Part shown: in pieces, positions 1-37,540 of the stretch
How positions within the stretch are numbered: position 1 is the stretch's first letter
Layout: the number at the start of each line of letters is the position of its first letter
Assembly: GCA_022827905.1 (NCBI GenBank)
Contig: JAJEIQ010000023.1
Location: forward strand, 1-37,540
Length of the DNA: 37,540 bases
From: Pseudomonadales bacterium
GTDB lineage: Bacteria > Pseudomonadota > Gammaproteobacteria > Pseudomonadales > Azotimanducaceae
Direction of reading: 5' to 3'
The notes under the pieces: model-generated
What the model saw: only the letters and a program-made list of their open reading frames with translations
Databases searched by the model: none
Told to the model about the DNA's origin: nothing
Translations under genes and position numbers: made by a program

Positions 1-178
1 TGGCTCTTGCCTCGATGATCACCAGGACGCTCGAATCAGTTTTCCCTGGCGTATCGCCATCGGAAATCGCCAAAGCCGACATGGCGGGACAACCCGCCGA
101 GGCGATGAAAACTGAGCCACCGGCAGTTCCCCGTAAGAAACTGCGACGTCCTTCGCTAATGGAGCCTTTCATTGTCAT
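1..178 (-). CDS. Tat-exported protein, N-terminal part only (runs off window)
   Basis: An open reading frame starts with ATG at 178 and stays open to the left edge (59 codons), so only the N-terminus is visible. It begins MTMKGSISEGRRSFLRG, a good twin-arginine motif (RRSFLR) followed by a small-residue hydrophobic stretch, so the product is probably exported folded through the Tat system. The start overlaps the stop of the upstream methyltransferase-like gene as ATGA, which supports both the start and co-transcription. Nothing after residue 59 is available, so the family cannot be named. A Tat signal is compatible with a cofactor-bearing oxidoreductase, but that is inference. Confidence 0.6.
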   Translation of the reverse strand, partial: MTMKGSISEGRRSFLRGTAGGSVFIASAGCPAMSALAISDGDTPGKTDSSVLVIIEARA

Positions 179-939
179 TTGCGGTAAAGGTGAACGAACT
201 TATCAGTTTTTCCACGGATCGAAGGGTCAAAGACGTTGTCGGTTAACGGATCGTCCTCATTGACGTGCAGGCTGGATCTACGTACCAAGGTAAGCCCAGC
301 CCGCTTTGCCAAGCTTGACACGACGCTTTCTCCAATGCGGTGCAGGGTACCGCCGGTTTCCGGTCCCGCACTGGATTCTGCGTCGTGATCGATGGCCAGG
401 AATGCGCCCCCCGGTTTCAGCACGCGCATGATTTGGGCGAACGTGTCTTCCGGATCACCCAGGTTCTGGCCGTCGGGTTCGAACCACAGTTCGTGTGGTC
501 CCAGGATCCAAGTGACCATGTCGACGGAGTTGTCTGCCGCGTCCAACTGATCGAAGTTAACCCTGCTGAACCGAACATTTGGCAGTCGATCGTTCGCTAG
601 GCGGGCTCGAACCGATTCTTCGAAAAAACCGTCGAAGGCAGGCGGGTTCTGCATGATAATGTGACCCCTTGAGCCCACTGACCTACTCAGAATCTCGGTG
701 TACCACCCGCCACCAGCTTCCATTTCGAGAATGGTCATGCCCTCCTTGATACCGGCGAAAGCCAATACTTCCAATGGCATGCGGCGCCCATCGTGGGTAG
801 CATCTTCGGTGGGTCGGTCAACGTGAACCAGGGCTGCGGCGACGAGGTCGGCGGATGTGTCTTGTGCAAACGCGGTTACACCAGCAAGTGCAAAGTACCC
901 CAAGGCTGATGCAAGCAATATTTTGTCACGAGAATTCAT
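175..939 (-). CDS. Exported class I methyltransferase-like protein
   Basis: A 254-residue protein with a Sec-type signal peptide (charged start, hydrophobic residues about 8-24, likely cleavage after AFA). The body has a class I Rossmann methyltransferase layout: motif I is ILEMEAGGGWYTEIL (about residues 70-85) and a late motif reads RVLKPGGAFLAIDHD, typical of SAM-dependent enzymes. It resembles the predicted exported methyltransferases grouped as COG4798. SAM is not normally thought to be present in the periplasm, so the real substrate or even the activity is uncertain. The gene lies between a DODA-type dioxygenase (174-nt gap) and a Tat-signal gene (ATGA overlap), so it is probably one operon with the latter. 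No strong Shine-Dalgarno is visible before the start. Confidence 0.75.
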   Translation of the reverse strand: MNSRDKILLASALGYFALAGVTAFAQDTSADLVAAALVHVDRPTEDATHDGRRMPLEVLAFAGIKEGMTILEMEAGGGWYTEILSRSVGSRGHIIMQNPPAFDGFFEESVRARLANDRLPNVRFSRVNFDQLDAADNSVDMVTWILGPHELWFEPDGQNLGDPEDTFAQIMRVLKPGGAFLAIDHDAESSAGPETGGTLHRIGESVVSSLAKRAGLTLVRRSSLHVNEDDPLTDNVFDPSIRGKTDKFVHLYRK

Positions 940-1113
940 GATGTTGCCGTAAGCGGGCTATGGTTTGATCCAGCCTAGTTGCTCCGTTAACAAGCGCAAT
1001 CAAAAAAAAGTCAAAGGAGGACTGAGGTTTTTGAAGAGCCCCAGTTCTTTCCTAAAACCAGTTTTCAGGTTGTACGAAAAGAAACGTCATTTCGACCAAA
1101 TCCGATGGACTAA
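940..1113. other. Intergenic gap inside the minus-strand operon
   Basis: This 174-nt stretch separates the dioxygenase stop from the methyltransferase-like start. It is A/T-richer than its surroundings. On the minus strand a TTGACT hexamer (1014-1009) precedes a T-run, with GTTAAC about 17 nt further on. That could be a weak internal promoter for the methyltransferase and Tat genes. No convincing terminator or RNA gene is seen. Confidence 0.3.
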
Positions 1114-2085
1114 TCAGGATGCGGAGTCTGCCGCGAGTTGTGTCGTGCCCAGGTGGACGGCAGAGACGTGGGCGTTCATCACGACATCACGGTAGGGGAC
1201 AATTGCGTCGTCCTCAAGTGCCGCTCCGAGCACGACCATCAGCGGCAGCAGGTGTTCTTCCCTGGGATGTGATCGACGTGCGGCCGGTGCTTGCTCCCAT
1301 TCAATCAAGCGAGCGGCCCGCGCGGCTGGATCGAGCGAGATCGTATCGACCAGCCATTCATCGAACTCCTTGGACGCCTCAGCGATCTCTGTACGATCAC
1401 GGCGCATCCAGGCGCGCAGGTTGTGGTAGCTCATCCCGCTGCCGATGAGAAACACGCCCTTGTCACGCAGCGGAGCAAGGGCCAGGCCCATCCGAATATG
1501 GGTTTCAGGTTCAAGACCCTCCTTCAATGACAATTGGAAGGTCGGTACATCGGCGTCAGGATAGGCGAGCGCGAGCGGGACGTATGTTCCGTGATCGAAA
1601 CCGCGCTTGGCGTCGATGGCACTGGCAATGCCGGCCTGCTCGAGCAACTCGCGAGCTTCAGCGGCAAGCTCGGGCGCACCAGGCGCAGGCCATTCGACTT
1701 GGTAGGCCTCTTCAGGAAAACCGTAGTAGTCATAGAGCATTGGCGGATGGTTTGCGGTCATCAGCGTTGGGTTTTTCGCCTCCCAGTGGGCCGAAACCAG
1801 CAGGACAGCTCGAGGTAGCCGAGGCGGTATCATGTTCAGGCGACGCATATAGGCGTCCATCTGCTGCCACATGTTGGGCGCGCCGAAGACGTTTTCCTTC
1901 AGGAACGGCCAGGGCCCGCCGCCGTGAGGCAGAAAGACCGTAGGCATCCGCATAGTGCCTTTGTTGTTCTTTCCGCCGACCCCGGATTTTGCTGCTAATG
2001 CAGGGTTGGTACCGAGCACGGCATTGCCCATCGCCAGCGCCGCCGCCTGCAGGATGCGCCGGCGTTCGAGTATCTTCCTATCCAC
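1114..2085 (-). CDS. Tat-exported DODA-type extradiol dioxygenase (LigB superfamily)
   Basis: A 323-residue protein of the class III extradiol (LigB/4,5-DOPA dioxygenase) superfamily, which opens catechol-type rings with a non-haem metal. Family motifs are PTVFLPHGGGPWPFL (His54), LLVSAHWEAK (His100), RGFDHGTYVPLALAYP and LIGSGMSYHNLR. The N-terminus RRRILQAAALAMG is an RR-containing Tat-like signal ending in NPALAA, followed by a Gly/Lys-rich linker, giving about 40 residues more than cytoplasmic homologues. Export of this family is unusual and is the noteworthy point. It starts 10 nt after the YceI stop and belongs to the same minus-strand run. The natural substrate is unknown; a catechol or hydroquinone-like periplasmic compound is a guess. 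Confidence 0.8.
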   Translation of the reverse strand: MDRKILERRRILQAAALAMGNAVLGTNPALAAKSGVGGKNNKGTMRMPTVFLPHGGGPWPFLKENVFGAPNMWQQMDAYMRRLNMIPPRLPRAVLLVSAHWEAKNPTLMTANHPPMLYDYYGFPEEAYQVEWPAPGAPELAAEARELLEQAGIASAIDAKRGFDHGTYVPLALAYPDADVPTFQLSLKEGLEPETHIRMGLALAPLRDKGVFLIGSGMSYHNLRAWMRRDRTEIAEASKEFDEWLVDTISLDPAARAARLIEWEQAPAARRSHPREEHLLPLMVVLGAALEDDAIVPYRDVVMNAHVSAVHLGTTQLAADSAS

Positions 2086-2095
2086 GAACTGCCGC

Positions 2096-2650
2096 CTACT
2101 GTCGGATTCCTTCTACGATCAGGTTCACCTCGATTTCGCCTACCCACGAAGGAAGGCCGTAGTCTGCTGCATTCAGGGTTACCTCGCCCTGGAAACCGCT
2201 GCGATAACCGCCCCAGGGATCGTCGCCTTCACCGATTCTGGCCACCTCCAGCACCACCGCTCTGGTGACATCGCGAATGGTCAGATTGCCGCTGAGTTTT
2301 CCAGTATCCGCGCTGCCGTCGAATCCGGTGCTCTGGAATTTAATTCTGGGATACTTGCCGACATCCAGGAATTCATCACTCTTCAAGTGCTTGTCGCGTT
2401 CGGCATGGTTCGTGTCCAGGCTGGCTGCATCGATCTCGACACTGGCAGCGGATGCCGCAAGATTCTTTGGGTCGTAGGAATACGAACCATCGAACTTCTC
2501 GAATCGGCCAATGATGTAGGAGTAACCCAGGTGACTTGCCTTGAATGTAATGAAAGCATGTTGGCCCGCTATGTCGATCACATAGCTGGCAGCATGTGTA
2601 ACCGAGCAAAGCGCCAAGGCTACTGCAGCGAGAAAAGGTCTTGACATCAT
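2096..2650 (-). CDS. yceI: YceI-family periplasmic lipid-binding-like protein
   Basis: About 184 residues from the ATG at 2650. The open frame extends further upstream, but the part beyond 2650 overlaps cytochrome b561 and is not signal-like. The chosen start is preceded by AAAGGAGACGA and overlaps the b561 stop as ATGA. The protein has a Sec signal (MMSRPFLAAVALALCS..THA) and then YceI features: YVIDIAGQHAFITFKASHLG, DTNHAERDKHLKSDEFLD, YPRIKFQSTGF and NLTIRDVTRAVVLEV. YceI proteins form a lipocalin-like barrel that binds isoprenoid or quinone-like lipids. Pairing with cytochrome b561 repeats the E. coli yceJ-yceI arrangement and points to periplasmic quinone or lipid redox work. Confidence 0.9.
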   Translation of the reverse strand: MMSRPFLAAVALALCSVTHAASYVIDIAGQHAFITFKASHLGYSYIIGRFEKFDGSYSYDPKNLAASAASVEIDAASLDTNHAERDKHLKSDEFLDVGKYPRIKFQSTGFDGSADTGKLSGNLTIRDVTRAVVLEVARIGEGDDPWGGYRSGFQGEVTLNAADYGLPSWVGEIEVNLIVEGIRQ

Positions 2651-3210
2651 TCGTCTCCTTTGTTGTTTATGCCGAGCATTCGCTCCAGCGTTGAGTCCTT
2701 GTCCATGAAATGATGCTTGAGCGCCGCCGTGACATGCAACAGGACAACTGCTACCAATACGTAGGAAGCGTAGCGGTGCACTAAGCCGGAGTGAACCTCC
2801 TGGTTCCTCAAATCTGAAATCAGCGCGGGTACGCTGAACCAGTCGAATACATCGATGGGTCGACCCGCCGCGGTGGGGATCAAATAGCCCGAGACAACGA
2901 TCACCACAAGCAATAGCTGCATGGCCCACTGCGCAAGTGGCGCCGCGATCAACTCGTGCCGCCTGTGACTCGCAAGCGCTTCGGGCTTTCCAGCAAGCAG
3001 GCGCCAGAACACCCGGAGGAACAGAATCAGCACGAACAGCATGCCTACGCTTTTGTGCCAGTGTGGCAACACGTTGTAGAGCCTATCGTAATAAGTCAGC
3101 TCTACCATATACCAGCCGATACCGAACAGGCCCGCGACGAGCACGGCCGTGATCCAGTGGAAAAGCACTGAAATCAGGCCATAGGATCGTGTTGTGTCCT
3201 TGTAGTTCAA
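2647..3210 (-). CDS. Cytochrome b561 family, membrane di-haem quinone oxidoreductase
   Basis: A 187-residue protein with four predicted membrane helices. Haem-ligand histidines sit at the expected places: LFHW (His18) in helix 1, PHWHKSVG (His50/His52) before helix 2, VHRYASYVL in helix 4 and LLHVTAALKHHF at its end. This is the CybB/YceJ type, which moves electrons between quinone and periplasmic acceptors. The start at 3210 is a TTG. No in-frame ATG lies between the preceding SDR stop and this codon, and LNYKDTTRSYG matches the usual N-terminus of the family. It follows the SDR by 18 nt and overlaps yceI by 4 nt, so translational coupling is likely. Confidence 0.9.
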   Translation of the reverse strand: MNYKDTTRSYGLISVLFHWITAVLVAGLFGIGWYMVELTYYDRLYNVLPHWHKSVGMLFVLILFLRVFWRLLAGKPEALASHRRHELIAAPLAQWAMQLLLVVIVVSGYLIPTAAGRPIDVFDWFSVPALISDLRNQEVHSGLVHRYASYVLVAVVLLHVTAALKHHFMDKDSTLERMLGINNKGDE

Positions 3211-3228
3211 ATCGATGAAGGCGATTGG

Positions 3229-4071
3229 TCAGAAACTTGGTGTTGTCGAAAAGGGGGTAAGTTGCAGCTCATGTGTCCAGCAGGATCTGTCTTGGGTGTG
3301 GAGGTAGTAAAAGGCATCGGCAATCGCCGCCGGATTAATCACGATCTCCGGCCTCTTCTGTGCTATGGGCAGCGCCCGTGTGCCCGGCGAGTCAATCAGA
3401 CCATCCACTATGACGTGGGCGACGTGCACGCCGTGCTCTGAGTATTCCTCGGTCAGCACCTGGGCGAGCGTGCGCATCATGACTCGGGGATAATAGAGTG
3501 ATTGGCCAGTCTGCCGCTTGCGACCTCGAAGCGACGCGGCGTTATTGGTTATCAGGAAAGAACCACTCCCACGTTCGCGCATGACAGGAAGAAATTCTTT
3601 GGCCACTAGGAACGGACCTCGACTCGAAATGTCCTGGGCAGTATCGAAAATGTCAACCGGCACATGTTCCAGTAATTCCTTCTCGGCGGGCAGATCTCGC
3701 CCTGCAAGATAGCCCGCGTTCAGCACCACTACATCCGGATCGCCGGCCTCAGATCGAATTCGTGCAAACGCTGTCGAGATAGAATCGCCAGACGATAGGT
3801 CAAGCTCCACGATCATGCAATCGTTGCCCTGATCTGTGATTCCCGCGGCAAGTCGTGAAGCATTCTGCTCGTTTCGTGTGGTCAGAACGGTGAAAAACCC
3901 TTCCGCGGCAAACTTTTGTGCGATGGCACCGCCGAGACCCCAGCGAACGGCCATTGGTAGACCATAATCCGCAACGTCTTTCCCATGGATCAAATGTGTG
4001 TTTTGCCCATCCGATTGCCACTTGGAAGTTGCACCGATAACAACGGCAACGGGCTTTTTGCTCTCAATCAT
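3229..4071 (-). CDS. Atypical short-chain dehydrogenase/reductase-like protein
   Basis: About 280 residues from the ATG at 4071, which has GGAGAG upstream; an ATG at 4095 is also in frame. Rossmann features are VAVVIGAT at the start, GLGGAIAQKFAAEGF, and VVVLNAGYL. The usual TGxxxGxG loop is split by roughly 30 extra residues (about 16-44). The catalytic Ser is in NNAASLRG (Ser180) and a Tyr lies 13 residues later (Tyr193). The Lys expected four residues after the Tyr is Val (YYPRV). So this is an SDR fold with a non-canonical active site. It is the first gene of the minus-strand chain leading into cytochrome b561. Substrate unknown. Confidence 0.75.
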   Translation of the reverse strand: MIESKKPVAVVIGATSKWQSDGQNTHLIHGKDVADYGLPMAVRWGLGGAIAQKFAAEGFFTVLTTRNEQNASRLAAGITDQGNDCMIVELDLSSGDSISTAFARIRSEAGDPDVVVLNAGYLAGRDLPAEKELLEHVPVDIFDTAQDISSRGPFLVAKEFLPVMRERGSGSFLITNNAASLRGRKRQTGQSLYYPRVMMRTLAQVLTEEYSEHGVHVAHVIVDGLIDSPGTRALPIAQKRPEIVINPAAIADAFYYLHTQDRSCWTHELQLTPFSTTPSF

Positions 4072-4274
4072 GAATCTCTCCGTGCCGCCGATCATAGGTC
4101 ATTGCCAGCGGATTTGAAATCGCAGGCTCCTCAGGCCCGTATTGACCATATCGCACATGACTCAACTCAGAAACGACAGGCACGATTCAGTTGAAATTCA
4201 ATGAGGTTTATGCCCTTACGTCGATTCAGATTACCTCAACTAAAGGTTTCCAAAATTTGACTCCCTGGCGCTGA

Positions 4275-5406
4275 TTGCGCCAACCTAAGATGGTGGCGCT
4301 GATGATGCCTCTTGTGATTTTCATTCCACCTTTTTTTGCAGAGCAAATGGATCTTGGCATGGCGGTAGTCGGCGGCATTTTCACATTGGGCCGCTTGTTT
4401 GATGTTGTTACGGACCCGGTCGTAGGCAGTGTCATGGATAGGTTCCAGACGCATTTCAGCAAGCGCGCCTGGGTAGTCATTGGCGCGGTGCCTCTTGCCC
4501 TCGCAACATTTCAGATTTTTTTTGACCCCGCCGACAACAGTTCCAGTCTGATGTACTGGGTAGTGGTCATGTACGCCGGTTGGACGTTGACTAACCTCGG
4601 GCTGTATAGCTGGGGAGCGGAGGTCTCGGAGGACTATCACCAACGCTCTCGTATCATGGGCGCAATACAGGTGGCAAACAGTATCGGGGAGTAGGTGTTC
4701 TGATTGTGCCTGCTGCAATCGAGTTGTTCGGATTCGAGGGAGATGTCACACGACTTCGTATTCAGTCGATGGGGGCGTTTATTCTTGGGGTGCTACCCAT
4801 TACATTGGCGATTGCTTGGTTCCTGGCACCAAGCGCAAGGCACGAGCGAGCGGATTCCGCGCCCGTCCTGCCAGCGCTGAAGACTGCCGTGCACTCGCGC
4901 GCGACCCGGATGTTGCTTGCTGCTGACCTGGCTGTCGGCATAAAAATTGGATTGTTTTTGGCGCTAATCTTGTACGTTTTTTTGGAACAGGCACTGGAGC
5001 TTCACAGTTGTTCCCGCGAGCCATCATGGCTGACGTCGTGGATGAACATCGGGCCATAAGCGGAGACAAAAGCACCGGATTGTACTTCTCCTTCCTCACA
5101 ACCACTCTTAAACTGGGCCTAGCGCTGGGTGTAGGACTGGGCTTCGGGATTGCTGACCTCGCAGGGTTTGACCCGGAAACAGCACGAATCGATGATTCCG
5201 CACACTGGATCATACGCGCAATCATTGGACTGGGCGAGCTCTTGTTCGGGTTCACAATTGTCAATGTGATTCAAGTGTACAAGCCGGAGGGAATAGTTCA
5301 AGATCCAAACGATTGCGGTAGCCTAGTAGTTTGGCCGAGTGCGATGAACAAATCCCTAACCGACTGTGGTGCTGTTAGCCGTGATAGGATGCATTTGGGA
5401 AAGTGA
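4275..5406 (+). pseudogene. GPH/MFS-type sugar-cation symporter, broken and internally deleted
   Basis: Three fragments in shifting frames add up to one transporter of the glycoside-pentoside-hexuronide:cation symporter group. The first (4275-4694) has the N-terminal family signature: IFIPPFFAEQ and GRLFDVVTDPVVGSVMDRF. It ends at a stop after VANSIGE. The second (reading on from 4695 in the same frame) carries VLIVPAAIELFGFEG and helix-7-like LFLALILYVFLEQ. Then the frame changes at about 5000, and the helix-10/11 signature LFPRAIMADVVDEHRAISGD follows directly. Roughly two helices between FLEQ and that signature are absent, so there is a stop, a frameshift and an internal deletion. No clear start codon context exists. 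It probably once imported the substrate for the CoA operon downstream, but that is inference. Confidence 0.8.
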
Positions 5407-5470
5407 TGCTCTTGCTCTTTGAGAAGGTATTGACACAGAATTTGCTGGCTCAACATTTGGCTAAAGAAAT

Positions 5471-6262
5471 ATGGATGGCAATATGAACTATCGCGAGATT
5501 ATCTACGAGGAAGAAGGCGTCATTGGCACGATTACGCTCAATCGACCCCACAACGGCAATATGTTCACAGAGACGATGTGCCATGAGATTCGAGACTGCA
5601 TTAACGACATTCGCCGGGAAACCCGAACACGAGTCGTCGTATTGACAGGTGCGGGCGATCGGTTCTTTTGTATTGGCGGAGACAAATCCGGATTGCAGGA
5701 CACCAGACTATATCCAGGGGTGCTGCCTACGCTCGAGATCTACGAGTCCATCGACCGCCTGCAGAAACCCGTGATCGCCAGCGTGAACGGTTTTGCTGTT
5801 GGTGGTGGGAACGTATTGCAGGTTGTTTGCGATCTCACGATAGCGAAGGAAACGGCTGTTTTCAGGCAGGTTGGGCCCATGATGGGTTCATTTGATGCGG
5901 GATACGGTACCTGGTATCTCGAAGATCTGGTCGGCAAGAAGAAGGCCAAGGAGATGTGGTACACCAACCGGAAGCTCTCAGCTTACGAAGCATTGGAAAT
6001 CGGTCTGATCAACCGGGTGGTGCCAGACGCAGACCTCGCACACATGACACGGAAGCTGGCACTGGAGGTTGCGGACAGGGGTGCATTCGCCCTAGCATCG
6101 ATCAAGGGCGCATTCAATGCCAGACATGGCGGGGTATCCGGGCTTTCCAGGGTCTCGCATGACTTGCTCTTGCCACAGTATCTGTCGACTCCAGAAGCGA
6201 ACGAACTGAAAGCGAGCTTTGACGAACGACGCAAGCCCGATCCGGACGCAATCGGCAGCTAG
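5471..6262 (+). CDS. BadI/MenB-like crotonase, probable ring-opening 2-ketoacyl-CoA hydrolase
   Basis: A 263-residue crotonase-superfamily protein (an alternative ATG lies at 5483). Family regions: GAGDRFFCIGGDKSG, an oxyanion-hole loop NGFAVGGGNVLQVVCDL, and QVGPMMGSFDAGYGTWYL. The last string, followed by VGKKKAKEMWY, is the signature shared by naphthoyl-CoA synthase (MenB) and 2-ketocyclohexanecarboxyl-CoA hydrolase (BadI), and the overall length and C-terminus (FDERRKPD) fit BadI best. BadI hydrolytically opens the ring of 2-ketocyclohexanecarboxyl-CoA to give pimelyl-CoA. The neighbouring hydratase, SDR and acyl-CoA dehydrogenase supply the steps that would precede this. No men genes are present, which argues against MenB. 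Substrate identity is inferred. Confidence 0.8.
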   Translation: MDGNMNYREIIYEEEGVIGTITLNRPHNGNMFTETMCHEIRDCINDIRRETRTRVVVLTGAGDRFFCIGGDKSGLQDTRLYPGVLPTLEIYESIDRLQKPVIASVNGFAVGGGNVLQVVCDLTIAKETAVFRQVGPMMGSFDAGYGTWYLEDLVGKKKAKEMWYTNRKLSAYEALEIGLINRVVPDADLAHMTRKLALEVADRGAFALASIKGAFNARHGGVSGLSRVSHDLLLPQYLSTPEANELKASFDERRKPDPDAIGS

Positions 6263-6337
6263 ACAACCTGTGTCCCTACCTGACATTGTTGCGAGCGAAT
6301 CGGGAACAACGCCATTGAGATACTCAACGAAATGAAC

Positions 6338-6352
6338 TCGATTGATAATCGA
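6338..6352. promoter_or_regulatory. 15-bp inverted repeat before the second CoA-operon gene
   Basis: TCGATT-GAT-AATCGA is a perfect inverted repeat with 6-bp arms and a 3-bp centre, in the 119-bp gap between the BadI-like and crotonase genes and about 30 bp ahead of the latter. It has the size and symmetry of a repressor site, but no matching regulator can be assigned in the window. Chance occurrence is possible. Confidence 0.35.
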
Positions 6353-6381
6353 TCTCTGCCACGGATCAAGGAGGTGTCAGC

Positions 6382-7152
6382 ATGGGTGTTGAGGTGAGCC
6401 TCTCAAACTACATTGCGGTTTTGACACTTGATCGCCAAGAGGCGTTGAACGCCCTGTCATTCAAGATATTGAATGAGATCGGAGAGGCGCTCGACGAGGT
6501 TGCGAAAATGCAGGGAGTACGCGCCCTACTCGTCAGCGGAGCCGGCAAAAAAGCGTTTTGCGCGGGTGCAGATGTCAAGGAATTGCGCAATAGAAGCCTT
6601 GTCGAGCAGAAACGCGGCTCGGAACTGGGGCAGGCTGTCTTTGCAAAGTTCGATTCACTCCCCATAGCGTCGATTGCCCTGGTCAACGGATTCGCATTTG
6701 GCGGCGGAATGGAACTGGCTCTGGCTTGCACTTTTCGGGTCGCTTCACCCGGTGCCAAGTTCGGGTTACCCGAAGTCAAGCTCGGCTTGATACCTGGCTA
6801 TGGAGGCACCCAACGTTTGCCGCGTCTTGTGGGCGAGGCGCGCGCTTTGGAAATGATCATGACGGGGAGAACGGTTGGCGCAGAGCAAGCTATGGCAATT
6901 GGATTGGTGAACCGGATCGCGGATGGCGATTTACTCGAGGCCGGGCATGCGCTTGCGCAAGAATTTACGGGATATAGCCTGCCAGTGCTGGAGTTGGCGC
7001 GACGGGCGGTGCAGAGAGGACGTGATCTCAATTTGACGGAAGGACTGGCGCTCGAGGCCGACCTGTCAACGCTGGCCTACCAAACCAGAGACGCAGAAGA
7101 AGGCATGGCCGCATTCGCGGAAAAGCGGCCGCCGGTGTTTGTGGATGGGTGA
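6382..7152 (+). CDS. Enoyl-CoA hydratase (BadK-like)
   Basis: A 256-residue classical crotonase. The start is fixed by a strong ribosome site (AAGGAGGTG, 6 nt before ATG). The CoA/oxyanion region is GAGKKAFCAGADVKEL and FAFGGGMELALAC; the two catalytic glutamates of true hydratases are present, in GGMELALAC and FGLPEVKLGLIPGYGGTQRL. It therefore most likely adds water to a 2-enoyl-CoA. In the cyclohexanecarboxylate pathway the equivalent enzyme, BadK, hydrates cyclohex-1-enecarboxyl-CoA to the 2-hydroxy ester. The following SDR gene starts inside its last codons, so translation is coupled. The sequence alone cannot exclude an ordinary fatty-acid enoyl-CoA hydratase. Confidence 0.85.
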   Translation: MGVEVSLSNYIAVLTLDRQEALNALSFKILNEIGEALDEVAKMQGVRALLVSGAGKKAFCAGADVKELRNRSLVEQKRGSELGQAVFAKFDSLPIASIALVNGFAFGGGMELALACTFRVASPGAKFGLPEVKLGLIPGYGGTQRLPRLVGEARALEMIMTGRTVGAEQAMAIGLVNRIADGDLLEAGHALAQEFTGYSLPVLELARRAVQRGRDLNLTEGLALEADLSTLAYQTRDAEEGMAAFAEKRPPVFVDG

Positions 7153-7855
7153 TAAGGGTCAGGTCATCGTGACGGGTGCCAGCAAGGGCATTGGTGCCGC
7201 GGTCGCCCAGGAGCTAGCCATTCGCGGATATCGTGTGGCCAGCCTTTCGAGGTCGGGAGATGCAGCGGTCGGCGAAAACCATATTTGCGATGTTACTGAT
7301 GAAGAAGCGTTAAGGCAGGTATTCGCAAAGGTTGGCGAGAATGGCCCGATCGTTGGCCTGGTAAACAACGCCGGTGTCCATTTGAACACCCCTACCGCTC
7401 GTCTGCCTACATCGGAATTCGAGACTGTGATGCGCCTGAATTCAACGGCGGTGACGGTCTGCGCTCGAGAAGCGTACCCGTATCTGAAAGCAACCCACGG
7501 CACGATCACTAACATGGGTTCGTTATTTGATCGTATGGGGGTGCCGCACAATTTGGTCCATTGCGCATCCAAGGCCTCGGTGGCCGCCATTACGCGGTGT
7601 CTGGCCGTGGAGTGGGCCAGGGACGACATCAAGGTCGTCAATATTGCACCCGGATATGTGACAACAGAACTCAGCGCGGAGTATCTCAGCCACGAAAAGA
7701 ACCAAGCGTTTCTGAAAAAGCGGGTACCTTTGGGTGGGAGAGCCGGCACTACAGGGGAGGTTGCACGATTGGTCGGGGTTCTGTTCTCGGAGGCCATATC
7801 ATATCTGACGGGTGAGACCACCTATATGGACGGTGCACAAGGTATCAATCACTAA
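7145..7855 (+). CDS. SDR oxidoreductase (BadH-like position) with His replacing catalytic Tyr
   Basis: About 236 residues from the ATG at 7145; a TTG at 7139 is also possible. Both overlap the hydratase stop at 7150-7152. SDR motifs: TGASKGIG for the cofactor loop, LVNNAGV, and TITNMGS with the catalytic Ser (Ser126). Thirteen residues later, where Tyr of YxxxK is expected, the codon is CAT (His) in HCASKAS; the Lys is present. The C-terminal part (NIAPGYVTTEL, YLTGETTYMDGAQG) is typical. By operon position it would oxidise 2-hydroxy-cyclohexanecarboxyl-CoA to the 2-keto ester, as BadH does. The Tyr-to-His change needs one base (TAT to CAT), so it may be adaptation or recent damage. Confidence 0.8.
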   Translation: MGDKGQVIVTGASKGIGAAVAQELAIRGYRVASLSRSGDAAVGENHICDVTDEEALRQVFAKVGENGPIVGLVNNAGVHLNTPTARLPTSEFETVMRLNSTAVTVCAREAYPYLKATHGTITNMGSLFDRMGVPHNLVHCASKASVAAITRCLAVEWARDDIKVVNIAPGYVTTELSAEYLSHEKNQAFLKKRVPLGGRAGTTGEVARLVGVLFSEAISYLTGETTYMDGAQGINH

Positions 7856-7876
7856 CGCAGCCATAGACACAACCAC

Positions 7877-9043
7877 GTGAAACTCCTTCGACAACTCGAT
7901 GCGGCCCGCGCATGGCAACCCGAGGAAAAAGAACTTCTCAATCAGGTCAAACGATTGATTGACGACGTAATCGCTCCGAACGCGCCGATTTTCGATGAAT
8001 CGGGAGAGTTTCCCTGGCCCAATGTGGACGGAATAAACGAGCTGGGTCTGAATGGTGTGTTTGTTCCTGAAGCTTACGGCGGAGTGCCGATGCGATTCAA
8101 GCTTTACTTGGAAATTGTAAGCTTGATTTCCGAGGCCTGCGCCTCTACGGGTATCATTTACGCCACCAATTTCCATGCCATGAAGCCTCTCATCGATTTC
8201 GGCAGCGACGAGCAGAAAAGGCGGTTCCTGCCGGCGATTGCGTCGGGTGGTTTGGCATCGCTTGCGATCACGGAACCTTCGGCCGGTTCCGACGCAACAG
8301 GGATGTCAACACGCTTTACACCAGATGGCGATGAGATTGAGATCAACGGCGCCAAGAGTTTTATCACCAGCGGCGATGTCGCTGATCGCATTCTTCTGTT
8401 CGGAAAATGGAGCGAAATCGAAGACGGCAAAGAGGCGATCTCTGTCTTGGTTCTGGAAAAGAATGCAAAGGGGTTTGAAGTGATCGGCCGCGAAAAGAAG
8501 CTGGGACACAACGCTTCCTCTACATGCGCGATCGGTTTCGACAGTGTGCGTGTACCTAGAGCCAACCTTCTGGGGCAGCCCGGAGATGGATTGAGCATCT
8601 TATTGGCCTCACTGAACAGTTCGCGGCCATCCATAGCCGCGCATGCGCGCGGCATCGCCCGGGCGGCGCTCAAGGACATGGTTGATTACGGTAATGAAAG
8701 GGCGCAATCGGGAAAGCGAATACTAGAGTTTCAGGGTAATCAATTCACTCTGGCCGATCTCGCCGGTGAACTCGCTATGGTCGAACGATTCATCGATTAC
8801 GTGGCTGACCTGATAGATGACGGTGCAACCGACTTCGGGCTCGAGGCTTCGTTGGCAAAACTCCGTGCGAGCGACCTGGCCATGAAGATGTCGATCGAGT
8901 GCGTCCAGTTTCATGGCGGTTACGGATACTGCAAAGAGTACCGTGCCGAGCGGTTGATGCGAGATGCGAAGATCACCCAAATCTGGGAGGGCACCAACCA
9001 GGTGCATCGTCAACTCATTGGCAGGAGCTTTTTGCAGAAATGA
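7877..9043 (+). CDS. Acyl-CoA dehydrogenase (AliB-like)
   Basis: A 388-residue FAD-dependent acyl-CoA dehydrogenase starting at GTG. Signature stretches: LASLAITEPSAGSDATGMST (FAD/substrate binding), GAKSFITSGDVADRILLFG, and CVQFHGGYGYCKEYRAERL. The catalytic base is the Glu of ITQIWEGTNQV near the C-terminus. It introduces a 2,3-double bond into an acyl-CoA and passes electrons to an ETF. In the neighbouring BadI/BadK/BadH-like context it could be the cyclohexanecarboxyl-CoA dehydrogenase (AliB role), producing the 1-ene ester. It lies 21 nt after the SDR and overlaps the next gene as ATGA. No ETF or CoA ligase gene is in the window. Confidence 0.9.
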   Translation: MKLLRQLDAARAWQPEEKELLNQVKRLIDDVIAPNAPIFDESGEFPWPNVDGINELGLNGVFVPEAYGGVPMRFKLYLEIVSLISEACASTGIIYATNFHAMKPLIDFGSDEQKRRFLPAIASGGLASLAITEPSAGSDATGMSTRFTPDGDEIEINGAKSFITSGDVADRILLFGKWSEIEDGKEAISVLVLEKNAKGFEVIGREKKLGHNASSTCAIGFDSVRVPRANLLGQPGDGLSILLASLNSSRPSIAAHARGIARAALKDMVDYGNERAQSGKRILEFQGNQFTLADLAGELAMVERFIDYVADLIDDGATDFGLEASLAKLRASDLAMKMSIECVQFHGGYGYCKEYRAERLMRDAKITQIWEGTNQVHRQLIGRSFLQK

Positions 9044-10545
9044 CGATTCAGCGCGTGGCGGTTTGTGGTGCCGGTGGAACTATGGGTTCAGGTATTGCGC
9101 TCGTTTCCGCTCGAGCAGGTTTTTTAACGTACTGCTTCGACCAGTCGATGGAAGCATTGGAAGCCGCAAGCGACCGGGCGAGGACGTTTTTCGCAGCGTC
9201 GGTGCAGCGTGGAAAAATGTCGAAGGGGGAAAAGAACGCCGCTCTCGCAAACCTCAACAACACAATCGATCTCAAGGATATTACGGACGCCGACTTAGTA
9301 ATAGAAGCCGTTTTTGAAGACCTGTCCGTGAAACGGAAGTTGCTGAATGAACTCCATGTCAATTGTAAGGACTCGACGGTTTTCGCCTCCAACACGTCTA
9401 CCCTGTCGATTACAGAAATCGCCTCGGGATGTGGCCGCGAAGAGCAAGTCGTAGGCATGCATTTCTGCCTGCCGGCAGAACGCATGAAGTTGATAGAAGT
9501 GTCACGTGGCATGAATACCAGCGACGCAGCGTTCCAGTCGGTTTGGGCCTGGGCAGAAGCGGCGGGGCAACTGCCGGTGCAGACTCAGGACAAACCGGGC
9601 TTCATTTTGAATGCACTGTTGGTTCCTTTCAACAATGATGTTTTGAGGGCCGTGGATTCCGGTCTTGCGACACCTGCTGATGTCGATAAAGCCATCACGA
9701 TGGGCTTGAACTACAAGATGGGGCCCTGTTCCTTGATGGATATGATCGGCTATGACACGCAGGTTCTGCTGAGTGAGGCATTCTATCCAGCGACGCTTGA
9801 CACGAGGGCTTCTGCGCCCCCGATGTTGCGGCGCATGGTTGCGGCGGGATACCTCGGCATCAAGAACGGCAGAGGGCTGCGGACAGATGAATCGGGGCCG
9901 GAGGTTGGCCCTACGCCAACCTATAACCTAGTGGAGCACGGTACAAGTCGTTCGTTTCCGGATCTCAACGAGATCAGGCACGACGGGCAGGGCAATACGG
10001 AAGTTACCGTTCATGTTGGAGGTGGCTTTGAGTCAGATTCGTCGAAAGTGGCGGTGCTGGTTGAGCTCGATCTGGAGTGCCTTGGTGTTCATACCGGTGA
10101 AGGCAGCGGCGAGGAAGGGTCGAACGTTCTTGGCTTCGCGCGCTATCGCAACGGCAACGAAATGCCTTCCAACCTGATTGAACTGGTACGTCAGCCCAAC
10201 TCCGATCCAGCAGCCATATCTGCAGCCAGGTCGTTGTTCGAATCGCTGGGATACGCCGTAGCCGTATGTCTCGACATGCCAGGCCGTATTGTTGATCGAC
10301 TTGTCAGGCCCAAATACAACGCCGCGCTCCGTTTCCTCGATGAGGGTCTGGCGAGCGCTGATGCCATGGACACGACGTGCAAGATGGGATTGGGATACGC
10401 CAATGGTCCCATTGAACGGGTGGTTCAGGGCGGTCTTTCACGACACCATGAAATATGTCTCAATCTGTATGCGATGACCGGACAACCCGGCTATGTGCCA
10501 GCCAGGCGCGCACAGGTGGCTCACTTGCGGGAAAACCGGAAGTGA
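9040..10545 (+). CDS. 3-hydroxyacyl-CoA dehydrogenase with two C-terminal domains
   Basis: A 501-residue protein. ATG at 9040 overlaps the preceding stop; the open frame extends upstream but that part lies inside the acyl-CoA dehydrogenase gene. The NAD-binding half starts VAVCGAGGTMGSGIA and carries catalytic features: SNTSTL, MHFCLPAERMKLIEV (His and Glu), GFILNALLVPFNND (Asn). After the first C-terminal domain (GLNYKMGPCSLMDMIGYD, residues about 187-290) comes a linker and a second one (GRIVDRLVRPKYNAALRFLDEG, MGLGYANGPIERV). This is the PaaH-like double-domain layout. It would oxidise 3-hydroxyacyl-CoA to 3-ketoacyl-CoA during beta-oxidation of the opened ring (pimelyl-CoA-type chain). 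Last gene of the operon. Confidence 0.9.
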   Translation: MTIQRVAVCGAGGTMGSGIALVSARAGFLTYCFDQSMEALEAASDRARTFFAASVQRGKMSKGEKNAALANLNNTIDLKDITDADLVIEAVFEDLSVKRKLLNELHVNCKDSTVFASNTSTLSITEIASGCGREEQVVGMHFCLPAERMKLIEVSRGMNTSDAAFQSVWAWAEAAGQLPVQTQDKPGFILNALLVPFNNDVLRAVDSGLATPADVDKAITMGLNYKMGPCSLMDMIGYDTQVLLSEAFYPATLDTRASAPPMLRRMVAAGYLGIKNGRGLRTDESGPEVGPTPTYNLVEHGTSRSFPDLNEIRHDGQGNTEVTVHVGGGFESDSSKVAVLVELDLECLGVHTGEGSGEEGSNVLGFARYRNGNEMPSNLIELVRQPNSDPAAISAARSLFESLGYAVAVCLDMPGRIVDRLVRPKYNAALRFLDEGLASADAMDTTCKMGLGYANGPIERVVQGGLSRHHEICLNLYAMTGQPGYVPARRAQVAHLRENRK

Positions 10546-10609
10546 TCTTTCCGCTTGGAAAGCTGTCGATTGGCCGAAGCCACTTCGCGCCGGAAGCCCA
10601 CTCCGATGC

Positions 10610-10780
10610 TCATTCAACTCGCACACCGGCTTCACCGAGTCCATCGAACAAGGCGACTAGGGAACCGCCCGCGTCGAACGGATTTCCATGAAGAACTCCC
10701 CCTTCCTCCTTGGCAATGTCCAAGTGGTCGCCGATTTAATGCCGCTGGGTCTCCATGAGCGTCACGTTCGCTTTGCTCAC
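10610..10780 (-). pseudogene. Degenerate small ORF behind the dioxygenase gene
   Basis: A GTG at 10780 overlaps the dioxygenase stop as GTGA. It gives 14 codons ending at TAA (10738-10736); the same frame then stays open for 41 more codons, containing KEEGGVLHGNPFDAGG and SLVALFDGLGEAGVRVE, to a TGA at 10612-10610. The reading looks protein-like and in register across one stop, so it may be a decayed gene or gene end, but the stretch is short enough to be chance. I do not recognise the family. It occupies the otherwise gene-free 231-nt gap between the two convergent operons. Confidence 0.3.
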
Positions 10781-11652
10781 CGCACCGCTTCCGGGTCGAA
10801 GCGATGGCCGTAGGTGTCGCGAACGTAGTACTCCGAGGCGAAGGTCGCCGGGCGCGCGCCGCAGCCGACTTCCACGAAGAAGCCGGACGGCGACACGCAG
10901 TAGAACGAGAACATGTGATCATTGGCGTGCTTGCCCAGCGAGATCGCAATGGGGTGGTTTGCCTTGATGCGCTCGTAGGTGTGGAACACGTCGTCAAGAT
11001 TGTCGACCTCGAACATGATGTGGTTGATCCGGCCTCTTGGGGGCATTCCGAAGGCGAGGCTGTGGTCTCGGGTGCCGCAATCCATGAACATGATCTCAAT
11101 GGGGCTGCCGTCCGGCGCCTTCATCAGGTATTCCAACCCGCCGCGCATGCCGAGCAGCCGGTAGAACTTCCAAGTTTCCTCCAAATCCCGGTGCGCAACG
11201 ACCATATGGCCGAGCCCGCCGTCGCCGGTGACGAACTTGCCGTACATGCCGCGCCCCGGATGGAACGGCAGGTGGGTGTCGATGCGCGGGCCGTGAAACA
11301 ACTCGATGGGGTTGCCGCCTGGGTCCTCAAGGCAGATGAGTTCCAGGACGCAGCGTTGACGGGTGAGCTGCGTATCGGCCACTTCGTAGCCGATGCCGTT
11401 CTCCTCAAGCATTGAGCGAACGGCACGGAATTCCTCCGCCCCCGCGACCCGCAGCCCAATGCCGGTCAGGTCATCCGCGCCATCCTTCTCCAGGATGACT
11501 CGATGGTGCCACTGGTCCATTCTCAGGAACAGCCTGTTGGCGTCGCTGTCTGGATGCACTTCCAAGCCAATTCCTTCGGTGGCGAAAGTTCGCCACGCAT
11601 CGAGATCGGATACGCCGAATCTCGCATAGCCCAATTCAGTCACGCCGTTCAT
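10777..11652 (-). CDS. Extradiol ring-cleavage dioxygenase, BphC type (VOC fold)
   Basis: A 291-residue two-domain vicinal-oxygen-chelate dioxygenase. The Fe(II) ligands expected for 2,3-dihydroxybiphenyl 1,2-dioxygenases are visible: His149 (GLGHMVVAH), His211 (RINHIMFEV) and Glu261 (GFFVEVGCG). Second-sphere residues also fit: His197 (RDHSLAFG), His242/246 and Tyr251 (FSFYCVSPSG). It cleaves a catechol ring next to the hydroxyls (meta cleavage). It overlaps the upstream flavin hydroxylase as ATGA and has AAAGGAGACG ahead of the start, so the pair probably hydroxylates a phenol and opens the resulting catechol. No hydrolase or other downstream meta-pathway gene follows. The exact substrate is unknown. 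Confidence 0.9.
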   Translation of the reverse strand: MNGVTELGYARFGVSDLDAWRTFATEGIGLEVHPDSDANRLFLRMDQWHHRVILEKDGADDLTGIGLRVAGAEEFRAVRSMLEENGIGYEVADTQLTRQRCVLELICLEDPGGNPIELFHGPRIDTHLPFHPGRGMYGKFVTGDGGLGHMVVAHRDLEETWKFYRLLGMRGGLEYLMKAPDGSPIEIMFMDCGTRDHSLAFGMPPRGRINHIMFEVDNLDDVFHTYERIKANHPIAISLGKHANDHMFSFYCVSPSGFFVEVGCGARPATFASEYYVRDTYGHRFDPEAVR

Positions 11653-13145
11653 AGTTCGTCTCCTTTCGTCTGTTGTCCTTCGCCACAGAGACCATAAGGG
11701 CCCATGATCTCATCAGTCGCCCGCCAAAACTCGGGCACCGCCTCCCAGGCCGCGCTTTGCTGCGCGCGCATATGGGCAAGCGCGTAGTTTCTTGGCGCGG
11801 AGGCCAAATAGAAGCGCTCGTAGAGCTCCACCCTGCCGCCGAGGGCGGACCCCGCCATGTCCCAAGCCGTGCGGAACAGCCGGGCGCGTTCCTCCGCCGA
11901 GGTGTCTTCCGCCCCCTTGAGGTAGGTGTCCAAAACGGGCTTTAGCGTCTCGTCACCAAAGTCGGCGGCGGCTGGCGTCGCGAGCAGATTGTGCGAGCCG
12001 AGCGTCTTGAGGATGTCATTCACCCGGACCATCCAGCCCGGCATTGACGGGCGAAGTGCGAAGAACGGGCGCTCGTCGCAGATCCATGTGCCGTCCCGGT
12101 CGGCGGCGGCGCCGTCCTCCGCCGCTTTCAGGCCCGCCCGGGTCAACTCCGCGTAGGACCAAAGTTCGCCGAGCATTTGGGTGACCTCGCCGCGCTGCTG
12201 CTGTCCGGTCACTGCGGCGATGCGGGTGGCCAACTCGTAGGCGAACTCCAGCTTCACCAACGCGCGGATCACCGTTTGCTGCATGATGTTGCCGGTCCAG
12301 CCATTGCGCATGGCGGTGTTGAAGACGGTTGGATTGGCGTTGCAGAACACCCGGTGCTTCGGCACCTCGACCTCGTCGAAGACGATGAAGGCATCCTGCT
12401 CATCAAAGCGGCTGGAGAACGGATGGTCGAACAGGTTGCGCTCAACGCCGTAGTGATCCCGGCAAAGCACCTTGAGGCCAGGCGTACTCATCGGCACCGA
12501 GAAGGCAAGGGCGACGTCGGGCTGGTCCTCAGGGATCGGATGCCCCGGATACACCGCCAGTTCATCAGCGAACGGACCCAGCGTGGCCAGAATTCGGGCG
12601 CCTGACACCACGATGGAGTCAGTGGTCTCATCCACCTTGCGTAGGGCCAACTGCTTGTTGACGCCCTCGTAATCCGGGTACCGCTTGTCCAGGACCGGGT
12701 GAACGATGGTATGCGTGAGGGCGAGGTCCTTGACGGCAATCTCCTGCTGGAAGGCGCAGAGATTTTCTTGCCATTCCTCGTTGCCCGCCTGCCGCCAGAT
12801 GCTCGGCTGACCGGCGAAGCCTGCAAAAGTCACGTTCAGGTAGTCCGGTGTGCGGCCCAGCATCCCCACGCTGTATTTCGCCAAGGTTCGAAGGCACTCG
12901 TGCCGTCTGGCGAGGTCCTCGCGGCTCTTCGGTATCAAGTGGCTCACGCTGACGCTGCCGTCTTCGCGCGCCATCAGGCAGGCATCGGCGTGCTTTTTCT
13001 GCCAGTCGAAGTAACCAGCCATCCCCGCCAACGAGCCCTTGAACAACTCGTGGGCGGTGACGTCCCCCACCGCTTCGCCGTTTACCCAGACCGACCGGCT
13101 GTCGCGCAATCCACGGATGTACTCGGCACCGGTTCTTGTAGGCAT
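11649..13145 (-). CDS. HpaB-type FADH2-dependent phenol/4-hydroxyphenylacetate hydroxylase
   Basis: A 498-residue oxygenase component of a two-component flavin monooxygenase (4-hydroxyphenylacetate 3-hydroxylase family, including HpaB and chlorophenol hydroxylases). Recognisable parts are the N-terminus TGAEYIRGLRDSRSVWVNGE, MLGRTPDYLNVTFAGFAGQP, and GARILATLGPFADELAVYPG before DALVAFS-like sheet strands (here PDVALAFSVPMS). Length is normal. The start has a strong ribosome site (AAAGGAGGG). It inserts an ortho-hydroxyl into a phenol using reduced FAD; the flavin reductase partner (HpaC) is not in the window. It is transcribed away from a TetR gene and coupled to the BphC-type dioxygenase, so substrate-induced de-repression is likely. 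Confidence 0.9.
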   Translation of the reverse strand: MPTRTGAEYIRGLRDSRSVWVNGEAVGDVTAHELFKGSLAGMAGYFDWQKKHADACLMAREDGSVSVSHLIPKSREDLARRHECLRTLAKYSVGMLGRTPDYLNVTFAGFAGQPSIWRQAGNEEWQENLCAFQQEIAVKDLALTHTIVHPVLDKRYPDYEGVNKQLALRKVDETTDSIVVSGARILATLGPFADELAVYPGHPIPEDQPDVALAFSVPMSTPGLKVLCRDHYGVERNLFDHPFSSRFDEQDAFIVFDEVEVPKHRVFCNANPTVFNTAMRNGWTGNIMQQTVIRALVKLEFAYELATRIAAVTGQQQRGEVTQMLGELWSYAELTRAGLKAAEDGAAADRDGTWICDERPFFALRPSMPGWMVRVNDILKTLGSHNLLATPAAADFGDETLKPVLDTYLKGAEDTSAEERARLFRTAWDMAGSALGGRVELYERFYLASAPRNYALAHMRAQQSAAWEAVPEFWRATDEIMGPYGLCGEGQQTKGDEL

Positions 13146-13231
13146 CCCTTCCCTCCTTTATCTTGCGGATAGGGAGCGTTCGCCAGACTAGTTGAGTTCG
13201 ACGACAAAAACAATAGAAATCACAAAAATCT

Positions 13232-13266
13232 ATCTATTTAGGATATTTCGGAGTTTTCCTATAGAT
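13232..13266. promoter_or_regulatory. Operator-like imperfect palindrome between hydroxylase and tetR
   Basis: In the 130-nt divergent region the arms ATCTAT(TT)AGGA (13232-13243) and TCCTATAGAT (13257-13266) are inverted copies except for two extra T in the left arm. It ends 9 nt before the chosen tetR start. A shorter pair, ATAGA (13214-13218) and TCTAT (13229-13233), sits beside it. Position and size suit a TetR operator controlling both directions. The region is clearly A/T-rich relative to its neighbours. Not proven. Confidence 0.5.
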
Positions 13267-13275
13267 TCTGGAGCC

Positions 13276-13881
13276 ATGGCCGGACTGCGAGAAAGAAAAA
13301 AGGCCGAGAGCCGCCAAAAGATGCTTGATGTGGCCAAGCAACTGTTTATTGAGCGGGGCTACAGCAGTACGACGATGGAAGACATCGCCGACCAAGCCGG
13401 ATTCGGCGTGGCAACGCTATACAACTACTTCAGGACCAAGGAAGGCATCTTCGCGACCATGGCCCGTGAGGACATGACTGTTCTGGAACGGGCTGGCGAA
13501 CAAGCACTCAGCCGATTGCCGGATGACCCGGTCGATGCCGTTTACGCTCTGCTGCAGGTTTACAACCGAGTTTATGAGTTCATCTCCTACGGTCTGATGC
13601 AGGATTTCCTTGTCCAATCCAAGAGCGCCGGTCCGCTGCACGAAGTCTCCGTTTGGGTCCTTGGTTGGCAGCACAACCAGGTCGTCCGGGCGCTCGGCCA
13701 ACGCCAAAACAGCGGGGCGGTCTCCCCCGAACTTGATTGCGAACTGGCTGCGAAAATCGTGATCGATCTTCTGGTGCGCCACAACCAGAGGGTGGCAGAC
13801 CCGTCCAGTGAAGAAGGTGAACTAGGTCACCTCAGGCATTCGACAGCGCTCATCCTCAAGGGTTGGGTCCGCACTGACTGA
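13276..13881 (+). CDS. TetR-family transcriptional repressor
   Basis: About 201 residues from the ATG at 13276, where the typical N-terminus MAGLRERKKAESRQKML begins; the frame is open back to a TTG at 13192, but that part is low-complexity and overlaps the operator-like palindrome. The helix-turn-helix domain is residues about 10-56 (FIERGYSSTTMEDIADQAGF and GVATLYNYFRTKEGIF), the classical TetR signature. The C-terminal ligand domain is variable, as usual. It is divergent from the hpaB-like/bphC-like pair, so it most likely represses that operon and itself until an aromatic ligand binds. It ends 30 nt from the convergent gspM gene. Confidence 0.9.
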   Translation: MAGLRERKKAESRQKMLDVAKQLFIERGYSSTTMEDIADQAGFGVATLYNYFRTKEGIFATMAREDMTVLERAGEQALSRLPDDPVDAVYALLQVYNRVYEFISYGLMQDFLVQSKSAGPLHEVSVWVLGWQHNQVVRALGQRQNSGAVSPELDCELAAKIVIDLLVRHNQRVADPSSEEGELGHLRHSTALILKGWVRTD

Positions 13882-13911
13882 CAGTGCCGCAACAGCGGCA
13901 GCCGCAACGCC

Positions 13912-14493
13912 CTACTCCGACGCAGGCGGGATGCCCGTGAAGTAGGCCGACACGATCAACAGCAGGCGCCGGTTCTGGGGCACGAGGTCGAGGCGGTTGA
14001 CCACCAGCTTGCGGGGGTGGGTGGCGATCTTGTGCAGTAGCTGCAGCTCCGCGCCCTGCCGGTATCCGGCGTTGACTTGGGCCTGGATTTGCCAAAGGCC
14101 CGGCACGTCCAGCACCGGCTGGCTGACGCCCGATTGAATGCGCATGTTGCGAAACTCCAAGGGCCTAAGCAATTCCTGCAAAGCGGCCTGCAGGCTGGCC
14201 TCCGCGAGGCCTTGGGTTTCCGCCTCCCAGAACAGGGCGCTCAACTGCTCATTGCGCTCCTGCTCAGCGGCCAGCAACTCGCTCCACTCCCCTTGGCCAC
14301 GCAGCCGTTCGGCGCGGGCGAAGCGGTCAGCGCCGTCAGCGTACTCATCATAAGCAGCCGCCACCCGGTCCCCCTGCACCAGCACGGTGTAGAAGAGGAC
14401 GATGAACGCTACCGCCCAAGCACCCAAGCGCAGCCGCAAGTTGGCCGCCAACTCCGAGCGCACCCGCTGCCACGCCGCCTTCAGGCCGTTCAC
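13912..14493 (-). CDS. gspM: Type II secretion protein GspM-like
   Basis: A 193-residue bitopic inner-membrane protein: short cytoplasmic N-terminus, one helix (about residues 24-40, LGAWAVAFIVLFYTVLVQG), a coiled-coil-like segment rich in Glu/Ala/Arg (about 50-105) and a small C-terminal ferredoxin-like region. This is the layout of GspM, which pairs with GspL to hold the ATPase platform. Sequence identity to well-known GspM proteins is not evident to me, so the call rests on topology and on its place as last gene after gspL, with an ATGA overlap. It ends the minus-strand gsp operon, facing tetR 30 nt away. Confidence 0.65.
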   Translation of the reverse strand: MNGLKAAWQRVRSELAANLRLRLGAWAVAFIVLFYTVLVQGDRVAAAYDEYADGADRFARAERLRGQGEWSELLAAEQERNEQLSALFWEAETQGLAEASLQAALQELLRPLEFRNMRIQSGVSQPVLDVPGLWQIQAQVNAGYRQGAELQLLHKIATHPRKLVVNRLDLVPQNRRLLLIVSAYFTGIPPASE

Positions 14494-15554
14494 GGTTCCA
14501 CCTGCATGGTCAACTCAACGCGGTTGCGGCCGCGGGCCTGCTCCACGCGCACGTCGGCGAGGACCGGCAGTTCCTCCACCAGCCGCACGTACTGCACCGG
14601 GTCGGCGGCGGCGTCCTCAATCACCACCTTGAGTTCGCCCTGCTGATAGTGCCAAGCGGCGAAGCGCGCCTCGGGGTTGGGCAGCGTTTGGTCGATCAAG
14701 CCCATCAGGTAGGCTTGGGACGGTTCGCGCAGCAAGGCATCGAGCCGATCGTTGATGCCGCTCAAGCGCCGATGTTCATTGCGCGCGGCCATGAAGGGCG
14801 CAACCTCCTCCTGGATGGCGGCGAAATCGCGGTCAGCGCCTTGGCCGGCCAGCGCCAGCCGCCCGTGCCGTCCTTCCTGCCAAATCAACAGGGTGGACAG
14901 CAGCAAGGCGAGCCCCGCCGCCACGCGCAGCTCGTTGGCCACCAGCCACTCCCGCGGCGACATCTGCGCCGCCCAAGGCTCGGCGAGGAGTTCATCGACC
15001 TCGACCGCATCCGCGGCGCTGCCTTGGCGCTCGGCGAAGAGGGCCACACGTTGCGCCGAGGGCCGTTCCAACGACCAAACTGCGCTGCGCAGGAGGCCGT
15101 CCTGCCAATACTGGATTTCAAAGCCCTCCGCGCACTGCTGCACGCACAGGCCGTTGGCTTGGCGGGGGCGGAACACCGATTCCGGCAGCACGAGGCAGTG
15201 CGCCGGGTCCGCACCGGCCTCGGCGACCTGGTCGCGCATCGCCTCACGGTCCACCGCCTCGGCATCCCAATACCAAACCATGGCATCGCCGCCCGCCCAA
15301 ACGACGTAGTGTTCGGTGCGATCGAACGGGCTCCATCCTGGCACCTGGAGCTTGACCGCCGCCTCTCGCCGCGCCCGGGGCACGTGATCAAAATTCTCGC
15401 AACGGTACATGCACAGGCCACGGCCCAAAATCCAATGGGCGCGCAAGGACGGCTGCGGCAGGCGCGTTGCGCCGTTGCGGCCCTGAATGAAGTTCGGACG
15501 CTTAGAGAAGCGCTGTCGCAAGCCTTGGAGGCTCTTCTGGATTCTGCCCTGCAT
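14490..15554 (-). CDS. gspL: Type II secretion protein GspL-like
   Basis: A 354-residue protein with a large N-terminal cytoplasmic domain (to about residue 205), a single membrane helix (LRVAAGLALLLSTLLIWQEG) and a periplasmic C-terminal domain ending in VEQARGRNRVELTMQVEP, a ferredoxin-like strand pattern typical of GspL. GspL links the GspE ATPase to GspM and the pseudopilus. The N-terminal domain is short and divergent compared with model GspL, so identification leans on gene order. The ATG at 15554 overlaps gspK by 53 nt; later starts cannot be excluded because a Met occurs at residue 49. Confidence 0.7.
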   Translation of the reverse strand: MQGRIQKSLQGLRQRFSKRPNFIQGRNGATRLPQPSLRAHWILGRGLCMYRCENFDHVPRARREAAVKLQVPGWSPFDRTEHYVVWAGGDAMVWYWDAEAVDREAMRDQVAEAGADPAHCLVLPESVFRPRQANGLCVQQCAEGFEIQYWQDGLLRSAVWSLERPSAQRVALFAERQGSAADAVEVDELLAEPWAAQMSPREWLVANELRVAAGLALLLSTLLIWQEGRHGRLALAGQGADRDFAAIQEEVAPFMAARNEHRRLSGINDRLDALLREPSQAYLMGLIDQTLPNPEARFAAWHYQQGELKVVIEDAAADPVQYVRLVEELPVLADVRVEQARGRNRVELTMQVEP

Positions 15555-16536
15555 AAGGCTCCCAGTACTGATAGTCCCGGCGCCACGGGGTGGTCTCCCC
15601 GTATGGCGTCATCTCCACACCCACCAGCCATCGCCCGCCCTGCCCCGGACGCCACAGCATCAATCGCACGAAGCTCGAGGGCAAGCGCAAAATCTGATCC
15701 TCCGGGATGTCCACCGCCGAGCCGGTGAGCTCCCGCAATTGCAGCGAACGCCAGATGGGCGCCTGCAGCCGCTGATCAACGATGGCCTTGGCTGCCTTGC
15801 GGTCCACCTCCAGCGTCGCCCCAGCGACTTCAAGAGGCATGGTGTTGAAATTGTAGCCCGCCAATGGGCGCGAGGTCAGCAGGGGCATTAGCGTGCGCTG
15901 CTGCGGGACGGCGAGCAGTTGATCGATACCAAGCACGCGCTTCATTTCAACCGGCGTGGCCATGATCCAATTGGCTGGCGGCATCCCGCCCGCACGCTGG
16001 TAGGCCAAGCGTTCAGCACCGCCAAGGGTGAGTTCGTGATCCGCATCCACGTAGTCCGCGATACGCCCTACAAGCCGGCTGCGATCGGCCAGGCCGACGC
16101 CAAACCAGCGCAGCAAGGCGGCAAACGGCGGCGCTTCCGGCTGGTTGATCGACACCAACCCATACTCATCCTGGGCCGCGAAGTACACCCCGTTCAACCC
16201 TTGATAAACCGCGCCGCTCATCCAGAACTCGCCGTCCCCGACCGGCGGCAGGTCATCCGGGCTGAGTTCGGCGAAGCGTTGCTCCGCCTCCAGCAGCAGC
16301 CCCCGATGGTTCATCCGGTTGGTGGCAAGCAGGTAGAGCAGGGTCGCTTCCGTGCTGCGCACGGCCAAGTCCTCATCGATGGCGCGCTTAATGCCGATCG
16401 CCTGCGCCACGTTGGCCTCCGCCACGGCATTGATGTAGGCGGCGAGCACCGCAAGCGCCGCGAGAATCCACAACGTCGCCACCAGGATGAAGCCTTGGTC
16501 GGCCTTTCCGTCCTCCCTTCCGCCCCGGTGGTTCAC
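15502..16536 (-). CDS. gspK: Type II secretion minor pseudopilin GspK
   Basis: About 344 residues from GTG at 16536, which overlaps the gspJ stop as GTGA; the frame is open upstream, but that portion lies within gspJ. A short leader ending KADQG precedes the hydrophobic helix FILVATLWILAALAVLAAYI. The VLWILA-type sequence and the absence of Glu at position 5 are characteristic of GspK. The large periplasmic domain includes the GspK pattern YGLVSINQPEAPPFAALLRW and IADYVDADHE. GspK caps the pseudopilus tip together with GspI and GspJ. Length fits the family (about 300-350). Confidence 0.9.
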   Translation of the reverse strand: MNHRGGREDGKADQGFILVATLWILAALAVLAAYINAVAEANVAQAIGIKRAIDEDLAVRSTEATLLYLLATNRMNHRGLLLEAEQRFAELSPDDLPPVGDGEFWMSGAVYQGLNGVYFAAQDEYGLVSINQPEAPPFAALLRWFGVGLADRSRLVGRIADYVDADHELTLGGAERLAYQRAGGMPPANWIMATPVEMKRVLGIDQLLAVPQQRTLMPLLTSRPLAGYNFNTMPLEVAGATLEVDRKAAKAIVDQRLQAPIWRSLQLRELTGSAVDIPEDQILRLPSSFVRLMLWRPGQGGRWLVGVEMTPYGETTPWRRDYQYWEPYAGQNPEEPPRLATALL

Positions 16537-17138
16537 AACGGCTCCAGAAAGTTGGCGACCGGCACCGGGTGCAGGCTCAAGTGCGCTGACAGGAGCGTGC
16601 GGCCATCTTCGCCGACCAACCGCACCTGGCCGGGGATCCATTCCCGCGCAGCCGAAGCCTCCGGCCACTTCGGGTGCCAGCCGCCGGCACGGTCGGCGTA
16701 CTCAAACCGCAGCGCTTCGCCCGGCACATGCAGCACGGTCCAGGCCACTGGGTCGGACTCCGAACTGCCCGATTCCGCATAGCTTAAGGATTCGCCGTCC
16801 GGCTCAATCGACCAGCGCACTTCCCGGGGCAGGCCCGGCTGGGCGCTGAGTGGCTCCAAGGTGATGCCGGCAAAGGATGCCGCATCGCCGGCAAAGGCCC
16901 GCTGCGGGTCGAGATAGGGGACCATGCTGCGCACCGACGAGGCAAACCAGTGCTGCTGCTGGTGCGCCTCGGCAGCCCGGCTGGCGTGGCGCCGGGCGGT
17001 GTCGCTGCTCGACAGAAAGAAGCCCAAGCCTTGAACCAGCAAGGTGGCCAGCAACGAGGCCAGCACCAGCACCACCAGCATTTCCAGCAACGAAAGTCCA
17101 GCCATGGCGCTCGGGCGGCGCTGCGACCATGCGATCAT
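16533..17138 (-). CDS. gspJ: Type II secretion minor pseudopilin GspJ
   Basis: About 201 residues from ATG at 17138, which overlaps the gspI stop as ATGA; the longer open frame upstream is within gspI. The prepilin leader ends SAMAG and is followed by LSLLEMLVVLVLASLLATLL, with Glu at position 5 of the mature protein as required for prepilin peptidase substrates. The rest is a typical GspJ-like beta-rich domain (DPQRAFAGDA, LRFEYADRAGGWHPKWP). It sits between gspI and gspK in conserved order and would be part of the pseudopilus tip complex. Confidence 0.9.
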   Translation of the reverse strand: MIAWSQRRPSAMAGLSLLEMLVVLVLASLLATLLVQGLGFFLSSSDTARRHASRAAEAHQQQHWFASSVRSMVPYLDPQRAFAGDAASFAGITLEPLSAQPGLPREVRWSIEPDGESLSYAESGSSESDPVAWTVLHVPGEALRFEYADRAGGWHPKWPEASAAREWIPGQVRLVGEDGRTLLSAHLSLHPVPVANFLEPL

Positions 17139-17560
17139 TGGAGCGTTCGCGGCCTGAGCAGTTGATAGCCAGCCAACCGCATGCGGTAGTCGCCAACCCT
17201 TCGGCCCGCTTCGCTGGCGCTCAAATCGATGTCGTAGAGCCCCAGTTGATAGCTGCCGAGGAATCCCGTGGTGGTTTGGCCCTGCCGATAGGGCTCCACC
17301 CGCCGGGCCGTCCAAGTGAAGCGCATGCCGTCGATCTCGAACTCACCGGCGGCCTCATCGGTCAGGTTGATGGCCGCCACCCGTTCGATGGCTTGGCGCA
17401 CCAGGGGCGCCTGACGCACGGTGTCGCCCACCTTGATCAAGGCCGCAATGTTGGTGGCATAGAGGCTGTACAGCGCCATCGCGCCGCTGGCGAACACCGC
17501 CAGGGCAACGATGGCCTCAAGAATGGTGAAGCCCTGCTGGCTTGAAGGGCTACTGGGCAC
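17135..17560 (-). CDS. gspI: Type II secretion minor pseudopilin GspI
   Basis: About 141 residues if translation starts at the GTG at 17560, which overlaps gspH by 11 nt; a TTG at 17611 would add 17 residues. I prefer the shorter form because it gives a normal 10-residue leader (VPSSPSSQQG) before FTILEAIVALAVFASGAMAL. The mature sequence has Glu5 and the helix pattern of GspI. No clear Shine-Dalgarno helps decide. The gene is embedded in the gspG-H-I-J-K order, with ATGA coupling to gspJ. Confidence 0.85.
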   Translation of the reverse strand: MPSSPSSQQGFTILEAIVALAVFASGAMALYSLYATNIAALIKVGDTVRQAPLVRQAIERVAAINLTDEAAGEFEIDGMRFTWTARRVEPYRQGQTTTGFLGSYQLGLYDIDLSASEAGRRVGDYRMRLAGYQLLRPRTLQ

Positions 17561-18020
17561 GGCAGAAGGGCGGCTCAAGATCGTGCTCGGTGCGTTGGCC
17601 GCGGGGGTCAACCAAGGTCAGATGGGCGCCTAGGCAAACGCCGTTTGCTTGCACCAGCAACGGCCGGTCCAACTCAAAGCCCCAATCGGCGGGCAACTCC
17701 AGTTCACGCCTCGCGTAGCCCGCGCCGGGCAGTTGCCCTTCCCAAGGTGTCGCCGCCGGCCAGACGACGTAGCCGCGTCCGTTCAGCAGTGCCTCGGCAC
17801 CTAGGCGCGCAATCTGGTCGAGGGCGATGTCGCGATCCGCGCGCCGCGTCGCGGCAGCGTAGAGGTTCTGCAGATTGGGCAGCGCCAACGCCCCGACCAC
17901 GCCAAGAATGACCAGCACCACGATCAACTCAAGCAGGGTGAAGCCGCTTGAGCGCTTACGCCGGTTCAAGCCCCCCGCTGCTTGGGAACTACTGCTCCGG
18001 CAGGTAGCCCACGTCGGCAT
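17550..18020 (-). CDS. gspH: Type II secretion minor pseudopilin GspH
   Basis: A 156-residue pseudopilin with leader ending KRSSG and mature N-terminus FTLLELIVVLVILGVVGALALP, an excellent type IV pilin-like helix with Glu5. The ATG at 18020 overlaps gspG by 32 nt; a TTG at 17969 would give a shorter leader. The globular part (VWPAATPWEGQ, GVCLGAHLTLVDPRGQ) is small, as in GspH, which joins the main pseudopilin to the tip complex. The C-terminus contains a Cys (PPFCRAQ) that could pair with the Cys in NGVCLG. Confidence 0.9.
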   Translation of the reverse strand: MPTWATCRSSSSQAAGGLNRRKRSSGFTLLELIVVLVILGVVGALALPNLQNLYAAATRRADRDIALDQIARLGAEALLNGRGYVVWPAATPWEGQLPGAGYARRELELPADWGFELDRPLLVQANGVCLGAHLTLVDPRGQRTEHDLEPPFCRAQ

Positions 18021-18474
18021 TGATGCCCTCGCCCCCGTTCAGGGAGTCCGCGCCCAGCGAAAAGAGCGCGAAGCCCTGCAGATTCTCGGCCGGGAATTGG
18101 TAAACGTAGGCGGTGCGCCAAGGGTCCAACGGCAACTCATCCTCAAGGTAGGGCCCGTCCCAGTAATCGGCGACTTCCGGCGGGGGGTTCATCAACGCGC
18201 CCAAGCCCTGGGCGGTGGACGGATACTGGCCGACGTCCAGGCGATAGGTCTGCAAGGCGCTCTTCAGCATCTTCACTTGGGTTTCGGCGGCCTTGATCTT
18301 GGAACTGTCCACCCGGCCGAACAAGCGCGGACCCACCAAGCCGGTGAGCAGGCCGAGTATGACCAGCACCACCATGAGTTCGATCAGCGAGAAGCCCCAG
18401 CACTCCTGTGCCGACCGGCACCGCACTGCCAGCCTGCGGCGCCACACCGCACCCAGATTTATTCCACGCGTCAT
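17989..18474 (-). CDS. gspG: Type II secretion major pseudopilin GspG
   Basis: A 161-residue protein with an unusually long 27-residue leader (ending SAQECWG) before FSLIELMVVLVILGLLTGLV. Mature features are diagnostic for GspG: FGRVDSSKIKAAETQVKMLK, LDVGQYPSTAQGLGALM, DGPYLEDELPLDPW, and the C-terminal calcium-binding loop (SLGADSLNGGEGINADVGYL). It polymerises into the pseudopilus that pushes substrates through the secretin. It follows gspF closely (9 nt from the gspF stop) in the operon. Confidence 0.95.
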   Translation of the reverse strand: MTRGINLGAVWRRRLAVRCRSAQECWGFSLIELMVVLVILGLLTGLVGPRLFGRVDSSKIKAAETQVKMLKSALQTYRLDVGQYPSTAQGLGALMNPPPEVADYWDGPYLEDELPLDPWRTAYVYQFPAENLQGFALFSLGADSLNGGEGINADVGYLPEQ

Positions 18475-18482
18475 AGCCGCTC

Positions 18483-19679
18483 CTACAGCACCCCTTCGTT
18501 GATGCTCGTAATCGCCAGAATGATGCCCACCATAATGGTCCCCAAGAAACCGCCGATCAACAGGATCGCCAAGGGCTCCACCAAGTTCAGGAAGCGCTTC
18601 ATCCGCCGACTGCTGTTCTCTTCGTACAGCGTCGCCAGCGAGCGCAGCATTTCCGCCAATTGGCCGGACTGCTCGCCAACCCGAACCAGATTGTAACCCG
18701 TCGCCGTCAAGGCGTCCCTTCGCTCCAAGGCATCCGACAGCGCCGCCCCGCTGCGCACGTCACCGGCGGCCTGCTCCAGCCCGCTGCGCCGCCGCGAGAT
18801 GCGGATGCCGCGCAGCGCCAGGCCGAGGGCATCCATGAGCTCGACCCGGCTGGTAAGCATGGCGCTCATCACCGACGCCCAACGGGCGGTGTCGGCTTCG
18901 GAAAACCAATCCTTAAGCACCGGCAGCAGCGCCAGAAAGTCGTATAGGCGCTGCCGGAAGGCCGCTTGGCGCAGCAGCAGCACGGTTGCAGCCACCGCGC
19001 CGCCGGCAACGGCGAACACCAAGGCGCTGTTGTCGTTGAACCACAGCCCGGTGCGGAGGATGACCTCGGCGAGCAGCGGCAGGTCGTTGCCCTCGTCCAG
19101 CAGATTGGAAAACCGCGGCACGACGAAGACGAAGACGAACATCACCGCGGCCAGGCCGGCCACGATCAGGATGGCCGGATAGGCGAGCGCACCCCGGAAA
19201 TCGGCGGCCACCTTGTTGTCGTATTCAAGTTGGGAGACGGCTTGGCGCAAGGATTCCGCCAGACGGCCGCTGAGCTCGCCGGCCTCCACGAGTTGCAGGA
19301 CGTAGTCCGGCAGCGGCAGATTGCAGGCGCGCAGGGCCGACAGGAAGTTCTCGCCCCGGCCAAGCCGGGTGGCCATGTTGGCAAAGGCCTCCGCCAAGGC
19401 GGGATGGTGGCTGCCGCGGCCTTGGGCCAGCACTGCATCGCTCAAGGAGACGCCCGCCTCCAGCAAGGTCGCCAACTCATGCAGGGCGACCACGACTTCC
19501 TGGGCGCTCAACCGCCGCCGCAAAAGGCCGGCGGAAGGCGCGGCGCGCTCGCTCACGTCCACCACGGTCTGGCCGTTGACGTTCAGCCGGCGCACCGCCT
19601 CCACCGCCGATTCCGCCGCCATGCTGCCTTTATGGAGGTTGCCCTGGGCGTCGGCGTACTCGTAGTCAAACTCAGGCAT
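18483..19679 (-). CDS. gspF: Type II secretion inner-membrane protein GspF
   Basis: A 398-residue polytopic platform protein. It has the N-terminal FDYEYADAQGNLHKGSMAAES region, two repeated cytoplasmic helical domains (starting about residues 60 and 265, LHELATLLEAGVSLSDAV and WASVMSAMLTSRVELMDALG) and three membrane helices (VAGLAAVMFVFVFVVP, VFAVAGGAVAATVLLL, and LAILLIGGFLGTIMVGIILA). Length and duplication are typical. GspF connects the GspE ATPase to pseudopilus assembly. Its start lies 8 nt downstream of the gspE stop. Confidence 0.95.
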   Translation of the reverse strand: MPEFDYEYADAQGNLHKGSMAAESAVEAVRRLNVNGQTVVDVSERAAPSAGLLRRRLSAQEVVVALHELATLLEAGVSLSDAVLAQGRGSHHPALAEAFANMATRLGRGENFLSALRACNLPLPDYVLQLVEAGELSGRLAESLRQAVSQLEYDNKVAADFRGALAYPAILIVAGLAAVMFVFVFVVPRFSNLLDEGNDLPLLAEVILRTGLWFNDNSALVFAVAGGAVAATVLLLRQAAFRQRLYDFLALLPVLKDWFSEADTARWASVMSAMLTSRVELMDALGLALRGIRISRRRSGLEQAAGDVRSGAALSDALERRDALTATGYNLVRVGEQSGQLAEMLRSLATLYEENSSRRMKRFLNLVEPLAILLIGGFLGTIMVGIILAITSINEGVL

Positions 19680-19687
19680 TGGGGACG

Positions 19688-21406
19688 CTAAGTCAAGGTC
19701 AGCCGAGTGACCTCATCCAATGTGGTGCGGCCTTGGGAGGCTTTGATAAGGCCGTCCTGAAACAGCGTGCGGCAGCCTTGGGAGCGGGCGAAGCGCTTGA
19801 GGTCATTGAGGGTGGCGCCGGCCACGATCATGTCCTGCATCTCACTGCTCATGGGCACGAGTTCGTAAATGCCGATGCGGCCCCGGTAGCCGGTCTGCTG
19901 GCAGGCATCGCAACCCACCGCGCGCACCCACTGCTCACCAAGCATCCCCTCGGGCATGGCGGCGAGTTGGTCGGCCAGGTAGCTCGGCGGCGCAACCGGC
20001 TCCGCGCATCGTGAGCAGGGCTTGCGCACGAGGCGCTGCGCCTGCACGCCGCGAATGGGAGAGGCCACCAAAAACGGCTCGACCCCCATGTCGATCAGCC
20101 GGGTGAAGCTGGAGATGGCGTCGTTGGTGTGCACCGTGGAGAGCACGATGTGACCGGTAAGCGCTGACTGAATGGCAATTTCTGCCGTTTCCAAATCGCG
20201 GATTTCGCCGATCATGATGGTGTCGGGGTCTTGGCGCAGGATGGCGCGCAAGGCCCGGGCGAAGGTGTAGCCAATCTCCGCATGGGTTTGAATCTGGGTG
20301 ATGTTGGGCATCTGGTACTCGACCGGATCCTCAACGGTGATGATCTTGCGAACCCCGTCGTCGGACTCCTCCAAGGCGGCGTAGAGCGTGGTGGACTTGC
20401 CGGAACCGGTGGGGCCAGTGACCAGGATGATGCCGTTGCTGGCGCCGAGCCAGCCGCGGAACAGTTCCAAGTGATCCGGCTCCATGCCCAGGTTCTTGAG
20501 CTTCAAGTCCTCCCGCTCCTTAGGCAGCAGCCGCAGCACCACCGACTCCCCGAAGGCGCAGGGCACGGTGGAGACCCGCACGTCCATTTCCCGGCCGGCG
20601 ATGCGGGCAGTGATGCGCCCATCCTGGGGCAGGCGGCGTTCGGCGATGTCGATGCCGGAGATGAGCTTGATGCGCGAAGCGACTGCTGGGAAGCGCTCAA
20701 TGGGCTGGGTGAGCCGGGTGTGCAGCACCCCATCGACCCGCAGGCGCACGGCGAAATTCTCCTCGCTCGGCTCCACGTGGATGTCGGACGCCTCCATGTC
20801 CACGGCTTGGGAAAGCAGGTTGTTGACCAGCTCGATCACCGGCGCCTCTTCCGCCATCTCGCGCAATTGCTTGGCGTTGTCGCCGGCGAACAGGCTCTCG
20901 ATGGCCTGCTCCTTGCGCACGAAGTCCAGCAGCCGGTCGATCTGGTGGTTGGCGGCGAGATGAAAGGCGACCGGCTCGTCGGGATAGAAATAGTCGAGCG
21001 CCTCGAACAGGGCGTCATCGAGCACGTCCCGGGCGATGCACTGCAGTTCATCGTTTACGCGCCACAGCAGCACGGCGCGGTCGAGGAACCACTCCAGCTT
21101 GATGGGCGAGGCCGCCATGAACTGGTACACCTCCAAGCTGTCCGGCAGCTCCTCGCTGTGGCGCAGGTAGGTGAGGCCCGAACGTTCGGCGAGAATTTGC
21201 AGCAGCAGGTCTTCGGAGATGGCGCCCACCCGCACCAGCAGTGCCCAAAGGCGGCCGCCGGCGGCCTGCTGGATCTGCGCTGCCCGATCCAGGTCGTCGG
21301 CCTGAACATGGCCGTTTTCGACCAAGTAGGCACCGAGCTCCCGTTCCGAAACCATGAGTTCCTGAACCTTGCGGCGTTCAACGATGTCGGCGGCGGTCTG
21401 CGGCAT
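19688..21406 (-). CDS. gspE: Type II secretion ATPase GspE
   Basis: A 572-residue AAA-type traffic ATPase. Visible parts: N-terminal MshEN-like domain (ELGAYLVENGHVQADDLDRA), the N2 region ASDIHVEPSEENFAVRLRVD, Walker A GPTGSGKS (about 331-338), Asp box TVEDPVEYQ, Walker B IMIGEIRDLETAEIA, a His box VLSTVHTNDA, and the tetracysteine zinc element CSRC...CDACQQTGYRGR. It powers pseudopilus assembly from the cytoplasm. It is the first gene of the minus-strand gsp run and is divergent from htpX across 121 nt, so the operon promoter should be there. No gspC/gspD precedes it. Confidence 0.95.
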   Translation of the reverse strand: MPQTAADIVERRKVQELMVSERELGAYLVENGHVQADDLDRAAQIQQAAGGRLWALLVRVGAISEDLLLQILAERSGLTYLRHSEELPDSLEVYQFMAASPIKLEWFLDRAVLLWRVNDELQCIARDVLDDALFEALDYFYPDEPVAFHLAANHQIDRLLDFVRKEQAIESLFAGDNAKQLREMAEEAPVIELVNNLLSQAVDMEASDIHVEPSEENFAVRLRVDGVLHTRLTQPIERFPAVASRIKLISGIDIAERRLPQDGRITARIAGREMDVRVSTVPCAFGESVVLRLLPKEREDLKLKNLGMEPDHLELFRGWLGASNGIILVTGPTGSGKSTTLYAALEESDDGVRKIITVEDPVEYQMPNITQIQTHAEIGYTFARALRAILRQDPDTIMIGEIRDLETAEIAIQSALTGHIVLSTVHTNDAISSFTRLIDMGVEPFLVASPIRGVQAQRLVRKPCSRCAEPVAPPSYLADQLAAMPEGMLGEQWVRAVGCDACQQTGYRGRIGIYELVPMSSEMQDMIVAGATLNDLKRFARSQGCRTLFQDGLIKASQGRTTLDEVTRLTLT

Positions 21407-21527
21407 GGGGGCGGCGGTGCGCGGCTTGGCGACTGTGGAGGCCTAAGTGTGCCACAAATTAAGGGTGATGCCGTGGCCTTGTTGTAAAATGCCCGGCGTT
21501 GATTGCAAGACCACCACGGGAGCGTCC

Positions 21528-22418
21528 ATGCGCATTCTGCTCTTCCTCGCCACCAACCTGGCCATCATCGTGCTGGCCAGCATCACCTTCCGTCTGCTTG
21601 GATTCGAGAGCATCCTGGCCGCCAACGGCGTCGATCTCGATTTGGGGGCGCTGTTGGTGTTCTGCGCCCTGTTCGGCTTCGGCGGGGCGTTCGTCTCGCT
21701 GGCGTTGTCGAAGCGGCTCGCCAAGTGGTCCACCAAGGCCCAGATCATTGAGCGGCCAAGCAACGCCGACGAACGTTGGCTGCTGGAAACCGTGGCCACC
21801 TTGGCAGACAAGGCTGGCATTGGCATGCCGGAAGTGGCCATTTTCCCCGCCCAGGAGCCGAACGCCTTCGCCACCGGGGCCAACCGCAACAAGGCGCTAG
21901 TGGCGGTCAGCGCCGGCCTGTTGAACGGCATGAACCGCGGCGAGGTCGAAGCCGTGCTCGGCCACGAAATCGGCCATGTGGCCAACGGCGACATGGTGAC
22001 CTTGACCCTGATCCAAGGGGTGGTGAACACCTTCGTGATGTTCCTGGCGCGGATCATCGGCTTCTTCGTGGACCGCGTGGTGCTGCGCAATGAGCGGGGC
22101 CTCGGCATCGGCTACTGGATCGCCACGATCGTCGCCGAGATCGTGCTGGCCATCCTCGCCAGCGCCATCGTCATGTGGTTTTCCCGGCGCCGCGAGTTCC
22201 GGGCTGACGAAGCCGGCGCTCGGCTCGCCGGTCGCAGCAAGATGATCGCCGCCTTGGAACGGCTCAAGCGCGGCCAGGAAATGCCCAACACCATGCCGGA
22301 CACCATGGTGGCGTTCGGCATCTCCAGCGGCGCCCGGCGGGGCTTGCGGGCCATGTTCGCCTCCCACCCGCCCCTGGACGCCCGCATCAATGCCTTGAAG
22401 GCGGCACCGATACCCTAA
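21528..22418 (+). CDS. htpX: Membrane zinc metalloprotease HtpX
   Basis: A 296-residue M48 peptidase. ATG at 21528 is chosen because the sequence from [18 protein letters not shown] matches the HtpX N-terminus; the frame extends further upstream without a good start. Two N-terminal helices (about 4-22 and 39-60), then the zinc motif HEIGH (His146, Glu147, His150), two more helices around residues 160-205 and the second Glu in [12 protein letters not shown]. It degrades misfolded membrane proteins. A TAAAAT hexamer at 21485-21490, 38 nt upstream, could be a -10 element, without a convincing -35. Stop and next start overlap (TAATG). Confidence 0.95.
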
Positions 22419-24166
22419 TGCGGTCAGCGCCGCCGAGACTGGCGGCCGTCGTGCTGGCGGCCCTCGCCAGCACCGCTTGCGGGCCGCAGCCAGCCACTGA
22501 GGCGCCAGCTCCCGAGTTCGCCGAACTCGTTCTGCGCGGCGGCAAGGTGGTCACGGTGGATGCGGACTTGGGAACTGTTCAAGCCATCGCCGTCAACGGC
22601 TACCGCATCGCCGAAGTGGGCGATGATGCAGCCATCGCGGCCCGCATCGGCCCGAACACCGAAGTGATCGAACTGCGCGGGCGTCTGGCCCTGCCGGGCT
22701 TCATCGAAGGCCACGGCCACTTTCTCAGCTTGGGCAGGGCGCAGCAGATTCTCGACCTAGCCGGCGCGGCGAGTTGGGACGACATCGTCGCGCAGGTCGC
22801 TGTGGCGGTGGAAGGCGCCGATGCCGGGGACTGGATATTCGGGCGCGGCTGGCATCAGGACAAGTGGAATGAGCCGCCGCAGCCGAGCGTCGCGGGCACG
22901 CCCTTGAACGATGGCCTGAACGCGGTCGCGCCGGACAATCCAGTCTATCTCGGGCACGCCAGCGGCCACGCCGCCTTTGCCAACAACGCCGCGCTCGCCG
23001 CTGCGGGCATCAACGAGCAAACCCCCGACCCGGCAGGCGGCACCATCGTCCGGGCGGCCAACGGCAAGGCCACGGGCCTGCTGCGGGAAAACGCCCAAGA
23101 GTTGGTTGAGGCCGCCATCGCCCGTCACGAGACGCGCCTAGGCCCCGAGGCAACCGAAGCCATGCAAAGGCAACGGGTCAAGTTGGCCAGCGAGCGGGCG
23201 CTGCGCTTCGGGGTCACTTCCTTTCAGGATGCCGGCGCCTCCTTCGCCGACATCGACCTGCTGCGCCGCCTGGAGGACGAGGGCACCTTGAAGGTGCGCC
23301 TGTACGTCATGGTGCGCAGCGAGGACAACGCCATCTTGGCCGAGCGGCTGGCGGACTATCGGATGACCGTCCAAGGCAACGACTTCCTGACCGTGCGCGC
23401 CATCAAGCGGCAGATCGACGGTGCCCTCGGCGCCCACGGCGCTTGGCTGCTCGCCCCCTATTCCGACCTGCCGAACAGTTCCGGCCTGGTGCTCGAGCCA
23501 CTGGGGGTGATCGAGGAAGCCGCCCGCATCGCCTTGCAGCATGGCTTTCAAGTGAACACCCACGCCATCGGCGACCGCGCCAACCGCGAGGTGCTCGATC
23601 TCTATGAGCGCATCTGGTCCGAGGCGGGCGTCGCCGGCGATGACCTGCGCTGGCGCATCGAGCACGCGCAGCACATCGCCCCCGAAGACATCCCGCGCTT
23701 CGGCCGCTTGGGCGTCATCGCCGCCGTGCAAGGCATCCACGCCACCTCCGACGGCCCATGGATTCCCGCCCGGCTCGGCCCGGAGCGGGCCGAACGCACC
23801 TCCTATCGCTGGCGCGATCTGCTCGATGCCGGCACCATCCTCAACAACGGCACCGATGCCCCTGTGGAGGCGATCGACCCCATTGGCTCATTCCACGCCT
23901 CGGTGAGCCGCCGCATGAGCAACGGCGAGCCATTCTTTCCCGGCCAAGCCATGACCCGCATGGAGGCCATCAAGAGCTACACCCTGGACAACGCCTACTC
24001 GGCCTTCGAGGACCACGTCAAGGGTTCGATCACCCCCGGCAAGTACGCCGACATCGTGGTGCTCTCCGAAGACATTCTGACCGTTGAGGAAAGCGAAATC
24101 CCCAACACCCAGGTGGATTACACCATCGTCGGCGGCGAGGTTCGCCACGCCCGTTTGGACGGGTAG
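22418..24166 (+). CDS. Exported amidohydrolase, YtcJ/Amidohydro_3 type, probable lipoprotein
   Basis: A 582-residue metal-dependent amidohydrolase. The signal sequence RLAAVVLAALASTACGPQP ends in a lipobox-like Cys (Cys21), so outer- or inner-membrane anchoring is likely. Family motifs in order: LRGGKVVTVDADLGTVQAIA (composite beta domain), GFIEGHGHF (HxH metal ligands), VNTHAIGDRANREVLDLYE, RIEHAQHIAPEDIPRF and LNNGTDAPVEAIDP (metal Asp), ending in SITPGKYADIVVLSEDIL. Such enzymes hydrolyse C-N bonds of unknown small amides or ureas; no specific substrate can be read from the sequence. Its start overlaps the htpX stop, so they are probably co-transcribed. Confidence 0.9.
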   Translation: MRSAPPRLAAVVLAALASTACGPQPATEAPAPEFAELVLRGGKVVTVDADLGTVQAIAVNGYRIAEVGDDAAIAARIGPNTEVIELRGRLALPGFIEGHGHFLSLGRAQQILDLAGAASWDDIVAQVAVAVEGADAGDWIFGRGWHQDKWNEPPQPSVAGTPLNDGLNAVAPDNPVYLGHASGHAAFANNAALAAAGINEQTPDPAGGTIVRAANGKATGLLRENAQELVEAAIARHETRLGPEATEAMQRQRVKLASERALRFGVTSFQDAGASFADIDLLRRLEDEGTLKVRLYVMVRSEDNAILAERLADYRMTVQGNDFLTVRAIKRQIDGALGAHGAWLLAPYSDLPNSSGLVLEPLGVIEEAARIALQHGFQVNTHAIGDRANREVLDLYERIWSEAGVAGDDLRWRIEHAQHIAPEDIPRFGRLGVIAAVQGIHATSDGPWIPARLGPERAERTSYRWRDLLDAGTILNNGTDAPVEAIDPIGSFHASVSRRMSNGEPFFPGQAMTRMEAIKSYTLDNAYSAFEDHVKGSITPGKYADIVVLSEDILTVEESEIPNTQVDYTIVGGEVRHARLDG

Positions 24167-24243
24167 CTGCTACGGATGCACTGAAGGGCGGGGGACTGGT
24201 CGTGGGCCAGATTAACGGTTTCCAATCCCGCCTTCTCCTGATA

Positions 24244-24262
24244 CGCTATCGAAATGATAGCG
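24244..24262. promoter_or_regulatory. Perfect palindrome, likely operator of the toxin-antitoxin pair
   Basis: CGCTATC-GAAAT-GATAGCG has perfect 7-bp arms around a 5-bp centre and ends 18 nt before the antitoxin ATG. TTTCCA (24219-24224) and TACGCT (24242-24247), 17 bp apart, could be the -35 and -10, placing the palindrome over the -10. This fits autoregulation by the ribbon-helix-helix antitoxin, as known for FitAB/VapBC loci. Confidence 0.65.
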
Positions 24263-24280
24263 CTTTGCAAGGAGCCCGCC

Positions 24281-24529
24281 ATGGCAACAATCAATGTTCG
24301 GCTGCTCGCCGACGATGTCGTACGCGACCTAAAGCTCCGTGCGGCTCGCAACAACCGCTCGCTTGAAGGCGAGGTCCGTCACATCCTGGTGGACACTGTC
24401 AGAGACGACCTGTCGGCCAAGAGAAACGCGTTCCTTGCCCGAACTGCCGAGTTGCGCTGCGCGTCCGAGGGACGCGCCCAAACGCCCTCCGAGCTTCTGA
24501 TTCGCGAAGACCGCGATCACGGACACTGA
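24281..24529 (+). CDS. FitA-like ribbon-helix-helix antitoxin
   Basis: An 82-residue protein. ATG at 24281 is preceded by AAGGAG at 7-nt spacing, which decides against the upstream in-frame start. N-terminal ribbon-helix-helix: MATINVRLLADDVVRDLKLRAA, then RNNRSLEGEVRHIL, the Arc/FitA/Phd-VapB pattern in which the first strand binds DNA. The C-terminal tail (TPSELLIREDRDHGH) is the part expected to wrap the toxin. It is followed 6 nt later by a PIN-domain toxin, and a perfect palindrome sits just upstream. Confidence 0.85.
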   Translation: MATINVRLLADDVVRDLKLRAARNNRSLEGEVRHILVDTVRDDLSAKRNAFLARTAELRCASEGRAQTPSELLIREDRDHGH

Positions 24530-24535
24530 CCAACC

Positions 24536-24982
24536 GTGACCTTGGTAGTTGACGCGAGCGTCGCGGTCAAATGGCTGGTCGTGGAGGATGGCTCAACTGA
24601 CGCACGTGGTCTCATCGAACGGGGGGAGGAACTTCACGCCCCTCGCCTGCTCGCCTCTGAAGTAGCCAATGCGGTTTGGCGGAAGGTCCGACTCGGCCAA
24701 GTTGACCGCCACGCTGGCCCTCAGCTCATCGCTACCATGCAGGACATGCCGATCCGTTGGCACTCCGACGAGACGCTCTGCGCCGATGCGGCCCGACTCG
24801 CCATTACTCTCGACCGGCCCGTTTACGATTTGGTGTATCTCGCCTTGGCGCAGCGCCTAAGTGCTCGCGTCATAACCGCTGACCAGCGCTTCGCTAACGC
24901 GCTTGCCACGACCAACCATGGCGACCTCGTCGTAACGTTATCTGAATTGTCCTCGCGTCACTCAGCGGGCGTGTCGGGCTGA
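24536..24982 (+). CDS. VapC/FitB-like PIN-domain toxin
   Basis: A 148-residue PIN-domain ribonuclease starting at GTG. The four acidic residues that hold Mg2+ are visible: Asp6 (LVVDASVAVKW), Glu42 (LLASEVANAVW), Asp98 (PVYDLVYLALA) and Asp116 (ITADQRFANA). These toxins cleave tRNA or rRNA when the antitoxin is lost. All catalytic residues are intact, so the toxin should be active. Its 3' end overlaps the convergent giant membrane-protein gene tail-to-tail by 25 nt, leaving no room for a separate terminator. Confidence 0.9.
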   Translation: MTLVVDASVAVKWLVVEDGSTDARGLIERGEELHAPRLLASEVANAVWRKVRLGQVDRHAGPQLIATMQDMPIRWHSDETLCADAARLAITLDRPVYDLVYLALAQRLSARVITADQRFANALATTNHGDLVVTLSELSSRHSAGVSG

Positions 24983-27900
24983 TAGGGCTGACGCCTGTGC
25001 CACAAGCCATCCATCGAGAAGCACTGCCAGACCCAAGGCAGCCAGCGCAGCAGGGCGAAGCTCAGCCAGAGTGCCCACGCCAGAATCAGCGCCTTGTAGA
25101 TCCATAGCGGCATGGACCAAGCGGATGCCACCGGCAGCACCGACTCGCTGTGGCTGGCAAACCAATTCAGGCTGTTGCCCGCGGAGTTGGCGCCGGTGAC
25201 GTGCATGTTCGGGGTTCCCAGCAACCCGTCCGGCAAGGTCGCCACAAGCGCGGCCAAGGCGACTAAGGTCAGCACCGCGATGAGCACCTGAACGCCGTTG
25301 AATAGATCGGTCGGCAGATCGGCACGCCAGCGCTTGCGTGCTCCACAGGCCAGCAGCCAGGCGGCGACCAAGGCGAGCACCGGCCAACTGTAGGTGCTCA
25401 GCCCCAGGCCCAGCAACAGCCAGTGCCGGGTTCGCAAAGGCGTGAGGCCAACTCGCCCAAGCGCCAGGGCGACGAGGATTAGGGCAGCGAGCTCCGACCA
25501 ATACAGTACCGCGGGACCCAGGGGTGGGCCTTGGGTGGCCAGAAGCCAGCGGCTGTCCGGCAGACGCATTTGCAGGCTGATGTTGCCGGCCGGCGCACCC
25601 AGATCAACCGCAGGGGTCCCGGTTTGCAGGCCGGTCTCACCGTAGGTGCGCCAACCCAAATGAATGTCGTGCTCTCCCGGCAGGATGGGCAGGCTCAAAG
25701 CGCCGCCGTTGGCTTGAAACGGCTCGTGGTCCCCATCAATTTGCAAGCTGAGAACCTCCGCGCCCTCCGGCAGACGCACGGTGTGCTGCCCGCCTTGGGT
25801 GCTGCGGTAGTTCAGGACCAAGCTCGAAGTGCTCGACTGCTTGCCCTTGGCGACATCAAGAACCACGGCATCGAAAGCCAGCGTTGGTCCGGCGCTCGGT
25901 TCCGGCCGGGTCACATCGATCTTCAGGCTCTCCCCAGGGCGCGGGTGAAATTCGGCGACGTGCCACTCCGAAGCGCCATCCGAATCGATGCTCTCAGGGA
26001 CACCGGTGAACTCGGCGCGCCACGCGCTGCCGACCGCCGCCCGCCAGACTTCCCGCCAAGGTTGCCCGATGGCCGATTCGATCAACAGCGGCGACTGCTG
26101 CGGTAGAACGGACTCCCAGGAAACGCTGTGCTGCGCCGCTGCCATAGAGACTAGCAAACTGTCCCCGTCGCGGGTCAGGCCGGGGGTGGTGACGGATTCG
26201 CCCTCCATCAGCGGGACGTTCAGGGTCAATGCTCCTTCGGCCGGAGCGATGCGGCGCACCTCGGTCGTTACCCGCCAATCAAGGTCAAGTTCCAATGTCC
26301 GCTCGATCTCCACAAAGGTCGGAAAGCGGCTGCTCTCCCAAGTCGGCTGCCCGGAGTCCGAACCCGCCGCCTCGCGCACGCGGGTCAGGTGCAGCGAACC
26401 GGACAACAGCCGCCGATTCTCGATGCCGGCCAATTCCCAGCCGCTGGCGTTCGCCTCAACAGCCCGCGGCACCGCTGGAAAGGGTATTTCCAAGCTGTCG
26501 GCAGCCGACGTGGGACCGCTCACCTCGATGCTGCGGCGACCGGCCCGCACGTGCGCCCAAAGCGTGCCATCCGGCCTGCGCAGCACCTCGCCCGCCGCGG
26601 ACCCACCGAGCAGAACCGCAGCCGGGCGCCAGCCCGCCTCCGATCCCGGCAAGGGAACCGCCACGTCGGCCAGCGCATGCACCTCCAGCCGTATGTTGAC
26701 CGTATCCGCAGTGACGTTGATTCGCGCCGTAACCACTTCCGCACAGCGGGGCGCGCAATCGGGAGGCTCCAGGAGGCGTTCTTGCAGTTCAGTCAAGAGC
26801 TGCGGGTCCGGCAGGTCGGCCTCGGCTGGCGGCGCGCTGGACAGCAACGCGCCCAAGGATGCCGCCATCAGCAAACCGCTGGCCTTGGCGCGGCCGGGCA
26901 GCCATCGCTTCGGGAGGGTCAAGCGGCGCTTGAGCATCGCGGCGGCTAGCACGGCGGCAGAGGCCAGCAGCAGCAACACCTCCAGGAACCGCAGCGCGGT
27001 GACGAGCCAACGGGGCGCGACCACCAGCCGCACGCTCTGGCCAGCGTCCACCGGTCCGCTCCAAGTCAGTTCATGGCGGTTCCAACGCCACGCCGGCATG
27101 CCCGGCCCGGTCTGCACCATCGCATTGGCCAAGGTGCGCTCATAGCTCCGACGGGATGCCGCAGTGACGATGATCTCCTCAATTTCCGGCGCTTCCGACG
27201 CCGGACTGGACAAAGACCTCACCCTCTCCTCCACCCTTGCGGAGTCGCGGGATAAGCTAGGTTCGAATTCAGCAAAAGTCTCCTGCACCCAAGCATCCGG
27301 CTGCGGTTCGAGCTGCGGATAGATGGCGATGCGCAACTGGCCCGCCACAAAGGGCACCAACCATAGGACGAGCGCAACCGCGCTCACCGCCTGATAGACG
27401 AAGGCCGAGCGCCGCAACCGGCCCTCCGGCGCCACGCGCAGCAGGGCAATGGCGATGAGCAGGTTGAGCCACAACCAGGCGGACGCGTCGGCTTCGTGGT
27501 AGCTGAGGCCAACCGCAGCCAAGGCAACCACGCCGGCCATTGGCCCAAGCAGGCGCCAAGCGCCCAGGGTGATGATCGAGATCAGGAAGAAATCCAGCAG
27601 CCGCCACTGGCTCACCCAACTGCCGCGGGCAAGATCGGCGCCAGGCGCCGCCAACAGCTTGTAGCCCGGCGGCAGGTTCAGGCCGATGCCCACGGCGTCA
27701 AAGCGCGTGTTCCAGCCCGTGACCGGCATCCGGCCACCCCGCTCGACGCCGGCCAGCGATCGCATCCAGACATCTGGATGCCGCAGCTCGACGCCGGTCT
27801 GACCCTCTTCCACGCCCTCGGTGACCAGCAGGTGGTCGTTCCAGTCACGGGCACTCAGGAGCCGGTACGGCGGGGCCATGTCCAGCCGCCAGCCGCGGCG

Positions 27901-29022
27901 CATCCTGCCGCTGACCTCGTCGGCGGCCAAAAGGCCCGCCCCCTCGAAGTCCAGCCACATTTCACGGTCGAGCGTCAATTCGTTGTCAGCAGCACCGATG
28001 CCGCGGCTGCGTTCCGTGATGAGCAGCCGTTCCCCGGGACGCATGCGGAACGCGGCCAACTGCCGCCAGTCTATTGGCACGCCAACCTGCTCGGGCTGCA
28101 CGGTTGCCGGGCCTTCGGCTTGCGTCACCCGCTGGCGAACGTTCGGCCGGTAGCTCCAGATCTCGCTGTCCGGAAGGTTGTCTTCGCCCGCATCCAATCC
28201 GATGGCATCAAGCGCATCCCCGGCCCTTGCCGCCACTTCAATGCGCCACTCACCCGGCCGGACCTGTAGGCGCAGTTTGCCGTCTGATTCGAACCGGGCA
28301 GGCAGTTCGGCATCGAGCGCCAGCGGCACGAAACCCTCTGGCAACAGCGGGCCAAACAGTTCCTCACGAACCTCGCCGGACACGTCCACGAATAGGACGG
28401 TGGTCAGGCGCGTCGGCACATCGTCTTCGACCAATCGATAGATTTCCGTGCGCACGGCATTGCGTTGCGGGCGCTCCGCTTGCGCCTCGCCGAGAAAAAC
28501 CCCCTCCGCGGTCCGCGCGGGACGCGCGACCGGGCGCCCATCCACCCGAAGCGACAACAGCCCGCTGGGCGCCGGCAACGCCAAGACCCCCGGCCGCTCC
28601 GCCCACGCAAAGCGTCCGGACACCCGGTGCCGGCCTGGGCCAAGCCACAAACTGGGCGTGCCGCCGCGCAGCACCACCCGCACCGGCCGGTCGTTCGCGG
28701 TCACGCCTTCCGGCCAATGCGCCGCGTTGCCGGGCAGCGGCAGCCACTGTTCGCCGCCGTACAGCGTCCAGGCCTGATCGAACCGAGCCCCGTCCGAATC
28801 GACCCTCAGTTCAAGCTCCCCGGGCCAAGCGCAGACGAAGTCGGCTTCCTGAGACGCGCTGCGGTCAAACAAGAACGGGCATTGGCGATAGGCTTTGTCC
28901 TTGAGCACCCATTGCTGCCAGTCGCGCAACGTTTCCGGCACGGCCACTTCGGCCCCATGGACCGGGCACCACGCAAGCCAACCCAGCAATAGAAGCCATC
29001 GAAGCTGTTGAACATTGCCCAT
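24958..29022 (-). CDS. Giant exported multi-TM protein with internal duplication, unknown function
   Basis: About 1354 residues from ATG at 29022, where a Sec signal begins (MGNVQQLRWLLLLGWLAW...VHG); the open frame extends 42 codons upstream. Layout: signal; beta-rich extracytoplasmic region to about 470 with two Cys (about 50 and 65); roughly four helices (about 470-600); a loop with EIEEIIVTAASRR (613-625); one helix (about 670-697); a signal-like hydrophobic segment (about 712-733); a second beta-rich region starting with CAPRC (756-760); and about five helices from 1165 to near the end. The two beta-rich regions look like copies: Cys pair, then WLPLPG or AVPLPG, then SLWLGPGRHRVSG or LWAHVRAGRRSIEVSG. 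I recognise no family. Downstream it converges on the toxin gene; upstream it is divergent from the Rieske gene. Confidence 0.8.
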   Translation of the reverse strand: MGNVQQLRWLLLLGWLAWCPVHGAEVAVPETLRDWQQWVLKDKAYRQCPFLFDRSASQEADFVCAWPGELELRVDSDGARFDQAWTLYGGEQWLPLPGNAAHWPEGVTANDRPVRVVLRGGTPSLWLGPGRHRVSGRFAWAERPGVLALPAPSGLLSLRVDGRPVARPARTAEGVFLGEAQAERPQRNAVRTEIYRLVEDDVPTRLTTVLFVDVSGEVREELFGPLLPEGFVPLALDAELPARFESDGKLRLQVRPGEWRIEVAARAGDALDAIGLDAGEDNLPDSEIWSYRPNVRQRVTQAEGPATVQPEQVGVPIDWRQLAAFRMRPGERLLITERSRGIGAADNELTLDREMWLDFEGAGLLAADEVSGRMRRGWRLDMAPPYRLLSARDWNDHLLVTEGVEEGQTGVELRHPDVWMRSLAGVERGGRMPVTGWNTRFDAVGIGLNLPPGYKLLAAPGADLARGSWVSQWRLLDFFLISIITLGAWRLLGPMAGVVALAAVGLSYHEADASAWLWLNLLIAIALLRVAPEGRLRRSAFVYQAVSAVALVLWLVPFVAGQLRIAIYPQLEPQPDAWVQETFAEFEPSLSRDSARVEERVRSLSSPASEAPEIEEIIVTAASRRSYERTLANAMVQTGPGMPAWRWNRHELTWSGPVDAGQSVRLVVAPRWLVTALRFLEVLLLLASAAVLAAAMLKRRLTLPKRWLPGRAKASGLLMAASLGALLSSAPPAEADLPDPQLLTELQERLLEPPDCAPRCAEVVTARINVTADTVNIRLEVHALADVAVPLPGSEAGWRPAAVLLGGSAAGEVLRRPDGTLWAHVRAGRRSIEVSGPTSAADSLEIPFPAVPRAVEANASGWELAGIENRRLLSGSLHLTRVREAAGSDSGQPTWESSRFPTFVEIERTLELDLDWRVTTEVRRIAPAEGALTLNVPLMEGESVTTPGLTRDGDSLLVSMAAAQHSVSWESVLPQQSPLLIESAIGQPWREVWRAAVGSAWRAEFTGVPESIDSDGASEWHVAEFHPRPGESLKIDVTRPEPSAGPTLAFDAVVLDVAKGKQSSTSSLVLNYRSTQGGQHTVRLPEGAEVLSLQIDGDHEPFQANGGALSLPILPGEHDIHLGWRTYGETGLQTGTPAVDLGAPAGNISLQMRLPDSRWLLATQGPPLGPAVLYWSELAALILVALALGRVGLTPLRTRHWLLLGLGLSTYSWPVLALVAAWLLACGARKRWRADLPTDLFNGVQVLIAVLTLVALAALVATLPDGLLGTPNMHVTGANSAGNSLNWFASHSESVLPVASAWSMPLWIYKALILAWALWLSFALLRWLPWVWQCFSMDGLWHRRQPYQPDTPAE

Positions 29023-29162
29023 CCCGGCATCTTCACATTCTTCCCCTCGGTAGTAAACGCTTCGGCGCAGCGGCTCGGGGCGTCCCGCATTCTCCTTCCT
29101 CGAAAGCACCCAGACAATGTGAAACAATCGACTCTTTGCCCAACGCATCGGGAGGCTGCGGC

Positions 29163-30521
29163 ATGACCATTGAGGTGGTCAACCACACCGGGCGGGAAGT
29201 GGCCATCGCCAACTTCTCCAAGGAGCGCTACCTGTGCCCGGCCTACATGGACCGGGAATGGGAGCGCATCTGGCGGCGGACCTGGCTCCTGGCCGGGCTG
29301 GAAAGCGACCTTGCTGCGCCGGGGGACTTCTTCGTCTTCGACATGGGACGCGAGCAGATTCTCATCACCCGGGCGGCCGATGGCGATTTGCGGGCCTTCT
29401 ACAACGTCTGCCAGCATCGGGGCAATCGGCTGGTGGCCAAGGAGCGCGGCCAAGCCAGCAATTTCCGCTGCGCCTACCACGCTTGGACCTACGGCCTGGA
29501 CGGCGCCCTGAACGCGATTCCCTGCGAAGACCGCTTTCCCCAAGGCGTCCCACGCGGCGAGCGGGCCCTGCGCCCGGTCGCGGTGGATGTTTGGGATGGC
29601 TTCGTGTTCATCTGCATGGCCGGGAACCCCGTGCCGCTGTTGGACTTCCTTGGCCCGGTGACGGACTGGCTGGCCCCCTATCGGTTTCGCGACATGACCT
29701 TGGTGGAGGACCAGACCGTTCACCACCACTGCAACTGGAAGGCGGTGGTGGACAACTTCAGCGAGCTCTACCACGTGGATTTCCTGCACCCCCAGCACAA
29801 GCGCATGGTGGACTGCTGCAACGACACGGTGCACCTCTTCCCCGAGGGACATACCGGCTTGGCAGTGCGCGGGGCCACCGTCAACCCCCGCTTCCCCATC
29901 CCGGAGGAGCCCACCGACATCCAATCCGCCCAACTGCAGAGCTTAGGCCTGAATCCCGCCGATTTCCGGGGTCGAGTGCTCGAGGTGCGCGAAGCCGTGC
30001 AGCGGCGCAAACGCGAGGTGGGCCGGGACTACGGCTACGACTACAGCCGCTTCGCCGACGACCAACTCTCCGATGTCTGGCAGTACAACCTGTTCCCGAA
30101 CACCATCTTCTCCTTCACCCCGGAGCACTTGTGGATACTGCGCCCACGCCCCCACGCCACCGACCCGCAGCAATGTTGGTTCGACAAGATGAGCCTCGTG
30201 CTGCACGCCGATCCGAGCCTAGGCGGACAGACCCGGGGCATCGGCGGCCCGGCGCGGCACGGACACAACCTCACCGATGGTCGCAAGCCCGCCGACTACG
30301 TGCGTCCTGAGCGCGACCAGTTCGAGCACCACGCCATCCTCAGCGGCGAGAAGACCATGACCGACACCATCGACCAGGACATCGAACTGCTCGGCGGCGT
30401 TCAGGCCGGCATGGGGTCGGCGGGTTTCGACAGCGTTTGGTTGAATGACGACGAGCTCCGCGTTCAGCACTTCCACAATCAACTCGATGAGCGCATGAGG
30501 GACGGGTGCGAGTCTGGCTGA
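29163..30521 (+). CDS. Rieske non-haem iron oxygenase, alpha subunit
   Basis: A 452-residue ring-hydroxylating-type oxygenase. Start ATG at 29163 is fixed by GGGAGG 7 nt upstream. The Rieske 2Fe-2S site is Cys83-x-His85 (NVCQHRGNRL) and Cys103-x2-His106 (FRCAYHAW). The catalytic iron region is NFSELYHVDFLHPQH with His204 and His209. The residue bridging the two metal sites in neighbouring subunits is Glu201, not the usual Asp, as reported for quaternary-amine oxygenases such as CntA. No reductase or beta subunit is nearby. Its 3' end overlaps the RND adaptor gene by 16 nt, so it heads a six-gene overlapping operon. Confidence 0.9.
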   Translation: MTIEVVNHTGREVAIANFSKERYLCPAYMDREWERIWRRTWLLAGLESDLAAPGDFFVFDMGREQILITRAADGDLRAFYNVCQHRGNRLVAKERGQASNFRCAYHAWTYGLDGALNAIPCEDRFPQGVPRGERALRPVAVDVWDGFVFICMAGNPVPLLDFLGPVTDWLAPYRFRDMTLVEDQTVHHHCNWKAVVDNFSELYHVDFLHPQHKRMVDCCNDTVHLFPEGHTGLAVRGATVNPRFPIPEEPTDIQSAQLQSLGLNPADFRGRVLEVREAVQRRKREVGRDYGYDYSRFADDQLSDVWQYNLFPNTIFSFTPEHLWILRPRPHATDPQQCWFDKMSLVLHADPSLGGQTRGIGGPARHGHNLTDGRKPADYVRPERDQFEHHAILSGEKTMTDTIDQDIELLGGVQAGMGSAGFDSVWLNDDELRVQHFHNQLDERMRDGCESG

Positions 30522-31621
30522 CCGTCATCGCCGCCTGCTTCGCGGTCGCGGGAACGCTAGGCTGGTACAAGTACCAGCGCATCCAAGCCGGCATCGCCTT
30601 CGCCGCCGCCTTCCCGGAGCGGGTCGAAGCGGTGGAGGCGTTCACCGTCCTCGAGGAGCTTTGGCAGCCCACCACCCAAGTGATCGGCGAAGCGGTCGCC
30701 ATTCGCTCGGTGACCATCAAGGCGGAAATCGCCGGCACCATCGACGAGGTCGGCTTCACACCCGGCGCCACCGTCGAGACAGGCCAATTGCTGGCGCGGC
30801 TCGACAGCAGCGAGGAGCGTGCCCAACTGCAGGCCGCCCAAGCCGAGGCGAAGATCGCCCACCTGGAACTCGAACGCAGCCGCAAGCTGATCGCCGCCGG
30901 GCTCGGCGTGGTTGAAGACCAGGATCGAGCCGAAGCCCGTTTCGAGGCCGCGAACGCCGCCATCCGCCGATTGCAGGCCGTCATCGCCAAGAAAACCCTC
31001 AGGGCGCCGTTCGACGCCGCCGCCGGACTGCATGAACTCGATGTCGGGCAGTTCTTGGACAAGGGCGACGTGGTGGCCCGCCTGATCGGCACCGGCGAGC
31101 GCATCTGGATCGATTTCACCCTGCCCCAGGAGCAAGCCAACTTGGCGATTGGGGAGGCGGTCGAAGTCGCCCGCAGCCAAACCGCGGCCGCCATCACCCG
31201 CGCCGAAGTCATCGCCAAGGACAGTTTCGTCAACGAACTCTCGCGCAGCGTGCGCTATCGGGCATTGGCGGAGAACCAAACGCTGGGCGCGTCCCCTGGT
31301 GCCCTGGTGACGGTGCACGCGCCCCTGGGCGATCCGCAATCCGCCACCCTGGCGCCCGCTAATGCGGTGCGCCGGGACGCCTTTGGCGCCAAGGTGTTCG
31401 TGCTGCGGGAAGCGGAGGAAGGCGCCCCCGCCCCGGAACGGGCCGAACAGCGCATGGTCTCCCTCGGGCCGCAGCGTGGCGGCTTGGTGGTGATCGCTAC
31501 GGGGCTACGTCCGGGTGAGCGGGTGGTCGCCGACGGCGCCTTCAAGCTGCGTGACGGAGCTCTGGTCACTGCCGGTTCCTGGGATGCAAATAGTGCGCAA
31601 GGGGTATCTGGTGGCGGTTGA
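30506..31621 (+). CDS. RND efflux periplasmic adaptor (HlyD/AcrA family)
   Basis: A 371-residue membrane-fusion protein beginning with GTG at 30506 inside the end of the Rieske gene. N-terminal membrane anchor (LTVIAACFAVAGTLGWY), a split lipoyl domain (VTIKAEIAGTIDEVGF and GQLLARLDSSEERAQL, with KKTLRAPFDAAAGLHEL closing it), a short alpha-hairpin (about 110-165), a beta-barrel region (RIWIDFTLPQEQANL) and a membrane-proximal C-terminal domain (VVADGAFKLRDGALV). It bridges the pump to an outer-membrane channel; no TolC-like gene is in the window. The short hairpin resembles MexH/CusB-like adaptors more than AcrA. Confidence 0.9.
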   Translation: MRVWLTVIAACFAVAGTLGWYKYQRIQAGIAFAAAFPERVEAVEAFTVLEELWQPTTQVIGEAVAIRSVTIKAEIAGTIDEVGFTPGATVETGQLLARLDSSEERAQLQAAQAEAKIAHLELERSRKLIAAGLGVVEDQDRAEARFEAANAAIRRLQAVIAKKTLRAPFDAAAGLHELDVGQFLDKGDVVARLIGTGERIWIDFTLPQEQANLAIGEAVEVARSQTAAAITRAEVIAKDSFVNELSRSVRYRALAENQTLGASPGALVTVHAPLGDPQSATLAPANAVRRDAFGAKVFVLREAEEGAPAPERAEQRMVSLGPQRGGLVVIATGLRPGERVVADGAFKLRDGALVTAGSWDANSAQGVSGGG

Positions 31622-34600
31622 GACCAGCCTCGGCCAAGGCTCCGATGCCAACCTCGCCGTAGCCCAGGAACGGCCCCGATTCACGGATCTCTTCGTGCGC
31701 CGCCCGGTGCTGGCGGTGGTGATCTCCCTGAGCTTGGCGCTGATCGGCGTGCGCGTCGCCATGGACATGCCGGTGCAGCAGTACCCCACCATCGAAAGCG
31801 CCTCGCTGGTGATCAGCACACCCTATGTCGGCGCCTCCGCCGAGGTGGTGCAGGGCTTCATCACCGACCCCATCGAGCGGGTGGCGGCCACCATCCCCGG
31901 CGTTGACTACATCGCGTCCGAAACCCGGGCCGGGATGAGCCAGGTCACCGTGTTCCTGAAACTGAACGAGGACAGCGCCGACGCCTTGGCCGAGCTGTCC
32001 ACCCGACTCGGCCAGATTCGCTTTGAACTGCCCGAGGGCGCGGAGGATCCGGCAGTGGAAGTGCAGCGCGCCGACCGGCCCCAAGCCGGCTGGTATCTGG
32101 GCGTCAAGCTCAACGAACGCATGAGCCGCGCGGAACTGACCGACTACCTGCGCCGCGAGGTGGCTCCCCAGCTCGCCTCCATCCCCGGCGTCCAGCAGGT
32201 CTGGATGGGCGGCGGGCGGCTGCCGGCGATGCGCATCTGGCTGGACCCGGACCGCATGACGATGTTCAACGTCAGCACCGCCGACGTGGAGGCAGCGCTC
32301 CGGCGCAACAACATCATCGCCACCATCGGCCAGACCGAGAACGCCAACCAGCGCATCGACCTGCTGGTGAACACCTCGCTCACCCAAGTTGAGGAGTTCG
32401 AGCGCATGGTAGTCCGCGAGGCCGAGGGCACCCTGATCCGGATGCGTGACGTGGCACGGATCGAACTCGGCGAGGAGGAAGGCACCGACCTCGGCCGGCT
32501 GAACCAGCGCACCACGGTGTTCCTCGGCATCTTTCCGCTGCCGGGCGCCAATGAAATCGACATCGCCGACGCCCTCTACGTGGCCCTCGACGAGATCAAC
32601 GCCACCATGCCGGCCGGCCTGGAACTGGAAATCGGCGAGGACGTGACCGCCTACATGCGCAAGGCGCTGGCGGAAATCTTCACCACCTTGGCGGAGACCG
32701 TCATACTGGTTGGCTTGGTGGTGGTGGTGCTGATGGGTTCTGTGCGCACCGCGCTGGTGCCCTTGGTGACCATCCCCATCTCCCTGCTCGGCGCCGTCGC
32801 CGCCATGGCCTTGATGGGCTTCTCCTTCAACCTGCTCACGGTGCTGGCCATCGTGCTGTCGGTGGGCTTGGTGGTGGACGACGCCATCGTCATGGTGGAG
32901 AACGTCGCCCGCCACATGCGCGAGGGCGCCTCGCGCACCCAGGCGGCGCTGGCCAGCTCCCGGCAACTGGTGTCGCCGATCATCGCCATGACCCTGACCT
33001 TGGCGACGGTTTACGCGCCCATCGGCTTTCTGTCCGGCCTGACCGGCGTGCTGTTCAAGGAATTCGCCTTCACGCTGGCCGTGGCGGTGCTCATCTCCGG
33101 CATGGTGGCGCTCACCCTCTCGCCGATCATGAGCGCCTGGGTGGCACCGGAAAAGGGCCGTGAATCCACCATGACGCGGCGCGTCAACCACCTTTTCGAC
33201 GCCACCCGCCGGCTCTATCGCCGCCTGCTCGACGGGCTGTTGGCCAACAACGGCCCGGTGCTGTTCACCGCCGTCTTCTTCGCCTTGCTGGCCGCGCCCT
33301 TCTTCATGCTCTCGCAAAAGGAGCTCGCGCCCACCGAGGACCAGGGCGAGATCAACGTGGCCATCACGGCGCCCCCCGAGGCCTCCTTGGAGTACACCGA
33401 GCGCTACATGACCGACGTGGTGGATGCCATGGAAAGCCTGCCGGGCAGCGGCCTCATGTGGCAGATGGTGATGAACAACTTCGCCTTCGGCGGCATGAAG
33501 TTCGACGACTTCGATGACCGCGAGCTGAGCACCCAGGAAATGCTGCCCATGGCCTTCGGCGAACTTTCCGAAGTCACCGGCCTGACCGCCTTTCCGATAC
33601 TGCCGTCCGCCCTGCCGAGCGCCGGGCGCTTCGACATGGAGTTCGTGGTGCTCTCATCGGACAGCGCCGCGGAGATGCTCCCCTACGCCGACCGGCTCAT
33701 GGACCGGGCGCGGGAGACCGGCATCTTCCTGTTCGTCGATACGGACCTGCGCATCGACCTGCCCCAAGGCCGCTTCCTGGTGGACCGGGAGCGGGTGGCG
33801 GACCTCGGCATGGATCTGGCCGAAGTGAGCCGCCAGCTCGGCGCCTTCCTATCCGCCAACTACGTCAACCGCTTCGACCTCGACGGCACCGCCTACCGGG
33901 TCATCCCCATGATTGAGCGCACGGGACGCCCCGACCCGGACGCCCTGCTCGACATCAAGCTCAGAACGCCGAGCGGCGAAATGGTGCCCCTGTCCGCCCT
34001 CGCCCGCCTCGATGAAACCGTCGCGCCCCGGGTGCTGGCCAAGTTCCAGCAGAAGAACGCCTTCCGCATTCGCGGCGGCCTGATTCCCGGCCGCACCAAG
34101 GAGGAGGGCCTGCAGGCCATGGAGGCGCTGGCCGCTGAGATCCTGCCGCCCCACTACGCCATCGACTACGCCGGCGAGTCCCGCCAGTTGCGCCAGGAGG
34201 GCAGCACCCTGCTTGGCGTGCTCGGCATCTCGCTGGCCTTCGTGTTCATGGCCTTGGCAGTCCAGTTCAACAGCTTCCGCGATCCCCTCGTGGTGCTGCT
34301 CGGCTCCGCCCCGCTGGCGCTGTCAAGCGCTCTGCTGTTCACCTACCTGGACCTGACCACCATCAACACCTACACCCAGATCGGCCTCATCACCCTGGTC
34401 GGGCTGATCTCCAAGAACGCCATCCTGATCGTCGAATTCGCCCGTCAGTTGCAAGCCCAAGGCCTGGCCAAGCTGGAAGCCATCAAGGGCGCCGCCGAAA
34501 CCCGCCTGCGCCCGGTGCTGATGACCGCCGGCGCCACCGTGATGGGGCACATGCCCTTGGTGTTCGTCACCGGCCCCGGTGCCGAGGCCCGCAACAGCAT

Positions 34601-34754
34601 CGGCATCGTGCTGGTGGCCGGCATGATGCTCGGCACCCTGTTCACCCTGTTCGTGCTGCCAAGCATTTACTGCCTGCTGGCGGCGGAGCGGCACAAGGAA
34701 ACCCAGACAGCGGATGTCGGCATTCGACGCAATCGAGTCAAAGCCAATGCCTGA
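31611..34754 (+). CDS. RND multidrug efflux pump, HAE1 family permease
   Basis: About 1047 residues from GTG at 31611, preceded by AAGGGG and overlapping the adaptor stop; the in-frame ATG at 31584 and TTG-like starts upstream are less well placed. RND hallmarks: N-terminal FVRRPVLAVVISLSLALIG, porter region QYPTIESASLVISTPYVGAS, the helix-4 Asp pair VVDDAIVMVENVARHM used for proton transfer, the central loop, and the helix-10/11 region LVGLISKNAILIVEFARQLQ. Full length with duplicated halves, so it should be functional. Exports hydrophobic or amphipathic compounds with the adaptor. Its end overlaps cobT by 41 nt. Confidence 0.95.
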   Translation: MAVETSLGQGSDANLAVAQERPRFTDLFVRRPVLAVVISLSLALIGVRVAMDMPVQQYPTIESASLVISTPYVGASAEVVQGFITDPIERVAATIPGVDYIASETRAGMSQVTVFLKLNEDSADALAELSTRLGQIRFELPEGAEDPAVEVQRADRPQAGWYLGVKLNERMSRAELTDYLRREVAPQLASIPGVQQVWMGGGRLPAMRIWLDPDRMTMFNVSTADVEAALRRNNIIATIGQTENANQRIDLLVNTSLTQVEEFERMVVREAEGTLIRMRDVARIELGEEEGTDLGRLNQRTTVFLGIFPLPGANEIDIADALYVALDEINATMPAGLELEIGEDVTAYMRKALAEIFTTLAETVILVGLVVVVLMGSVRTALVPLVTIPISLLGAVAAMALMGFSFNLLTVLAIVLSVGLVVDDAIVMVENVARHMREGASRTQAALASSRQLVSPIIAMTLTLATVYAPIGFLSGLTGVLFKEFAFTLAVAVLISGMVALTLSPIMSAWVAPEKGRESTMTRRVNHLFDATRRLYRRLLDGLLANNGPVLFTAVFFALLAAPFFMLSQKELAPTEDQGEINVAITAPPEASLEYTERYMTDVVDAMESLPGSGLMWQMVMNNFAFGGMKFDDFDDRELSTQEMLPMAFGELSEVTGLTAFPILPSALPSAGRFDMEFVVLSSDSAAEMLPYADRLMDRARETGIFLFVDTDLRIDLPQGRFLVDRERVADLGMDLAEVSRQLGAFLSANYVNRFDLDGTAYRVIPMIERTGRPDPDALLDIKLRTPSGEMVPLSALARLDETVAPRVLAKFQQKNAFRIRGGLIPGRTKEEGLQAMEALAAEILPPHYAIDYAGESRQLRQEGSTLLGVLGISLAFVFMALAVQFNSFRDPLVVLLGSAPLALSSALLFTYLDLTTINTYTQIGLITLVGLISKNAILIVEFARQLQAQGLAKLEAIKGAAETRLRPVLMTAGATVMGHMPLVFVTGPGAEARNSIGIVLVAGMMLGTLFTLFVLPSIYCLLAAERHKETQTADVGIRRNRVKANA

Positions 34755-35799
34755 GGCCGCACCCCAAAACGGTGAAGGCGAAGGCGCATCTGCGGACTCG
34801 GCGGCCTTTAGCCGCGCAGTCCAGGACGCCATCGACCAGAAGACCAAGCCGCTCGGCGCCCTCGGCAGGCTGGAGGCCCTTGCCGCACAGATCGCGGAGG
34901 TCCAGCAGACGCTGAAGCCGGTGGCCAAACGCTGCCGGCTGACCGTGTTCGCTGCCGATCACGGCATTGCACAAGCCGGCGTGTCCGCCTTTCCCCAAGA
35001 GGTGACCCGGCAGATGCTGCAGAACTTTCTCGCCGGGGGCGCTGCCGCCAACGTCATGGCCAAGGCGCTCGGGGTGGAATTCGCCTTGGTCGATGCCGGC
35101 GTCGCTGGCACGGCCCTGCGCCGGCCTGGGCTGGTTTCAGTGCGCATCGGCAACGGCACCCGCAACTCGGCCAAGCGGTCCGCGATGTCCGCCGCCCAAT
35201 GCCGCCGCGCATTGCGGGAGGGCCATGCGATCGGTGGCGAGTTAGGCTTCGATGCGGCCTGCTTCGGCGAGATGGGCATTGGCAACACCTCCTCGGCTAG
35301 CCTGGTGGCCGCCAAGCTGCTCGGCTTGCCGGTCGGCCACCTGACCGGCCGCGGCACCGGCTTGGATGATGACGGCCTCGCCCGAAAACGGCGCATCCTG
35401 GAAGCGGCGGCCGCGCGAACGCCAGCCGAATTGGACCCGGAAAGCGCTCTGCGCGAATACGGCGGCTTTGAAACCGTCATGCTGGCCGGCGCCATGATGG
35501 GGGCTGCCGAGGCGGGCAAGCTGATTCTGGTGGACGGCTTTATCGCCACGGTATCCGCCTTGGCTGCGCAGCGCCTGATGCCGGATGTGGCGCGCCACCT
35601 GGTGTTTGCGCACCGCTCCGCCGAACCGGGGCACGGCCTGGTGCTTGGCGCGATGGACGCCGAGCCGTTGCTCGACCTGCAACTGAGACTCGGCGAGGGC
35701 ACCGGCGCCCTGCTCGCCTGGCCCCTCGTGCAGGCCGCCGCCGCGATGCTGCGCGACATGGCGAGCTTCAGTTCCGCCGGAGTCAGCGAGAAGTCGTGA
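34714..35799 (+). CDS. cobT: Nicotinate-nucleotide-dimethylbenzimidazole phosphoribosyltransferase
   Basis: A 361-residue enzyme that activates dimethylbenzimidazole to alpha-ribazole phosphate in lower-ligand assembly of cobalamin. Motifs: AIDQKTKPLGALGRLEALA, VFAADHGIAQAGVSAFPQEV, GEMGIGNTSSASLVAAKL, VDGFIATVSALAAQ, and catalytic Glu in RLGEGTGALLAWPLVQAAA. The ATG at 34714 adds an N-terminal extension and overlaps the RND gene; ATG at 34747 is an alternative and neither has a strong ribosome site. It is coupled to cobS by a GTGA overlap. Confidence 0.95.
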   Translation: MSAFDAIESKPMPEAAPQNGEGEGASADSAAFSRAVQDAIDQKTKPLGALGRLEALAAQIAEVQQTLKPVAKRCRLTVFAADHGIAQAGVSAFPQEVTRQMLQNFLAGGAAANVMAKALGVEFALVDAGVAGTALRRPGLVSVRIGNGTRNSAKRSAMSAAQCRRALREGHAIGGELGFDAACFGEMGIGNTSSASLVAAKLLGLPVGHLTGRGTGLDDDGLARKRRILEAAAARTPAELDPESALREYGGFETVMLAGAMMGAAEAGKLILVDGFIATVSALAAQRLMPDVARHLVFAHRSAEPGHGLVLGAMDAEPLLDLQLRLGEGTGALLAWPLVQAAAAMLRDMASFSSAGVSEKS

Positions 35800-36662
35800 C
35801 GCACGCCGCACCAAGTCGGTGGCGTGCTCTAGCGCAGGAGGAACTGCGCGCCTTCGCCCTTGCCGTGCACTTTCTCACCCGGCTGCCAGCACCGGCTGAA
35901 GAGGCCTACAGCCCCGAACGCCTCGCCGCCTCGGTGCGCCACTATCCCTTGGTCGGCGCGCTGGTCGGCGCGTTCTGCGCAGGCATCTTCTGGTTGGCGG
36001 ACTTTGCCCTGCCCGGCTCCGTCGCCCTGCTGCTTGCCGTGGCAGCGGGGCTGGCGCTCACCGGCGCCATGCACGAGGACGGGCTGGCCGACACCTTTGA
36101 TGGCATCGGCGCGGGGGCCAACCAGGGTGGTGGCCAAGGCACGGACGAAGAGGTCGGCAACCGCAGCGACCTGCAAAGAAGCCGCGTGCTGGAGGTCATG
36201 CGTGACAGCCGCCTTGGGGCCTTCGGCGCTACAGCGCTGGTCATGGCATTGGCGATCAAGGTCACCACCCTCGCCAGCCTCCCGCCACTCGCCGTCTGCG
36301 TCGCGCTGATCGTCGGACATGGCCTGTCCCGGCTGTCCTGCATCGTCCTCATGCAGACCAGCACCTACGTCCGCAAAGCCGGCATCGCCACGCCGATGGC
36401 TGGCCGCTTCGGACGCCTGAGTTGGCTCACGGTCCTGACCACCGCTGCTGTGCTGGTGGGGGGGCTTGTCCTCCTGCTGGGGCCGCTGACCGCCTCCCTC
36501 GCCCTCGCCGGGCTCATTGCCGGGCACACGCTCATGCGGCTCGCGTTTGAGCGCCAACTCGGCGGCTACACCGGCGATACCCTCGGCGCCGTCCAGCAGG
36601 CCAGTGAAATCGGACTCTACCTCGGCGTCTCGGCGAGCGCGGGCGCATGGACATCATTCTAG
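35796..36662 (+). CDS. cobS: Adenosylcobinamide-GDP ribazoletransferase
   Basis: A 288-residue integral membrane enzyme that joins adenosylcobinamide-GDP and alpha-ribazole (or its phosphate) to finish cobalamin. Motifs: FALAVHFLTRLPAP at the N-terminus, ALTGAMHEDGLADTFDGIGAG (metal-binding HxDGLADTxDG, with His-Glu-Asp here), RVLEVMRDSRLGAFGATALV, and several hydrophobic helices. GTG start at 35796 overlaps the cobT stop. A Gly/Gln-rich insertion (NQGGGQGTDEEVGNRSD) follows the metal motif and looks unusual. cobC starts inside its last codons. Confidence 0.95.
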   Translation: MTHAAPSRWRALAQEELRAFALAVHFLTRLPAPAEEAYSPERLAASVRHYPLVGALVGAFCAGIFWLADFALPGSVALLLAVAAGLALTGAMHEDGLADTFDGIGAGANQGGGQGTDEEVGNRSDLQRSRVLEVMRDSRLGAFGATALVMALAIKVTTLASLPPLAVCVALIVGHGLSRLSCIVLMQTSTYVRKAGIATPMAGRFGRLSWLTVLTTAAVLVGGLVLLLGPLTASLALAGLIAGHTLMRLAFERQLGGYTGDTLGAVQQASEIGLYLGVSASAGAWTSF

Positions 36663-37207
36663 TCCGCCACACCCGGCCCAACGTCGCCGAGGGCCTGTGC
36701 TACGGTCGCCTGGACGTCGGGCTGCTCGACACGTTCGCCGATGAAGCCGCGGCGCTGCTTCGCGCCTTGCCCGAGGTGCGGCGGGTGGTCTCCAGCCCCT
36801 TGCTGCGCTGCCGCAAGCTGGCGGAGCACATCGCGACAGCGCGGGCCCTGCCCCTGCAGGTGGACCAACGCCTCACCGAGATGGACTTCGGTGCTTGGGA
36901 AGGACGCCCCTGGTCGGCGCTGCCGGCAGCCGAACTGGATAGCTGGGCAAAAGACTTCATGCACGCGAGACCCCACGGCGGGGAAAGCGTCGCCATGTTG
37001 CAACGCCGGGTTGACCGGGCCCTCGCCGACTGGTCAGCGCGTCAGGAGCCGGCCGCACTCGTTACCCACTCCGGCGTGATCAAGGCGGCCTTCTCAGCCG
37101 GCGGCACTGAAGCACGGGACTTTGCCGTCTCGGTGGATTTTGGTGGCATCATGGCGTTTCCACCCAACCAGCCCAACACACGCAGGGTTGCGCCAAGCAG
37201 GTATTGA
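36647..37207 (+). CDS. cobC: Alpha-ribazole phosphatase (histidine phosphatase family)
   Basis: A 186-residue phosphoglycerate-mutase-type phosphatase. Catalytic His8 in ILVRHTRPN, the second His141 in ALVTHSGVI, Glu78 in TEMDFGAWEG and Arg in VVSSPLLRCRKLAEHI are all present. By context with cobT and cobS it removes the 5' phosphate of alpha-ribazole phosphate or adenosylcobalamin phosphate; without the context a general phosphatase would be possible. It overlaps cobS by 16 nt and is the last gene before the cobalamin riboswitch. Confidence 0.85.
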   Translation: MDIILVRHTRPNVAEGLCYGRLDVGLLDTFADEAAALLRALPEVRRVVSSPLLRCRKLAEHIATARALPLQVDQRLTEMDFGAWEGRPWSALPAAELDSWAKDFMHARPHGGESVAMLQRRVDRALADWSARQEPAALVTHSGVIKAAFSAGGTEARDFAVSVDFGGIMAFPPNQPNTRRVAPSRY

Positions 37208-37238
37208 CAGCGCCCCCGCAAATCCCACAATGCGAGCA

Positions 37239-37392
37239 GGTGGTGCCGCCCGGCGGGCGGCTAAAAGGGAACCCGGTGCAAATCCGGGGCTGTACCCGCA
37301 ACTGTAAGCCAAGAGCTTGCGGCCACGAGGCCACTGGAGGTTTCTCCGGGAAGGCGGCCACAAGCGCTGATCGGCGAGCCAGGAGACCTGCC
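37239..37392 (+). ncRNA. Cobalamin riboswitch (AdoCbl/MeCbl aptamer)
   Basis: The stretch has the canonical aptamer landmarks in order: GGTGCC at the 5' strand, AAAAGGGAACCCGGTG followed by CAAATCCGGGGCTGTACC and CGCAACTGTAAGC, then a variable stem region, and the closing B12 box GCCAGGAGACCTGCC (37378-37392). It begins 32 nt after cobC and is oriented to the right, so it regulates a gene beyond the window (btuB-type receptor or another cob gene are the usual targets). The cobTSC genes lie upstream and are not controlled by it. Confidence 0.95.
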
Positions 37393-37403
37393 ATCGCGTC
37401 GTT

Positions 37404-37435
37404 CGTTCGTGGGCCGGGCCCATTGCCCACGAACG
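37404..37435 (+). promoter_or_regulatory. Long hairpin downstream of the riboswitch, likely expression platform
   Basis: CGTTCGTGGGC (37404-37414) pairs perfectly with GCCCACGAACG (37425-37435) around a 10-nt loop, starting 11 nt after the aptamer. No T-run follows, so a plain intrinsic terminator is unlikely. Two more small stems follow: GCAC-TTCG-GTGC and CCCGC/GCGGG. Their place suggests the expression platform of the riboswitch. The remaining bases to the right edge hold no start codon I can support. Confidence 0.5.
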
Positions 37436-37540
37436 GGAAAGAGCACTTCGGTGCCCCTTCATCCCGCTGCGCGCGGGTCCAGGGCTTTGCCTATTAGGGG
37501 CAGGCCCCCCGCGCTCCCCGGCTGAGGGCCTTTGCCGGCG

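Follow-up and report, generated by a model that had tools for sequence, protein, structure and literature searches.

The window analyzed here, a 37,540-nucleotide stretch of DNA from a Pseudomonadales bacterium, encodes a giant membrane protein that belongs to a real, old and unnamed family, in which a known domain fold is set in a new architecture. Profile comparison of its two halves gives good support for an origin, long ago, by tandem duplication of a unit of about 660 residues. On the basis of moderate structure models, each half appears to consist of three tandem beta-sandwiches of the M1-aminopeptidase N-terminal type, followed by several membrane helices. We hold this anatomy with good confidence, lowered a little because the third domain of the C-terminal half is modeled with low confidence.

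The gene, its family and its two halves

The gene lies on the minus strand, within an open frame of 1396 aa at positions 24958-29148; the start at 29022 gives an inner-membrane protein of 1354 aa plus stop (24958-29022), present in single copy in the window's own genome. Comparison with the relatives in L002 (84% identical; dN 0.099, dS 0.469, ratio about 0.21) and L007 (81% identical; dN 0.108, dS 0.477, ratio about 0.23) gives low ratios, and we therefore regard the gene as functional and under purifying selection. The first-pass annotation had read this region as one gene of about 1354 residues, which the open frame and these ratios confirm.

An initial search for related loci returned ten relatives, including a copy from a Sulfurovum MAG (Campylobacterota) at 29% identity. 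At E ≤ 0.001 the family was matched in 28 of 398 genomes of the phylum sample (29 of 398 with a 34-member profile), in 18 of 145 genomes of the order sample and in 56 of 369 of the class sample, two of the last very weakly (G532 and G794, E 2-3e-4). Among the good-quality genomes of the sampled class 47 of 314 were matched, two of the 47 very weakly, and one of the four other listed genomes of the window's own family carries the gene. The family is thus widespread yet patchy, across Pseudomonadota plus one Campylobacterota MAG. The main alignment comprises 80 full-length sequences, the window copy included and the truncated L003 (969 aa, contig end) left out. These are 1324-1495 aa long, save one over-extended frame of 1940 aa (L106) that was dropped from later profiles, and the homologs are 25-84% identical to the window copy.

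The window protein (P0001) matches no Pfam and no NCBIfam family at E ≤ 1. Searches with 34 diverse members gave only one-member matches, three in Pfam (E ≤ 0.01) and one in NCBIfam (E 0.0058); the best of those in Pfam, to DUF2846 (E 6.4e-5), is probably due to chance. Nothing convincing was found among PDB sequences (best E 0.088 and 0.27), and a literature search found no description of the family. The annotation's verdict of no recognized family therefore stands as regards Pfam and NCBIfam; the domains, however, appear to have the known fold of M1 N-terminal domains and ribophorin I, and the family is therefore not wholly unknown in kind.

The copy in Azoarcus sp. KH32C (L125, gene AZKH_RS24890), annotated as 'hypothetical protein', lies on a 738-kb mobilizable plasmid (NC_020548.1, 448951-453045), where an isoaspartyl peptidase gene overlaps its end. 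In G195 we saw only a short C-terminal piece (L038, G195:C92:7452-7676), with two in-frame stops and about 1 kb from the contig end, which is perhaps a remnant or decayed copy.

The two halves of the protein are repeats of each other. Profiles of the whole halves (residues 24-710 and 711-1354, 80 sequences) align co-linearly in hhalign, reaching into the first helices, with a probability of 98.9, an E-value of 1.9e-17 and a score of 152.8, whereas none of 20 column shuffles scores above 26.3 and reversing the profile yields 21.3. The beta-rich parts (24-470 against 735-1165) match with a probability of 97.5 and E 5e-12 when 31 sequences are used, and 98.7 and E 2.1e-16 with all 80; all half-against-half E-values are single-comparison values. 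Blastp within the window protein alone misses the repeat (best E 0.44). In the profile alignment the LPLPG and VPLPG turns and the GPGRHRVSG and RAGRRSIEVSG strands stand in register, and the cysteines C48/C64 and C756/C760 are invariant in 80 of 80 full-length homologs (79 of 79 in a second count). Each pair lies close to the beginning of its arm and is probably disulfide-bonded. Both the proposed duplication of the halves and their common Cys pair, PLPG turn and strand pattern are upheld by these results. For the membrane parts alone, a score of 24.4 (at most 16.9 in 10 shuffles; probability 5.9) is only suggestive that they are repeats of each other, and smaller pieces of them do no better than shuffles.

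The two units occur as separate genes in G550 (100% complete, 360 contigs), where a contig check places both in the interior of their contigs. The first (713 aa; C156:15442-17583, plus strand) carries a signal peptide and terminates at a stop of its own past the fifth helix, and the second (685 aa; C207:5852-7909, minus strand) has its own ATG, ribosome-binding sequence and signal peptide; tblastn found no clear trace of the other half on either contig. The unit boundary derived from the repeat is therefore one that is used in nature. A misassembly in G550 is possible, although a new signal peptide would hardly arise in that way. L119, a fused copy from the same family, is more similar to both genes (45.7% and 53.5% identity) than any other homolog, and for this reason G550 is more likely split than ancestral. 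On G550:C207, a 170-aa frame with no Pfam match (L210 7928-8440) runs on the strand of the unit-2 gene and stops 18 bases short of it, and seven scanned neighbors of the two genes have no common theme. We checked 20 stretches with half-only or piecewise matches in 14 genomes for contig ends: the matches stop at contig ends in G189, G422, G469, G624, G689, G697, G806, G809 and G861, G741, G546 and G475 have adjacent broken frames on one contig, and G687 has one frame.

The first-pass annotation had also suggested a fusion or duplication as the origin of the layout. The duplication is upheld, and G550, in which the units stand apart, lends weight to the reading of two joined units. A recent fusion or an assembly artefact at the window locus, to which the resemblance to two joined genes, the two signal-like segments and the two genes of G550 might point, is almost certainly wrong: 79 further full-length homologs (1324-1495 aa, L106 being over-extended) keep a single frame down to 25% identity, so that the fused form must be old, and the G550 arrangement is itself more likely the product of a split.

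Domain anatomy and likeness to known proteins

The described order of signal peptide, beta-rich region and helices, followed by a second such set, agrees with the hydropathy of the 80 homologs and with models of the two halves. The signal peptide (residues 1-23; 28954-29022, minus strand, as are all features below) is evident from the sequence and from the hydropathy of the homologs. Domain N1 (about 56-182; 28477-28857) is a beta sandwich resembling the M1 N-terminal domain and holds C64 and the LPLPG turn, with C48 just before it. The limits of N2 (about 185-340; 28003-28470) and N3 (about 345-466; 27625-27990) were set by homology to C2 and C3, the model being poor at both. Membrane-helix set 1 (about 474-568; 27319-27603) is indicated by hydropathy and by helices in the model. 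It is followed by a loop with a conserved QTGPGxPxWxW strand motif (about 569-670) and a membrane helix (about 673-692; together 26947-27318), placed by the alignment consensus and hydropathy.

Unit 2 starts with a second signal-like segment (about 716-733; 26824-26877), recognized from hydropathy, a helix at 12-29 in the model and the G550 gene. Domain C1 (about 752-884; 26371-26769) resembles the M1 N-terminal domain and contains C756/C760 and the VPLPG turn, C2 (about 899-1043; 25894-26328) is a sandwich matched to inter-alpha-inhibitor heavy chain, and C3 (about 1045-1164; 25531-25890) is again M1 N-terminal-domain-like. Membrane-helix set 2 (about 1171-1325; 25048-25512), with a GLLGxPDM loop, is assigned from hydropathy, charge and helices in the model. 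The hydropathy profile of the 80 homologs has nine membrane peaks after the signal peptide, and the models of the two halves contain eleven helices in total. The signal peptide and hydropathy suggest that the arms lie on the periplasmic side; with the eleven modeled helices, both beta-rich arms would be periplasmic and the C-terminus cytoplasmic.

Sliding windows of 70 columns give cross-matches among residues of about 70-137, 235-280 and 368-423 in the N half, and among 766-835, 952-1013 and 1067-1123 in the C half. Non-equivalent pairs among these places reach E 1.6e-6; among 137 comparisons with reversed profiles, none did better than 0.0018. By hhalign the equivalent pairs match at E 1e-11 (N1-C1), 5.3e-5 (N2-C2) and 1.3e-5 (N3-C3), and modules 1 and 3 are related (C1-C3, E 4.6e-7; N1-C3, E 4.3e-6). 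These matches imply that a three-module unit was duplicated as a whole.

Models of the N half and C half, each independently, match the M1-aminopeptidase N-terminal fold. The models, built with 7-8 sequences, are moderate, being poor at N2 and N3 and of low confidence at C3. Structure comparison assigns the Peptidase_M1_N fold to N1, C1 and C3, and C3 also matches Peptidase_M1_N by sequence profile (E 2.1e-7; profile from 22 of 30 loci), a match that lies below Pfam detection for single sequences (P0001 and the 34 members). While the protein shares this fold (PF17900) with the M1 aminopeptidases, they have a catalytic zinc domain and none was found here. An HExxH motif occurs in one of 80 homologs (L055, residue 118), at a place without conservation, and the protein is therefore no M1 peptidase.

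The top structural matches of the C half (VIA, Foldseek) are chains of oligosaccharyltransferase (OST), which from their length we take to be Ost1/ribophorin I. PMC7226087 describes Ost1 as a protein with one TM helix and, on the luminal side, two beta-sheet domains that resemble each other. The likeness seen in the moderate models would lie in the tandem beta domains of similar fold, probably extracytoplasmic here and luminal in Ost1, and in the membrane anchoring. Ribophorin I has two such domains in all and one membrane helix, whereas the bacterial protein has three domains per arm, two arms and nine to eleven helices. Ribophorin_I (PF04597) was matched neither by P0001 (E ≤ 1) nor among the 34 members (E ≤ 0.01). 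For C2, the modeled likeness to the inter-alpha-inhibitor heavy chain would point to VIT domains; no module matches 12 bacterial VIT domains (from 13 loci) by sequence profile, the best hhalign E-value being 0.018.

A loose similarity between a stretch of the C-terminal helices and the inner-membrane protein CreD (PF06123) served as a lead only. CreD shares the layout of a signal or TM segment, a periplasmic beta-rich part and then several TM helices. This lead was rejected: nine CreD proteins (13 loci, 10 read, 9 used) compared by hhalign with the halves, the whole and the helix parts gave probabilities of at most 1.5, and there was no Pfam match.

Gene neighborhood

In the window the gene for a Rieske ring-hydroxylating alpha subunit and a pair of RND adaptor and permease genes are divergent from the giant gene, whereas a toxin-antitoxin pair converges on it. 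The latter, at 24254-24982, consists of a FitA-like ribbon-helix-helix antitoxin followed by a PIN-domain toxin, whose frame runs about 25 bases into the end of the giant gene; in L007, too, a related pair is found downstream. Elsewhere in the window are F and E (ATPase) genes resembling those of type II secretion or type IV pili (18483-21406, minus strand), a pair also found in L002 and L007, and, beyond the RND permease, a row of cobalamin genes made up of cobT, cobS and an alpha-ribazole phosphatase gene (34714-37207).

We compared neighbors by crude gene calling and blastp clustering; 85 loci were entered, and as L009, L010, L011 and L045 (end pieces only) gave no focal member, 81 were compared. 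Counting the window, 3 of the 81 loci have the Rieske cluster, which lies beside the giant gene in L002 and L007 as well, and 4 have the RND adaptor; the RND permease is present within a few genes in 6. Outside the window, L002 and L007 alone show the full row, so the company of Rieske and RND genes raised by the earlier annotation is not a general trait. No other neighbor is general: the commonest cluster, found in 11 loci, has no constant position, an ABC-F-type ATPase cluster lies near the giant gene in 9 (no more than two genes away in 6 of these), and no cluster with a constant position exceeds 5 of 81 loci. Of 61 adjacent genes on the same strand, 60 were tallied by Pfam and NCBIfam family (the 1990-aa neighbor in L117 being left out), which gave FGE-sulfatase 5, M23 peptidase 5 and HAD 3, and nothing general. 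The protein is therefore encoded without a fixed partner, and its single gene also makes a clean target for study.

Some local arrangements do recur. Five loci of one genus (f48/g109; L043, L052, L058, L060 and L063) have the giant gene between two neighbors on the same strand, of which the upstream one is of the M23 endopeptidase type and the downstream one codes for a zinc-ribbon/FGE-sulfatase protein, and in the same genus a LapG-like protease (Peptidase_C93) and a methyltransferase lie nearby in five loci each. In L042, L044, L059 and L061, which represent four families outside the window's class, an HAD-IB phosphatase gene lies directly upstream on the same strand; NCBIfam names it histidinol-phosphatase in the three scanned.

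Possible function and significance

The protein has no detectable catalytic module and may be a non-enzymatic scaffold or clamp in the inner membrane, its six domains holding a polypeptide or an envelope-assembly partner in two arms beside the membrane. In ribophorin I, M1-like luminal domains are placed in a similar way next to oligosaccharyltransferase. The two units would act together, within one chain in the full-length homologs and possibly as a heterodimer of two proteins in G550. We put forward such a non-catalytic periplasmic role tentatively, as a possibility that falls short of even chances. The first-pass annotation had thought of a sensor, assembly or transport unit, and each of these may or may not apply.

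The alternative that survives best, unlikely as we judge it, is a transporter or flippase, in which the helix sets would form the substrate path and the six periplasmic domains would gate or feed it, making a pseudo-symmetric exporter. The duplicated, pseudo-twofold layout is consistent with this, as are the motifs conserved in the two helix sets (GLLGxPDM, PQLE, W-rich). The helix sets are, however, not convincingly repeats of each other, family matches are one-member only (one member to Nucleoside_tran, E 0.003), and no ATPase or transporter gene is general in the 81 loci, the ABC-F-type ATPase being found in 9 and the RND permease in 6.

An envelope sensor, with arms that detect a periplasmic signal and helices that relay it to a cytoplasmic partner, would also have a signal peptide, large periplasmic arms and membrane helices, and 7 of the 81 loci, all but one from a single genus, have a sensor-kinase cluster within the stretch. 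We find this improbable, as there is no cytoplasmic signaling domain, hydropathy leaves only short cytoplasmic loops and a short tail, and no regulator is general among the 81 loci.

A part in exosortase/PEP-CTERM export or its polysaccharide system is very improbable. Exosortase (PF09721, E ≤ 0.001) is found in 27 of 43 carrier genomes against 10 of 37 non-carriers (Fisher p 0.0017), or 24 of 43 against 9 of 37 with strong matches only (p 0.006), both uncorrected for phylogeny. The non-carriers were, however, hand-picked from listings without phylogenetic matching, all at least 2.4 Mb; 16 of 43 carriers have no exosortase, nor has the window's own genome (96.8% complete); and where both genes share a contig of a fragmented genome, the distance between them is about 38 kb in G401 and 147 kb in G606.

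More improbable still is membership in a protein-glycosylation complex as an accessory subunit, the part that ribophorin I plays in eukaryotes and Asgard archaea. The matches of the C half to chains taken to be Ost1/ribophorin I speak for it. Against it stands the lack of a Ribophorin_I Pfam match noted above, and STT3-type oligosaccharyltransferase is present in one of 43 carriers and none of 37 non-carriers; found in only 1 of 80 genomes, STT3 makes a subunit of an STT3-type enzyme unlikely; for N-glycosylation this reading is already disfavored. Wzy_C (O-antigen ligase/polymerase type) is near-universal (40 of 43 carriers, 33 of 37 non-carriers) and therefore says nothing on this reading.

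The non-catalytic scaffold thus remains our preferred reading. A bolder version of it, distinctly unlikely at present, is that this protein is the founding member of a bacterial family that does in the periplasm what ribophorin I does in the ER, its pair of three-domain arms, fused or, in G550, encoded by two genes, capturing newly exported polypeptides or an envelope polymer at the inner membrane. If this were true, Bacteria would have turned the M1-like sandwich into a non-catalytic holder of substrates, either before ribophorin I or independently of it.

Taken together, a membrane protein of about 1320-1500 residues, found in 47 of 314 class genomes (two of them very weak matches), has gone without a Pfam or NCBIfam match. 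What appears to be new, judging from the models, is the set of tandem M1-N-type sandwiches in each half of a duplicated bacterial membrane protein, the fold itself being known. This suggests that the M1 N-terminal sandwich, best known from a peptidase, is used six times in Bacteria without its catalytic domain. According to PMC10307638, OST subunits other than STT3 generally have no prokaryotic homologs beyond Ost1 and Ost3 in Asgard archaea, to which further Asgard ones are added there. Given this scarcity, ribophorin-I-like tandem domains in a bacterial protein would bear on the origin of the architecture.
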